Made by a program: the position numbers and the translations under genes
Shown: piece after piece, positions 1 through 64,000 of the stretch
How positions within the stretch are numbered: the first letter of the stretch is position 1
Layout: the number at the start of each line of letters is the position of its first letter
The notes under the pieces: generated by a model
Databases searched by the model: none
The model's input: the letters and a program-made list of their open reading frames with translations, nothing else
What the model was told of the DNA's origin: nothing
Source of the DNA: Acidobacteriota bacterium
GTDB taxonomy: Bacteria > Acidobacteriota > Polarisedimenticolia > Gp22-AA2
Length of the DNA: 64,000 bases
NCBI GenBank assembly: GCA_003223135.1
Contig: QHXX01000023.1
Coordinates: 1 to 64,000, forward strand
Direction: 5' to 3'

Positions 1-838
1 CCCACATCTTCCCGCAGCGCCCGAAACCGCTCTGCACCTCGTCGATGCACAGGCACCAGTCATGCCGGTCGCACAGGTCGCGCAGGCCGGGCAGGAAGTC
101 GTCCGGCGGGACCCACACGCCCGCCTCGCCCACGACCGGCTCGACCAGGACCCCGGCGATCCGCGACGGCGGCACCTCGTACGTCAGGATGATGTCCTCG
201 ATGTATTCGAGCGTCGCGCGGCCCGCGCCGCCGCCGCTCTTCGACTTGAGCGGAGTGCGGAAGGCATACGGGTAGGGGGCGTACACGAAGCCGTTCACCA
301 GGGGCGCGACGTCCTCGCGCACGCTCGCCTCGAGCGGCCCGGCCGCCATGGCGCCGTACGACAGCCCGTGGTACTGCCCGTAGAACGAGAGCACGAACGG
401 CCGGCCGGAGGCGCGCCGCATGACACGCAGCGCCGCCTCGACCGCTTCCGTTCCGGTCGTCAGGAAGAGGATCCGGTCGGTGCGCTTCGGGCAGACCGCC
501 AGGAGCTTCTCCGCCAGGGCCAGCCTTTGCGCGGTGTTCGCGGCGCTCGTCCAGCAGGTCACGCCGAGCTGTTTGAGCATCGTCGAGACCGCTTCCACCA
601 CCTCGGGATGGCAGTTGCCGACGTTGTTCGTCCCCCAGCCCGACCCGAAGTCGATGAAACGGTTGCCGTCGACGTCCTCGATGAGCGAACCCTCCGCCTT
701 GACCGCCATGAACAGGCGGTCTGCGGGCGACCCGTAGGCCCCCGTCGCCATGAGCTCGATCTCTTTCTGGATGAGTCGCTTGGATTCGGGACCCGGGAGA
801 GGCGTTCTGACGAGTGAAACCCTTCCCTTGGGCGGCAT
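1..838 (-). CDS. Class-III PLP aminotransferase (4-aminobutyrate aminotransferase-like), C-terminus truncated by window edge
   Basis: Minus-strand frame from ATG at 838 reads MPPKGRVSLVRTPLPGPESKRLIQKEIELMATGAYGSPADRLFMAVKAEGSLIEDVDGNRFIDFGSGWGTNNVGNCHPEVVEA...FLTTGTEAVEAALR...YGQYHGLSYGAMA...VLVEPVVGEAG...CIDEVQSGFGR. Not in the ORF track because it has no stop inside the window. Confidence 0.9.
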   Translation of the reverse strand, partial: MPPKGRVSLVRTPLPGPESKRLIQKEIELMATGAYGSPADRLFMAVKAEGSLIEDVDGNRFIDFGSGWGTNNVGNCHPEVVEAVSTMLKQLGVTCWTSAANTAQRLALAEKLLAVCPKRTDRILFLTTGTEAVEAALRVMRRASGRPFVLSFYGQYHGLSYGAMAAGPLEASVREDVAPLVNGFVYAPYPYAFRTPLKSKSGGGAGRATLEYIEDIILTYEVPPSRIAGVLVEPVVGEAGVWVPPDDFLPGLRDLCDRHDWCLCIDEVQSGFGRCGKMW

Positions 839-940
839 GGCCGGACTATAAGCCAGATGCAAGACCGCGTGTCAAGCCACAAGCGGTGCGGGGAACGACC
901 GGTCCACCCCGTGGCCTGACGCGGCGTCCCGAAGGCCGGC

Positions 941-2353
941 TCACTGGGCGGATGTTCCTCGGCTCCTCGGATGCGCCCGGCGCGCGGGGCGATTCAGCCA
1001 GTCCTTGACCTGCTGGAGCATCTCCTGCAGGCGATCGGGCTCGGCGGCGGCCAGGTCGTTCGTCTCTCCCGGATCGTCATCGATGTGGTACAGAGCGTGC
1101 CTCCCGTCCGATCCCCACTGAACCTTGTAGCCGCCGCGCCGCAGCGCGATGAGGGTGCGGTTGTAGCGCGACAGGTCCCTCTCGGGAAAGAGCTCCTGCA
1201 TCACCCTGAGGAACTCGACCGGGGGACCCACGAATTCGCCGACGATGGGCGCATCCGGCGGCCGCCCGGGGCCGGGCAGCCCCGTCCCCGGAAGGGGCAC
1301 CGCCTCGACGGTCACTCCCTCGGGGGGCGCAACACCGGCGAGGCCCAGGAGCGTCGGGTACAGGTCGTGCATCTGGACCCGCGCGTCGATCCTCTGGCCC
1401 GGCCGGATCCGGGGCGGGTAGCGCAGCAGAAGCGGCACGTGCAAAAGCGTATCGTGCACGCTCAATTTGTGGTCCATCATGTGATGGTCGCCGATGTTCT
1501 CGCCGTGGTCCCCCGCGATGGCGACGATGGTCCGGTCGAGGATGCCCTGGTCCCGCAGCAGGGACAGCACCTCGCCGGCGCGCCGGTCGGCGTAGGCGAT
1601 CTCGCCGTCGTACAGATCGTTCAGGATCGCCATGTCGTCGGCGGTGAGGTCGGAGAGGCCGACGATGTAGCGCATCTCGTCCGGGTGGCCGAGTCGGCTG
1701 AGGCGCTTCACGCGCGCCGGGTCGACGCCGGGGCGCAGGAAGCGCGATCGCTCCGGCTCCGGCGGGTGGTACGGCAGGTGCGGCTCGAAATAATTGATGA
1801 AGAGAAAGAACGGCTGGCTGCGGGCGTCAGGGTTGTCGGCGCGCCAGCGCAGAAAGCGCAGGACCTTCCCGTTGGTGAGTCCGGCCCCGGTGTCTTCCCC
1901 CTCCTGCGGGACCTCGCGCCAGGTCTCGCCGTACGTGTCGAATCCCTGCTGAAAATTGTACTCGCTCCCCAGCCACGGGTTGGCCGTATGGCCGACGGTG
2001 CGGTAGCCCGCCGCATGCAGCGTCTCGGCAAGGGTCACCGCCTCGTCGGGGAGACGCAGCGAGCCGCAGTCGGTCTTGTGGAGCGAAGGGTACTGCCCGG
2101 TGAACAGGCTGGCGTGCGCCGGCACCGTCCAGGGCGCGGGCGAGAAGGCCTGGGTGTACACGACTCCCTCGTTCGCGATCACCTGGAGGTTCGGCGCCGT
2201 CGGCCGCGCGTAGCCGTCGAATGGAAACCGGTCGCCGCGGGCCGTATCGATGATGATGAGCACGATGTTGGGGCGCGCGCTTTCGCCACAGCCGGCGAGC
2301 GCGAGCGGCAGGAAGGCCAGCAGGAAGGCTCGTTTCAGCAAGACGTCGGGCAT
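941..2353 (-). CDS. Sulfatase/alkaline-phosphatase superfamily lipoprotein
   Basis: Lipoprotein signal MPDVLLKRAFLLAFLPLALAGCG; RPNIVLIIIDTARGD metal motif; WTVPAHASLFTGQYPS; AGDHGENIGDH. Confidence 0.88.
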   Translation of the reverse strand: MPDVLLKRAFLLAFLPLALAGCGESARPNIVLIIIDTARGDRFPFDGYARPTAPNLQVIANEGVVYTQAFSPAPWTVPAHASLFTGQYPSLHKTDCGSLRLPDEAVTLAETLHAAGYRTVGHTANPWLGSEYNFQQGFDTYGETWREVPQEGEDTGAGLTNGKVLRFLRWRADNPDARSQPFFLFINYFEPHLPYHPPEPERSRFLRPGVDPARVKRLSRLGHPDEMRYIVGLSDLTADDMAILNDLYDGEIAYADRRAGEVLSLLRDQGILDRTIVAIAGDHGENIGDHHMMDHKLSVHDTLLHVPLLLRYPPRIRPGQRIDARVQMHDLYPTLLGLAGVAPPEGVTVEAVPLPGTGLPGPGRPPDAPIVGEFVGPPVEFLRVMQELFPERDLSRYNRTLIALRRGGYKVQWGSDGRHALYHIDDDPGETNDLAAAEPDRLQEMLQQVKDWLNRPARRAHPRSRGTSAQ

Positions 2354-2472
2354 CGTAGCATCGCGCCGGAGACGGGTCAAACGCCGGCGGTCCCGTCCTT
2401 GACAGACCGCGCGCCGCTGGCGAGAATGACCGCCTCGCTGTTGGGCACCCGCGACTCGACAGGAGAAACAGC

Positions 2473-3828
2473 GTGGCCCGTTCGCAGTTCCCGCCCGACT
2501 CTCCGGGCGATTATCCGAAGATCATCACGCCCCTCCCCGGCCCGCGCGCCAGGGAATTCATGGCGCGGGACGCCCGGACGGTGTCGCAGAACCTGAGCAA
2601 GGACGTCCCGCTGGTCGTGGCGCGCGCCCAGGGCATGGTCGTGGAAGACGTCGACGGCAACCGCTTTCTCGATTTCGCCGCGGGCATCTCGACCGTCTCG
2701 ACCGGCCACTGCCATCCCGAGGTCGTGAAGGCGGTGCAGGACCAGGCCGCGAAGCTCATTCACATCTGCTACACCGATTTCTATTACCCGGTGTACATCG
2801 AGCTGTGCGAGCTCTTGGCGCGGCTCGCGCCGATCACGGGCCACAAGAGGGTGTTCCTGACCAATTCGGGCGCCGAGGCGGTCGAGACCGCCATCAAGCT
2901 GGCGCGGCTGCGCACGGGCCGGCAGACGATCGTCGGTTTCTTCGGAGCGTTCCATGGCCGCACTTACGGGGCCATGACGCTCACGGCGAGCAAACCGGTC
3001 CAGAGGAAGGGGTATGGCCCGTTCGTGCCGGAGGTCCTGCACACCCACTACGCCTACTGCTATCGCTGCCCCGTCAACCGGGAGCCCGAATCCTGCTCGG
3101 TCGAGTGCCTGGAGCTTCTGACCGAATCGTACTTCCACCACTCGGTCGACCCGGAGGAAGTGGCGGCGGTCATCGTCGAGCCGGTCCAGGGCGAGGGAGG
3201 CTTCATCCCGCCGCACCGCGACTTCCTGCCGCGGCTCCAGGAGGTCTGCCGGGCGAACGGCATCCTCCTGATCGCCGACGAGGTGCAGAGCGGGATGGGA
3301 CGGACAGGGCGGCTGTTCGCCTTCGAGCACTACGGCATCGACCCCGACATGATCATCCTGGCCAAAGGCATCGCCTCGGGGATGCCGCTTTCCGCCGTCA
3401 TCGCCCGCGACGACGTCATGAAGTGGAACGACGGGGGGCACGGCTCGACCTTCGGCGGCAACCCGTTGTCCTGCGCCGCGGCCGTCGCGACGCTCCGCCT
3501 GCTCCAGGATGGCCTCATCGAGAACGCGGGTCGCGTCGGCTCTTACCTCATCGGAAAGCTGCAGGAACTTCAGAGGAAGCACCGTCTCATCGGGGACGTC
3601 CGCGGGCTCGGCCTGATGGTCGGGATCGAAGTCGTCTCCGACCGGGCGAAGCGCACTCCGGCCCCGCGCGAGCGCCACCTGGTGATCGAGAAGGCGTTCG
3701 AGCGCGGCCTCCTCACGCTGCCGTGCGGGGCGTCGACGATCAGACTGTCCCCCCCGCTGATCGCCCGCGAGCCGGATGTCGACAAGGCCGTGGCGATCCT
3801 CGACGCCGCGTTCGGGGCCGCCGGCTGA
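2473..3828 (+). CDS. Class-III aminotransferase (4-aminobutyrate/acetylornithine aminotransferase-like) with internal Cys cluster
   Basis: VEDVDGNRFLDFAAGISTVSTGHCHPEVV, FLTNSGAEAVETAIKLAR, GAFHGRTYGAMTLTASKP, LIADEVQSGMGRTGRLFAFEHYGIDPDMIILAKGI; YCYRCPVNREPESCSVECLE. Confidence 0.93.
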   Translation: MARSQFPPDSPGDYPKIITPLPGPRAREFMARDARTVSQNLSKDVPLVVARAQGMVVEDVDGNRFLDFAAGISTVSTGHCHPEVVKAVQDQAAKLIHICYTDFYYPVYIELCELLARLAPITGHKRVFLTNSGAEAVETAIKLARLRTGRQTIVGFFGAFHGRTYGAMTLTASKPVQRKGYGPFVPEVLHTHYAYCYRCPVNREPESCSVECLELLTESYFHHSVDPEEVAAVIVEPVQGEGGFIPPHRDFLPRLQEVCRANGILLIADEVQSGMGRTGRLFAFEHYGIDPDMIILAKGIASGMPLSAVIARDDVMKWNDGGHGSTFGGNPLSCAAAVATLRLLQDGLIENAGRVGSYLIGKLQELQRKHRLIGDVRGLGLMVGIEVVSDRAKRTPAPRERHLVIEKAFERGLLTLPCGASTIRLSPPLIAREPDVDKAVAILDAAFGAAG

Positions 3829-3879
3829 GCAGGCGCGGCGCGCCGTTTCAGTTGGTTTCCGCTTCCCGCCTGCCTGGTT

Positions 3880-4425
3880 TCAGGCCGCCTTCAGGTGGTT
3901 GTCGATCTGCTGCAGGGAATCGCTGAGCTTCGGCTGCAGGTCGCGCAAGCGGTCCAGAAGTGTCTTGCGGAAAAACAGGTAGCGCTTCTCCGACGCCTCG
4001 GACGGGCGGGCCAGCCGCTCGAAGTAGGCCTCGAGGAGGCTCTGGTACAGGTCGTTGGCCGCCCAGATCCTGTTGTAGGAGGAGAGGATCGGGTGGACGA
4101 GCTCGACCTCCATGTTGTCGAGGAGAGACGAGTTGACCGACACCTTCCAGGCCGACACCTCGAACAGAGGGTAAGGCAGGTTCCCCTTGGGGAGCTCCGC
4201 CAGCGCCGCCGTCAGGGACGTGCTGTTCCTCTTCAATTCCCGCTCGATGAACTCCAGGAATTTGCGACGCTGCTCCTTGACCTTGCGCCTCGTGTTGAAG
4301 TGGCTCATGACGCTGGTCAGCACCAACCCGAAGATGAGCGTCAGCAGGATGCCGGCGAGCATGTTGGAGGTGAAGCTCACCCAGAAGTCGTAATCGCTCA
4401 GCATGGTGGTCAGCATCGAGGACAT
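3880..4425 (-). CDS. Hypothetical membrane-anchored protein (one N-terminal TM helix, coiled-coil-like cytosolic part)
   Basis: MSSMLTTMLSDYDFWVSFTSNMLAGILLTLIFGLVLTSVMSHFNTRRKVKEQRRKFLEFIEREL...; start at 4425 chosen because the longer ORF runs back into the tRNA-Cys gene. Confidence 0.6.
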   Translation of the reverse strand: MSSMLTTMLSDYDFWVSFTSNMLAGILLTLIFGLVLTSVMSHFNTRRKVKEQRRKFLEFIERELKRNSTSLTAALAELPKGNLPYPLFEVSAWKVSVNSSLLDNMEVELVHPILSSYNRIWAANDLYQSLLEAYFERLARPSEASEKRYLFFRKTLLDRLRDLQPKLSDSLQQIDNHLKAA

Positions 4426-4484
4426 CCCGCAGACAAAAATAATCCCGGCGGGCCGGAAAGCAAGCGGAGGGAGCGGGAGTCGGG

Positions 4485-4559
4485 TGGAGGCGGCGATCGG
4501 AATCGAACCGATGTATCGAGGTTTTGCAGACCTCTGCCTTACCGCTTGGCTACGCCGCC
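4485..4559 (-). tRNA. tRNA-Cys (anticodon GCA), CCA encoded
   Basis: Minus strand GGCGGCGTAGCCAAGCGGTAAGGCAGAGGTCTGCAAAACCTCGATACATCGGTTCGATTCCGATCGCCGCCTCCA; cloverleaf stems pair. Confidence 0.95.
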
Positions 4560-4600
4560 GGCCCGAGAACCCTGAATGCGGAACCGTCCGCACATGGAGC

Positions 4601-4627
4601 GGGCCGGCCCCCGGCGGGGGCCGGCCC
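4601..4627. repeat. Perfect 12-bp inverted repeat (GC-only hairpin) between two tRNA genes
   Basis: GGGCCGGCCCCC-GGC-GGGGGCCGGCCC; arms are exact reverse complements with a 3-nt loop. Confidence 0.9.
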
Positions 4628-4633
4628 ACAGAT

Positions 4634-4708
<75 letters not shown>

Positions 4709-4787
4709 TCGCGCCCGGGTGCGCCAGGCGCCCGAAGATATTACCGGGCGATTCCGGAGAGTGTCAAGGAGAGCGGGAGACGGTGCT

Positions 4788-5207
4788 TCAGCGGGCTTCG
4801 AAGGCATCGCGAATGAGGCGGATACGGGGAGGAGCACCCCCGGACTCGAGGACCTCCACCACGTCGAATCTGCAGGCGCGATCGGCGGCACCTCGGCGCG
4901 CCAGGTAGAGGGAGGCCACGCCGGCGATCCGGGACCGCTTGCGGCCATCCACCGCCTCGGCGGGCTGCCCGAAGGCCAGTGACGAGCGCGTCTTGACCTC
5001 GACGAAGACCAGCGTGTCGCCCTCCTCGGCGATGAAATCGATCTCCGCGGTGCGCGTCCGGTATCGACGCTCCAGAATGCGGTAGCCGAGAGACACGAGG
5101 TAGCGCTCGGCCGCTTCCTCGCCTCGACGTCCGAGGCGGATGTGCCGGGCGGAGCGCGGGGCGTAGGGCGGCCTCTCCTCGCCGAGACGCACGGCCGGTG
5201 GGATCAC
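4788..5207 (-). CDS. yraN: UPF0102/YraN family endonuclease-like protein
   Basis: LGRRGEEAAERYLVSLGYRILERRYRTRTAEIDFIAEEGDTLVFVEVKTRSS...EAVDGRKRSRI: E-x-D-x(n)-VEVK nuclease-like core. Confidence 0.9.
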   Translation of the reverse strand: MIPPAVRLGEERPPYAPRSARHIRLGRRGEEAAERYLVSLGYRILERRYRTRTAEIDFIAEEGDTLVFVEVKTRSSLAFGQPAEAVDGRKRSRIAGVASLYLARRGAADRACRFDVVEVLESGGAPPRIRLIRDAFEAR

Positions 5208-5797
5208 GGTTCGTCCTCCGGCGCGTCCAATCCATCGGGGCGCTCTTCAACCTCGGGCCCCGGTGTCACCCGGCGCCCGCCGCCCAGCGCCTCCTGGATC
5301 CGCCGCTGCATGACCCGGCGGAGACGCGCCTCGAAAAACACCATGCGAGCCTGCTGCCGCGGGGTGAGACTCCGGTCGATCGCCTCACGCAGACCCTCTT
5401 CCCTGCCGCGGAAGTCGTCCTCGAGCGCCCTGAGGTCCCGCAGCGCGCGGCCGATCTCCTGGTCACCGGCCGTTTCGTCCAGAAGGAGATTCCGCACCCG
5501 GGCCATCGCGTCCCGCCGCCGCGCGGCATGGTCGCGTCGCGCCTCGAGGAGCTCCTGAACCCGCGGGATCACCTTCGCTTCCTGGTCAGAGGTCAAGTGC
5601 AATGCCACCTTCATCCGGGCGATGACCATCTGCTCCATCGCCTGGCGCACCTCCTCGGCCCGGGCAGAGGCCTGGCGGGGGCCGGCACGAGGCCCGGCAG
5701 GTCTCCCCCCTGGCGATTGCGCCGCCCCGACCATGGCGAAGGCCAGGAGGCCGATAAGCGCTCCAGCCGCCCGCCTTGCGATCAAGATTTCTCGCAT
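5204..5797 (-). CDS. Periplasmic Spy/CpxP (LTxxQ-like) family protein
   Basis: Signal peptide MREILIARRAAGALIGLLAFAMVGAAQS, then helical MKVALHLTSDQEAKVIPRVQELLEARRD...REAIDRSLTPRQQARMVFFEARLRRVMQ. Stop overlaps yraN start. Confidence 0.72.
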   Translation of the reverse strand: MREILIARRAAGALIGLLAFAMVGAAQSPGGRPAGPRAGPRQASARAEEVRQAMEQMVIARMKVALHLTSDQEAKVIPRVQELLEARRDHAARRRDAMARVRNLLLDETAGDQEIGRALRDLRALEDDFRGREEGLREAIDRSLTPRQQARMVFFEARLRRVMQRRIQEALGGGRRVTPGPEVEERPDGLDAPEDEP

Positions 5798-5856
5798 CCG
5801 AATGACTCCTCCTTCTTCCTGGCTCCCTCTCCGTCTGCCCGGCGACCGGCCGGGAC

Positions 5857-6456
5857 CTAGGAGCGTGGATCGAGCAGGCCGTCCGAAAGTCGACGATCCT
5901 CTTCCGGCGACAGGTCGCCGACCCTGCCGGTTCCTTCGAGCGCATCGGCGGGGGCGATGTCGTCCAGGATCGTGTCGATCTCGCGCGGGTCCTGCCCCTC
6001 CGCCACCCCCCGTTGGAGCGCTTCCCTGAGGTGCGCCTCCGCCTGCTCGACGGTCAGGGCGCGCACCGACGGCGTCGTGGCGGCGCCGTCCGCGCCTCCG
6101 CCCGCGGCCCGCCCCGGGGCCGGCCCACGGCGCGTCTGCAGGAGGGCGAGACCAGCCACGACAATCGTCGCGGCCGCGATCGCCGCCGTCAGGCCCAGCC
6201 AACGCCTGCGCCTGCGGGCGGCGGCGATGCGCTCGCGCAGGCGGCCGCCGAATGAAGACCAGTAGACAGGACCCGGGTCGGGCACATCGTCGGTCGCGAG
6301 GAGATCGAGCGCCCGTCGCGCGCGCTCCGCGTCCGATGCGCAGGCTGCGCACGCGCCCAGGTGTTCCTCGAAAAGGCGGCGATCGTCCTGATCGATTTCG
6401 CCGGAGAGCCATGGCGCGATCCGTTCGCGAACCTCGGCGCACATCATGCGTGTCAC
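5857..6456 (-). CDS. Anti-sigma factor with zf-HC2-like N-terminus and one TM helix
   Basis: MMCAEVRERIAPWLSGEIDQDDRRLFEEHLGACAACASDAERAR...RWLGLTAAIAAATIVVAGLALL; ATGA overlap with sigma-factor gene. Confidence 0.85.
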   Translation of the reverse strand: MTRMMCAEVRERIAPWLSGEIDQDDRRLFEEHLGACAACASDAERARRALDLLATDDVPDPGPVYWSSFGGRLRERIAAARRRRRWLGLTAAIAAATIVVAGLALLQTRRGPAPGRAAGGGADGAATTPSVRALTVEQAEAHLREALQRGVAEGQDPREIDTILDDIAPADALEGTGRVGDLSPEEDRRLSDGLLDPRS

Positions 6457-7013
6457 GCCTCCCCGCGGCGCGGGCCGGTCCCCGGCGCCAGCCGGGTCCT
6501 GAGATTGCGCACCGCCTGGAAGAACGTCGCCTTGGCGGTACCGATCGACATGCCGGCCGCCTGGGCGATCTCGGCAAACTTCATCCCCTCGTAGACCTTC
6601 AGGATCAGGACCTGCCTCTGGCGGCGGGGCAGGTCTCGGACTGCCAGACGGACCTCGCGCCTGAGAGCCGCCTCCGGGCCGGCCGCCTCCTCCTTCGGCG
6701 GAGCCGCCTTCTCGATCGGCACGGTCGTGACCCGCGCGCGGCGCGCGCTGAGCGCCAGGTTGATCACGATGCGCGTGATCCAGGTGCGAAAGCTGGCGTC
6801 GCCCCGGAAGCCGGGTAGGGCGCGGTACGCTCTCAAGAATGCCTCCTGTGAGACATCGTCCGCCTCTTCGTGGCTCCCGAGGAGCCGGTACGCGACCCGG
6901 TAGACCGCCAGCCGGTGCCGCAGCACCAGCGCGTCGAACGCCGACCCGTCCCCTCGGAGGTAGCGGGCCACGAGCTCGCCGTCGCTGTCCTGACTCTCGG
7001 GGCCAACCTCCAT
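6453..7013 (-). CDS. ECF RNA polymerase sigma factor (sigma-70 family)
   Basis: DSDGELVARYLRGDGSAFDALVLRHRLAVYRVAYRLLGSHEEADDVSQEAFLRAYRALPGFRGDASFRTWITRIVINLA...LPRRQRQVLILKVYEGMKFAEIAQAAGMSIGTAKATFFQAVRNLR. Confidence 0.95.
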   Translation of the reverse strand: MEVGPESQDSDGELVARYLRGDGSAFDALVLRHRLAVYRVAYRLLGSHEEADDVSQEAFLRAYRALPGFRGDASFRTWITRIVINLALSARRARVTTVPIEKAAPPKEEAAGPEAALRREVRLAVRDLPRRQRQVLILKVYEGMKFAEIAQAAGMSIGTAKATFFQAVRNLRTRLAPGTGPRRGEA

Positions 7014-7108
7014 CGCCTCCTCTGTAGCCTTAGACCGGGCAGGGGACGGGGCGGTTTAGCCGGGGGCGGGTCGCGGGGCGAAGGGGCCCGGGGGGAGGGG
7101 CGCCGGTC

Positions 7109-8503
7109 CTACTTGCGCTTCCAACGCACGCCCTGCGGGGTGTCCTCGAGGATGACGCCGCGGCCCAGGAGCTCGTCGCGGATGCGATCGGCCGCGGCAA
7201 AATCCTTGCGAGCGCGGGCCTCAGCCCGCTTCCTGATGAGCGCCTCGATATCCGTGTCGAGGTCGGCGCGCTGCCCCGGGCGGATCCCGAAGATCGTCTC
7301 GAAGGCGCGCAGGACCCCGCGCGTGGCCATAAGATCCCTCTCTCCGAACCTTCCGGCGTCGACGGCGCTGTGGGTCTCACGGACGAGATCGAACAGGTGG
7401 CCCAGCGCCCCGGCGGTATTGAGGTCGGCGTCGAGCGCATCGGTCATTCCCTGCAGCACCTTCTCGGCCTTCACAGCCAGGTCGCCCCCGCCCGTCGTCA
7501 GGGACGGAGTCGCCGCTTCGAGCCGCAGGGCGAGGTCGTCGAGCCGCCCAAGGGCCGCTCCGGCCTGGGAGAGCCCCTCGACCGTGAAGTTGAGAGGCTT
7601 GCGGTAATGCACCGACAGCAGCATGTAGCGAAGGGCGCGCATGTCGTGGCCGCGCGCGGCGAGATCGCGGAGGGTGAAGAAGTTCCCCTTGGACTTCGAC
7701 ATCTTCTCGCCGTCCACGATCAGGTGGGCGGCGTGCAGCCAGTAGCGGACGAAGGGCTTGCCGGTGGCCGCCTCGCTCTGGGCGATCTCATTCTCATGGT
7801 GCGGAAAAATGTTGTCCACGCCCCCGGTGTGGATGTCGAAGGTTTCCCCGAGCAGCTTCATCGACATCGCCGAGCACTCGATGTGCCAGCCGGGCCTGCC
7901 GCGTCCGATCTCCGTGTCCCAGTACGGCTCGTCGTCCTTGGGAGCCTTCCAGACGGCGAAGTCCCGCGGGTTGTCCTTCTCGTATTCATCCGAGTCGATG
8001 CGCGCCTGGCCCGCGCCGGCCGCCGGGTCGACGCGGGACAACCGGCCGTAGCCGGGGAAGGTGGAGATCTTGAAGTAAAGCGACCCGCGGCTCTCGTAGA
8101 CATGCGCCTTCTCCTGGAGCCTGCGGACGAGCCGCGCCATCTCAGGGATGTACGCGGTCGCACGCGGGTAGTGTTCGGCCTTTTCGATCCCCAGCGCGGC
8201 GACGTCCTCGAAGAACGCCTCGATGTACTTGCGCGTGTAGTCGGCGAGCGTCAGGCCCGCCTCGCGCGCATTGGCGATCGTCTTGTCGTCCACGTCGGTC
8301 AGGTTCATCGCCTGGGTGACGCGGTAGCCGCGATGCTGAAGGTACCGGCGGAGCAGGTCTTCCCAGAGATAGGTCCGGAAGTTGCCGATGTGGGCGTAGT
8401 CGTAGACCGTGGGCCCGCAGGTGTACAGGCGCACTTCTCCCGTGTTGAGAGGAACGAACTCCTCCTCCTGGCGGGTCAGGGTGTTGTAGAAGCGAAGCGC
8501 CAT
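7109..8503 (-). CDS. cysS: Cysteinyl-tRNA synthetase
   Basis: [93 protein letters not shown]. Confidence 0.98.
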
Positions 8504-8676
8504 GGGCCTCAGCAGCGGGGCATGTCGGCCGCCGAGTCTAACCCGGAGCCCTCAAGCTGTCAACGAAAGGCCGGACCAGGAGGGCCGTTCCCGGAACTGT
8601 GGGGAGCGGGCGGCGCGCACGCGCGCCAAGCCGCCGCGCGAAAAGCCGTACCTCGGGGGTGAATCTGCCCGCGACC

Positions 8677-11600
8677 TCAGAACTCGAATTGGAACCCGAT
8701 CTCGAAGCGACGTCCGAAATCGCGCTGGGCGATGGTCTGCAGCGCTCCGCCGCGGTCCGGCGCCGCCGGTTCGTAGAAGAAGATCCGCAGGTTGTCCCGG
8801 TTGAGGACGTTCTGGATGGTCATGGAAAACTTGGAATTCAGCTTCCCGAGAACGAACGCCTTTTCGGCCTGCAGGTTGATGTTCATCACCGGGTCGTTGC
8901 GCTGATCGTTGCGGCGCGTCAAATGGAATGCACGCTGGTTGTTCTGGTCGGGACGTTCGGGAGTGAACCCGAACAGGAAGCGGCTTTGCTGGTAGTCGAA
9001 GTTGTCCAGGGCGAGGAAGTTGCTGATGATGGTGTACGGCAGACCCGAGCTCCAGGACGCCGTGCCGCCCACTTGCCAGTCGTGCGGCAGGTAGGTCACC
9101 GCGTTGAACTTCACGACGTGCCTCTGGTCGTCCGTCTGGTATCCGAAGGTCTGGCTGATGGTGGCCGGATCGTCGCCGAGCTGCGAGTCGTAGCTGTCCG
9201 CGAAACCCACATTGCGGGAGTAGGTGTAGGAAGCATCCATCTGCCATTTGCGGCTCAGGCGCTTCGTCACCTGCACCTCGATGCCATGATAGCGCGACTG
9301 GTTGATGTTGCCCAGACGATAAATCTGGTTGAAAAAGAAATTGTAGATGTAGAGGTCGGGGCGCCCATCGGGGGTGCGCTGGGCGGTGGCGTCGGCACCC
9401 CCACCCGCCGTCTGCAGCCTGCCGATCACGTCCAGGGGCACTCCTCTATCGTCGTAGCGCAGACTGTGGTTGATGTCCCGATCCTGGAGCTGGTCCCTGT
9501 ACTTCTTGTTGATGTACGTAACCTTCAGAGAGATTTCGGGCGCCAGCTCGCGCTCGAAGCCGGCCGTAAACTCGTCCGAGAACGGCGTCTGCAGCCCGCG
9601 ATCGACCTGCGTGGCGCTGGGGGGCGCCTTGGAGATGGGGTCGCCGATGCCGTTGTCAGGAATGCCGGCGGCGTTGACGCCGTTCGCGTCCGTCAGGTAG
9701 TAGCGGCTGATCGTGTCGGGTCCCTCCTCCGGAACGACGACGTTCAGGAAGAGCCGGTCGTAGTAGCGGCCCCAGTTGGCGAACACCTTGGTCTTCGAGT
9801 CCGCCCACGGGTCCCACGATAGCGACAGACGCGGTGCGAAGTTGTTGTTGGTCAGCCGGAACGCCTCCCGTTCCTGAAAGGTCGCCGCGCCGCGCTCGCG
9901 CAGGACCTCTCGATCGATGTAATTGGTATTGGTGTTCGGATCGTATTTGATCGCCTCTGGATACTGGCTCATGAGGAAGTTGGCCACGAGCGCCGTGGCC
10001 GTGTGGTGCTCTGTCAGCCGCGAGGTCGCGAGGAAATTCAGTCTCGAGAGGTCCTGGTCGATCCGGGCGATGTTGTCATGATTGTCGTTATGGCCGTCGC
10101 CGACCACCGTCCACGGGCTATCGCAGGCTTTCCGGAAATCATTGGTAAAAATTGGATCGTTGCAGTAGCCCCAGCTCTCCAGGCCGTTGTTATCGCCGAC
10201 AAGCTTGTCGGGTAGGCCCCTCTCGCGGCCGGCCAGGGCGTGGATCCTGTCGTACAGACCCCGCTCGGCCACCGGGTCGAAGGGCGTGTAGCCGAACGAG
10301 TCGGTGGTCTCGCGATCGAAGCGCAACCCCACGGTCAACGTCAGGTTCGGGAGCGGCTTGTACGTGTCGATCGAGTACATGCCGAAGGAGGTGCTGGTGG
10401 CGCTATTGAAAACCTCGTTCTCGGCCGGGAGCTGCACGCCAATCCTCGGCTCGATGACGTTGCCGCCCGGTGGCTGGGCGTTCGGGAACAGGATCGGCCG
10501 GAGCAGGGTGTCCTGGTCGTAGGTCTCGTGCTCAACGGCCACCCCCACCTTCATGTCGTGCTGGCCGTGCCATTCGGGCACGAAGACCGTCAGATCCTCC
10601 CTCAAGGTGATGCGTCCCAGGTTGGATGTGTAGTCGGTGCTGCCGCGCTGGTTGAGAATCAGCCCGGCGTTTGGACCGCTGATCCGCAGTGTCTTCTGAT
10701 CCTGCGCGTAACTGCGATCGCCCTGCAGCGGGACGAACTCGCCGTACGGGTAGGTCTCGCCGGTCGACCCGAGCCGCACCCGCTCCCCGTCCGGCCCGAG
10801 ACCGTACAGCGGGTACGAGTCGCCCGGGAGCACGACGGGGCGATCGTCGAGGATCTGATCGAGATTGCGGTCTTCGATGTATGGATGGGGATTGTCTTTC
10901 CAGAACGGGTCCGTGGGATCGAACGTGTCGAGCACGCCGTTGCCGTTTCTGTCCTCGCCAGGATCGAGCTTGCCGTTGTGGTTTCTGTCCTCGTCGATAT
11001 AGTCGAGCTTGCGGTCGCCATCCTGATCTTCGCCCTGGTCGAGCACATGGTTATGGTTCGCGTCCTCCCACTTCCAGTCCGCGTAACCGTCGCAGTCCAC
11101 GTCCTCGCGAGTCACACCCTCGCACCCGGCGCCCGTCCTGGTCAGCTTCCCGTCACGGTCCCTGTCCTCGCCGAGATCCGGCTCGAAGACATCGTTCTTG
11201 TTCCTGTCTTCGAAAACGTCGAACTTGCCGTCACGGTCGTAGTCTTCGCCCGCGTCGGTCTCGGTAGCGTCCCAGAAGCCATCCTTGTTCCGATCGTCGA
11301 ACAGGTGGCCATTGTGGTTCGTGTCGGCTTCCAGCGTCGGGATCGCCTCGGGCGTGATCTTGAAGTGCTGCAGCGTGGTCTCCAGGAAGACGTTCGGGTT
11401 GAAGACCGCGGTCTCCTTCAGGGTCAGGTTCAATCCGCCGCGCTTCTCGGTGTAGCCGGACTCGACCGCCGTGAAGGAGTCGATGCCGAGGTTGTCGTAC
11501 TGCTGCGGATCCCAGGTCGCCGTGAATTGCAGCTTGTGGTTCGTGGACATGTCCCAGGTCATCTTGCCGAAGACCCGGTTCTCCTTGGTGGAACGCACGA

Positions 11601-12558
11601 ACGCCTGGGTCAGGGCGTTGACGGGCTCCTGGAGCTGGATGTACTCGGCCGTGAAATAGTACCAGGCCTTGTCCTTCTTGATCGGACCACCAAGCGACAG
11701 GAATGGGGTGAAGTCGTTGAACTTCAGATCGCGCAGGCCGATCTCGCCCAGACCTCCGTGCAGGTGCGGGTCGTCGATCCCGGCCCCATCGCCGTCCAGG
11801 GTGTTGCCGCGCCAGTAGAAGCTGAAGCGTCCCTGGAACTCGTTGCCGCCCGACTTGGTGACCAGGGTGACGAACCCGCCCTGGCCGCGGCCGTAATCCG
11901 CGCCGGCCCCGGCGGTCTTGACCTCGATCTCATCGATCGACTCGATGTTGATCTCCTGACCCCGCTTCCCGGTCAGCGGATCGTTGGTCGAGACACCATC
12001 CACGAGCGTGATGACGTCGGTATCGCGCGATCCGTGGATCGTCGGATTGCCGTCGCCGTCCACGTCCGACACGCCGGGGGCCAGCGTCAGGACATCCTGG
12101 TAGTCGCGTCCGAGGATCGGCAGGGCATCGATGAACTCGGAATTGAAGACGGTCGATGTGACGGTCGACTCGGGGTTGACGACGTCCCCCTTGGCGGTGG
12201 CGGTGACCTTCTCCTGCATCTCGGTGCTGGGACGCAGCGTGACCGTGACGGTGAAGACCCTTCCGGCGGGGATGTCCACGTCCATTTTGATCGTCGACAT
12301 CTGGGGGAACTGGACCTCGAGGATGTAACCCTTGCCGGCAGGCAGCGGGGCGATGCGGAACTCGCCGCCCGCGTCCGTGACGACCGACTGGTTCACACCA
12401 AGGCTTTCGTTCTTGAGGAGAATGCGGGCCGTGGGCAGGGGCTGGCCGTCCTTGTCGACGACTTTTCCTTTCAGGCCCGAGGTCGCCTGGGCGAAGACCG
12501 GGAGGTTGAAGGCCAGGATCAGACAGCCGGCGAGAAGGAGCAGTCGTCTGGCGACCAT
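8677..12558 (-). CDS. TonB-dependent receptor (Oar/CarboxypepD_reg-like) with Asp/Asn-rich calcium-binding-type repeat insertion
   Basis: Signal peptide MVARRLLLLAGCLILAFNLPVFAQ; GLKGKVVDKDGQPLPTARILLKNES carboxypeptidase-regulatory-like domain; plug NSEFIDALPILGRDYQDVLTLAPGV; terminal aromatic FEIGFQFEF. Confidence 0.92.
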   Translation of the reverse strand: MVARRLLLLAGCLILAFNLPVFAQATSGLKGKVVDKDGQPLPTARILLKNESLGVNQSVVTDAGGEFRIAPLPAGKGYILEVQFPQMSTIKMDVDIPAGRVFTVTVTLRPSTEMQEKVTATAKGDVVNPESTVTSTVFNSEFIDALPILGRDYQDVLTLAPGVSDVDGDGNPTIHGSRDTDVITLVDGVSTNDPLTGKRGQEINIESIDEIEVKTAGAGADYGRGQGGFVTLVTKSGGNEFQGRFSFYWRGNTLDGDGAGIDDPHLHGGLGEIGLRDLKFNDFTPFLSLGGPIKKDKAWYYFTAEYIQLQEPVNALTQAFVRSTKENRVFGKMTWDMSTNHKLQFTATWDPQQYDNLGIDSFTAVESGYTEKRGGLNLTLKETAVFNPNVFLETTLQHFKITPEAIPTLEADTNHNGHLFDDRNKDGFWDATETDAGEDYDRDGKFDVFEDRNKNDVFEPDLGEDRDRDGKLTRTGAGCEGVTREDVDCDGYADWKWEDANHNHVLDQGEDQDGDRKLDYIDEDRNHNGKLDPGEDRNGNGVLDTFDPTDPFWKDNPHPYIEDRNLDQILDDRPVVLPGDSYPLYGLGPDGERVRLGSTGETYPYGEFVPLQGDRSYAQDQKTLRISGPNAGLILNQRGSTDYTSNLGRITLREDLTVFVPEWHGQHDMKVGVAVEHETYDQDTLLRPILFPNAQPPGGNVIEPRIGVQLPAENEVFNSATSTSFGMYSIDTYKPLPNLTLTVGLRFDRETTDSFGYTPFDPVAERGLYDRIHALAGRERGLPDKLVGDNNGLESWGYCNDPIFTNDFRKACDSPWTVVGDGHNDNHDNIARIDQDLSRLNFLATSRLTEHHTATALVANFLMSQYPEAIKYDPNTNTNYIDREVLRERGAATFQEREAFRLTNNNFAPRLSLSWDPWADSKTKVFANWGRYYDRLFLNVVVPEEGPDTISRYYLTDANGVNAAGIPDNGIGDPISKAPPSATQVDRGLQTPFSDEFTAGFERELAPEISLKVTYINKKYRDQLQDRDINHSLRYDDRGVPLDVIGRLQTAGGGADATAQRTPDGRPDLYIYNFFFNQIYRLGNINQSRYHGIEVQVTKRLSRKWQMDASYTYSRNVGFADSYDSQLGDDPATISQTFGYQTDDQRHVVKFNAVTYLPHDWQVGGTASWSSGLPYTIISNFLALDNFDYQQSRFLFGFTPERPDQNNQRAFHLTRRNDQRNDPVMNINLQAEKAFVLGKLNSKFSMTIQNVLNRDNLRIFFYEPAAPDRGGALQTIAQRDFGRRFEIGFQFEF

Positions 12559-12770
12559 TGCGATGAACCTCCGGGCGGGGCGTGTCGAAGCCCTCCGTCC
12601 CCTTGTGTGCACCGGCCCGTGATCAGCCCTTTTGCCGTGAGCGATTCTAGAGAAGTCTAAGGAAACTACCGAGACCGTGTCAAGGGAAAGCCGCCGCGGG
12701 TCCCGCTCCTCCCCATCCCGTTCATCGGCCGACCCGACGGGTGAACCGCCGGTCCCTGAGCTGCAGCGTA

Positions 12771-12798
12771 ATTCTACCGTCAAGCCTCGCGCTGTCAA
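12771..12798 (-). promoter_or_regulatory. Sigma-70-like promoter upstream of TonB receptor (TTGACA-N16-TAGAAT)
   Basis: Minus strand TTGACAgcgcgaggcttgacggTAGAAT. A second candidate TTGACA-N17-TTAGAC lies at 12655-12683. Confidence 0.55.
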
Positions 12799-12810
12799 GG
12801 AGATGATGGT

Positions 12811-12843
12811 CCCCCCGCTGCGGGGTATATACAGCAGGGGGGG
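12811..12843. terminator. GC-rich imperfect hairpin between response-regulator stop and TonB-receptor promoter
   Basis: CCCCCCGCTG cggggtatata CAGCaGGGGGGG; arms complementary except one bulged A; follows the NtrC-type gene stop on the minus strand. Confidence 0.45.
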
Positions 12844-12872
12844 AGGTATTGCCGGACGGGTTCCTGGGGTTC

Positions 12873-14299
<1,427 letters not shown>

Positions 14300-14303
<4 letters not shown>

Positions 14304-17110
14304 GCCGAGGCTCTCCTTTCATCCACCGCGGGCAGGCTCACCACGAAGCGCGAGCCTTCCCCCGGGCTGCTCTCCGCCGACAGCGTCCCGGAGTGCTCCT
14401 TGACGATGCCGTAGGACACCGAGAGCCCGAGACCGGTCCCCTGGCCCCGCGGCTTGGTCGTGAAGAATGGGTCATAGATTCGCTCCAGGTGCTCCGGCGG
14501 GATGCCGCAGCCGGTGTCGCTCACATCGATCTGGACCCGCCCCGAGGCCGCGCGCGCCGCCACCGTCACCGTGCCTCCGCCCGGCATCGCGTCCACCGCG
14601 TTCAAGAGCAGATTCATCAACACTTGTTGGAGCCGGCCGCGGTTGCCGTTCACCCGATCCAGCGGACCCTGGATGCGGCGCACCAGGTCGATCCGGCGGC
14701 CGCGCAGGTGGGGCTCGAACAGGCCCAGGGTCTCCGTCACCATCTCCTCGACGTCCAGGGGCCGGTAGTCGCCGTCGCGCTGGCGCGAGAAGTTCAGAAG
14801 GCTCGAGGCGATCCCGGCCGCCCGGAAGGCCTGTTGCTCGATCTTCTTGAGGATCGAGTACTCGGGATCGTTCTGAGTGCGCTCCTCCAGCAGCATCTGC
14901 GTGTAGGACGAGATCCCGGTGAGCGGCGTGTTCACTTCGTGGGCGATGCCGGAGGCCAGGAGTCCGATCGAGGCGAGGTGATCGCGGCGCTGCAGGTCCT
15001 GCTCTCGCAGCACCTGCTCGGTGACGTCGTCGACCGTGATGACGCGGCCGCGCGGCCGCCCCGCCGGGTCGCGCAGGGCGGCCTGGGTCAGGCTGACGAT
15101 CAGTCTGCGGCCGTCGCGCGTGCGCAGGGATGAGCGGTAGACCCGCAGCCCGCCGTCGGGAAGGTCGTCGCCGGCGCCCCGGGCCGCCCCGTCGGCCGCC
15201 AGGGTGAACACCCCGGCGGGCATCACCTGGGACAGCGACTGGCCGAGGATCCGGTCGCGACCCGCACCGTAAAGGTGCTCGAAGGCGCGATTCACGTTGA
15301 CCACCCGGCCCTCCGAGTCGGTGACCAGGATGCCGACGCGGCTGCTTTCCAGGATGCTCTCGTTGAACTCGCGCAGCGCCTCGACCTCCTGGACCTTCTC
15401 GTGCACCGCGCTGTACAGGCGCGCCCCCTCGAAGGCGACCGCCGCGTGACGGCAGAGCGAGATCAGAAGTTGTAGATCTTCGCTGGTGAGCGGCTCGCCG
15501 CCGCGCGGCGTCCCGACTCCGAGCACCGCCACGATCTCTCCCTCGACCGTCATCGGCACGAGGTATTCGAGGCCCAGCGTGTCAATCAGGTAGGCCCCTG
15601 TCGACGTCTCGCCGGCGCCGGGGTGGTCCCGCAGCGACAGGTAATCGACGTTCACCAACATCTTCAGAAGAGGGTCGTCGAGGTCGAACGTCTGCTCCCG
15701 AGATCCGCCGGCCAGGCGGCGCCCCGCGTGCTCGCGCACGAAGACGCGAGCGGATTCGAGGTCGAACGTCCGCTCGACCCGGCCGATGAACTTCGCGCGC
15801 AGCGTCGGCAGGCTCAGCTCGCGGTTGAGCGCCTCGCTGAACTCATTCAGGGTGCGGCGGTAATCGTAGCGCTCCCGGTAGAAGAACTGGTCGACCACGC
15901 TCTTCAGCCGCCGGTGAACGCGCGGGTAAAAGATCGCCATCAGAAAGGTCGCCAGGATCAGGGCCAGATTCAGGCCGCGCGGCGTCATCTCTCCCGTGGC
16001 CCGGTCCATGACGACGTAGCAGGCGGCGTAGGTCGCCGCCGCGGTCAGGAGCAGGCCGATGGCGACGATGCCCCGCTTGAGGAAGATGTCCAGGTCCAGG
16101 AGGCGGTAGCGGACGATCGCCGCGGCGAAGGCGAGCGGGATGACGGCCATCGGCAGGAGCGACAGGTCGCTCCACCCGCCGATGCGGATGTTGAGCGAGC
16201 GCGGCACCAGGTAGAAGAGGGCCGCCGGCAGGAAGCCGACGAGACTCCCCCACGCCATCCATTTGAGCTGCCAGCGGGTCTGCAGCCTGGTCGCCGACAT
16301 ATATGAGAGCACCGCCTTGACGATCCCGGTGATGACGAAGACGGCGATGTAGAGCTCCTCCAGGCGCTCCTTGAAGCGAATCGCGGCCATGGGGTCGGCG
16401 AACCGGTAGACCTGCCTGAGCGGTATTAAATAGAGGTTGTAGGCGAACAGCGCCGCGGCCGGGAGGTAGAAGGCGGCCCGCCGGAACTTCCTCAGGCTCG
16501 AGCCGCGGTCCTCGTCGGCCAGCGCCCAGGTGATGTGCAGGAACAGCGCGGGCGCCAGGAGCCAGCCGGCCAGATCGCCCCAATATCCGGACCAGTCCAG
16601 CCAGCTGCCCTGCCCCTCGCTCTTCAGCACGAGCACCATGAACATGGCCTGACAGAGGACCGCGAAGGGAATCGCCGCGCGGGCCCGCGTGGCGCGGAGC
16701 CACACGACCACGCCGACGCCCAGAAAGGTCAGCCCGACGAGGGACAGGTAGTAGTAGACGGGCGTTCCGCCACCCACCCAGTTCGGGCGGACGATCAGGG
16801 ACGTCTCCTCGCCGTCACGCTCCACGAGGTAGGAGATCGGCGTGCCGCGTGGGACGGTATAGGTGGCGTCCTCCGCATCCACCGCGGAGGCGATCGTGCG
16901 ATCGTTGATGACCCGCAGGCGATCTCCCGGGCGAAGTCCGCTCTTCCAGGCGGGCGTCCTGGGGATGACGGTGTCGGCCAGGACGCCGCGGCCGGAATCC
17001 ATCCACTCGACCCCGGTCTCCGGGGCCATCAGAGTGACCTGGTTGAAGAAGTAGATCGCTCCCCAGGCGAGGAGCAGCGCCGAAATTCCGACCGCCAGCG
17101 TCTTTCTCAT
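14300..17110 (-). CDS. Sensor histidine kinase: PDZ-like periplasmic domain, multi-TM, GAF, PAS, HisKA, HATPase
   Basis: MDSGRGVLADTVIPRTPAWKSGLRPGDRLRVINDR (PDZ-like); multiple hydrophobic segments; IAHEVNTPLTGISSYTQML (H-box); VLMNLLLNAVDAMPGGGTVTV; DTGCGIPPEHLERIYDPFFTTKPRGQGTGLGLSVSYGIV. Overlaps regulator start. Confidence 0.95.
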
Positions 17111-17126
17111 CCCCGGCGTTCGCCTC

Positions 17127-19265
17127 TCAGAAGGAGATGTCCACGCCGCCCGTGACGCGTGACGCGGCGCCCGAACCGGGCAGGGTCGAGGAGCCCTCGA
17201 GCGAGTCGTACAGCAGTCCCTGGTAGGCCATCAGAACCCGCCAGTGCGCGTTGGCGATGGGCGAAAAGGGAAGGTCCTGGAGCACCGCGAGGTCGAGGCG
17301 GCGGTAGTCGACCGAGGCCCCCGCGCCCGACTCGCCCATTTCCGTCTGGCCCACGACCCTGCGGTAGTCGATCCGAACCTCGGTCTCGGTCGGCTCGATC
17401 ATCGCCCGCAGGGCCGTCAGGTAATACCGCGCCTGACCTTCCTGCAGCTCGACGAGGGGGCCATCGCTGAGGATCGGGCTCAACCGTCCCTGCACGCGGC
17501 CGACGCTTCCCATGAGGATGCCGCGCACGAAGCCGAACCCGCGCTGCACCTCGATCTCCATCTCATGCCGACCCGCCGCCGCGTCACCCAGGACAAGCAC
17601 GCCCTCGTCGAGGAGCCCGGCCGGCGGCTTCGCCGGCCCCTCCCCGTCGGTGACCTCCTGGAACGGCCTGTACGACAGGGTGGCCGCGAACTGCAGGCGA
17701 TCCTCCGGCCGGCGCTCCACGCCGATCTCGTAGCCGAGGCGCGCCCCCTCGCGACGCATGTCGCGCCCTTCCGCCGCCGAGACCGCCGGAAGCGACGGCC
17801 GCCCGTCGTCGACGCGGTACGTCAGGGCCGAGCGCAGCCGCAGATCGCTTGCTTCCAAAAGCGTGGTCGTCAGTCCGACCCGCGGCACGACGTAGGCGCT
17901 TCCTGAAGTGAGATCGTTGTGGTAACCGAGACCGTAATTCACGACGTAGCGATCGGCGACGCGCCAGTCGTCCACGCCGAAGAAGCTCAAAGCACTCCCC
18001 AGCCGGCCCGCCTCGAGCGGGACAGCGCCGGAGTCCACGCCGGAGAGGTGCGCCCCGCTGTCGCCCAGGTCGTAACGGTACGAATGGATGCGCATCCCCA
18101 GACCGAAGGCGTGGTTTTCCGAATGCAGGGCCAGGCCCGCGGCCGCTCCCACCGATCGGTCCGCCAGGCGGCCGGCATCTCCTTCGCCGGGCGGGCGCGA
18201 TTCGAGGAGTCCCTGCCCATCGGCCGGCTGCCGGACGGCCGCCTCCAGGTACGTACCCACGACATACAGCACAGCGTCCTCGCCCAGCTTCCGGTCCCAG
18301 CGGGCACGCAGGGCGGCGGTCTTCTGCGCTTGATCGAGGCCATCGGCCGAGGATCCCGGATCGAAGAGGTAGCGGCTGGTGGCGTAACGGACTTCCGATT
18401 TCAGACCGTCACTCGGGCCGAGGCGATAGTCGAAGCCCACGCCCAGGCCGGTGGTCGTTCGCCCCGTGCGCGCGGCTTCGGCGCCGGCCAAAACCGCGGT
18501 CGTCCTCCCGGCGAGCCCGTCGAAGCGCCACATTCCCTCCTCGCCAATGGCACCGCGCAGCGCCAGGCGCGTGGATCGACCGGACGCGTCCCCCAAGCCC
18601 GGGATTCCGCCGCCAAACAGATTCGACCCGCTGAAATTTTGAATGAACTCCCCGTCGATGGGCGGCAGCCGCATCCCCGTGGCCACCCGCCTGGAGCCCG
18701 TGCCGCCGCGGTCCGAAACGAACACCGTTCCGTCGAGCGGGCCCCGGAGACCTGCCTCCACGTCGCGCAGCGCGTCCCGGTCGGAGCGGCGAAGGATCCA
18801 ATCGAGGCCGCGATCACGCCCCGGAGGTATCTCCGACTTCGCGTCGACCGCAGCGCTCTCCGCCCTCATGCGAACTTCGACGAGGTCGCGCGCCAGGAGA
18901 TTCACTTCCGCGAGGGCGACTTCGTACCCGGGCTTGAAGGCCGCGATCCGATACCGCCCCACCGGAAGAAGCACCCCGAATGTGCCGTCGTGAGAGCTCT
19001 TCAGCACCCGATCCACGACGTCGTCCGCCGCAGCGCCAAAGAGCAGTCCGGCGCGCAGCTCCGGCGCGCTCCGCGCCCGACCTAGCTGCGTGACGAACAC
19101 GGTGGTGTCGGCGACTCCGGCCCCCCGCGCGTCGATCACCTGCCCCGCGAGCATCCTGTCCTGGGCGAGGGCAGGCGGCACGACAGCACCGGAAACGATC
19201 AGGAGGACAACGAGCGCGAGGCACGCGTTCCCGGAACGGATCTTCAATTGGCTCTCCCGGTGCAA
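17127..19265 (-). CDS. Outer-membrane beta-barrel-like protein with N-terminal carboxypeptidase-regulatory-like domain
   Basis: Signal LALVVLLIVSGAVVPPALAQ; RMLAGQVIDARGAGVADTTVFVTQLG...GRYRIAAFKPGYEVA; alternating strand pattern and C-terminal VTGGVDISF. Confidence 0.68.
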   Translation of the reverse strand: MHRESQLKIRSGNACLALVVLLIVSGAVVPPALAQDRMLAGQVIDARGAGVADTTVFVTQLGRARSAPELRAGLLFGAAADDVVDRVLKSSHDGTFGVLLPVGRYRIAAFKPGYEVALAEVNLLARDLVEVRMRAESAAVDAKSEIPPGRDRGLDWILRRSDRDALRDVEAGLRGPLDGTVFVSDRGGTGSRRVATGMRLPPIDGEFIQNFSGSNLFGGGIPGLGDASGRSTRLALRGAIGEEGMWRFDGLAGRTTAVLAGAEAARTGRTTTGLGVGFDYRLGPSDGLKSEVRYATSRYLFDPGSSADGLDQAQKTAALRARWDRKLGEDAVLYVVGTYLEAAVRQPADGQGLLESRPPGEGDAGRLADRSVGAAAGLALHSENHAFGLGMRIHSYRYDLGDSGAHLSGVDSGAVPLEAGRLGSALSFFGVDDWRVADRYVVNYGLGYHNDLTSGSAYVVPRVGLTTTLLEASDLRLRSALTYRVDDGRPSLPAVSAAEGRDMRREGARLGYEIGVERRPEDRLQFAATLSYRPFQEVTDGEGPAKPPAGLLDEGVLVLGDAAAGRHEMEIEVQRGFGFVRGILMGSVGRVQGRLSPILSDGPLVELQEGQARYYLTALRAMIEPTETEVRIDYRRVVGQTEMGESGAGASVDYRRLDLAVLQDLPFSPIANAHWRVLMAYQGLLYDSLEGSSTLPGSGAASRVTGGVDISF

Positions 19266-19312
19266 AGCGCAGACGAACGAGCCAGCGGGCGAGGGCGTGC
19301 AAAAAGCGGCTC

Positions 19313-19342
19313 ATTCTGTATGAACTGGCGCCTCCAAGTCAA
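19313..19342 (-). promoter_or_regulatory. Sigma-70-like promoter for outer-membrane/kinase/regulator operon (TTGACT-N18-CAGAAT)
   Basis: Minus strand TTGACTtggaggcgccagttcataCAGAAT, about 50 nt upstream of the ATG at 19265. Confidence 0.5.
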
Positions 19343-19381
19343 ATTTTTGGACGTTCTGGCGCCGGTCGGGAAGGTGGGGGG

Positions 19382-20338
19382 TTAGAAGGTACCGACAACC
19401 GAAAGACGGTAATGCACGCGTTTCCAGCCCTCCTCGGGCCCCGACGAGTGCACGTCGATGTCGACCTCGCTCTTTTCACCCGGCGCGATCACGACCGTGT
19501 CCTCATGATCGATCGGATGAGTCACCGGCGCCGCGTCCGCGCTGACCGTCGCCAGCTCGCCATGCACGCCGATGACAATCTGCATGCGGCCGCCCGACAT
19601 GAGGGTCGGCGTGAGGGTGACCTCCACCTTTTCGCGCCGGTAGCGCTTCGCCCCCGCGACATCCGAATCGAGGGGCACGTTGAAGGAAAAGAGATTGCTG
19701 GCTGCACGGCCCAGGACGGCATGCAGCTGGTTGCTCTTCATGGGCTGGGGATCCTTGTCGCCCTCGGCGCGTGCCACGGACAGGACGAAGTCGACGAAGC
19801 GCAGGTCCGACTCGGACATCGCTCTCGAGGCCGCCGGCGGCGCTTCGCAGCGCACCTTGAGCGCCAGGCGCCCCTGGGTCGCCGCGGAGGCATAGGTGTC
19901 GACCAGGCGCTCCTGCTCCGGCTCCAGGACGATGGTGGCGCGCGTGCGATCCGGCTGGCGCGGCTTGGCCTTTGCCGACCTGCCGGCGACCACGCCCTTG
20001 GTCTCGGTCTCGATGCGCAGCGTGCAGCCGCCTCCCGGACTGAGGATCGGCGTGAGTCGCGTGGTCATCTTCACCATTTCGCGCGCGCCCGACTCTCCCC
20101 CGCGGCTGATGAGCGTCGCCGACTTTTCGAGCACCCCGGTGTCGCCGGAGAACAGGTCGGCCACGTCCGTGCCGAGCGACCAGGTGCCGCGGCGATCGAC
20201 CGCGATCGTCTCGACCGTGACGCGCACGGCGCCGGTCGGCGGGAGGGGAGCGGCGGAGGCTTCGGTCGGCGGCGGGGCGGCACTCACCAGAAGCGGCAGC
20301 GCCGCGATCGACACGAGGACTCGCAGCAGGCGGCTCAT
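19382..20338 (-). CDS. Hypothetical secreted protein
   Basis: Signal [23 protein letters not shown]; no family recognised; followed closely by an AT-richer intergenic gap. Confidence 0.65.
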
Positions 20339-20395
20339 GGCGCAGAGGCTACCACAACGACTCGGGTATAATCACCGCCGAGGCAGCCGCGCGTC

Positions 20396-20683
20396 ATGGC
20401 CATCGCCAAGCAGGAAGTCCGTCACATCGCGAAGCTCGCCAACCTCGATTTCTCCGAGGAAGAAATCGGCCGCTTCACTCAACAGTTCAATTCCATCCTG
20501 GAATACGTCGCACGCCTGGACGCGCTCGACACGTCCGCGATCGAGCCGACCTCGCACGTCGACAGCGGCTCGCACGCGCTGCGGGACGACGTGCTCGTCC
20601 CCTCGATCTCGCGCGAGGAGGCGCTCGCCAACGCGCCGGAATCCGAGCGCGGCCACTTCAAGGTACCGAAGGTGATCGGATGA
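20396..20683 (+). CDS. gatC: Asp-tRNA(Asn)/Glu-tRNA(Gln) amidotransferase subunit C
   Basis: [55 protein letters not shown]...LRDDV. Confidence 0.95.
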
Positions 20684-22155
20684 GCGGCGCCTGCGGTGGC
20701 ACGATCGCTGAGATCCGCTCGCTCGTCTCCTCGGGCCAGGCGAGCGCTGTCGAGATCTGTCGCGCCCATCTGCAGCGCGCCCGCGACGTCGAGCCCAGGG
20801 TGAAGGCGTTCCGCGCTCTATTGGAGGAATCCGCCCTGAGCCAGGCCGAGACGATCGATCGCGACCGCCGCGAGGGCCGCCCACTCGGCCCGCTGGCCGG
20901 CGTCCCGATCGCCGTCAAGGACGTTCTATGCACGCGCGGCGTTCCGACGACCTGCGGCTCTCTCATCCTGAGGAACTTCGTGCCGGTTTACGACGCCACC
21001 TGCGTGGCGCGACTGCGCCAGGCCGGCGCCGTCATCGTGGGCAAGACGAACATGGACGAGTTCGCAATGGGTTCATCCACGGAGAACTCCGCCTACGAAA
21101 AGACCTGCAACCCGTGGGCCCTGGACCGTGTCCCCGGGGGATCCAGCGGAGGGTCGGCCGCCGCGGTGGCCGCCGGGGAGGTGCCCGCGTCGCTCGGGAG
21201 CGACACCGGCGGCTCGATCCGCCAGCCGGCGGCGTTTTGCGGCATTCCGGGGATGAAGCCGACCTACGGGCGGGTGTCGCGCTACGGTCTGGTGGCCTTC
21301 GCGTCGTCGCTCGACCAGGTCGGACCCCTCGGCCTGACGGTCGAGGACGTGGCGCGCGTCCTGCAGGTCATCGCCGGTCACGATCCTCTCGACTCGACCT
21401 CGGCCCCGTTGCCGGTGCCGGACTACCTCGCCGCCCTCGGGAAGGGCGCCAGGGGTCTGCGCATCGGCGTGCCGAAGGAGTACTTCCGCAGCGGGCTTGA
21501 CCCCGAGGTCGAGACGGCCGTGCGGTCCGGTCTGAAGATCGCCGAGCGCCTGGGGGCGCGGCTCGAGGAGATCTCGCTACCGCACACGGAGTACGCCATC
21601 CCGACCTACTACATCATCGCCACGGCCGAGGCGAGCAGCAACCTGGCGCGCTACGACGGTGTGCGTTACGGCCACCGCGCCCATGACGTGCATCAGATGG
21701 GACCTCTCTACGTACGCACGCGCACCGAGGGCTTCGGGTCGGAGGTGAAGCGCCGCGTCATGCTCGGCACCTACGTGCTGTCGGCGGGCTACTACGACGC
21801 CTACTATCTCAAGGGACAGAAGGTGCGGACGCTCATCCGCCAGGATTTCGAGCGCGCCTTCGAAAAATTGGATGCGATCGTCACCCCGACGTCGCCCACG
21901 CCCGCCTTCCGCTTCGGCGAGAAGGTCGACGATCCGCTGGCGATGTACCTTTCGGACATCTTCACCGTCACCCTCAACCTGGCCGGTCTGCCCGGCATGT
22001 CGATTCCGTGCGGGCTGACGCGCGATCACCTGCCGGTCGGGATGCAGATCATCGGCCGCCGGTTCGACGAGGAAATGGTCCTCCGACTGGGGGCGGCGCT
22101 CGAGGGCGAGATAAAGTTCGGCGCCCGCCGCCCGTCTCTCGACGGGACCTCGTGA
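20680..22155 (+). CDS. gatA: Asp-tRNA(Asn)/Glu-tRNA(Gln) amidotransferase subunit A
   Basis: [99 protein letters not shown] overlap with gatC. Confidence 0.98.
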
Positions 22156-22264
22156 GCCCGGTCCGTTCCGGAAACGGAGCGCGCTTCCGGGGGGGCCCGC
22201 TCGCCTGCCTGCTCGCATTCCTGGCTCTCCCCGCTCCGCCTCAAGCCGCTGTGGCCGGCGCGGG

Positions 22265-23956
22265 CCTCAGTCCTCAGGCGCCGAACTGCGCGAGCTCGAC
22301 GCGGTCCGCGCCAGAAACGGTGATCGCCTGCCGTCCGAAGGAAGCTTCCTCGCCATCCCCTACCCGTCGCTGAACGATCGATTCAAGATCCGGGTGATCC
22401 GCGACCTCTTCCCCGAGGACGGGCCGCGCGAAGGGAACTGGATTCACCGGACAGGCGCCGGCCGCCTGCAGCCGTCGCAGGAGACGCTCTGGAACGTGGC
22501 GCTGTGGCTGACAGGGCGCGGAGAGAACTTCGGCGTCCTCGCCGACCGCAACGCGCTTCCCGGGCTCGTTCCCGCGAAGGACCAGGAGATCGTCGTTCCG
22601 GGCGAACTGCTCCTGCCGCCGTTCGCCGCCCTGGCGGGGCTTCTGACCGCGTCGGCCGGAACGCCCGGTTCGTCCGCGGCCCCGGCGGATGTGCAGGGCG
22701 ACGATTTCACCGAGGTCCCGGGTGAGCCGGAGACCGCTTCGGGCACGGCGCCCTCCATCGCACCGTCGGGGCAGGCCACGGACGCCACCGGCCAGCTCGC
22801 GTACGGGAGCGACGACAGCGGCGCCTTCGCGAAGTACCGGCTCAAGCGCGGCGAGGCGCTCTACTCGGTGGTCATGCGCTTCACGGGCCGTGTGGACAGT
22901 CAGGAGGTGAACGACGTCGCCTTCGCCATCGCCGGTCGCAGCGGCATCGAGGACGTCACGGACATCCCCACGGGCTACGGCGTGAAGATCCCGCTCGATG
23001 ACCTGTTGCCCGAGTACCTTCCGGCGACCGACCCGCGCCGCGTGGCCTGGGAGAAAAGCCAGGCCAATGTCTCGCGCTACATCAACCCGGCGTCGAGCCG
23101 CAATCTCGAGGGCGTCACTGTCATCCTGGACGCCGGGCACGGCGGCCGCGATCGGGGCGCGTCGCACAACGGTGTGAGTGAGCACGAGTACGTCTACGAC
23201 ATCCTGTGCCGGATCAAGGCTCTCCTGGAACGGGACACGGCCGCGCGGGTCCTCACGACGATCAAGGATCGCAGGGAGGGGTACCGCGTCCGCGATTCGA
23301 ACCGTCTTCCTAGAAATCAGGCGGAGATGCTCCTGACCGACCCGCCCTTCCCGCTGTCGGAGCCCTATGTCAGCGTCAATCTGCGCTGGTACCTGACCAA
23401 CTCCTACTACCGCCGCCTGGTCGGGGAGGGAAGCGACCCCCTCAAGATCGTGTTCACCAGCCTGCACGCCGACGCGCGCCACCCGGGCCTGGGCGGAGCC
23501 ATGGTCTACGTGCCGGGCGAGCAGTACCGCCGCAGCCGCTACGGCTACTCGGGGCCCGTCTACGCGCGTATCCGAGAGGTTCGCGAGAAACCATACGTGT
23601 CGTTCACCCGCGCGCAGCGGGAGCGCTCCGAGGGACTGTCGCGCCAGTTCGCCAGGGCCCTCGTGAGATCGTTTCGCGCCCGCGAGATCCCCGTCCACCC
23701 GTACGATCCCGTGCGCGAACGCATCATCCGGAAGCGGCGGTCGTGGGTGCCGGCGGTCCTGCGCTGCAGCGAGGTGCCGGTCCAGGTCCTGATCGAGGTC
23801 AGCAACCTCAACAATCTCGACGACAGCCGGCTGCTTTCCGACCCGGCCTACCGGCAGAAGGTCGCCGAGGCCTATGTCGACGCGCTGGGCCTCTATTATG
23901 GCGGGGCCGCGCAGAGGAGGGCGCCCTCCCGCGCCACCTCCTCGCGCGGTCATTGA
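22265..23956 (+). CDS. N-acetylmuramoyl-L-alanine amidase (Amidase_3-like); annotated start uncertain
   Basis: GVTVILDAGHGGRDRGASHNGVSEHEYVYDILCRIKALLERDTAARVLTT...FTSLHADARHP...VPVQVLIEVSNLNN. The same frame stays open upstream of the listed 22394 start and reads GAELRELDAVRARNGDRLPSEGSFLAIPYPSLNDRFKIRVIRDL. Confidence 0.82.
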   Translation, partial: PQSSGAELRELDAVRARNGDRLPSEGSFLAIPYPSLNDRFKIRVIRDLFPEDGPREGNWIHRTGAGRLQPSQETLWNVALWLTGRGENFGVLADRNALPGLVPAKDQEIVVPGELLLPPFAALAGLLTASAGTPGSSAAPADVQGDDFTEVPGEPETASGTAPSIAPSGQATDATGQLAYGSDDSGAFAKYRLKRGEALYSVVMRFTGRVDSQEVNDVAFAIAGRSGIEDVTDIPTGYGVKIPLDDLLPEYLPATDPRRVAWEKSQANVSRYINPASSRNLEGVTVILDAGHGGRDRGASHNGVSEHEYVYDILCRIKALLERDTAARVLTTIKDRREGYRVRDSNRLPRNQAEMLLTDPPFPLSEPYVSVNLRWYLTNSYYRRLVGEGSDPLKIVFTSLHADARHPGLGGAMVYVPGEQYRRSRYGYSGPVYARIREVREKPYVSFTRAQRERSEGLSRQFARALVRSFRAREIPVHPYDPVRERIIRKRRSWVPAVLRCSEVPVQVLIEVSNLNNLDDSRLLSDPAYRQKVAEAYVDALGLYYGGAAQRRAPSRATSSRGH

Positions 23957-23994
23957 AGGCGCCGCCTCCGCAACCTATATTTGAGTTCCGGAAT

Positions 23995-24023
23995 TTGACA
24001 ACCGCCGGCGCTTGAGGCATATT
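23995..24023 (+). promoter_or_regulatory. Sigma-70-like promoter (TTGACA-N17-CATATT)
   Basis: TTGACAaccgccggcgcttgaggCATATT, about 80 nt upstream of the ATG at 24103. Confidence 0.5.
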
Positions 24024-24102
24024 CGGCGGCCGTTCACATCCCGAAAGGCGCGTGCTGATTGACATTCCGGCCGCGCGCAGAATCACCTGAAGGCGGGTAG
24101 GC

Positions 24103-27100
24103 ATGTCCCATCGATCCACCGATCCGGGCGTCATCAACGCCAAGGACGCGTCATCCTCCGGGCGCGATTTCGACCTGGGGATCCCTGGCTTTCGCTACTC
24201 CGACCTGCACGACGCCCGGCGCCTGGCCGACCTGGCGCGGGAGTTCGATGTCTTTCTGAAGACGGCCGACCCCGGCCTCTTCGCCCGCTTCGACGCCTAC
24301 CGTCAAAAACCCGCGAGCCTGGGCCCCCTCGAGCTATCGAATCTCATGATCGATGTCGCCCGTCACGTCAGCCGTTTCGTGGGGCGTCTGTTCGACATCG
24401 AGCCGTTCTTGGCGCGCGCCGAGGAGGCGACCCGTGCCCAGGACGCGGTCTTCGTCTTCAAGCGCGATTTTCTGCAGCGGCGGGCGCTCCGGAAGTACAA
24501 GCCCGGAGATCGACCGAAGGAGGGCTTCGCCGCCCTCGACGCCCGTGTCAGAACGCTGCGTCGTCTCCTGTTCCCCGAGAGCGATTTCGACTCCGACCCC
24601 GAGCTCGCGACGGCGCGCATGGTGGTCGAGCTGATGGGGCTGCAGTCGCAGCTCGCAGAGGTCGTGCGGCTGAAGCGCGCTCCCGAGGTCCCGGCCGCGA
24701 TCACACGGCGGGTCTTCGATCTGAAGACTAACCTTCTGGCCGCCCCCGGCATCGTCGCCGTCGACGCGGGCGGCGGTCCGGAGGAGGATCTCGCGCTCGT
24801 CGAGAGGATTCTGTCGCTCCTGGAGGACTGGTGCGCCGCGCGTCTCCATGACCCGGCGGGCCGCGCCGAGGTCCGTTCCTGGACCTCCTACCGCTTCCCC
24901 GAAGACCTCGACTACGAGCATCTGGTGCGGCTGGAACGCCCCGATCCGGCGATCCCGGAGGTCCTGAAGGGCCCGGACGACAGGATGCGCCGGCGCGACG
25001 GGTTCAAGTTGACCGACCCGCGCATGACGGCGCGCGAGATCCTGGGCGAGGCGCACTACTGCGTCCTGTGCCACGATCGGGACAAGGATTCCTGCTCCAA
25101 GGGGTTCCGGGAGAAGGCGGGCGGCTACAGGAAGAACCCGCTGGGCATCCAGCTGCAGGGCTGCCCGCTCGACGAGAAGATTTCTGAAGCGCACGCGCTC
25201 AAGCGGCAGGGCGACGCTCTCGCGGCCCTGGTGGTGATCTGCGTCGACAACCCGATGTGCCCCGGCACCGGCCACCGTATCTGCAACGACTGCATGAAGG
25301 GCTGCATCTATCAGAAACAGGAGCCGGTCAACATTCCTCAGATCGAGACGGGCATCCTGACGGACGTCCTCGGCCTGCCCTACGGCTTCGAGATCTGGAG
25401 CCTGCTGACGCGTTGGAACCCGCTGAAGATCGCGCGACCCTACCCGCTCCCATTCAACGGACGGAACGTCCTGGTCGTCGGGCTGGGGCCCGCCGGCTAC
25501 ACCCTGGCCCTCCACCTGGTCAACGAAGGTTTCGGCGTCGTCGGCATCGACGGACTGAAGATCGAGCCGCTGCCCGCCGATAGGATAGGCGTCGACGGGC
25601 TCCCGCCGCGCCCGGTACGCGACGTGCAGGAGATCACGGGTGCTTTGGACGAGCGCATGCTGGCAGGGTTCGGCGGCGTCTCGGAGTACGGCATCACGGT
25701 CCGCTGGGACAAGAACTTTCTGACGATGATTCATCTGGCCCTGGCGCGCCGCAAGAAGGCCCGGTTCTACGGCGGCGTTCGCTTCGGCGGCACGATCACG
25801 GTGGAGCAGGCCTGGGAGATGGGGTTCGACCATGTCGCCATCGCCGCGGGCGCGGGCCGGCCGACGATCATCGACATGAAGAACAACCTCATCCGCGGCA
25901 TCCGCAAGGCCTCCGACTTCCTGATGGCGCTGCAGCTGACCGGCGCATTCAAGCGGATCGCCCTGGCCAACCTGGAGGCGCGCCTCCCGGCCATCGTCGT
26001 GGGCGGCGGGTTGACCGCGATCGACTCGGCGACGGAGCTGGCAGCCTATTACCCCGTCCAGGTGGAGAAGATCCTGGAGCGTTTCACGGAACTTCAGCGC
26101 TCGCTGGGCGAGACGCAGGTCTGGGCGCCCTACTCGCAAGAGGAGCGCGAGCGGCTCGTGACGTTTCTCGAGCACGGGCGTGCGGTGCGCGCCGAGCGGG
26201 AACGGGCGCGACGCGCAGGGGAGACACCCGACTTCGCGCGCCTGGTGAACGCGTGGGGCGGCGTGTCCATCGTCTACCGCAAGTCGCTCGTGGACTCGCC
26301 GGCGTACCGGCTGAACCACGAGGAGGTCCAGAAAGCTCTCGAGGAGGGGATCCGGTTCGTCGAGTGCATGGACCCGGATGAAGCGGTCCCGGACGGGAGC
26401 GGCTGGCTGAAGGAGGTCGTGTTCAAGCGGATGCGCCGGGAGTCGGGGCTCTTCGTCGACACCGGCGAACGGGTGCGCTTCCCGGCGCGCACGCTTCTCG
26501 TCGCGGCCGGCACCAGCCCGAACGTGACCTACGAGAAGGAGCATCCCGGGTCTTTCGCTCTGGACGAGCGCCGGCAGTTCTTCCGCGCGCACCGAGCAGA
26601 GCGGGGGCCGGACGGCACGATCCGTCTGGTGCCGGTCCAGGGGAAGGACGAGGTCGGTTTCTTCACCTCCGCGATCGACGGCGGGAGGGTGGTGTCATTC
26701 TTCGGCGACAACCACCCGCAGTACGCCGGCAACGTCGTCAAGGCCATGGCCTCGGCCCGGGACGGCTTCATGAAGATCGTCGAGCTGTTCGCGCCCGACC
26801 TGGCGCGGCTCGACCCGCGCGACCAGCCCGTGCGCGACGCGCGCCTCAGGGCACTGTTCGAGCGGCTGGAAGACATCCTGCTGCCGCGTGTGGTGGAGGT
26901 CCACCAACTCACACCCACCATCGTCGAGGTGATCGTCCGCGCTCCGCAGGCGGCGCGCAACTTCAAGCCCGGGCAGTTCTTCCGCCTGCAGAACTACGAG
27001 GCGACGGCGCCGCGTCCGCTTCACCATCCGCTCCTGATGGAGCCTCTGGCGCTCACGGGAGCCTGGGTCGATCGCGACCGAGGGCTCCTGAGCCTGATTG

Positions 27101-27855
27101 CCCTCGAGCTCGGCGTGTCGTCGCGCATTTGCGCGCTCCTGAAAGTGGGCGAGCGCGTCGTCGTGATGGGACCGACCGGCGCGCCGACGGAGATCCCGGA
27201 CGGCTCCACCATCCTTCTCGCCGGCGGCGGCCTGGGAAACGCCGTCCTGTTCTCGATCGCCCGCGAGGCCAAAAGGCGGGGCTGCCGGGTCGTCTACTTC
27301 GCAGGCTACAAGCGGGGGGACGACCTGTTCAAACGGGAGGAGATCGAGGAGGCCACGGACCTCGTGGTGTGGAGCGTGGACTCGGGACCCGCGATTCCGG
27401 TGCACCGGCCGCAGGATCGCACCTTCATCGGCAACATCGTGCAGGCGATGCTGGCGTACGCGAAAGGTGATCTCGGCTCCATGCCGATTCGGCTCCTGGA
27501 CGTCGACCGCATCATCGCCATCGGCTCCGACCGGATGATGGCGGCGGTGGCGCGCGCCCGGCACGATGTCCTCAAGCCGTACCTGAGCGAACACCACGTC
27601 GGCATCGGCTCGATCAACTCACCGATGCAGTGCATGATGAAGGAAGTCTGCGCGCAGTGCCTGCAGAAGCACGTGGATCCTTTGACCGGCAGGGAGGCCA
27701 GGGTCGTCTTCTCCTGCTTCAACCAGGACCAGCCGCTCGACTGCGTCGACTGGAACCACCTGCACGAGCGGCTCACCCAGAACACCGTCCAGGAGAAGCT
27801 GAGCAACCTCTGGTTCGATCACCTTCTGGCGAGCGCCGCCGTCACCCTGCGCTAA
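24103..27855 (+). CDS. Large FAD/NAD(P) oxidoreductase: N-terminal unknown region + GltD/NfnB-like Fe-S flavoprotein + PyrK/NfnA-like ferredoxin-reductase module
   Basis: HYCVLCHDRDKDSCSKG...GCPLDEKI...ICVDNPMCPGTGHRICNDCMKGCIYQKQEPVNIPQIE; NVLVVGLGPAGYTLALHL; VVGGGLTAIDSATE; C-terminal PGQFFRLQNYEA...ILLAGGGLGNAVLFSIAREAKRRG...SPMQCMMKEVCAQCLQKHVDP...VFSC. Confidence 0.92.
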   Translation: MSHRSTDPGVINAKDASSSGRDFDLGIPGFRYSDLHDARRLADLAREFDVFLKTADPGLFARFDAYRQKPASLGPLELSNLMIDVARHVSRFVGRLFDIEPFLARAEEATRAQDAVFVFKRDFLQRRALRKYKPGDRPKEGFAALDARVRTLRRLLFPESDFDSDPELATARMVVELMGLQSQLAEVVRLKRAPEVPAAITRRVFDLKTNLLAAPGIVAVDAGGGPEEDLALVERILSLLEDWCAARLHDPAGRAEVRSWTSYRFPEDLDYEHLVRLERPDPAIPEVLKGPDDRMRRRDGFKLTDPRMTAREILGEAHYCVLCHDRDKDSCSKGFREKAGGYRKNPLGIQLQGCPLDEKISEAHALKRQGDALAALVVICVDNPMCPGTGHRICNDCMKGCIYQKQEPVNIPQIETGILTDVLGLPYGFEIWSLLTRWNPLKIARPYPLPFNGRNVLVVGLGPAGYTLALHLVNEGFGVVGIDGLKIEPLPADRIGVDGLPPRPVRDVQEITGALDERMLAGFGGVSEYGITVRWDKNFLTMIHLALARRKKARFYGGVRFGGTITVEQAWEMGFDHVAIAAGAGRPTIIDMKNNLIRGIRKASDFLMALQLTGAFKRIALANLEARLPAIVVGGGLTAIDSATELAAYYPVQVEKILERFTELQRSLGETQVWAPYSQEERERLVTFLEHGRAVRAERERARRAGETPDFARLVNAWGGVSIVYRKSLVDSPAYRLNHEEVQKALEEGIRFVECMDPDEAVPDGSGWLKEVVFKRMRRESGLFVDTGERVRFPARTLLVAAGTSPNVTYEKEHPGSFALDERRQFFRAHRAERGPDGTIRLVPVQGKDEVGFFTSAIDGGRVVSFFGDNHPQYAGNVVKAMASARDGFMKIVELFAPDLARLDPRDQPVRDARLRALFERLEDILLPRVVEVHQLTPTIVEVIVRAPQAARNFKPGQFFRLQNYEATAPRPLHHPLLMEPLALTGAWVDRDRGLLSLIALELGVSSRICALLKVGERVVVMGPTGAPTEIPDGSTILLAGGGLGNAVLFSIAREAKRRGCRVVYFAGYKRGDDLFKREEIEEATDLVVWSVDSGPAIPVHRPQDRTFIGNIVQAMLAYAKGDLGSMPIRLLDVDRIIAIGSDRMMAAVARARHDVLKPYLSEHHVGIGSINSPMQCMMKEVCAQCLQKHVDPLTGREARVVFSCFNQDQPLDCVDWNHLHERLTQNTVQEKLSNLWFDHLLASAAVTLR

Positions 27856-29198
27856 CGATCGCTCCGCCGTACCCCCGAGCGCTCCGACGAGGTGCCTGTC
27901 GCCCCGTGCCCCCGTGCATACTCCTGCGCGGTGCCGATGCGCCGGGTCAGGCTCGGATGGCTGTAGAGGAGCGCCTCGATCCACGGGTGGACGTGGTACT
28001 CATCCAGGTCGAGGCGGCCGAACTTCAGGAACGAGGAGGCCGCGGCGACCGGGTCGTGCGTCGCCTCGAGACCGAACAGGTCGGCCTGGTGCTCCTGCAT
28101 GCGGCTGAAGGTTGCGATCGCGGGGCCGGCAAGAAACAGGAAGACCGAGAAGACCAGAACGATCAGGGGCTGGGAGGACGGCTCGGCGAGCGAGGCGATG
28201 CCCAGCCCCGGTCGGCTCTCGATGACGCGGCGCGACACCCGGTCCACCAGGAAGAACCCCGCCAGCAGAACGGGCGCCAGGAAAGCGATGGTCTTCCAGA
28301 CGTGGTTCAGTACGTAGTGCCCCATCTCGTGTCCCATGACGAACTTGATCTCGCGTGGCGTGAACTGTTCCAAGATCGTGTCGTACAGGACGATGCGCTG
28401 CGTGCCGAGGAGACCGGCGACGTAGGCGTTGTCGTGGCTGGATTGGCGGCTCGCGTCCACCTGGTAGACCTCGTCGGCTGGAATCCCTTCCCGGCGCGCC
28501 ATCTCCAGGATCTCGGCGCGCAGCCGCGCATCCTTGAGCGGCTCGAACGTGTTGAACAGCGGCGCGATGAATACCGGATAGATCGCCATCACCAGGATGA
28601 CGAACAGGACCGCCAGAATCGATCCCGCCACCCACCAGCGCCGCCCCAGGCGGCGGATCGTCACGTACAGGATCACGAAGAAGATCGCCTGCACAATCGC
28701 CGAAACCAGAAGTCGCTTTCCCCTGTCACCCAGCCAGGCGGCGAAGGTCTGGTTGGCGAAGCCGTACGCCTTCTCGCGCAGGAAGCCGGCGTAGACGTCC
28801 AGCGGAAAACCGCCCGCGAACGTGACCAGCGCGAACAGGACGGCGTAGATCGCGACCCTGCGGTTCGGCGACCGTCCGGCCTTCCCGGCCCATTCCTGCA
28901 GGGTGGCCGCGAAGCCGGAGAAGACCACGATCGCGAGGAACGCGGCGCTCCACAGGATGTCGACCAGGTACAGCAGGTAATTTCCGTGAGAGTACGACTC
29001 CATTCCGGGATCGTCCGGAGGAACGTCCCCCAGCGGATTTTCGACCTGCGCCGACGGACCTTCGTCCCCGGCCGCGTCGCCGGGCGCCTCCTTTGGCGTC
29101 TGTCCCACGGGCGCTGCAGGGCCCTGCGCCGCCGCGCGCGACCACCCCAGGAGAAGCAGCAGGACGAGCGGCGCGACGCGTGACGTCCGGTACGTCAT
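27852..29198 (-). CDS. M48-family membrane metallopeptidase (Ste24/CAAX protease-like)
   Basis: Signal MTYRTSRVAPLVLLLLLGWSRAAAQ; multiple TM; IKFVMGHEMGHYVLNHVWK (HEXXH); MQEHQADLFGLEATHDPVAAASSFLK. Confidence 0.92.
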   Translation of the reverse strand: MTYRTSRVAPLVLLLLLGWSRAAAQGPAAPVGQTPKEAPGDAAGDEGPSAQVENPLGDVPPDDPGMESYSHGNYLLYLVDILWSAAFLAIVVFSGFAATLQEWAGKAGRSPNRRVAIYAVLFALVTFAGGFPLDVYAGFLREKAYGFANQTFAAWLGDRGKRLLVSAIVQAIFFVILYVTIRRLGRRWWVAGSILAVLFVILVMAIYPVFIAPLFNTFEPLKDARLRAEILEMARREGIPADEVYQVDASRQSSHDNAYVAGLLGTQRIVLYDTILEQFTPREIKFVMGHEMGHYVLNHVWKTIAFLAPVLLAGFFLVDRVSRRVIESRPGLGIASLAEPSSQPLIVLVFSVFLFLAGPAIATFSRMQEHQADLFGLEATHDPVAAASSFLKFGRLDLDEYHVHPWIEALLYSHPSLTRRIGTAQEYARGHGATGTSSERSGVRRSDR

Positions 29199-29202
29199 CG
29201 TC

Positions 29203-30909
29203 TCATCCCCCCGAACGGGACGCCCGGCCCCGGCCGTTCCGTCCCCGGGCGGGTGCGGCGGAGGCGGGACCCCGGGCCAACATGCGTTCCCGGATGTGCG
29301 CGACCGGAATGGAGCCATAGGACAGGAGATCGTCGTGGAAGAGCTTCAGATCAAATGCAGCGCCCCGTCTCCGCCGGACTTCCTCGCGCAGGTCCAGGAT
29401 CGCGTGCTTGCCCACCGCATAGGACATCGGCTGCGTCGGACTGCGCGTGTAGCGCAGGACCTCCGCGCGCGCGTTCGGGACTTCGAGGCGCGCGATCTCC
29501 GAGAGCATGCCGGCCGCCTCCTCCACACTCATCCCCCGCGTGTGAAGACCGACATCGATGACGACGCGGCAGGCGCGCCAGAGTTCGTCCTTCAGCTGCA
29601 CCACCCTGCTGCGGGCGTCCCGGTAGTACGACTGCTCCGCCATGAGCTCCTCGCAGTAGAACGCCCAGCCTTCGATCAGGAGCGGTGTCACGAAAGACCG
29701 GCGCACCTTCGAAGCGATGCGGCTCGCGACCGAGAGCTGCAGGTGGTGGCCCGGGTAGGCTTCGTGCGCCACGGTCGCCGGGATGGCGGGCCGCATGTGG
29801 TCCTGCAGCATGCGCGCGCGGAGCTCGGCCGGTGCGCCCTCGTCCGGCGGGGTCACCCAGAGAAATCCTTCCCGCCCTCCTTCGAACGCTGCCGGCGCCA
29901 CATAGGCCGCGAAGGGCGTGACGGTCCTCTGGAACGCCGGAGTCGCAACGACCCGCAGGGTCTCTCCCTCCGGCAGGGTCGCCAGGCCGCGCGTCCGCAC
30001 GAAGTCCCTCGCGCGCTCGACCTCCCGTCGGTATTCCTCCACTAACCGTTCCTCGCTCGGGTGGTCGGTCTTCCATTCCGCAACCATCTCCTGCCAGGGG
30101 CGAAGCGGATCGAGAGCCCGGGCCGCCTCCTCCAGGCGCGCCCGCGAGGCCGCGATGAGCCGCTGCCCGAACGCTTCGAGGGCTTCCACGTCCATATCGA
30201 TCCCGTGCTGGGTGCGCAGCATCAGCTCGAACAGCGCCCTTCCGGACGCGAAGTCGCCTTTCGCCGCGCCCAACAGCGTCGTCCGGAGGTGGTTTGCGAA
30301 CTCCCCGAGGGAGCGCGTGGCGGCTTCGCAGGCCTGCGCGAAGTCGGGCCCCGAGGCGCCGGCACGCGGGGCGAGCCCGCGGGCGAGTTGCTCCAGGAAC
30401 GACGCGCTGCCCTGGATCTGCTGCAGCGCCGCTCCCACCCACTCGCGCGGGATGATCGCGGGGTCGGACAGGTTGGCCCGCGCCTGCCCCAGGAGGCGCG
30501 GCACGGCCCGCAGACGCCGCACCGCCGTGCGCAGACGTTCCGGGAGCGGCGCAAACTCCCGCTCCACCAGATAGTAGACGCCGTACAGGATCTCATCCAG
30601 GTAGGAGGCCGGGTCACGGAACGCCGGACGCGCCTCCTCAAGGAGATGCGATTCGACGTCGAGGGCGCCGAGGAGGACCCGCACATCCAGGGCTTCGTCG
30701 GGAGCGAGCTTGGGGATCGACTCGGCGATCCGCGCCAGCTCCCGGCGGTACCGCGCCGTGACTCGCAGACGCTCGTCGATCGCTTCGGGGCTGCAGTCCA
30801 CCAGGCGATCGTCGTGGTCGTGGATCCCCATGGCGGTGGCCGCCGTCGGATTCACGCTCCAGTTAAAGCGCAGGATGTCGTCGATCAGGCCCGAAAGTCG
30901 CGGATCCAA
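29203..30909 (-). CDS. DUF885-family protein (putative metallopeptidase-like)
   Basis: AIPATVAHEAYPGHHLQLSVASRIASKVRRSFVTPLLIEGWAFYCEELM; YTRSPTQPMSYAVGKHAILDLR. Confidence 0.88.
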   Translation of the reverse strand: MDPRLSGLIDDILRFNWSVNPTAATAMGIHDHDDRLVDCSPEAIDERLRVTARYRRELARIAESIPKLAPDEALDVRVLLGALDVESHLLEEARPAFRDPASYLDEILYGVYYLVEREFAPLPERLRTAVRRLRAVPRLLGQARANLSDPAIIPREWVGAALQQIQGSASFLEQLARGLAPRAGASGPDFAQACEAATRSLGEFANHLRTTLLGAAKGDFASGRALFELMLRTQHGIDMDVEALEAFGQRLIAASRARLEEAARALDPLRPWQEMVAEWKTDHPSEERLVEEYRREVERARDFVRTRGLATLPEGETLRVVATPAFQRTVTPFAAYVAPAAFEGGREGFLWVTPPDEGAPAELRARMLQDHMRPAIPATVAHEAYPGHHLQLSVASRIASKVRRSFVTPLLIEGWAFYCEELMAEQSYYRDARSRVVQLKDELWRACRVVIDVGLHTRGMSVEEAAGMLSEIARLEVPNARAEVLRYTRSPTQPMSYAVGKHAILDLREEVRRRRGAAFDLKLFHDDLLSYGSIPVAHIRERMLARGPASAAPARGRNGRGRASRSGG

Positions 30910-30994
30910 GGGGCTCTCTCCGGAAGGTCGCCAGCGCCGCGGAATTATACCGGAACCCGCGCGGCGACTCCGAACGCGGGGACGTCCGTTCGTG

Positions 30995-31024
30995 TTGACG
31001 GGGTCGAAAATGCTGTGGAATAAT
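30995..31024 (+). promoter_or_regulatory. Sigma-70-like promoter for purD (TTGACG-N18-AATAAT)
   Basis: TTGACGgggtcgaaaatgctgtggAATAAT. Confidence 0.5.
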
Positions 31025-31100
31025 GCGCGGCGGCATCGTTCAAACGTCGCGGTGCCAGTCCGCTTGTCCGCGGCCTCCTTCCCTCGGGACCCATGCCGAA

Positions 31101-32387
31101 ATGAAGGTTCTCGTCGTCGGAAATGGCGCCCGGGAGCACGCCCTCTGCTGGAAACTCCGAGGCAGTCCTCTCGTCAAGGAACTGTATTGCGCTCCGGGCA
31201 ACGTCGGGATGGCGAAGATCGCCGACCGCGTCCCGATCGACCCCTCGTCCATCGTCGAACTGGCGGACTTCGCCGCGACCATCAAGGTCGATTTGACGGT
31301 CGTCGGGCCGGAGCTGCCGCTCACCCTCGGGATCGTCGACGAATTCCAGAAGCGCGACCTGCCGATTTTCGGCGCCACGCAGGCGGCCTCCGAAATCGAG
31401 TCGAGCAAGGTCTTCGCGAAGGAGTTCATGAAAAAACACAAGATCCCGACCGCGCGCTTCGAGGTCTGCGGGTCCGCCGGGGAGACCCGGACCGCCCTCA
31501 AGAAAAGGAAGGACGGCTTCCCGGTCGTCCTCAAGGCGGACGGGCTGGCCGGAGGCAAAGGCGTCATCCTGGCGCGGGACAGGAAGGAGGCGGAGCAGGC
31601 GATCGAAATCCTTCAGGTGGAGCGCCGCTTCGGAGTGGCGGGCGATCGCGTGGGCGTGGAAGAGTTCCTGGAAGGATACGAGGCCTCGTTCTTCGCCCTT
31701 TCGGACGGCCAGCGCGTCCTTCCGCTGGTCACCTGCCAGGACTACAAGAGGCTCCAGGACGGCGACACCGGCCCGAACACCGGCGGCATGGGGGGCTACT
31801 CGCCGTCGGTGCACATCGACGCCGACACGTTCCATCAGGTCATGGACGGGATCCTGGTGCCGACGATCGCCGGGTTGGCCGAGGAAGGTCGGCCGTACCG
31901 GGGCGTCCTGTACGTGGGGTTGATGCTGACGAAGAAGGGACCGCGCGTCCTGGAGTACAACGCACGCTTCGGCGACCCCGAAGCCGAGCTGATCGCCGTT
32001 CGGATGAAGAGCGACCTGGTGCCCGTGCTGCAGGCCACGCTCGCAGGGCGTCTGGAGGAGATCACGATCGAATGGCTTAAGGCGCGCTCGGTCTGCGTGG
32101 TCCTGGCCGCGCGTGGCTACCCCGAGAAGCCCGAGACCGGTCGCCCGATCACCGGCACCGACTGCGCCTCCGCCCTGGACGGCGTGGAAGTGTTCCACGC
32201 CGGCACGGCCGTGAAGGAAGGGAAGTTCGTCACCGCCTCCGGCCGTGTCCTGGCCGTCACCGCCCTCGGCGCCACCTTCGCGCAGGCGCGCGAACGCTGC
32301 TACGCCGCCGCCGAGACAGTTCGCTTCGAGGGACGTCACTTCCGTACGGACGTCGCGGGGGACGCCCTGGAAGTAACCTCGGGCTAG
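31101..32387 (+). CDS. purD: Phosphoribosylamine-glycine ligase
   Basis: MKVLVVGNGAREHALCWKLRGSPLVKELYCAPGN; EEFLEGYEASFFALSDGQRVLPLVTCQDYKRLQDGDTGPNTGGMGGYSP; VLEYNARFGDPEAE. Confidence 0.98.
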   Translation: MKVLVVGNGAREHALCWKLRGSPLVKELYCAPGNVGMAKIADRVPIDPSSIVELADFAATIKVDLTVVGPELPLTLGIVDEFQKRDLPIFGATQAASEIESSKVFAKEFMKKHKIPTARFEVCGSAGETRTALKKRKDGFPVVLKADGLAGGKGVILARDRKEAEQAIEILQVERRFGVAGDRVGVEEFLEGYEASFFALSDGQRVLPLVTCQDYKRLQDGDTGPNTGGMGGYSPSVHIDADTFHQVMDGILVPTIAGLAEEGRPYRGVLYVGLMLTKKGPRVLEYNARFGDPEAELIAVRMKSDLVPVLQATLAGRLEEITIEWLKARSVCVVLAARGYPEKPETGRPITGTDCASALDGVEVFHAGTAVKEGKFVTASGRVLAVTALGATFAQARERCYAAAETVRFEGRHFRTDVAGDALEVTSG

Positions 32388-32449
32388 TCCAGGCGCCCCG
32401 CGGCTTTCCCGCGCGCTGCGCCTGCTCCGCAGCGTCCCCCCGCGGTGCG

Positions 32450-32478
32450 TTGAGACACCGTGCGCGGCGTGCTAGCAT
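32450..32478 (+). promoter_or_regulatory. Sigma-70-like promoter (TTGAGA-N17-TAGCAT) before small Cys ORF/purE
   Basis: TTGAGAcaccgtgcgcggcgtgcTAGCAT. Confidence 0.5.
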
Positions 32479-32508
32479 GACTGGCGTTCCCATGCAAGGG
32501 AGAGGAAC

Positions 32509-32763
32509 ATGGTCCAGGCCGCCGACAAGAGAGCGATCTTCGAGCTCCTCCGCATCTACCACCAGTCGCGCGAGAACATCCGCCTGCTCCTCGAGATGAG
32601 CCCCATGGCGGACTACGAGAAGATGGGGTTCATCGACGCGTGGCAGGAGGAGATGGCCGAGTTCTTCGCACGTCACGGCTACTGTTTCGCCTGCAATCGT
32701 GTGCTCGATCGCTGCGAGTGCGCGGAGCCTCTCCGGCCGCGCCTCCCGCACCCTGCCGCCTGA
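32509..32763 (+). CDS. Small hypothetical protein with Cys cluster
   Basis: MVQAADKRAIFELLRIYHQSRENIRLLLEMSPMADYEKMGFIDAWQEEMAEFFARHGYCFACNRVLDRCECAEP...; RBS-like gggagagg upstream, own promoter-like sequence. Confidence 0.7.
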   Translation: MVQAADKRAIFELLRIYHQSRENIRLLLEMSPMADYEKMGFIDAWQEEMAEFFARHGYCFACNRVLDRCECAEPLRPRLPHPAA

Positions 32764-32815
32764 TCTCCTTCCTCTGCTAGAATCACGCCCCCACGCTTTC
32801 AGAAGGGAGGACTCC

Positions 32816-33373
32816 GTGGTCAAGCCGCGCAACAGCAAGGCGCCTGAAGCCGCAGGCGGGTCGCGGCATAAGGTATGGGTTGCCATGGGAAGCGACAGCG
32901 ATCTGCCGGTCATGGAAGAGGCGCTGAAGGTGCTCCGGGAGTTCGGCATCCCCTACGAGGTGGACATCACCTCCGCCCACCGCACCCCGGAGGCCACCGC
33001 CGAGCTCGCCCGGAACGCCGAGGGGCGCGGCGTCGGCGCGATCATCCTCGGAGCCGGGCACGCGGCCCACCTTGCGGGCGTGGTCGCCGCCCACACCACG
33101 CTGCCGGTCATCGGCGTGCCCCTGCCGTCGTCCAGCCTGCAGGGACTCGACTCGCTCCTGTCGACGGTGCAGATGCCGGGAGGAGTGCCGGTCGCGACCA
33201 TGGCCATCGGCAAGGCGGGCGCGACCAATGCCGGCATCCTTGCCGCGCAGATCCTGGCGACGTCCGACCCTGCCTTGCGACGTCGCCTGCAGGACTTCAA
33301 GGAACGGATGGCGGCGAAGGTCCTGGAGAAGAACCGCACCCTGAAGTCCGAGGGAGCGACGCGGAGGTCCTGA
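32816..33373 (+). CDS. purE: N5-carboxyaminoimidazole ribonucleotide mutase
   Basis: WVAMGSDSDLPVMEEALKVLREFGIPYEVDITSAHRTPE; GAGHAAHLAGVVAAHTTLPVIGVPLPSSSLQGLDSLLSTVQMPGGVPVATMAIGKAGATNAG. GTG start after agaagggagg. Confidence 0.97.
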   Translation: MVKPRNSKAPEAAGGSRHKVWVAMGSDSDLPVMEEALKVLREFGIPYEVDITSAHRTPEATAELARNAEGRGVGAIILGAGHAAHLAGVVAAHTTLPVIGVPLPSSSLQGLDSLLSTVQMPGGVPVATMAIGKAGATNAGILAAQILATSDPALRRRLQDFKERMAAKVLEKNRTLKSEGATRRS

Positions 33374-33374
33374 C

Positions 33375-34712
33375 GTGCCGACCTACCGCATCGTCACACT
33401 GGGCTGCAAACTGAACCAGGCCGACTCGGCCGCCCTCGAAGCGCGCCTGCGCGTCCTGGGGTTCAGACGCGCGCCCCGGGACCCCGACGATGCGGCCGGC
33501 GCCGACGTCGTGATCCTCAACACCTGTACCGTCACGGCCAACGCCGATCGCGAGGCGCGCCAGATCGCGCGCCGCCTGCGCGGCGCCCATCCGGGCGCGC
33601 TCCTCATCGCGACCGGCTGCTATGCCGAGAGGGATCCCGCGGGCCTGGGAGCCATTCCCGGCATCGACCACGTCGTCCCCCTGCGGGAGCAGGAACAACG
33701 CGTTCCGGCCCTCGCGGCCGCGGCGTTCGGGATCGACCCCGATCGCGTCGAGCTCGATCTCGGAACGTTCGGGACGACGGAAGGGTGCGAACCGGAGTTC
33801 GGCCCCGGCGACCGGACGCGCGCCCTCCTCAAGGTTCAGGACGGGTGCAACTTGCGCTGCTCGTACTGCATCATCCCATCCGTCCGAGGGTCGAGCCGGA
33901 GTCTGCCGCCCCGGACCGTCCTCGAGCGCCTGGCGCGAATGGTCGAGTCCGGTTTCCGCGAGATCGTCCTCACCGGCGTGAACACCGGCGACTACGGCAA
34001 GGACCTCGACCCTCCGCTGAGCCTGGTGCGGCTGCTCGAGCAGGCCATCGACATGCAAGGCCTGGGACGAATCCGGCTCAATTCGCTCGAGCCGAAGACC
34101 GTCGGGCGCGAGCTGGTCGGCCTCCTCGCCGCCTGCGGCGGGCGCGTCGCGCCCCACCTTCAAGTGCCCCTGCAGAGCGGCAGCGACGCGGTGCTGGCCC
34201 GCATGCGCCGCCCCTACCGGGCCGCGGACTACGCGCGCCTCGTCGAGCACCTCCGTCGCGAGGTCGAAGGCATCGCCCTGGGCGCGGACGTGATCGTCGG
34301 CTTCCCGGGCGAGACCGACGGGGAGTTCGAGACGACCTGCAGGTTCATCGAGTCCTCGCCGCTCAACTACCTGCACGTCTTCTCCTACTCACCCCGCCCG
34401 GGCACGGCGGCGGTGTCCAGCCCCGGGCAGGTTCCGCCCTATGTCATCAAGGAGCGCAGCGCCCGGCTCCGGCGTCTGGCCCGCGATCTCTCTCTCCGCT
34501 TCCGAAGCGCCTTCGTGGACCGGTCGAGGTCCGCGCTGACCCTGCGCGAGGTCCGGCCGGACGGGCGCCTGCGGGCCCTCACCGACAACTTCATCGACGT
34601 GGGCTGCGACCCGGAAGGGCGCGACCCCGTCCCGATGATGAACCGCCTGCTCCGCGTCCGCATCACCGAGGTCCTGGACCACGACACCCTCGGAGTCATC
34701 GCGGACGATTGA
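33375..34712 (+). CDS. mtaB: tRNA (N6-L-threonylcarbamoyladenosine(37)-C2)-methylthiotransferase, MiaB-like radical SAM
   Basis: YRIVTLGCKLNQADSAALEARL; ILNTCTVTANAD; VQDGCNLRCSYCIIPSVRGSSRS; EIVLTGVNTGDYGKDL; HLQVPLQSGSDAVLARMRRPY. Confidence 0.95.
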   Translation: MPTYRIVTLGCKLNQADSAALEARLRVLGFRRAPRDPDDAAGADVVILNTCTVTANADREARQIARRLRGAHPGALLIATGCYAERDPAGLGAIPGIDHVVPLREQEQRVPALAAAAFGIDPDRVELDLGTFGTTEGCEPEFGPGDRTRALLKVQDGCNLRCSYCIIPSVRGSSRSLPPRTVLERLARMVESGFREIVLTGVNTGDYGKDLDPPLSLVRLLEQAIDMQGLGRIRLNSLEPKTVGRELVGLLAACGGRVAPHLQVPLQSGSDAVLARMRRPYRAADYARLVEHLRREVEGIALGADVIVGFPGETDGEFETTCRFIESSPLNYLHVFSYSPRPGTAAVSSPGQVPPYVIKERSARLRRLARDLSLRFRSAFVDRSRSALTLREVRPDGRLRALTDNFIDVGCDPEGRDPVPMMNRLLRVRITEVLDHDTLGVIADD

Positions 34713-34720
34713 AGACGGCG

Positions 34721-35152
34721 TCAGCTCCGCCGCGGCGCGGTGTCGATCAGGTGCTGGCGCAGCTCATCGAGCAGTGTGCCTTCGTTGCGGGCGCGCAGGG
34801 TCGAGAGGTACGCGATCTCGGGGTCGGACGGATCACCCAGGAGGTCGCAGGCGCGACGCGAGGCGCGCCGGCTCGCGGACAGGGCGATGCGCAGCATGAC
34901 GCGGGTGCCCAGGAGCGAGGTCAGTCGGCCGTACAGCGTGCCCGCCGCGGCGAACAGCGAGCGGATCGCGCCAGAGATCGGAGCGCCGCGGGTCACGAGA
35001 TACCGCTCGATCCTCTTCCGCCTGTCCGTTTCCGCCCGCAGATAGTTCTCGATCAGTCTCCGCCCCTCCGGGTCGCGCAGCCTCGTCGCGTAGATCCCGT
35101 AGAGGGCCAGCACCAGGTCCTGCAGGTAGATCTCCTGAAGCAGACCGCGCAT
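34721..35152 (-). CDS. Hypothetical helical protein
   Basis: MRGLLQEIYLQDLVLALYGIYATRLRDPEGRRLIENYLRAETDRRKRIERYLVTRGA... Confidence 0.6.
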   Translation of the reverse strand: MRGLLQEIYLQDLVLALYGIYATRLRDPEGRRLIENYLRAETDRRKRIERYLVTRGAPISGAIRSLFAAAGTLYGRLTSLLGTRVMLRIALSASRRASRRACDLLGDPSDPEIAYLSTLRARNEGTLLDELRQHLIDTAPRRS

Positions 35153-35268
35153 CGTTGCACCCACGCCGCTCCTCACACCTGTCCCGCGGCCCGTCCCGCG
35201 TGGGCGCCAAGGCACGAGGGCCGCGGCACCGGGGAAGGGGCCGGGCACCAGGGATGAGCGGGCGCGGG

Positions 35269-35544
35269 CTACGTCTTGATCAGATCCTTGAGCACCTTGG
35301 CGACGGTGAACTTCACGACCGTCTTGGCGGGAATCTGAATCGCCTCTCCCGTCGCCGGATTGCGGCCCACGCGGGCCTTGCGTTTCATAACTTTGAACTT
35401 GCCCAGCCCCGCAAGCGGCACTTCCCCTTCGTTCTTCATCTCCCGCTCGACCACGCGGGTGAATCCCTCGAGGAACGACTTGGCCTGCTGCTTGTCGGTG
35501 CCGGTCTCCTGCGCCATCGCTTCGATCAGGTCCGTCCGGGTCAT
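35269..35544 (-). CDS. HU/IHF-family DNA-binding protein
   Basis: MTRTDLIEAMAQETGTDKQQAKSFLEGFTRVVEREMKNEGEVPLAGLGKFKVMKRKARVGRNPATGEAIQIPAKTVVKFTVAKVLKDLI. Confidence 0.97.
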   Translation of the reverse strand: MTRTDLIEAMAQETGTDKQQAKSFLEGFTRVVEREMKNEGEVPLAGLGKFKVMKRKARVGRNPATGEAIQIPAKTVVKFTVAKVLKDLIKT

Positions 35545-35615
35545 GCCGATGTCTCCTCGTGTGACATTCAGATCAGGATCGGCTCTCGGGGGGCGAGTCG
35601 TACGCGATTCGGCGC

Positions 35616-35644
35616 TTTCTACCATACCCGGGCGGATGAATCAA
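35616..35644 (-). promoter_or_regulatory. Sigma-70-like promoter for HU gene (TTGATT-N17-TAGAAA)
   Basis: Minus strand TTGATTcatccgcccgggtatggTAGAAA. Confidence 0.5.
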
Positions 35645-35667
35645 GAAACACCCTCTTCCGCGCGGAG

Positions 35668-36020
35668 GCGGCGCCGGGGGGACGCACCCACCGGGCACGG
35701 GTCCGGCTTGCTGCGCAATCCTCCCCTCGCCTCGCCACGCGCCGCCCACCGCGCGGGAATGCGCGCGGCGGGGCCCCGGCGCGCGGTCTCAGACGGCCCG
35801 GCGAGCGCGTCCCCCCGGCGCCGCTCACCGTCGAGACTGCTTTCGTCGAAGGGCAAAACAGAAATCTCGCCCGGATTCACCGGTATTGACGGGTCGTCCC
35901 GCAGGTGAAGCGGCGGGCCGCAGCGCGGCGGGGCGATTTCGAGCCGCGCCGTGCGCGCCAGAGGGCCGCCGAATTCGCCGCGCGAGCGAGCATGAGCCAC
36001 GACGCGCTGCGGCCCGCCGC
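35668..36020. repeat. Bipartite palindromic element, copy A (left module 35668-35824, right module 35910-36020)
   Basis: Left: perfect 18-bp inverted repeat GCGGCGCCGGGGGGACGC/GCGTCCCCCCGGCGCCGC. Right: perfect 18-bp inverted repeat GCGGCGGGCCGCAGCGCG/CGCGCTGCGGCCCGCCGC. Homologous to 61420-61806. Confidence 0.88.
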
Positions 36021-36031
36021 CCGGCACGCGG

Positions 36032-39000
36032 CTACTTCCAATCAACCGGAAGCCGGAGCTGCTTGCCGTCCCGGTCGCGGTACAGGACGTAGCCGTTCCT
36101 CTTCCCGAAGAGGAACAGGTCGCGCGTCACCTCGACGTCGCGCCGGCAGTACTGCTCGATGAGATCGAGGCGCCCCTCCTTCCACCACTTTAACGACTGC
36201 AGCCCGTCGGCCGATTTGCCGAGGCCGAGGGTCGCTTCGGCCAGGTCCCCGAGCTTCAGGCGGAATCCGAGCTTGCGGTAGATGTCGGATAACAGGTCAA
36301 AAGTGCGGATGCGCGAGAGCTCCCACTGGGTGTACCCCTTCAGCACCGCAAGGTCGAATCGGTCGATGTTGTAGCCAATCACGCGGTCGGCCATGACCAG
36401 ATCAAGGAGCAGCCGATCCACGTCCTTCTCGAAGTAGGTCTTGAACTGGGAGTTGATCGCGTTGTAGGTGATCGCCAGCGCCAGCTTCATGTCGGGGACG
36501 TTCTGCCAGCCACCGACCTCTTCGGCGCTCTTCTGCGTTTCCACGTCCAGGAACAGGGTCAGCTCCTGCCCCGGACTCGACCCTCCAGCGCCGCGCCGCA
36601 GCGGAGTCGGGAGTGGCTCGTGCTCGAAGCCGCCGCCCATGAGGCGCATCGGTGAGCGACCGGCCGGCGCCTCCGTGCGCGGCGCCGTGACGGCCCGAGG
36701 AACCGCCCGGAGCGCCGGCCGCGCGACGCCGGCTTCCTCGGCCACAGCACCACCCTCCATGAGGAGCCCGGCGATGTCGATCGCCGCCTGTTTGTCGAGC
36801 GGGTTGTTGCCGTTGCCGCACTTGGGAGATTGAATGCACGAGGGGCAGCCCGCATCGCACCGACAAGCCCGCAGGAGCGCCGCGGTCCGGCGCAGAAGGT
36901 CGGCGATCCTCTCGAACCCCTTGGCGGCGAGGCCGACCCCTCCGGGGTAGCCGTCGTAGATGAAAATGGCGGACCGGCCGATCTGCGGATGCTGCGGGTA
37001 CGAGATCCCCCCGATATCCCCCCGGTCGCAGATCGCGAGCAGCGGGAAGAGGGAAATCATGGCGTGCTCGAGCGCGTGGATGCCGCCCATGAAGTGGCCC
37101 TCCCGGGCGATCACCTGATCGCGGACAGTGTCGGGCAGCGTGATCCAGAGGCCGACGGTCTCGAAAGTGAGGGGCGGTAGGTCGAGCTCGAACAGGCCGA
37201 GGCGGTCGCGCCCGAACAGCCGCCGTTTCTCGTAGCCGGTCAGGACCTCGGTGACCTTGATCCTTCCCAGGCGGGCGTCGATGCCGGCACAGCGCCTCTC
37301 CAGAAGCACCTCCAGGATCTCGGTCTCCTTCTCGCCGCGCACCTCGGTGTAATAGTCGACGTCCGCCGGGACGACGATCACGCGGCGCGCCTCGATCGCG
37401 AGCTCGCGCACCAGGTACTGCTGCCCGTGATGCAGATAGACGGCGCCGGTGTGCGTCTCGTGGAAGGCGCGCACGGCATCGATGGTCCCGATCACGCGGC
37501 CGGCCTGCTCGTCGACGATGGTATAGGTCGCGCCCATCGACCTCAGGGAGACGTCACGCTGCGGCCGTCGGCGCAGCGTGAACCAGCGTTCCCCCTCCGC
37601 GTCTCGCGCCAGCGTCCCCTCGCGCTCCAGGTCGTGCACCAGGGAGAAGAGCGGGCCGTATGTCTCGCGGTCGCGCGTCGGGTGGAGGGGGAGCTCCGCG
37701 CCGGCGCACAGCAGGTGGGCCCGGGCGATGACGGGGTTGTTCGGGTCGAACACCACCTCCTCGAAGCCGCGCTGCAGCAGTTCCTCAGGATGGGTCATGA
37801 AGTACTGATCGAGCGCGTCGGGCATGGCGATCAGCACCGTGAGAGACGGACGGTCCTCCCGGCCGACCCGGCCGATCCGCTGCCACGTCGACACGACGCT
37901 GCCCGGATAGCCGACCAGAAGACAGACATCCAGGCCGCCGATGTCCACACCCAGTTCCAGTGCGCTCGTGGAGATCACTCCGTTGAGAGACCCGTCGAAC
38001 AGGCGTCTCTCGATCTCCCTCCTTTCCTCCGGAAGGTAGCCCGAGCGGTAGGCGCTCACGCGTCCCGCATAGCGGGACGACGCCTGCAGCAGCCACGAGT
38101 GCAGAAGCTCCGTGATCTTGCGTGCCTTGGTGAAGGCGATGGCGCGATACCCTTCGTCGAGCGACCAGGCGAAGAGCTGCGTGGCGGCGGCGTACGGGCT
38201 CGACCGCGGGTTCAGAAACATCAGGTGGCGGGCGGCGCGCGGCGCGCCGCTCCGATCCACGACCGTGAAGCGCCTCCCCGTGAGCGCCTCACCCAGTCCG
38301 CCCGGATTGGCAATCGTGGCGGACGACGCGATGAAGCGCGGTCGACTCCCATAGTGCTCCGCCACGCGCAGCAGTCGCCGCAGCACGTGGTGCAGGTGCG
38401 ACCCGAAGATCCCCCGGTAGACATGCAGTTCGTCCACCACGACACACGTCAGGTTCTCGAAAAACAGGGCCCAGTCCTGGTGGTGCGCCAGGATCCCGAG
38501 ATGCAGCATGTCGGGATTGGTGATGACGATGTCGGGCGGCTCGGCCTTGATCTTGCGGCGCCGCGAGTCGGGCGTATCACCGTCATAGATCGCGGCCGTT
38601 ACCGGGCGCCCGGTGCCCGGCAGCCCTTGCGCGCCCGGCACGACGCCGCCGTGGCGCGCCGCGGCCGCCGCGAGTTCGGCGATCCCCTGGAGCTGATCCT
38701 GGGCCAGGGCCTTGTAAGGGAACAGGTAGAGCGCCCGCGACCCGGGACGCGAGAGTGCCGTCTCCAGGGCCGGAAGGAGATAGACGAGGCTCTTGCCGCT
38801 GGCCGTCGGAGTGACGGTGAGGACGTCCTCCCCGGACCGGATCCTGTCGATCGCTTCCGCCTGGTGGCTGTAGAGCCTGTCGATCCCCAGGTCGTGCAGG
38901 GCGCGATCCAGAGGCGGGGGAAGGGGGGCCGAGAGCGGGGCGTACGAGGCGTCCTGCCCCGGGACGGTGGTGACGAACGCGACGTCGTCGCCGAACTTTT

Positions 39001-39067
39001 CCGAACGCTTGATCCGCTCGATGAAGGCGAGGAGGACGGAGTCGGACTCTCTTTCGCGCACGGCCAT
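36032..39067 (-). CDS. DEAD/DEAH helicase of Hrq1/YprA (MrfA) type with DUF1998-like Cys cluster, fused to C-terminal DEDD-type exonuclease domain (YprB/MrfB-like)
   Basis: TPTASGKSLVYLLPALE; VVDELHVYRGIFGSHLHHVLRRLLR; ASSATIANPG; STSALELGVDIGGLDVCLLVGYPGSVVSTWQRIGRVGR; CRCDAGCPSCIQSPKCGNGNNPLDK; C-term LTLFLDVETQ...DRVIGYNIDRFDLAVL...IEQYCRRDVEVTRDLFLF. Confidence 0.93.
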   Translation of the reverse strand: MAVRERESDSVLLAFIERIKRSEKFGDDVAFVTTVPGQDASYAPLSAPLPPPLDRALHDLGIDRLYSHQAEAIDRIRSGEDVLTVTPTASGKSLVYLLPALETALSRPGSRALYLFPYKALAQDQLQGIAELAAAAARHGGVVPGAQGLPGTGRPVTAAIYDGDTPDSRRRKIKAEPPDIVITNPDMLHLGILAHHQDWALFFENLTCVVVDELHVYRGIFGSHLHHVLRRLLRVAEHYGSRPRFIASSATIANPGGLGEALTGRRFTVVDRSGAPRAARHLMFLNPRSSPYAAATQLFAWSLDEGYRAIAFTKARKITELLHSWLLQASSRYAGRVSAYRSGYLPEERREIERRLFDGSLNGVISTSALELGVDIGGLDVCLLVGYPGSVVSTWQRIGRVGREDRPSLTVLIAMPDALDQYFMTHPEELLQRGFEEVVFDPNNPVIARAHLLCAGAELPLHPTRDRETYGPLFSLVHDLEREGTLARDAEGERWFTLRRRPQRDVSLRSMGATYTIVDEQAGRVIGTIDAVRAFHETHTGAVYLHHGQQYLVRELAIEARRVIVVPADVDYYTEVRGEKETEILEVLLERRCAGIDARLGRIKVTEVLTGYEKRRLFGRDRLGLFELDLPPLTFETVGLWITLPDTVRDQVIAREGHFMGGIHALEHAMISLFPLLAICDRGDIGGISYPQHPQIGRSAIFIYDGYPGGVGLAAKGFERIADLLRRTAALLRACRCDAGCPSCIQSPKCGNGNNPLDKQAAIDIAGLLMEGGAVAEEAGVARPALRAVPRAVTAPRTEAPAGRSPMRLMGGGFEHEPLPTPLRRGAGGSSPGQELTLFLDVETQKSAEEVGGWQNVPDMKLALAITYNAINSQFKTYFEKDVDRLLLDLVMADRVIGYNIDRFDLAVLKGYTQWELSRIRTFDLLSDIYRKLGFRLKLGDLAEATLGLGKSADGLQSLKWWKEGRLDLIEQYCRRDVEVTRDLFLFGKRNGYVLYRDRDGKQLRLPVDWK

Positions 39068-39087
39068 CGGGAGGCGCGCCTGCGGCT

Positions 39088-39966
39088 TCACGTCGGGATC
39101 CCCCCGGCGCCGTATTGGTAGAAGCCGCGCCCCGACTTCTTCCCGAGAAGACCGGCGTCCACCATCCGGCGCAGCAGGGGACAGGGGCGGTACTTGGGAT
39201 CTCCGAACCCCTCGTGCAGGACCTGCAGGATGGCCAGGCACGTGTCGAGGCCGATGAAGTCGGCCAGCGCCAGCGGGCCCATCGGGTGGCGCATCCCCAG
39301 ACGCATGACGGTGTCGATGTCGTCGCGGCTGCCGACCCCCTCGTGCAGGGCGTAGATCGCCTCGTTGATCATCGGCATCAGGATGCGGTTGCTGATGAAT
39401 CCCGGATAATCCTGCGCCGCGACCGGCGTCTTGCCGAAGGTCTTTGCGAGCCTTTGCGTCGTCTCGATCGTCTCGCGTGAGGTGGACTGGCCGGCGACGA
39501 TCTCCACCAGCTCCATCACCGGGACGGGGTTCATGAAATGCATGCCGATGATCCGGTCGGCCCGGCGCGTCGAGGCGGCGATCTGCGTGATCGACAGGGA
39601 CGACGTGTTGCTTGCCAGGATGACGTCGGGCCGGCAGATCCTGTCGAGCGCCGCGAAGACTCGCGTCTTGAGCGCGCGATCTTCGCTGATCGCCTCGATC
39701 GTGAAATCGGCGGAGGACAGGGCCTCCGGCTCAACCGCCACGCGGACCCGCCCGATCACCTGGGCCCTGACGCTCTCCTCCAGCTTTCCCTTCTCGACTT
39801 GATGCTTCAGGCCGGCGTCGATGGACCGCAGAGCCAGGTCGAGGACCTTCACGTCCTGATCGTGCAGGAGGACGGCGAATCCGGACTGGGCCGCCACCTG
39901 GGCGATGCCCCGCCCCATCTGCCCCGCGCCCACGACTCCAATGGTGCTCGGGTCTTGGATGGGCAT
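39088..39966 (-). CDS. 3-hydroxyacyl/3-hydroxybutyryl-CoA dehydrogenase
   Basis: TIGVVGAGQMGRGIAQVAAQSGFAVLLHDQD; ASNTSSLSITQIAASTRRADRIIGMHFMNPVPVMELVEIV; PGFISNRILMPMINEAIYALHEGVGSRDDIDTVMRLGMRHPMGPLALADFIGLD. Confidence 0.96.
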   Translation of the reverse strand: MPIQDPSTIGVVGAGQMGRGIAQVAAQSGFAVLLHDQDVKVLDLALRSIDAGLKHQVEKGKLEESVRAQVIGRVRVAVEPEALSSADFTIEAISEDRALKTRVFAALDRICRPDVILASNTSSLSITQIAASTRRADRIIGMHFMNPVPVMELVEIVAGQSTSRETIETTQRLAKTFGKTPVAAQDYPGFISNRILMPMINEAIYALHEGVGSRDDIDTVMRLGMRHPMGPLALADFIGLDTCLAILQVLHEGFGDPKYRPCPLLRRMVDAGLLGKKSGRGFYQYGAGGIPT

Positions 39967-41148
39967 TTAGAGGGCGCGCACCGCCATCGCCACGGCATTG
40001 CCGCCGCCCAGGCAGAGCGCCGCAACACCCCGCTTTGCCTTCCGATCCGCCATGGCGTAGAGCAAGGTCGTCAGGACCCTGGCACCGCTGCAGCCGATCG
40101 GGTGTCCCAGGGCGACCGCGCCTCCGTTCACGTTGACTCGTTCGGGACGCAGCTTCAGCTCGCGCAGAAGGGCGACCGACTGGACCGAGAAGGCTTCGTT
40201 CAGCTCGAAGAGATCCACCTCGTCCGCGCTCCAGGAGGCCATCTCGAGCGTCCTTCGGACCGCCTCGACCGGCGCCATCATGACCATCTTCGGCTCGAGA
40301 CCGCTCGACGCATAGGAGACGATCTCGGCCAGGGGTTTGCGCCTCCCCTTTCCCGACCGTTCCTCCGACATCACCACCAGGGCGGACGCCCCGTCGTTCA
40401 CCCCGGGGGCGTTCCCGGCCGTGACGGTTCCGCCGTCCTTGAAGGCGGGCTTCAGGCGGGCGAGGGTCTCGATCGAAGTATCCCGGCGCGGCCCCTCGTC
40501 GGTGTCGAACGACAGTGGCGGCCCCTTCTTCTGGGACATCGGGACCGCCACGATTTCCGCCTTGAATTTGCCGGCGTCGATTGCGGCGATCGCCTTGCGG
40601 TGGCTTCCGAGGGCGTACTCGTCCTGGGCCTGGCGGGAGATTCCGTACTTCTCGGCCACCGCCTCGCCGCAGCACCCCATGTGGAAGTCTTCGTAGACGT
40701 CCCACAGTCCGTCGGAGATCATCGAGTCGATAAGCTCGCCGTGGCCGAGACGCAGCCCTTCCCGGCCTCCCTTGAGCAGGTAGGGCGCGTTGCTCATCGA
40801 CTCCATGCCGCCCGCCACGATCACATGGTGATCGCCGGCCCGGATCGCCTGGGCCGCCAGGGAGACCGCCTTCAGCCCGGAGCCGCACACCTTGTTCAAT
40901 GTGAAGGCGGGGACCTTCACGGGAAGCCCGGCTTTGATCGCAGCCTGGCGCGCCGGGTTCTGTCCCAGGCCCGCCGACAGAACGTTGCCCATGATGACTT
41001 CTTCGACATCATCCGGGCGGATCTCCGCGCGCGCCACCGCCTCCTTCACGACCAGGGCGCCCAGCTCAGGCGCTCCGAAGCCTTTCAGCGATCCCAGGAA
41101 CCTGCCGACGGGTGTCCTGCAGGCGCTGACGATGACCGCCTTGCCCAT
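39967..41148 (-). CDS. Acetyl-CoA C-acetyltransferase (thiolase)
   Basis: [101 protein letters not shown]. Confidence 0.97.
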
Positions 41149-41306
41149 GATGAACCTCCCGTGAGACGGTGTTGAAGTATATCAAAAGCGCCGCAGCGGA
41201 ACGGCCGCCGCGCGACGCGCACGGCTTTCGAACTCAACCGCGGCGCTTGTCAACTTGACTTCTCCGATGCGACAGAACTGTAAGGATTTATTTACAAATC
41301 GCGTGC

Positions 41307-41335
41307 TTGACTCGCATGGCCTGATCCAGTATATA
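41307..41335 (+). promoter_or_regulatory. Strong sigma-70-like promoter (TTGACT-N17-TATATA)
   Basis: TTGACTcgcatggcctgatccagTATATAaacag in an AT-rich island. Confidence 0.65.
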
Positions 41336-41398
41336 AACAGTGTTCTCGCAGGCTTTGAGAGGTTCGGCGCGGCGACTGCCGAACGGAGAGGAACGTCG

Positions 41399-41617
41399 AT
41401 GAAGCTGCATGGCTGGAACGTCAAGCCCCTGAAGCCCCGCGTTTCCCCCGCTGCGAAGGACGAGCCTCTCGCGGAAGACATCTTCGTCAACAGCATCGTG
41501 GCGGTGAAGGACAACAAGCGGGTCCTTCTGCATCGGGTCGTGAAGATCAATCCCGACGGCAGCGAAGAGGTCTTCATCATCAAGGCGTCGCCGAAGATCA
41601 TCGAAACCAACCACTGA
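41399..41617 (+). CDS. Small hypothetical protein (72 aa)
   Basis: MKLHGWNVKPLKPRVSPAAKDEPLAEDIFVNSIVAVKDNKRVLLHRVVKINPDGSEEVFIIKASPKIIETNH; strong promoter upstream and ggagagg RBS. Confidence 0.7.
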   Translation: MKLHGWNVKPLKPRVSPAAKDEPLAEDIFVNSIVAVKDNKRVLLHRVVKINPDGSEEVFIIKASPKIIETNH

Positions 41618-41670
41618 CGGTCCGCGCCCTGCGCGCCGCGGCGGGGACGCTTGTGCTAACTTAGCGCCCG

Positions 41671-42339
41671 ATGCGCCGTGTCTTCTCGCCGACCGCCGCC
41701 CTGCCCCGCGCCATCGCTCTGGCCTCGATCGCCGCGATCCTGGGCGGACCCGCCGGCGCGTCGTCGCGCGACCCGGGCCCCTACCGTATCCTGGCGGGGC
41801 CTTATTCCAAAAAGGACGCCAAGAACGGGGTCGGACACTCCGCCGCCCACGCGGCTCTCAGGGGACTGGCCATCACGGTCGAGTTCCTCGAGCCCGAGGC
41901 GCGCGCCGCGTTCGTGAAGTCGATCGACCCATCCTTGTCCGACCCGTTCGCCGCGCGCGCGGGCCGGCCCGAGATCTACAGCGCCTTCCGGGTTGCCTTC
42001 GACAACCGGTCATCGGCCGACGTCCAGTTCCAGGCCGGCAACGTCGTGATGATCACCAACCGGAAGACCCAGGGTTTCCCCGTCGATCTGACCGATCTGT
42101 ACCGTGTCGCGGCGGAGGTCGGCATGGCCGACCCCGAGACCGCGATCGATCGCATCGCGCCGATCATCTTCGACAGCAGCACGACCATCCCCAAGGGAAA
42201 GAGGCTCGAGCGTCTCCTGGTGTTCGGTCCGTTCCCCGCGAAGTGGAAGGAACTCCAGTTGCACTTTTCCTTTCTGCAGATCGGCACCGAAACGCACACC
42301 GCGTCGTTCAACTTCCACAAGCAGCCTCTGGGAGGGTGA
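41671..42339 (+). CDS. Hypothetical secreted protein
   Basis: Signal-like MRRVFSPTAALPRAIALASIAAILGGPAGASS; immunoglobulin-like FRVAFDNRSSADVQFQAGNVVMITN...IIFDSSTTIPKGKRLERLLVF. Confidence 0.68.
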   Translation: MRRVFSPTAALPRAIALASIAAILGGPAGASSRDPGPYRILAGPYSKKDAKNGVGHSAAHAALRGLAITVEFLEPEARAAFVKSIDPSLSDPFAARAGRPEIYSAFRVAFDNRSSADVQFQAGNVVMITNRKTQGFPVDLTDLYRVAAEVGMADPETAIDRIAPIIFDSSTTIPKGKRLERLLVFGPFPAKWKELQLHFSFLQIGTETHTASFNFHKQPLGG

Positions 42340-42346
42340 CATCGCC

Positions 42347-43279
42347 GTGTCGGCCCGAACACTCGATGGAGCGGCCGTGGCCCGGGCGATCCGGGCCGAA
42401 GTGGCCCGCGACGTCGAGGAACTGAAGAACCGCACGGGGATGGCACCGCGCCTCGCCGCCGTGCTCGTGGGGGACGACGCGGCCTCGCAGGTCTACGTGC
42501 GCAACAAGATCGCCGCCTGCTCCGAAGTCGGCATGCGCTCCGAGGAGGTTCGCCTTCAGGCCACGACGACTCAGGAGGAGGTCATGGGCCGCATCCGCCG
42601 GCTCAACGACGACCCGGACGTGGACGGGATCCTGCTGCAGTTGCCTCTTCCACGCGGGCTCGACCGGTCGGCGGTCATCCTCGCCCTCGACCCCGAACGG
42701 GACGTCGACGGCCTGCACCCGCTCAATGCCGGACGCCTGCTCATGAGGCTCGACGCGCCGGTCCCGTGCACGCCCGCCGGCATCATCGACCTGCTCGATC
42801 GCACTTCGCTGCCCATCGAAGGCAGGCACGCCGTCGTCGTCGGACGGAGCGAGATCGTCGGCCGGCCGTTGTCGATCTTGCTGATGCAGCGCGACGCCAC
42901 GGTCACCGTCTGCCACTCGAAGACGGCGGACCTGGCTTCGTTCACGCGCCAGGCCGATCTCCTCGTGGCGGCCATCGGCCACCCGGCCTTTCTCCGGGGT
43001 GAGCACATCCGGGAGGGGGCGATCGTGATCGACGTGGGGGTGAACCGGCTGGACGACGTGCGGGAGGCCGCAGCCATCTTCGGAGACGACTCGCCGCGGG
43101 TGCGCCAGGTGCGCGAGCGCGGGTATACCCTGGTCGGCGACGTTCATCCCCGCGAGGCGGCCGGGCGCGCCGCCTGGCTGACCCCGGTCCCGGGCGGCGT
43201 CGGGCCCCTCACCATCGCCTGCCTCCTGCGCAATACGTTGCGCGCGGCGCGCCTGCGCCGCCGGCCGGTCGCCCGATGA
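42347..43279 (+). CDS. folD: Bifunctional methylenetetrahydrofolate dehydrogenase/cyclohydrolase
   Basis: LAAVLVGDDAASQVYVRNKIAACSEVGM; GILLQLPLPRGLD; DVDGLHPLNAGRLL; CTPAGIIDLL; VVVGRSEIVGRPLSILLMQRDATVTVCHSKT. GTG start. Confidence 0.96.
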   Translation: MSARTLDGAAVARAIRAEVARDVEELKNRTGMAPRLAAVLVGDDAASQVYVRNKIAACSEVGMRSEEVRLQATTTQEEVMGRIRRLNDDPDVDGILLQLPLPRGLDRSAVILALDPERDVDGLHPLNAGRLLMRLDAPVPCTPAGIIDLLDRTSLPIEGRHAVVVGRSEIVGRPLSILLMQRDATVTVCHSKTADLASFTRQADLLVAAIGHPAFLRGEHIREGAIVIDVGVNRLDDVREAAAIFGDDSPRVRQVRERGYTLVGDVHPREAAGRAAWLTPVPGGVGPLTIACLLRNTLRAARLRRRPVAR

Positions 43280-43986
43280 CCCAGGGCACCGACCTCCCGC
43301 CCGGGGCGTCTCTGCCGTTCGGGACGGCGCCCAAGCCCTTGGTCCGGCGCGGCAAGCCGTTCGTTCTGCGGGTCGGCCTGACCGGTGGCATCGCCACCGG
43401 CAAGTCGACCGTGGCGCGCATCTTCACCACCCTGGGCGCCACGATCCTGGACGCCGACGAGATCGCCCACCGCCAGGTCGAGAAAGGCGCCCCCGCGTAC
43501 GAGCCCGTGGCGAAGGCCTTCGGCGAGGAGATTCTGACCCCCGATGGCGCCATCAACCGCTCCCGCCTCGGACACATCATCTTCTCGGACCCCGAGAAGC
43601 GCGCCGTCCTCGAATCGATTCTCCATCCTTTGATCCGCAAGGAGGAGGCGAACCTGGTCGAGCTTCTCGCCGACACCGGGCAGGGCCGCATCGCCGTCTC
43701 CAACGCCGCGCTCCTTATCGAGACCGGTTTCTACCGCGACTACCACCGCGTGGTGGTGGTGCACTGCGCTCCAGAGGTCCAGCTCGACCGCATCATCAAG
43801 CGCGACGCCTTGACCGAGGACGAGGCCAGCGCCCGCGTCGCCGCGCAGATGGACACGAAGGAGAAGCTGAAGGTCGCCCACTATGCCATCGATACCACCC
43901 CCGGCCACGCCGCCACCGAGACGCGCGCTCGCGCGGTGTTCCGCCACCTGCAGCAGGATCTCCAGGCGCTTTCGGACCTCTCCTAG
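43276..43986 (+). CDS. coaE: Dephospho-CoA kinase
   Basis: VGLTGGIATGKSTVARIFTTLGATILDADEIAHR; DGAINRSRLGHIIFSDPEKRAVLESILHPLIR. Confidence 0.94.
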   Translation: MTQGTDLPPGASLPFGTAPKPLVRRGKPFVLRVGLTGGIATGKSTVARIFTTLGATILDADEIAHRQVEKGAPAYEPVAKAFGEEILTPDGAINRSRLGHIIFSDPEKRAVLESILHPLIRKEEANLVELLADTGQGRIAVSNAALLIETGFYRDYHRVVVVHCAPEVQLDRIIKRDALTEDEASARVAAQMDTKEKLKVAHYAIDTTPGHAATETRARAVFRHLQQDLQALSDLS

Positions 43987-44822
43987 AAACTGATGTTGTC
44001 GATCAGGCGGGCGCGGCCGAACCAGGCGGCGACGGCGAGGAGCGTTCCGGCTCCTGCGGTCGCCACCGGCTCGAGGGTCTCGCCGTCCACCGCCTCGACG
44101 TAGTCGAGGCGGGCCAGCGGCTCGCGTGCGATCGTGTCGCGCGCGAGCGACACGAGCCGCGCCGCATCGGTCTCGCCGGCGCGGCCGCTCGCGGCGGCGG
44201 AGCGCAGGGCGCGGTACAGCACCGGGGCGGCGCGTCTCTCCTCGGGAGTGAGATAGGTGTTACGTGATGAAAGCGCCAGACCGTCCTCTTCGCGTACGGT
44301 GGGACAGGAGATGATCTGCGTCTCGTCGTGCAGGTCGAGCGCCATGCGGCGGATGATGCGCAACTGCTGGGCGTCCTTCTCCCCGAAACAGGCGATATCG
44401 GGCCTCACGATGGCGAAGAGCTTGGCGACCACGGTCGCGACACCCCGGAAGTGGCCGGGTCGGCTCCGGCCGCACAGGACGTCCTGCATCCCCTGCACCT
44501 CGACGCGGGTGCGGTGACCCGGAACGTGGATCTCCTCATGCTCCGGGACGAAGAGGGCGTCGGTTCCGGACGAGCGCAGAAGCCCCTGATCGCGCTCCAG
44601 GTCGCGCGGGTAGGCGCGAAAGTCCTCCTTCGGCCCGAATTGCAGGGGGTTGACGTAGATCGACACGACGACGGCGTCGCACTCGGAGCGGGCGCGCTCG
44701 ATCAGAGACAGATGCCCCCGGTGCAGGGCGCCCATGGTCGGAACGAGACCGATCCGTCTGCCCGCGGCGCGCGAAACGCGGCCGAAGGCACGCATGGCCG
44801 CGACGGTGGTGATTCGCTCCAC
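43983..44822 (-). CDS. panC: Pantothenate synthetase
   Basis: GLVPTMGALHRGHLSLIERARSECDAVVVSIYVNPLQFGPKEDFRAYPRDLERD; CFGEKDAQQLRIIRRM; LALSSRNTYLTPEER. Confidence 0.97.
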   Translation of the reverse strand: MERITTVAAMRAFGRVSRAAGRRIGLVPTMGALHRGHLSLIERARSECDAVVVSIYVNPLQFGPKEDFRAYPRDLERDQGLLRSSGTDALFVPEHEEIHVPGHRTRVEVQGMQDVLCGRSRPGHFRGVATVVAKLFAIVRPDIACFGEKDAQQLRIIRRMALDLHDETQIISCPTVREEDGLALSSRNTYLTPEERRAAPVLYRALRSAAASGRAGETDAARLVSLARDTIAREPLARLDYVEAVDGETLEPVATAGAGTLLAVAAWFGRARLIDNISF

Positions 44823-44832
44823 GAGTGCGCCC

Positions 44833-45723
44833 CTACGGCCGTCTGGTCTTGACGATCCCGACCACCGCCGGCGCAGAATAGGTCTCCGCCTCGGAGGGGA
44901 AGGATCCGTCGCGGACATCGCCGACGAAGCGCCGCGCCGCGGAGGCGATCTCGTCGCCGATACTGGCATAGCGCCTCGCGAATTTCGGCGGTGTTCCCTC
45001 CCCCAGTCCCACCAGATCGTGGAACACCAGCACCTGCCCGTCGCAGAAGCGGCCGGCCCCGATCCCGATAGTCGGGATGGAGACCGCCTCGGTGATCGCC
45101 TGGCCGACCGATTCGGGCATCCCTTCGAGGACCAGGGAGAACACGCCGGCCTTCTCGAGCGCCTTGGCGTCCTCGACCAGGGCGCGGGCCTGATCGATCC
45201 TCTTGCCCTGCACGCGGTATCCGCCCATCAGGTGCACCGACTGCGGTGTCAAGCCGATATGCCCCATGACGGGAACCTCCGCGTCCAGGAGCGCCTCCAC
45301 CAGCCCGGCGCGCTTGCGGCCTCCTTCGATCTTGACCGCCGCGGCCCCCCCTTCCTTCAGGAACCGGCCGGCGTTCTTGACCGCATCGCGCCGGCCGGTC
45401 TGGAACGACAGGTAGGGCATGTCCCCGACCACCAGGGCGTGACGGGCCGCTCGCGCGACCGCGCGCGTATGGTGGAGCATCTCCTCCATGGTCACCGGCA
45501 GGGTGCTCTCATAGCCGAGCACGTTGTTCCCCAGGCTGTCGCCGACCAGGAGGACGTCGACGCCTGAGGCGTCGAGGATGCGCGCCGTCGGATAGTCGTA
45601 GACGGTCAACACGACAATCTTCCGGCCGCGTTCCCTGGCGGCGCGCAGCTCGGGAACGGTGACCCTGCTCGTGGACGGTGAGGACTCTCCGGGGGCTCCC
45701 GGGCCTTCGGCGGGACGGTTCAT
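44833..45723 (-). CDS. panB: 3-methyl-2-oxobutanoate hydroxymethyltransferase
   Basis: VVLTVYDYPTARILDASGVDVLLVGDSLGNNVLGYESTLPVTMEEMLHHTRAVAR; VMGHIGLTPQSVHLMGGYRVQGK; TIGIGAGRFCDGQVLVFHDLVGL. Confidence 0.97.
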   Translation of the reverse strand: MNRPAEGPGAPGESSPSTSRVTVPELRAARERGRKIVVLTVYDYPTARILDASGVDVLLVGDSLGNNVLGYESTLPVTMEEMLHHTRAVARAARHALVVGDMPYLSFQTGRRDAVKNAGRFLKEGGAAAVKIEGGRKRAGLVEALLDAEVPVMGHIGLTPQSVHLMGGYRVQGKRIDQARALVEDAKALEKAGVFSLVLEGMPESVGQAITEAVSIPTIGIGAGRFCDGQVLVFHDLVGLGEGTPPKFARRYASIGDEIASAARRFVGDVRDGSFPSEAETYSAPAVVGIVKTRRP

Positions 45724-45809
45724 GGAACCTCCTTCTCCCCTCCGGCTTCAGAGCGGCCGGTAGAGGGAATCGTTCGTGGCGTCGCGCGGCGATGCGCGAA
45801 GGAGCCGCC

Positions 45810-46469
45810 CTAGGCGCGGGCGAGTCCCGGTCCCTTCTGGGATCCGAGCGGGATGTAGTACTGCACCCCTCGCTGCATCGTTTCGATCTGCCGGAATAGC
45901 TCCTCCAGGTCGTCGCGGCTCTTGACGAAGTCGATCTCCGATGTGTCGATGACCAGGAGCGGCGTCCGGTTGTAATGAAAGAAGAAATAATTGTAGGCGC
46001 GATTCAGCTCGGAGACATACGCCTCGGAGATCTGACGCTCGTAGTCCCGCTGGCGCGAACGGATGCGCTCCATCAGCACCAGGTCGCTCGCCTGCAGGTA
46101 GATGATCAGGTCCGGGTGCGGCACCTGCGGCTCCAGGACGCCGTACAGTTTCTCGTAGAGCATGAGCTCCGAGTCGTCCAGATTCAAGTACGCGAAGATC
46201 TTGTCCTTGGCGAAGATGTAATCGCAGATGAGCGTCTTCTGGAACAGGCGCCCCTGCGCCAGCTCCTGCTGCTGCCTGAACCGGTTCAAGAGGAAGAAGA
46301 GCTGGCACTGGAACGCTGCGCCCGGGCGGTCTTGGTAGAAGTCGTGAAGGAAAGGGTTCTCGACCTTCTCGAGAACCCTGGCGGCCTCGAAGCGTTCCGC
46401 AAGAAGACCGACAAGGCTCGTCTTGCCGACGCCGATGGGACCTTCGACAGCGATGAACTTGAAATTCAT
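45810..46469 (-). CDS. Deoxynucleoside kinase family protein
   Basis: FIAVEGPIGVGKTSLVGLLAERFEAARVLEKVENPFLHDFYQDRPGAAFQCQLFFLLNRFRQ; PDLIIYLQASDLVLMERIRSRQRDYE. Confidence 0.9.
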   Translation of the reverse strand: MNFKFIAVEGPIGVGKTSLVGLLAERFEAARVLEKVENPFLHDFYQDRPGAAFQCQLFFLLNRFRQQQELAQGRLFQKTLICDYIFAKDKIFAYLNLDDSELMLYEKLYGVLEPQVPHPDLIIYLQASDLVLMERIRSRQRDYERQISEAYVSELNRAYNYFFFHYNRTPLLVIDTSEIDFVKSRDDLEELFRQIETMQRGVQYYIPLGSQKGPGLARA

Positions 46470-46496
46470 CCGCCTGTGACCGATGAGAGCCGCGCA

Positions 46497-46988
46497 TTAT
46501 ACCCCCAGCCGCTCCACTCGCGACCCGTCGGGGCAGGACCGAAGCAGTTCCGACGCCGTCTTCATGAGAATCGGGTGCCGGACCCCGGGGGCGATCTCGA
46601 CCAGGGGCACCAGGACGAACCGCCGCAGGTGCATCCTGGGATGCGGCACCCTCAACGTGGTGTCTTCCCGAACATCGTCACCGCACAGGAGAAGGTCGAT
46701 GTCGATACCCCTGGGCCCCTTGTCGCGCGTTCTCTGGCGCCCCATCGATCGTTCGACGGCCAGGCAGATTCCCAAGACCTCCTCCGGAGGGAGGGCGGTC
46801 AGGCAACCCACGACCTGGTTCAGAAACTCTTCCTGGTCTATGACTTCCAACGGATCGGTGCGGTACACCGAAGAACGCAGGACGGGGCCCACCCCCGACC
46901 GCGTCAGGGCCTCGATCGCACGGAACAGACTGCCCTCCCTGTCGCCCTGGTTCGACCCCAGTCCAATGAAGATGAGCCTCTCCGGCAT
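46497..46988 (-). CDS. folK: 2-amino-4-hydroxy-6-hydroxymethyldihydropteridine diphosphokinase
   Basis: IFIGLGSNQGDREGSLFRAIEAL; SSVYRTDPLEVIDQEEFLNQVVGCLT; RQRTRDKGPRGIDIDLLLCGDDV; VPHPRMHLRRFVLVPLVEIAP. Confidence 0.96.
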   Translation of the reverse strand: MPERLIFIGLGSNQGDREGSLFRAIEALTRSGVGPVLRSSVYRTDPLEVIDQEEFLNQVVGCLTALPPEEVLGICLAVERSMGRQRTRDKGPRGIDIDLLLCGDDVREDTTLRVPHPRMHLRRFVLVPLVEIAPGVRHPILMKTASELLRSCPDGSRVERLGV

Positions 46989-47008
46989 GCGAGCGCTCCG
47001 AACGCGCG

Positions 47009-47038
47009 TTGACAGTTAAAGATAGCATTTGCTAGCAT
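47009..47038 (+). promoter_or_regulatory. Sigma-70-like promoter (TTGACA-N18-TAGCAT)
   Basis: TTGACAgttaaagatagcatttgcTAGCAT upstream of TPR gene. Confidence 0.5.
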
Positions 47039-47142
47039 CGTCGGTTCGCAAATCATACTCGTCTCTTGATGACACCCATTGATAGGCCGCGGCGTTCGCG
47101 GCCAATCCACCCGGGACGATCCCGGCAGGACGGGCCAACGAA

Positions 47143-47697
47143 ATGAAGAAGGCACCAGCCAGAAAGACGGCCAAGACACCGGCTACCGCCTCCCCCACGA
47201 ATACCTGGATGATCCACGAGAAGGCGCTGAAGGAGTTCGAGCGCGGCGTGGGCCTCCTGCAGAAGCAGAGCTATTCCGAGGCCATGGAGCGCTTCCAGAC
47301 GATCGTCGGATCCTTCCCCCAGGAGAAAGAGCTCACCGACCGCGCCAACGTCTATCTCAGGATCTGCCAGAACGTGCTGGAGCGCAAAGACCCGCAGCCT
47401 CGCAAGCCGGAGGACTCCTTCTATTTCGGCGTCATGAAGGCGAACGAGGCGAACTACGACGAGGCGGTGCGGCACCTCGAGAAGGCGCTTGAGGCGAACC
47501 CGAAAGACGAGAAGGTGCACTACGTCCTGGCCTCGACCCTGGCCGCGAAAGGGGACCGCAGAGAGGCGCTCGAGCACCTGCGAGAGGCGATCGAGCTGAA
47601 CGCCACCAACCGAATCTACGCCCGCAACGATCCCGACTTCGAGCCCCTCCGGGATGACGAGAACTTCCAGAACCTGATCCACCCGGAGGAGTTGTAG
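47143..47697 (+). CDS. Tetratricopeptide-repeat protein
   Basis: EFERGVGLLQKQSYSEAMERFQTIVGSFPQEKELTDRANVYLRIC...NEANYDEAVRHLEKALEANPKDEKVHYVLASTLAAKGDRREALEHLREAIELN. Confidence 0.85.
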   Translation: MKKAPARKTAKTPATASPTNTWMIHEKALKEFERGVGLLQKQSYSEAMERFQTIVGSFPQEKELTDRANVYLRICQNVLERKDPQPRKPEDSFYFGVMKANEANYDEAVRHLEKALEANPKDEKVHYVLASTLAAKGDRREALEHLREAIELNATNRIYARNDPDFEPLRDDENFQNLIHPEEL

Positions 47698-47727
47698 TCA
47701 CTGTCGCCAAGGCGGCGACGGCAGGTG

Positions 47728-49752
47728 ATGAGCACCAAGCGGAGGAAGGGCGGTCGAAGGGCGCAGCGGCCCCGGCGATCGAAAGGGAAGAGGCCGAACC
47801 GCGCCGTGCGGGCGCTCCGGGCCTTGAGAGGGCAGGGTCGCCCTGGCAAGAGAAGCGGCGCCTCCAAGCGGCCGCGGCCGCGGCGGGTGCGCGCCCGCGC
47901 GGCTCGCCGTTCTCCGTCCCGCTCCCCCCGCCGCCCGCCGGCGAAGTCGCGCTCCCGACCGGTGCCGGCCCGTTCGGGCGGCGCGAGGCCTCTTCCGGCG
48001 CCTCCAGTCCAGTTCCTACCGCGCGCCGGCAACGCGATCGTCGTCACGTCCGGCCGCCAGACCACAACGCGGCCCGGTCTCGTCCCCGTGCGCCGGGGCG
48101 CGTCCGAAAGGAACCCGGCGATCCCGGCCAGCCTCGGCAATGGTCCCGGCGCCGCCATCGCGCGTCCGGGAATCGGTCCCGCGCGCGCGCAACCGGCGCC
48201 TCCGGCGGGTGCTATCACGCGGCCGGCCCCGGTGCCGCAGCCGTTCCGGCCCGTCGCCTCCTCCACCGCCCCGGCGTCGACCCTCGACCGCCGCCCGGCG
48301 CGGCGACCGGCTCTCGCGGCGCGCAAGCGGGACGTATGCGCCATGATCCTGGCGGCGGGTCTAGGGAAGAGGATGTTGTCGCAGTCCTCCAAGCTGGTCC
48401 ACAACGTCGCCGGGCGGCCGATGGTGCGACATGTGGTCGAGGCGGCCAAGGCGGCCGGCGTGGCGCGCACGGTCGTCGTCATCGGCAACCAGGCCGACGA
48501 CGTGCGCCGGGCGGTCGGCGAGAACGACAAGAGGGTCGGATTCGCCTATCAGGACGCGCAGCGTGGCACCGGCCACGCGGTCCTATCCGCCGAGCGGCAC
48601 CTCGCCGAGTACGAAGGAGACGTCCTCATCCTGAACGGCGATCTGCCGGTCCTGCGCCCGGATACGCTCACCAGGTTCGCGGATTTCCACCGTTCCTCGG
48701 GCGCGCCGCTCAGCCTGGTGACCGCGGCCGTCGAGTCTCCGGCTGGGTACGGGCGCATCATCCGCACTTACAACGGTGACGTGTCGCGCATCGTCGAGGA
48801 AGCGGACGCGACCGCCGAGGAGAGGGCGATCAAGGAGATCAACTGCGGCATCTACTGCGTCGATGTGGCCTGGCTCTGGGACCCGCTGAAGCGGGCGCGC
48901 GCCGACAACGCGCAGCGCGAAATATATCTCACCGACCTCGTGGAGATCCTGCGGCGCGACGGCCACAAGGTGGCCGCCTACCGCCATCCCGAGGCCGAGG
49001 AAGTGCTCGGGGTCAATGATCGCCGTGAGCTGGCCGCCGCGACCCGGGCGCTGCATCGGCGCAAGGCGAACGCCCTCATGGTGTCGGGCGTCACCATCCT
49101 GGACCCCGAGACCACCTACATCGACGTGGACGTGAAGGTCGGCCAGGACACGATCCTCGAGCCCGGCGTGATGCTCTTCGGCGCGACCGAGATTGGCCGC
49201 GGGGTGACCATCGGCGCCGGCTCGCGCATCACCGACTCGGTGGTGGGGGACGGGACCGCCCTCCTCCCCTACTGTGTCGTCGCGTCGTCCCGCATCGGGC
49301 GGGCGTGTCGCATCGGCCCCTTCGCCCATCTGCGCCCGGACACCCAGCTCGACGAGGAAGCCCGCATCGGGAATTTCGTCGAGACCAAGAAGATCCGCAT
49401 GGGCCAGGGGAGCAAAGCGAACCATCTGACCTATCTCGGGGACGCCGAGATCGGTAAGCACGCCAACATCGGCGCCGGGACGATCACTTGCAACTACGAC
49501 GGCGTGCAGAAGCTGCGCACCATCATCGAGGACGAGGTGTTCATCGGCAGCGACACCCAGCTCGTAGCCCCCGTGCGCGTGAGGCGCGGCGCCTACGTCG
49601 GGGCCGGCTCCACCATCACCAAGGACGTTCCGCCCTACTCCCTGGCCATCTCGCGGGCCCAGCAGGTCGTGAAGGAGGATTGGGCGAAGAGGTTCAGCCC
49701 CGCGGCGCGGGAGAAGAAACGGGATAAAGGGAAGAACCGGGGGGGCGGCTAG
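47728..49752 (+). CDS. glmU: GlmU-type bifunctional UDP-GlcNAc pyrophosphorylase/GlcN-1-P acetyltransferase with Arg/Pro-rich N-terminal extension
   Basis: CAMILAAGLGKRMLSQSSKLVHNVAGRPMVRHVVEAAKAAG; YQDAQRGTGHAVLSAE; LNGDLPVLRPDTL; NCGIYCVDVAWLW; left-handed beta-helix TIGAGSRITDSVVGDGTALLPYCVV...NFVETKKIRMGQGSKANHLTYLGDAEIGKHANIGAGTITCNYDG. Confidence 0.93.
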   Translation: MSTKRRKGGRRAQRPRRSKGKRPNRAVRALRALRGQGRPGKRSGASKRPRPRRVRARAARRSPSRSPRRPPAKSRSRPVPARSGGARPLPAPPVQFLPRAGNAIVVTSGRQTTTRPGLVPVRRGASERNPAIPASLGNGPGAAIARPGIGPARAQPAPPAGAITRPAPVPQPFRPVASSTAPASTLDRRPARRPALAARKRDVCAMILAAGLGKRMLSQSSKLVHNVAGRPMVRHVVEAAKAAGVARTVVVIGNQADDVRRAVGENDKRVGFAYQDAQRGTGHAVLSAERHLAEYEGDVLILNGDLPVLRPDTLTRFADFHRSSGAPLSLVTAAVESPAGYGRIIRTYNGDVSRIVEEADATAEERAIKEINCGIYCVDVAWLWDPLKRARADNAQREIYLTDLVEILRRDGHKVAAYRHPEAEEVLGVNDRRELAAATRALHRRKANALMVSGVTILDPETTYIDVDVKVGQDTILEPGVMLFGATEIGRGVTIGAGSRITDSVVGDGTALLPYCVVASSRIGRACRIGPFAHLRPDTQLDEEARIGNFVETKKIRMGQGSKANHLTYLGDAEIGKHANIGAGTITCNYDGVQKLRTIIEDEVFIGSDTQLVAPVRVRRGAYVGAGSTITKDVPPYSLAISRAQQVVKEDWAKRFSPAAREKKRDKGKNRGGG

Positions 49753-49835
49753 AGAGTCGGGAATCACCCGGCACGCCAGTCGGGTGAAGCCTTGAATTGC
49801 GGCGGGAGTGTCCTGGCCTTATAGTGGACACCGGC

Positions 49836-51674
49836 ATGTGCGGCATCGTCGGGTACATCGGGCACAAGAGGGTCAGCACCGTTCTCCTGGACGGGTTGCG
49901 GCGGCTCGAGTACCGCGGCTACGACTCGGCCGGCATCGCGGTCATCAACGGCGGCACCATCCAGGTCGTGCGCAGTGCCGGAAAACTGCGTGATCTCGAG
50001 GAAAACCTCCGCCTGACCAAGATCGAGGGAACCTTCGGCCTCGGTCACACGCGCTGGGCCACTCATGGCCGACCGACCGAGGAGAACGCCCACCCGCACC
50101 GCGACTGCACCGGTACTTTGGTCGTGGTCCACAACGGCATCATCGAGAACTACAAGGACCTGAAGCGCGAGCTGGCCGCGCAAGGGCACCAGTTCAAAAC
50201 CGAGACAGACACCGAGGTCATCGCTCACCTCATCGAGGAGGCGCGGAAGGGCGCCGACACGCCGCTGGAGGAGGGTGTCCGGCGAGTGGTTCCGCGCCTA
50301 GCGGGCAGCTACGCTTTCTGCGCGGTTTCGGCGAAGGACCCGATGAAGATCGTGGCGGCACGCAACGGCCCGCCGCTCGTCGTGGGCCTGGGCAAGGACG
50401 AATACTTCGTGGCCTCCGACATCCCCGCGATTCTGCACCACACGCGCGACGTCTTCTTCCTGGATGACCGCGAGATCTCCGTGATCACGGAAGGCGGCGT
50501 GGTCACCACCGACCACGAGGGCCGGCCGGTCAAAAAGCAGGTGCAGCGCATCACCTGGGACCCGATCATGGCCGAGAAGGCCGGCTTCAAGCACTTCATG
50601 CTGAAGGAGATCTACGAGCAGCCGCGCGCCATCCGCGACACCCTTCTTGGGCGCATCTCCCAGGAGACCGGTCAGATCTTCCTCGACGAGATGGAGATCA
50701 CCGACGAGGAGTTCCGCGCGTGTCAAAAGCTCCACCTCGTGGCATGCGGCACCTCCTGGCACGCCGCGCTGGTCGGCAAGTTCATGATCGAGAGGCTGGC
50801 CCGGCTCCCCGTCGAAGTGGACATCGCGTCCGAGTTCCGCTACCGCAACCCGATCCTCGAGAAGAATCACCTGGTCGAGGTCATCAGCCAGTCGGGAGAG
50901 ACGGCCGACACGCTCGCGGCGCAGCGCGAGGCGCGCGCCCGCGGCATCAAGACGATCGCCGTTTGCAACGTCGTCGGCTCGATGATTACCCGGGAGGCGC
51001 AGGGGGTCATCTACACCCACGCCGGCCCGGAGATCGGCGTCGCCTCCACGAAGGCGTTCACGGCCCAGATCGTCGCCCTGTTCCTGCAGGCACTGCACCT
51101 CGGCCTCCTGCGCGGCGCGCTCACCCGCGAAGAATCGAAGGAGCACCTCAAGAACCTGCTGCATGTGCCGACGCAGATCGAGCAGGTGCTGGCGAAGGAC
51201 ACCCAGATCGAGGAGATCGCCAAGGATTTCTTCCGGGCCCCCGACTTTCTCTACCTGGGACGGGGGATCAACTATCCGATCGCCCTGGAGGGGGCCCTCA
51301 AGCTGAAGGAAATCTCCTACATCCACGCCGAGGGGTACCCCGCCGGCGAGATGAAGCACGGCCCGATAGCGCTCATCGACCGCAACCTGCCCGTGGTCGC
51401 GCTGGTGTTCGGGGACACCCTCTACGAAAAGATGATGGCAAACATCGAGGAGGCCCGGGCACGCGACGGCGCTATCATCGCAGTCACCGACGAAGGGAAC
51501 GAGGACGTGCCACGCCGCGCCGACCGGACGATCGCGGTGCCGCGAACCTCCGACCTGCTGACGCCGATCCTGGCGATCGTCCCCTTGCAGCTCCTCGCCT
51601 ACCACATCGCCCTGCGCCGCGGCTGCGACGTCGACCAGCCGCGCAATCTCGCCAAGTCGGTCACGGTCGAGTAG
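49836..51674 (+). CDS. glmS: Glutamine-fructose-6-phosphate aminotransferase (isomerizing)
   Basis: [109 protein letters not shown]. Confidence 0.98.
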
Positions 51675-54059
51675 GTGGCGGACCGTCCTTCGACGGACGG
51701 CATCGAGCGCTTCCCCCTGCAGTACATCGCACCGATCCTGCTCCTGCTCCTGTGGAGCGTGTGGCCGCTCGTGAGCGGAGCCCGGACGCTGTACCAGCGC
51801 GACGTCCTCAACACGCATCTGGGGATGAAGTGGGCCGAAACGGAGGCCCTGTGGCAGGGATACGTGCCGCTCATCGACCCCCACCGCGCCGGAGGCCAGC
51901 CGCTCCTCGGCAATCCGAACGCCCTGGCCCTTTATCCGGACACCCTGCTGTACCTCGCGGCCCCGCTGTTCTGGGCGCTCAACGCCCACTTCTGGATCCA
52001 CTTCCTCCTCGCCCCCTTCGCCTTCTCCTGGCTGGCGCGCGAGCTGGGGCTGGGGCGCGCCGGATCGTGGGCGGCCGGCGTCTTTTACGCCCTGTCCGGC
52101 TATTACCTGTCCCTGTTCGTCTTCTATAACCTGATTGTCAGCGCGACCCTGGCTCCCGCCTTCGCCGCCGCCTGCCTGCGGCTCGCGGCCGGCCGACGGC
52201 CGGGCCTCCTGGCAATCGCGGTTGCGATCCTCTGGGCGATGCTCCTTCTGTCCGGAGATCCCCTGGGGTCGCTGATCGCCCTGGGGCTTGCGCTCGCGGC
52301 CATGACGCTGCGCGAAGGGCCGAAAATCCGGGTGTTCGGCGCCGTCGTGGCGGCGGTCGCCTGCGGAACGCTCCTGGCCGCGCCACAGATCGTCGAGTTC
52401 CTGCGCGTCCTCGGGACATCCTACCGGGGCACCTACGGCTATTCGGGCTCCGCCCTCACTGCCGAGAGCTGGGACCCCCGCCAGGCGATCGATTGGCTCC
52501 TGCCGTTCGCCTTTGGCCGCCCCGATCTTTTGGGGAGCGGAGGATTCTGGGGCCACCGTTTCTACACGGACCTACCGCCGTACCTTCTGTCGCTCTATCC
52601 GGGGCTTCTGGCACTCGCTCTTCTGAGCGCTTCGTTGTTCGCGCGCGGCCGCGTGACGAGGTGGGCCCAGACGGTTCTCCTCCTGGGTCTGTTTCTCGCG
52701 CTGGGCAGGTTCAACCCGCTCGCCACATGGATTTTCGAGCGAACCGGCGGCCTGTTGCGGTTTCCCGTCAGGCTGTGGATCCTCGTCGCCATCGGAGGCT
52801 CCGTCCTGACGGGCATCGGCTTCGAGAAAGTCGTCGCAGGGAAAGAGACGAAGGCCACCCGGGCGTTCTGGCTGGCGCTGGCGGGGATGGCGCTTCTGTT
52901 CGCGTCCGGCTGGCTGGTGCTTTCTTCACCGGCCGGGCCCGCGGAGGCCTTTTTGCGCCGTATGACGCCGCGGGTCTTCGGCGCGGCGGACATCGCGGGA
53001 GTGCGCGAACGCTGGGCCGGCTTGTGCGCGGGGTCCCTGGGAACGCTCGCCGTCCTCTCGACGGGCGCCCTTCTCGCCAGGCGGCGCCCCGCAGAGGGCG
53101 GGTCCTGCCTGCTGGTCGCTCACGCCGCCGCCCAGATCGTCTTCCTGTCCCCTCTCCTGGCGTCCGATGCCGTCGGCGCCTACAGCGCGCCGTCGCCGGC
53201 TCTCGATATGGTTCCGAGCTCGTCCCTGGTCGTCCATGGCGCCTCGGAGGGACTCTTCGCCAAGCCGGGCCGGGCCGACCAGGGGCTCCCCGATCGGCGC
53301 GGGTTCTGGTTCGAGCGGCGCGCCTTCCACGAGCTCTATCCCTTTGCGGGCGCGCTCTGGGGGAGGTCTTACGAGCTCAACGTCTCGTCCGAAGGAATGG
53401 ACTCGTTCCTCAGCACGGCGGCCCGGGACGCGGCGCGCCTCGCGACGGACGGCGAGCGCGTCCGGCTCCTGGCGTCCTGGGGAGTGGACCGCCTGCTTCT
53501 CGATCGCCCGATCGATCCCGAGGCAGCCGATCGCGTCCGCCTGCTGGGGCGCCTGCCGGGCTTCGGAGGATCGCTGTACGTCTACGAGATCCCCGGCGCG
53601 ACACCCCAGGTGTACCTCGCGAAGCGCGTCCTGCGCGCTCCTGATCCTCTCGGCGCTCTGCGTCTTCTGAAGGATCCATCGTTCGATCCCATCACCAGCG
53701 CGGTGGTCCCGGGAAGCGGGCCGCCGGCCGAAGGTTCGGGCGGAGAAGTCCATCTCCTGGAGCGCGGCCCAGAGAACCTCTCCGCCGAGGTCACCGCGGG
53801 CTCGGCCGGCCTGCTCGTGGTTCAGCGCGCCTTCCAGCCGATCTACCGCGCGACCGTCGACGGGGTCCCGGCGACCCTCCGGATCGCCAACCTGCACCGC
53901 TTCGGAGTGGACGTGCCGGCGGGCCGCCACCGCGTCGACCTGTGGGTCGATCGGCGTCCGCTGCGGGTCTCTCTTCTGGTGTCCTTCCTGGGTCTCTGCG
54001 GGCTGGCGGTTCTGGCCCGGCGCCCGGGACCGGTCGTCGAACCGGTCAGGGCCGGCTAG
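51675..54059 (+). CDS. YfhO-like polytopic membrane protein
   Basis: GTG start abutting glmS stop; many TM helices; RDVLNTHLGMKWAETEALWQGYVPLIDPHRAGGQPLLGNPNALALYPDTLLY; C-terminal LLVVQRAFQPIYRATVDGVPATLRIANLHRFGVDVPAGRHRVDLWVD. Confidence 0.8.
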   Translation: MADRPSTDGIERFPLQYIAPILLLLLWSVWPLVSGARTLYQRDVLNTHLGMKWAETEALWQGYVPLIDPHRAGGQPLLGNPNALALYPDTLLYLAAPLFWALNAHFWIHFLLAPFAFSWLARELGLGRAGSWAAGVFYALSGYYLSLFVFYNLIVSATLAPAFAAACLRLAAGRRPGLLAIAVAILWAMLLLSGDPLGSLIALGLALAAMTLREGPKIRVFGAVVAAVACGTLLAAPQIVEFLRVLGTSYRGTYGYSGSALTAESWDPRQAIDWLLPFAFGRPDLLGSGGFWGHRFYTDLPPYLLSLYPGLLALALLSASLFARGRVTRWAQTVLLLGLFLALGRFNPLATWIFERTGGLLRFPVRLWILVAIGGSVLTGIGFEKVVAGKETKATRAFWLALAGMALLFASGWLVLSSPAGPAEAFLRRMTPRVFGAADIAGVRERWAGLCAGSLGTLAVLSTGALLARRRPAEGGSCLLVAHAAAQIVFLSPLLASDAVGAYSAPSPALDMVPSSSLVVHGASEGLFAKPGRADQGLPDRRGFWFERRAFHELYPFAGALWGRSYELNVSSEGMDSFLSTAARDAARLATDGERVRLLASWGVDRLLLDRPIDPEAADRVRLLGRLPGFGGSLYVYEIPGATPQVYLAKRVLRAPDPLGALRLLKDPSFDPITSAVVPGSGPPAEGSGGEVHLLERGPENLSAEVTAGSAGLLVVQRAFQPIYRATVDGVPATLRIANLHRFGVDVPAGRHRVDLWVDRRPLRVSLLVSFLGLCGLAVLARRPGPVVEPVRAG

Positions 54060-54165
54060 ATCTGCCCGGCTCGATCCGGATTGACTTCAAGACGGCCTCG
54101 AAGGCCGGGGCGTCCTCCGGCCTGTAGTCCACCTTCGACACGCTGACCACGATCCAGGGGCGTCG
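54046..54165 (-). pseudogene. C-terminal remnant of an unidentified protein
   Basis: Minus-strand RPWIVVSVSKVDYRPEDAPAFEAVLKSIRIEPGRSSRP*, protein-like tail with no matching N-terminal part; upstream frame is antisense of the helicase gene. Confidence 0.4.
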
Positions 54166-54256
54166 TGACGGGCGGAGCGTACCCCCAGCGCCGGCCTGCG
54201 TCAACGGGCGGGCGCGACGACCCGGCCGCCCGGCGCGACGTGCGATAATCCGGCGC

Positions 54257-56476
54257 ATGGATCCATTCCTGGAGCCGCTCAACCCGCAGCAGCGGGACGC
54301 GGTGCAGCACACCGAGGGGCCGCTGCTCATCGTGGCCGGAGCCGGGTCAGGCAAGACGCGCGTCATCGTGCACCGCCTGGCGTACATCCTGGCGCGGGAG
54401 CTCGCGCCGCCGCACCAGGTCGTGGCCGTGACCTTCACGAACAAGGCGGCCGGGGAAATGAAAGAGCGTGTGGAGCGGCTGGTGGGCGCCAACCGCGGCG
54501 GCGCGCAAGTCTCCACCTTCCACTCCTGGAGCCTGCGGTATCTGCGGCGCCATGCCGACCGTCTCGGCTACACCCGCGATTTCCTGGTCTACGACGAGGC
54601 CGACCAATCCGCGCTCATCAAGGAGTGCCTGGCGGAGCTTTCGATCGACGACCAGTCCTTTCCGCCCAGGCTGTTCCGGAATCGCATCAGCAGCGCGAAG
54701 AACCAGGGCCTCGGCATCGAGGAGCTCGACCGGGCGAAGGAGGGGCTGCAGGACGACCTGGTCTCGAGGGTCTATGGCCTGTACCAGAAGCGGCTGCGGG
54801 ATTGCAACGCCATGGACTTCGACGACCTGATCGGGCAGACCCTGGCGCTGTTCGAAGAGCGCGCGGACCTGGCGCGGGCGGCCGCGGAGCAGGTGCGCTA
54901 CCTGATGGTCGACGAGTATCAGGACACGAACCGGCCGCAATACCGCCTCATTCGCCACCTGGCCGCGGCGTATGGCAACGTGTGCGCCGTCGGCGACCCG
55001 GACCAGTCCATCTACCGTTTCCGTTTCGCTGACATCCGGAACATCCTGTCGTACGAGGAGGACTTCCCCGGCACGCGCATCATCAAGCTGGAGCAGAACT
55101 ACCGCTCGACCGGCAACATCCTGCAGGCGGCCACCGCCGTCATCCGCAACAACCGGAACCGCATCGACAAGTCGCTGTGGTGCGATGCGCCGGAGGGCGG
55201 CCCGCTCGAGCTTCTGGTCGCCATGGACGAGCGGCACGAGGCGGAGCGGATCGTCGCCCGAATCCGCGGTCTTCGGCGCGACCACGCGCTCGAGGACTTC
55301 GCGATCCTGTACCGGACCAACGCCCAGTCCCGGGCTCTCGAAGAGGCGCTGGCGCGCCACGAGCTGCCGTACATCGTGGTGGGTGGGACGCGCTTTTACG
55401 ACCGCAAGGAAGTGAAGGACGTTCTTGCGTACTTGCGCGCCCTCCTCAACCCGCGCGACGACGTCAGCCTGAAGCGCATCGTGAACACGCCACCGCGCGA
55501 CATCGGCAGGATGACCCTCGACACGGTGTTGGACATCGCCCGCAAGGACACGTCTCCGCTCGAGGATGCGATGCGCAAGGCGGTCGACATGGGGCTCGTC
55601 GGCGGGCGGGGCGCGCGGGCGCTCACGGCCTTTCTGACTCTCATGGCCGACCTGCGCGCGGAGCTGAAGACCCTGCCTCCCAGCCGGCTCGTCGCGTCCA
55701 TCATCGGGCGCACCGGCTTCGAGTCCCATCTCGAGAAGGCGGCGCCGGGCGACGCCGTCGCGCGGGTTGAGAACCTCGAGGAGCTGGTCAGCGCCGTCGC
55801 CGCTTACGACGGTACGCCGGACGGCCTGCGGGCCTTCCTCGACCGCGCCGCACTCCTGTCCGAGACCGAGAACGTGCAGGGGACCTCGGGCATCCGCCTG
55901 ATGACTCTGCACTCCGCCAAGGGGCTGGAATTCCCCGTCGTGTTCATCGCCGGGCTGGAGGAGAATCTTTTCCCGCACTCCCGCTCCGCCGAAGAGCACG
56001 AGGACGTCGAGGAGGAGCGCCGGCTTCTTTACGTCGGCATGACACGCGCCCGGGAGCGCCTGATCCTGACGCGGGCGCTGCAGCGCCGCCTCTTCGGAGA
56101 CCCGACGCCCGCCGGGCCGTCGCGTTTCCTGCAGGAGATTCCGGAGCGCCTGCTGCGGGAGAGCGACTTCGCCGAAACGACGGAGGGCGGCGATGACGCC
56201 ATGCGCCTGCGCGGAGCCGCCGAGGCCATCACAAGACGCCGGATGACCCGGGACGCCGGGACCTCCGAGGACTACGCCGACGACCCGGACCACCGGGCGC
56301 CCAGCGACCCGTCGTCCCCCTTCACCCTCGGCTGCAAGGTGCACCATCCCGAGTACGGCGTCGGCACCGTCATCCGCGTCGAGGGAAGCGGTGACAAGTT
56401 GAAGCTGACCGTTTCGTTCTCGATCTACGGCTCCAAAAAGTTCCTGCCGCGCTTCGCCCCGCTCGAAAGGATTTGA
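54257..56476 (+). CDS. UvrD/PcrA/Rep-family superfamily-1 DNA helicase
   Basis: LNPQQRDAVQHTEGPLLIVAGAGSGKTRVIVHRLAYIL; VDEYQDTNRPQYRLIRHL; GDPDQSIYRFRFADI; LEQNYRSTGNIL; MTLHSAKGLEFPVVFIAGLEENLFPH; RRLLYVGMTRARERL; C-term GCKVHHPEYGVGTVIRVEG. Confidence 0.97.
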   Translation: MDPFLEPLNPQQRDAVQHTEGPLLIVAGAGSGKTRVIVHRLAYILARELAPPHQVVAVTFTNKAAGEMKERVERLVGANRGGAQVSTFHSWSLRYLRRHADRLGYTRDFLVYDEADQSALIKECLAELSIDDQSFPPRLFRNRISSAKNQGLGIEELDRAKEGLQDDLVSRVYGLYQKRLRDCNAMDFDDLIGQTLALFEERADLARAAAEQVRYLMVDEYQDTNRPQYRLIRHLAAAYGNVCAVGDPDQSIYRFRFADIRNILSYEEDFPGTRIIKLEQNYRSTGNILQAATAVIRNNRNRIDKSLWCDAPEGGPLELLVAMDERHEAERIVARIRGLRRDHALEDFAILYRTNAQSRALEEALARHELPYIVVGGTRFYDRKEVKDVLAYLRALLNPRDDVSLKRIVNTPPRDIGRMTLDTVLDIARKDTSPLEDAMRKAVDMGLVGGRGARALTAFLTLMADLRAELKTLPPSRLVASIIGRTGFESHLEKAAPGDAVARVENLEELVSAVAAYDGTPDGLRAFLDRAALLSETENVQGTSGIRLMTLHSAKGLEFPVVFIAGLEENLFPHSRSAEEHEDVEEERRLLYVGMTRARERLILTRALQRRLFGDPTPAGPSRFLQEIPERLLRESDFAETTEGGDDAMRLRGAAEAITRRRMTRDAGTSEDYADDPDHRAPSDPSSPFTLGCKVHHPEYGVGTVIRVEGSGDKLKLTVSFSIYGSKKFLPRFAPLERI

Positions 56477-56625
56477 TTCACCTCCGGCCGCTGCGAGCCG
56501 TCATGGCACCCGGCGGATTACAAAAACGTCAGCCGGTTGCCTTCTCCCTCTCCTCTCACAACATTTAAGCCGAGCGCGCCGGGACGCGCGGGAGGCCTGG
56601 TGATCGTCAACCGGAGGGAATCGGC

Positions 56626-56871
56626 ATGCTGACAGCAATCCTGATGATTTTGGGGGGAGTCCTGCTCCTGGTGGGCAGCGTCATGTTCATCGTCAACGCC
56701 TTCAAGGTCAGCGTCGCGTGGGGCCTGGGCGTCCTGTTCCTGGCGCCCGTCGGTCTCGTTTTCCTGGTGAAGAACTGGAGGGAGAGCAAGATGTCGTTCC
56801 TCCTTTCGCTCGGTGGCGCGGCCCTGGTCGTCGTAGGCGCGCTCCTGGGGCACCCCGTCCCCACGCAGTAG
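56626..56871 (+). CDS. Small two-TM membrane protein
   Basis: MLTAILMILGGVLLLVGSVMFIVNAFKVSVAWGLGVLFLAPVGLVFLVKNWRESKMSFLLSLGGAALVVVGALLGHPVPTQ; RBS ccggaggg. Confidence 0.75.
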   Translation: MLTAILMILGGVLLLVGSVMFIVNAFKVSVAWGLGVLFLAPVGLVFLVKNWRESKMSFLLSLGGAALVVVGALLGHPVPTQ

Positions 56872-56997
56872 CCCCGCTCCCGGAGGCCCGTTCTTCGCAG
56901 GCGCCCGTGGCCTCCGGCTACCTCTCGCCGTCTCCCGGCGGGCCGGGAGACACGCGCCGCTCCGGACGCATCGCGATGTTCGGATGAATCACTCGCA

Positions 56998-58676
<1,679 letters not shown>

Positions 58677-58677
<1 letters not shown>

Positions 58678-58772
58678 CACTTCTCCTCGTGGCCGGAGTG
58701 CTTCTGCAGATAGTCGATGATGGCCTCGGACTCGATCACGACCAGCACCGGCACCCGCGTCTGTCCCGACAC
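58677..58772 (-). pseudogene. Truncated glutaredoxin/GST-N-like C-terminal fragment (31 codons) coupled to ettA
   Basis: GTG-start frame [31 protein letters not shown], resembling the 'GxTxVPxLV..ES.aIidYLekh' pattern; TGATG overlap with the ettA start. Confidence 0.5.
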
Positions 58773-58819
58773 GGCCCGGCCACGGGACGGGGTCTCCCAT
58801 GCGGCCGCAGGCGCCGGAG

Positions 58820-60118
58820 TTACGCCTCCGGTCCCCAGCGCATCCCCTTGAGGGCCTCGCGGGCCGTGGCGATCGTCTTGTCGATCTGGTCGTCGGTGTG
58901 GGCCAGCGACACGAAGAGCGCCTCGAACTGCGACGGCGGCAGGTAAACGCCGCGCTCCAGCATGCGCCGGAAGTAGGCCGCGTACCTGCGCGTGTCGGCG
59001 GTCGAGGCGCTGTCCCAGTCCAGTGGCTCGCGCGAGGTGAAGAACAGGGTCAGGAGCGACCCGACGCGCGCGGCGCGCGCGGGGGTGCCGGCTTCGTTGG
59101 CGGCGGCGGTGAGGCCCGACGCCAGGCGCTCCGCCGATCTCTCGAGCTTTTCGTACACACCGGGCGCACGCAGGTTCTTGAGCATCGCGATGCCGGCCCG
59201 CATTGCCAGCGGGTTCCCGGCCAGCGTCCCGGCCTGGTACACGTCCCCCTCCGGAGCGACGCGATCCATGATCTCCTCCCGTCCGCCATACGCCCCGATC
59301 GGCAGCCCGCCCCCGAGGATCTTCCCGAGCGTGGTCAGGTCGGGCGCGATGCGATACAGCTCCTGTGCGCCGCCGAGGGCGACGCGGAACCCGGTGATCA
59401 CCTCGTCGAAGATCAGAAGGATGCCGTTCTTCGCCGTGATGTCGCGCAGTCCTTCGAGATAGCCGGGGCGAGGCGGCACCACCCCCATGTTGGCGGCCAC
59501 CGGCTCGACGATGACGCAGGCGATGTCCCGCCCCCGGCTTTTCACGAGCGACGCCAGGGCGTCCAGGTCGTTGTAGGGGACGACGAGCGTCTGCTCGGCC
59601 ACCCGCGCCGGCACCCCCGGCGTTCCGGGGATGCCGAGCGTCGCCATCCCGGAACCCGCCTTCACCAGGAGCCCGTCCACATGGCCGTGGTAGCAGCCAT
59701 CCATCTTCACGATCAGATCGCGTCTGGTAAAGGCCCGCGCCAGGCGCAGCACCGACAGCGTCGCCTCGGTCCCCGAGTTGACCATGCGCACCTTCTCGAT
59801 ACAGGGGACAGACTCCACCACCAGCCGCGCCAGCTCGACCTCGTGCGGGTTGGGAGCGCCGAACGACGTGCCGTTCTTCGCCGCCTCCTGCACCTCGCGC
59901 ACGATGTCCGGGTGCGCGTGGCCCAGGATCAGCGGGCCCCACGAGCACACGTAATCGACGTACTCGTTGCCGTCCACGTCGATCAGCAAAGCACCGGTGC
60001 CGCGCGCGAAGAACAGGGGGTCGCCGCCGACCGCTTTGAAGGCGCGCACGGGTGAGTTGACCCCGCCGGGGATGACCTGGCGGGCCTTGTCGAAAAGACT
60101 GCGCGACAGGGTGCCCAT
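58820..60118 (-). CDS. hemL: Glutamate-1-semialdehyde 2,1-aminomutase
   Basis: [121 protein letters not shown]. Confidence 0.98.
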
Positions 60119-60165
60119 GGCTCGACGTGGCCCGAGAATGAGGATGGACGCGCCGGAGCGGCGGG

Positions 60166-61140
60166 TCACCTCTTGAGCAGGCGCGCCGCCTCCTTCGCGA
60201 AATAGGTGACGATCAGATCGGCGCCGGCGCGGCGGATGGCGTGGAGCGACTCCATCACGACGCGCTCGCGATCAATCCAGCCATTGTTCGCGGCGGCCGC
60301 CACCATGGCGTATTCGCCCGAGACGTGGAAAGCGGCCACCGGCACGTTGACCGCCTGCCGCACGCGATAGATAACGTCGAGGTACGGAAGCGCCGGCTTG
60401 ACCATCACGATGTCGGCGCCCTCCTCGATGTCGAGCTGCGCTTCCCTAAGCGCCTCGCGCGCGTTGGCCGGGTCCATCTGGTGGCTGCGGCGGTCGCCGA
60501 ACTTCGGGGTCGACTGCGCCGCCTCGCGGAACGGACCGTAGAAGCCCGAGGCGTATTTCGCGGCGTACGACAGGATCGGCACCTGATCGAGCCCCGCGGC
60601 ATCGAGTGCTTTGCGGATCGCCGCCACGCGCCCGTCCATCATGTCGGAGGGTGCCACGATGTCGGCCCCGGCCCGCGCCTGAGACACGGCCGTTTTCGCC
60701 AGGAGATCGAGCGTAGGGTCGTTGAGAATCTCCTCCTCCTGCACCACACCGCAGTGTCCGTGGTCGGTGTATTCGCACAGGCAGACGTCGGTGATCACCA
60801 GGATGTTGTGCACTTCCTTCTTGATCGCCGACGCCGCCTCCTGGACCGTGCCGTGCGCGTCATACGCCCCCGAGGCCCTGGCGTCCTTTGCCTCGGGAAT
60901 GCCGAACAGGAGGACGGCCGGCACTCCGAGCGAGCGGGCCTCCTGCGCCTCGGCCACCGCCTCGTCCACGGACAGGTTGTACTGACCCGGCATCGACGGA
61001 ATTTCCCGCCGCACCCGTTTGCCGGGACAGACGAACAGGGGAATGATGAGGTCGCCGGGAGACAGATCGGTCTCGCGGACGAGCGCACGGATCAGCTCCG
61101 AGCGCCGCAGCCGCCGCGGGCGGTGGACAGGGAAGCCCAT
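60166..61140 (-). CDS. hemB: Delta-aminolevulinic acid dehydratase (porphobilinogen synthase)
   Basis: [115 protein letters not shown]. Confidence 0.98.
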
Positions 61141-61152
61141 CAGCAGGCCCCC

Positions 61153-61323
61153 TCAATCATCCTCGTCCCCTTCGTGGAAGAAGTAGGCGGCGCAGAACGA
61201 CGAGCAGAACACCCGGCCGCTGCGGACATGCTTGTGCTCCTCGCAGATCATCTTGTGACAGATCGGGCATTTGTAGAGGTAGGCTTGGTCTTCGCCGACA
61301 GCGCACTCTTTGCATTGTTCCAC
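61153..61323 (-). CDS. Small zinc-ribbon-like protein (56 aa), GTG start
   Basis: My own translation: VEQCKECAVGEDQAYLYKCPICHKMICEEHKHVRSGRVFCSSFCAAYFFHEGDEDD*. Absent from the ORF track (short, GTG start). Eight Cys plus several His in ordered pairs. Confidence 0.75.
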   Translation of the reverse strand: MEQCKECAVGEDQAYLYKCPICHKMICEEHKHVRSGRVFCSSFCAAYFFHEGDEDD

Positions 61324-61419
61324 GCGCGCTCCCCTTCGAAGCCGGGCGAATTATAGGTCACGCCTCGAAGAATAATCCAGGAGCCCGGCCTGCGCGGGCC
61401 GCCCGTCAGCCATCGCCGG

Positions 61420-61806
61420 GACGAGGCGCCGGCCCCTGCGCCCGCCGGGCACGGGTCCGGCTTGCTGCGCAAGCCTCCCCTCTCTTCGCCTTGCGCCGCC
61501 CGTCGCGCTGGATTGCGCGCGCCGGGTCCCCAGCGCAAGGTCTCAGAAGGCCCGGCGAACGCGGCGGCCGGCGCCTCGTCGCGACTACCCCGACGGTTCG
61601 ACCCACTGAGGGCCGGTCTCGATCAGTCGGGGCCACTCGCGGGGCGGCTCGCGCCGGCATCGAAATGAGGCTCCCCTGGGGCCGACCCAGGCTGAGTGGC
61701 GGGCCGCAACGCGGTGCGGCGATTTTGAGCCGCGCCATGCGGACGAGATGACTACCCGGAAGCCCGCGCGAGCGAATATGAGGCGCGCCGCGTTGCGACC
61801 CGCCAC
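61420..61806. repeat. Bipartite palindromic element, copy B (left module 61420-61580, right module 61696-61806)
   Basis: Left: perfect 15-bp inverted repeat GACGAGGCGCCGGCC/GGCCGGCGCCTCGTC. Right: 19-bp inverted repeat with one mismatch around GTGGCGGGCCGCAACGCGG/CCGCGTTGCGACCCGCCAC. Shares GGGCACGGGTCCGGCTTGCTGCGCAA and GCGATTT(C/T)GAGCCGCGCC with copy A. Confidence 0.88.
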
Positions 61807-61839
61807 CCCAGACTGAGGATGGCCCCGGGTGCTCTTACC

Positions 61840-61869
61840 TTGACACCTCCCGGAAACGTCCCATAGAAT
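61840..61869 (+). promoter_or_regulatory. Sigma-70-like promoter for tRNA (TTGACA-N18-TAGAAT)
   Basis: TTGACAcctcccggaaacgtcccaTAGAAT 17 nt upstream of the tRNA. Confidence 0.65.
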
Positions 61870-61886
61870 CAGCGCTCACGACGCAA

Positions 61887-61963
61887 GGCGGTGTAGCTCA
61901 GATGGTTAGAGCACGCGGCTCATATCCGCGGAGTCCGGGGTTCGAATCCCTGCACCGCTACCA
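61887..61963 (+). tRNA. tRNA with CAT anticodon (elongator tRNA-Met most likely; tRNA-Ile2 not excluded), CCA encoded
   Basis: GGCGGTGTAGCTCAGATGGTTAGAGCACGCGGCTCATATCCGCGGAGTCCGGGGTTCGAATCCCTGCACCGCTACCA; cloverleaf with G1-U72 first pair. Confidence 0.93.
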
Positions 61964-61987
61964 GATGCCTCAGCACCAAGCCGAACG

Positions 61988-63439
61988 ATGACGCACGTCA
62001 TCTCGACCGTCGAGCGACAGGTGCGGCGGACGATCGCCCGCTACGAAATGCTCCGACCGCAGGACCGGGTGCTGGTCGCGGTGTCGGGCGGATCCGATTC
62101 GACCGCTCTCCTGGCGCTCCTGCACCGGCTGGCGCCCGAGATGAAGCTCGACCTCCATGTGGCGCACCTGGATCACGGCTGGCGCGGCCGGGCCTCGGCA
62201 CGGGACGCCGAATTCGTGAGGCGGACGGCGGTACGCCTGCGCCTGCCCGTCACCGTCGGGCACCTCGGGCCGCGCGTCTGGCAGGCGGGGGAGGGACGAC
62301 AGTCGTCGCGCGAAGCACGGGCGCGCGAGCTGCGCCACCGGTTCCTCGTCGAGACGGCGCGCGAGATCGGGGCGCACAAGGTGGCCCTCGGGCACACGCG
62401 CGACGATCAGGCGGAGAGCTTCCTGCTGCGTCTTTTGCGCGGCTCGGGCGCGCGCGGACTGGCCGGCACTTACCCGGTGGTTGACGGATTTATCATTCGT
62501 CCGCTCATCGACACGAGACGCGGTGACCTCCTGGCCTATCTCAAGGAGAAGCACGTGTCCTACAGGGTCGATGCGACCAACCGGGACCTGACCTTGACGC
62601 GCAACCGGGTCCGCCGGAAGCTCCTGCCTCTTCTGGAGCGCGAGTTCAACCCCAAAATCGTCGAGGCCCTGGCGCACGCCGCCGACCTGCTTCGCGACGA
62701 AGACAACTATCTCGGGGACCTGGCGGAGGCGAAGTACCGGCAGATCGTCTCCCGCCGCGGCGACAGCGTCGTGCTGCGGGCGCGGGAGCTTCAGGACCTG
62801 CCGGTGCCCGTGCGCCGCCGCATCCTGAGGCTGGCCCTGGCGGAAGTGCGGGGCGACCTGCGCCGCATCGCGCTCCAGCACGTGGAGCAGTCGCTGAGCC
62901 TACTCGACGGACCCCGCCGCCGCGGCCGCGTGTCGCTCCCCGACGGCACGGCGGTGGACGTCCGGGAGGGTCAGCTCCGCATCGCCCGTCAGGCCGGAGC
63001 CGCGGGTCCGGAAACGGACGCCGGGACCGAGGCGAGATCGCCGCGCGAGGCGCTGTGCCCGGTCCCCGGCGAGGTGGCCCTGCCGGGCTTCGGCCTGCGC
63101 CTGCGGGCCACGGTGGTGCCGCGCGAGGATCTGTCGGTCGATCTCCGGACCGGGGGGAGGGAGCGCGCCTTCCTCGACGCCGACCTTTTGCCGGGGCCGC
63201 TCCTGATTCGCCCGCGGCGTCCGGGTGACCGCTTCGTGCCCCTCGGGGCCCCCGGCACCCGCAAGGTGAAATCGTTCCTGATCGACCGGAAGGTGCCGGT
63301 CGACGACCGCGGCCGGATTCCCCTGGTCCTGTCGGGCGACCGCATCGCCTGGGTGGTGGACCACGAGATCGACGATCGCTTCAAGGTCACGGACGCGACC
63401 AGGCGGATCCTGGTCCTGGAGAAGGCCCCGCCACGATGA
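61988..63439 (+). CDS. tilS: tRNA(Ile)-lysidine synthase
   Basis: VLVAVSGGSDSTALLALLHRLAPEMKLDLHVAHLDHGWRGRASARDAEFV; VALGHTRDDQAESFLLRLLRGSGARGLAGTYPV; DATNRDLTLTRNRVRRKLLPLLE. Confidence 0.97.
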   Translation: MTHVISTVERQVRRTIARYEMLRPQDRVLVAVSGGSDSTALLALLHRLAPEMKLDLHVAHLDHGWRGRASARDAEFVRRTAVRLRLPVTVGHLGPRVWQAGEGRQSSREARARELRHRFLVETAREIGAHKVALGHTRDDQAESFLLRLLRGSGARGLAGTYPVVDGFIIRPLIDTRRGDLLAYLKEKHVSYRVDATNRDLTLTRNRVRRKLLPLLEREFNPKIVEALAHAADLLRDEDNYLGDLAEAKYRQIVSRRGDSVVLRARELQDLPVPVRRRILRLALAEVRGDLRRIALQHVEQSLSLLDGPRRRGRVSLPDGTAVDVREGQLRIARQAGAAGPETDAGTEARSPREALCPVPGEVALPGFGLRLRATVVPREDLSVDLRTGGRERAFLDADLLPGPLLIRPRRPGDRFVPLGAPGTRKVKSFLIDRKVPVDDRGRIPLVLSGDRIAWVVDHEIDDRFKVTDATRRILVLEKAPPR

Positions 63440-63963
63440 AGCTATCGAGCGAAGTCCTTCGCTCCGAGACCGAGATCGCCGAGCGGCTCAAGGCCCTCGG
63501 CAAGGAGATCACCCGCGAGTACGCCGGCCAGGAGATCTCCGTGCTGGGCGTCCTGAAGGGGGCATTCATTTTCCTGGCCGACCTGACCCGGCACATCCGC
63601 CTGCCAATGGAAATCGGCTTCGTGGAGAGCGTGGCCTCCCGCCGGTCCGACTCCCTGACCGAGATCGTCTTCTCCACCTCTCTGCGCTTTTCCTCTTCAT
63701 TCCGCATCGAGGGGACCCACCTGCTCATCGTGGAAGACATTCTCGACACGGGCGTCACGCTGGCCTACCTGTGCGAGCAGATCCAGCTCTACCAACCCCG
63801 GTCGCTCAGGGTCTGCACCCTCTTGGACAAGCCGCACCGCCGCAAGGTCGACATCAAGCCGGATTACGTCGGGTTCCAGGTCCCCGACAAGTGGGTCGTC
63901 GGGTACGGCCTCGATTACCAGGGAAAGTACCGGAACCTGCCGTTCCTGACCTACGTCGAATAA
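63436..63963 (+). CDS. hpt: Hypoxanthine phosphoribosyltransferase
   Basis: VLGVLKGAFIFLADLTRHIRLPMEIGFVES; LLIVEDILDTGVTLAYLCEQIQLYQPRSLRVCTLLDKPHRRKVDIKPDYVGFQVPDKWVVGYGLDYQGKYRNLPFLTYVE. Confidence 0.97.
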   Translation: MKLSSEVLRSETEIAERLKALGKEITREYAGQEISVLGVLKGAFIFLADLTRHIRLPMEIGFVESVASRRSDSLTEIVFSTSLRFSSSFRIEGTHLLIVEDILDTGVTLAYLCEQIQLYQPRSLRVCTLLDKPHRRKVDIKPDYVGFQVPDKWVVGYGLDYQGKYRNLPFLTYVE

Positions 63964-64000
63964 GTGACGGCGGGATGGGCCGGAGGCCGTCATTGAAAGA

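Follow-up and report, generated by a model that had tools for sequence, protein, structure and literature searches.

A non-autonomous, MITE-like DNA transposon family of Acidobacteria, probably inserted at a fixed spacing upstream of predicted sigma70 promoters

Elements of the IS10 group of the IS4 family generate a 9-bp target duplication, as does the element described here, and IS10 is targeted to a degenerate 9-bp sequence, not to promoters. In yeasts, Ty1/Ty3 (RNA polymerase III) and Tf1 are inserted at positions that are fixed relative to promoters, to which they are guided by the transcription machinery. A review of prokaryotic MITEs published in 2024 describes an intergenic preference and promoters carried inside the elements, and it lists no preference for a position upstream of host promoters that is defined to the base pair (PMC10969869). 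No report of promoter-targeted bacterial elements was found in the full-text literature, the coverage of which is incomplete, so that the novelty of such a system is provisional.

The window (the whole stretch of DNA analysed, 64,000 nt in length) contains two blocks, copy A (35663-36025) and copy B (61418-61811), each composed of an L module (about 165 nt) and an R module (about 119 nt). These blocks are very probably copies of a non-autonomous, MITE-like DNA transposon inserted at a fixed spacing upstream of predicted sigma70 promoters. Copy A, located at the HU promoter, and copy B, located at the tRNA-Met promoter, are older insertions of this element family. An earlier note on this DNA had delimited the two modules of copy A by perfect 18-bp inverted repeats, which are indeed present within arms at 35668-35696/35796-35824 and 35910-35934/35996-36020, and had pointed out a homologous pair at about 61420-61806, which was recovered in the same order and orientation, the L modules being 86% identical over 126 nt. 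The left module had been presented as a large palindrome; it is not a simple one, since it consists of an outer stem and two hairpins. Copies A and B fold better than dinucleotide shuffles (z of -5.0 and -5.4, respectively; 0 of 100 shuffles as good).

The layout of copy A, from left to right, begins with the promoter of the HU gene on the minus strand, with a -10 box (TAGAAA, 35616-35621) that is conserved in element-free relatives and a -35 box (TTGATT, 35639-35644) situated 18 nt from the L module. It continues with (i) the position expected for the left TIR from the spacing rule (35650-35661, plus strand), where the sequence is a poor match by inspection and too decayed to be recognised, (ii) the L module, a three-helix structure (35663-35828; plus-strand covariance model match, 129.8 bits), of which the functional strand would presumably be the minus strand, (iii) the spacer between the two model matches (35829-35906) and (iv) the R module, a long hairpin (35907-36025, plus strand, 112.5 bits). 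Copy A has neither a recognisable TIR nor a target duplication, and it is off register, the HU -35 box being about 7 bp too close compared with the canonical layout. Copy B comprises a decayed left TIR at the canonical position (61405-61416, minus strand; GCGATGGCTGAC read outward, 4 mismatches to GGGATAGCTCAG), an L module (61418-61581, plus strand, 145.6 bits), a spacer, again the interval between the model matches (61582-61692), an R module (61693-61811, plus strand, 119.7 bits) and a decayed right TIR (AGGATGGCCCCG; 61816-61827, plus strand, 4 mismatches) that lies, as in the canonical layout, 4 nt past the module. This copy is in register: its end is followed on the plus strand by a 12-bp interval (61828-61839), corresponding to the 9-bp target and 3 bp, by the -35 box TTGACA (61840-61845) and the -10 box TAGAAT (61864-61869), and by a tRNA-Met gene (61887-61963) predicted to be driven by the targeted promoter.

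Two covariance models (119 positions for R and 164 positions for L) were used to search for the family. The further copies that the earlier note had suggested looking for in the host and in related genomes were found, with 204 modules at 150 sites in six genomes, namely the host G000 and five relatives of the same family (G001 to G005). About 35 of these copies are in the host genome, a draft of 3.71 Mb. No module was detected by this search in G006, another member of the family, nor in genomes of other families, except for one weak L-model match in G010. Several draft contigs of G003 and G005 end at or near a module (e.g. L241, L250, L253), so copy numbers are probably underestimated. The hosts belong to one family of soil and groundwater Acidobacteria, and exact matches in named genomes came from metagenome-assembled Acidobacteria, including 'Acidobacteria bacterium isolate gp22'; the element belongs to the Acidobacteriota and, judging from this isolate name, probably to the class Polarisedimenticolia. 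The plasmid and phage collections searched gave no match, and a single match to a viral contig was taken as chance, this contig having a G+C content of 37% and no L-model module match.

Modules are arranged in a regular manner. With M defined as R on the plus strand or L on the minus strand, 51 of the 54 multi-module clusters are inverted pairs (M-, spacer, M+), which indicates that L and R are two variants of a single arm that can replace each other. Module combinations at orthologous intergenic sites often differ between species, and no conserved promoter motif was found in the spacer. Elements are almost strictly intergenic, as only one of 121 sites overlapped a gene called with a home-made codon-bias caller. 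A role as terminator was rejected because placement is mostly tandem or divergent, the ratio of 35 divergent to 5 convergent sites proving little by itself since divergent gaps are about four times longer in total.

The ends of the element were identified from a 540-bp unit that is present twice in the host, with 95% identity and unrelated surroundings; its occurrence at two unrelated sites allowed the TIRs to be defined, namely CTGAGnTATCCC at the left end and its complement GGGATAnCTCAG at the right end. In many copies the terminal motif is separated by 1 nt from L modules and by 4 (or 12) nt from R modules, on their outer side, and 19 ends with at most two mismatches to this motif were found at the fixed distance, against none in shuffles. 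When all loci were scanned, seven TIR pairs were flanked by a 9-bp target duplication matching at 8 or more of the 9 positions, against 0.27 expected; the same test on all pairs, including old decayed ends, was weak, and the clear result was obtained with recognisable TIR pairs alone. The duplication is perfect in three copies (TGCGTCTCG, CTTTGCCGG and CCCCGCCGC). The duplication-bearing copies measure 129-540 bp and contain no gene, the shorter deletion derivatives of 129-327 bp retaining both ends. Among the small forms, locus L274 (900-1029) is a minimal derivative of 129 bp with a single hairpin, both TIRs and a duplication at 8 of 9 positions, and locus L284 (811-893) is an 82-bp palindrome with both TIRs; both are located 11-12 bp upstream of a -35 box. 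Two loci of G007 (L273, L277) carry the same TIRs around interiors in which a search with the L model gave no match, so that the TIR family looks broader than the L and R modules.

Mobility is also apparent from the empty orthologous sites that the earlier note had suggested looking for, which were found at the HU-helicase site in five relatives (G001, G002, G004, G005 and G006). The mobile palindrome envisaged in that note is thus borne out in its ERIC/MITE-like version and not in its REP/BIME version. Under the latter, a Y1 (RAYT) transposase would act on single-stranded hairpins to mobilise a BIME/REPIN-type repeat, an explanation that would account for the inverted pairs of palindromes, the compensatory changes, the intergenic location and the conservation, inside each module, of G.A-rich motifs on one of the strands. 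It is nevertheless highly improbable: no RAYT/Y1 protein (PF01797) is encoded in any of the eight family genomes, whereas matches were obtained in the controls and in seven further genomes of the class; conventional TIRs and 9-bp duplications are not products of Y1 enzymes; and modules measure 110-165 nt, not 20-40 nt.

Searches for the transposase gave the following results. The IS4-family transposase domain PF01609 is absent from G000-G003, G005 and G007, and the single match in G004 was rejected as the source because its ends differ from those of the element. Candidates with PF01609 and PF00872 were likewise discarded, being one or two unrelated matches with ends that do not match. No autonomous element was found with a long TIR pattern in 41 genomes of the class, the assemblies being incomplete drafts, and proteins recurring beside modules reflected orthologous neighbourhoods only, with no shared transposase. 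Of the transposase families looked for (Y1, DDE_Tnp_1 and Transposase_mut), few members seem to be present in the family G000-G007.

Placement relative to promoters, predicted here from the consensus, is the unexpected property of the family, and one that the earlier note had not mentioned. In all seven copies that have retained the target duplication, the only ones to do so, the best-scoring predicted promoter lies on one side with its -35 box starting exactly 12 bp from the element end, giving a canonical layout of element end, 9-bp duplication, 3 bp and TTGACA, with a fixed placement at about -48 to -40. Across the family, a promoter is predicted 12-38 nt away from 66 of the 104 module ends that face a gene start, compared with 7 of the 57 that face a gene end, and a control window gave 13 of 104; for the other 38 start-facing ends, no promoter is recognisable where one is expected. 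The 5.5 kb of the expected zone contain 32 strict promoters, compared with 0.073 per kb overall, a density about 80 times higher. Outward from the modules, TTGAC peaks at 22-30 nt and is followed 16-18 nt further by a TAnnnT box, and no such peak was detected in the reverse direction. The -35 box lies at a tight spacing from the module (interquartile range 22-30) and the start codon at a loose one (84-151); the former spacing is also kept with the non-canonical -35 boxes TTTACC, TTTACA, TTGATC and TTGAAA.

A constant distance between the element end and a promoter could also be expected if the element itself carried an outward promoter, as some Correia copies do, the spacing then being internal to the element. 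Such an origin is the least probable of those considered and is refuted for the duplication-bearing copies, in which the 9-bp duplication sits between the element end and the promoter. Furthermore, the promoter sequences differ from site to site, and those of rplU and HU are present in element-free relatives (TTGATC, N17, TAGAAA for HU in G002, where the site is empty), so they belong to the host.

The main rival to targeting is selection after random insertion: the element would insert broadly, and only copies just upstream of promoters would be kept, either through the harm done by insertions elsewhere or through the action of the element end as an upstream activating or insulating sequence at a fixed phase to the promoter. 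The almost strictly intergenic location agrees with this, and a regulatory site would likewise show a fixed spacing to the -35 box. However, the youngest copies, with intact 9-bp duplications, are already at exactly 12 bp (7 of 7), and the purging of harmful insertions cannot give base-pair precision because there are many neutral intergenic positions upstream of promoters. Selection is accordingly disfavoured and considered unlikely, and promoter-targeted insertion of the element is strongly supported.

The targets include many housekeeping genes, such as those for HU, ribosomal protein L21 and tRNA-Met, nuoA, atpH, dnaX and hrcA. Four species carry elements at the rplU promoter, namely L/R in G000, R/R in G002, L in G005 and, in G007, a young L-bearing copy with a perfect duplication; the site is empty in three others (G001, G004 and G006). 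Elements are found at the sirtuin promoter in three species and at the tRNA-Met promoter in two. Comparison of the tRNA-Met and rplU copies showed that those of different species have their nearest relatives elsewhere, which suggests that insertion occurred repeatedly and independently. The four hits at rplU suggest that there are promoter hot spots, perhaps strong promoters.

Concerning module structure, the compensatory stem changes that had been noted between copies A and B proved to be general across many copies. Across 16 R copies, changes on both sides affect 15 of 30 pairs, and pairing is retained in 97.5% of cells, compared with 88% after shuffling and 21-52% after sliding; across 91 L matches, 38 of 54 pairs show such double changes and 95% of cells pair. 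Pairing is maintained through massive covariation, and 0 of 500 shuffles were as good. Where mismatches are conserved, they form tandem G.A motifs, which are located on the plus strand of R and the minus strand of L and occur in about one half to three quarters of copies. The stems of many copies extend 20-40 nt past the conserved core, the sequence of the extension being locus-specific. At many loci, for instance L207, L236, L167 and L202, complementarity reaches up to 40 nt beyond the modules, with arms that are paired yet unrelated between loci.

This covariation in R and L could be read as selection on RNA, in which case each locus would hold two outward-transcribed modules that are structured non-coding RNA genes or leaders. 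On the plus strand of R copies, G.T pairs do outnumber A.C mismatches (60 against 15), which, like the conserved tandem G.A motifs, would suit an RNA, but this asymmetry is missing from L copies (46 against 49), and compensatory changes alone are therefore no proof of RNA. Template-switch correction of palindromes is a possible source of such changes. In addition, the spacer lacks a conserved promoter motif, one module type is replaced by the other between orthologous sites, and close relatives have empty sites. An Rfam scan of the window at the gathering threshold returned tRNAs only and no match to the modules. A non-coding RNA is thus quite improbable, if somewhat less so than a RAYT-mobilised repeat. 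Overall, none of the findings that would have refuted the earlier note was made: further copies and strong covariation are present, no Rfam family matches, and orthologous sites are empty.

As regards mechanism, it is tentatively proposed, at slightly less than even confidence, that a transposase, or a host factor bound by it, reads the holoenzyme or the upstream promoter DNA and integrates the element at about -48 to -40 on sigma70 promoters. The system would then be the bacterial analogue of Ty3/Tf1 targeting, its structured ends protecting the promoter and the element from each other. The missing enzyme would be a DDE-type transposase, perhaps of the IS4/IS10 kind, making a 9-bp staggered cut at this position, and its autonomous partner element would be recognisable as a transposase gene flanked by CTGAGnTATCCCCAGTTTG. 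The guide to the site could be promoter-bound RNA polymerase (sigma region 4 or alpha-CTD) or the promoter DNA itself. The hairpin modules may provide a subterminal structure needed by the transposase, or insulation between the element and the host promoter.

Should insertion prove to be directed to promoters with base-pair precision, this family would represent a natural promoter-homing transposition system in bacteria, opening the question of how a transposase reads promoters; active promoters could then be mapped by insertion, and DNA could be placed just upstream of host genes without breaking them. Promoter homing would also explain the harmless high copy number of a parasite in a compact genome. 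Moreover, about 180 natural variants of two large hairpins offer a test of covariation as a sign of function versus templated repair in mobile palindromes.

In comparison with known systems, the element ends are presumably IS10-like, with a terminal sequence resembling CTGAnnnATCCCC, but unlike IS4/IS10 elements the family resides in a host genome without an IS4-family transposase. REP/BIME/REPIN sequences share the inverted palindrome pairs, the intergenic location and the compensatory changes, and differ by their RAYT, while the present element has TIRs, duplications and modules 3-5 times larger. Ty1/Ty3 and Tf1 are eukaryotic retrotransposons, whereas a bacterial DNA element is found here at sigma70 promoters, with a putative guiding contact. 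The closest resemblance is to prokaryotic MITEs such as Correia, Chunjie, QMITE2 and MITEAba12, which are likewise under about 550 bp, have TIRs and target duplications, contain no gene, and are intergenic, strongly folding and present in many copies (PMC10969869). Compared with these, the two covarying three-helix/hairpin modules of interchangeable type are unusual and, in contrast to promoter-carrying MITEs of the Correia type, the promoter lies outside the element.
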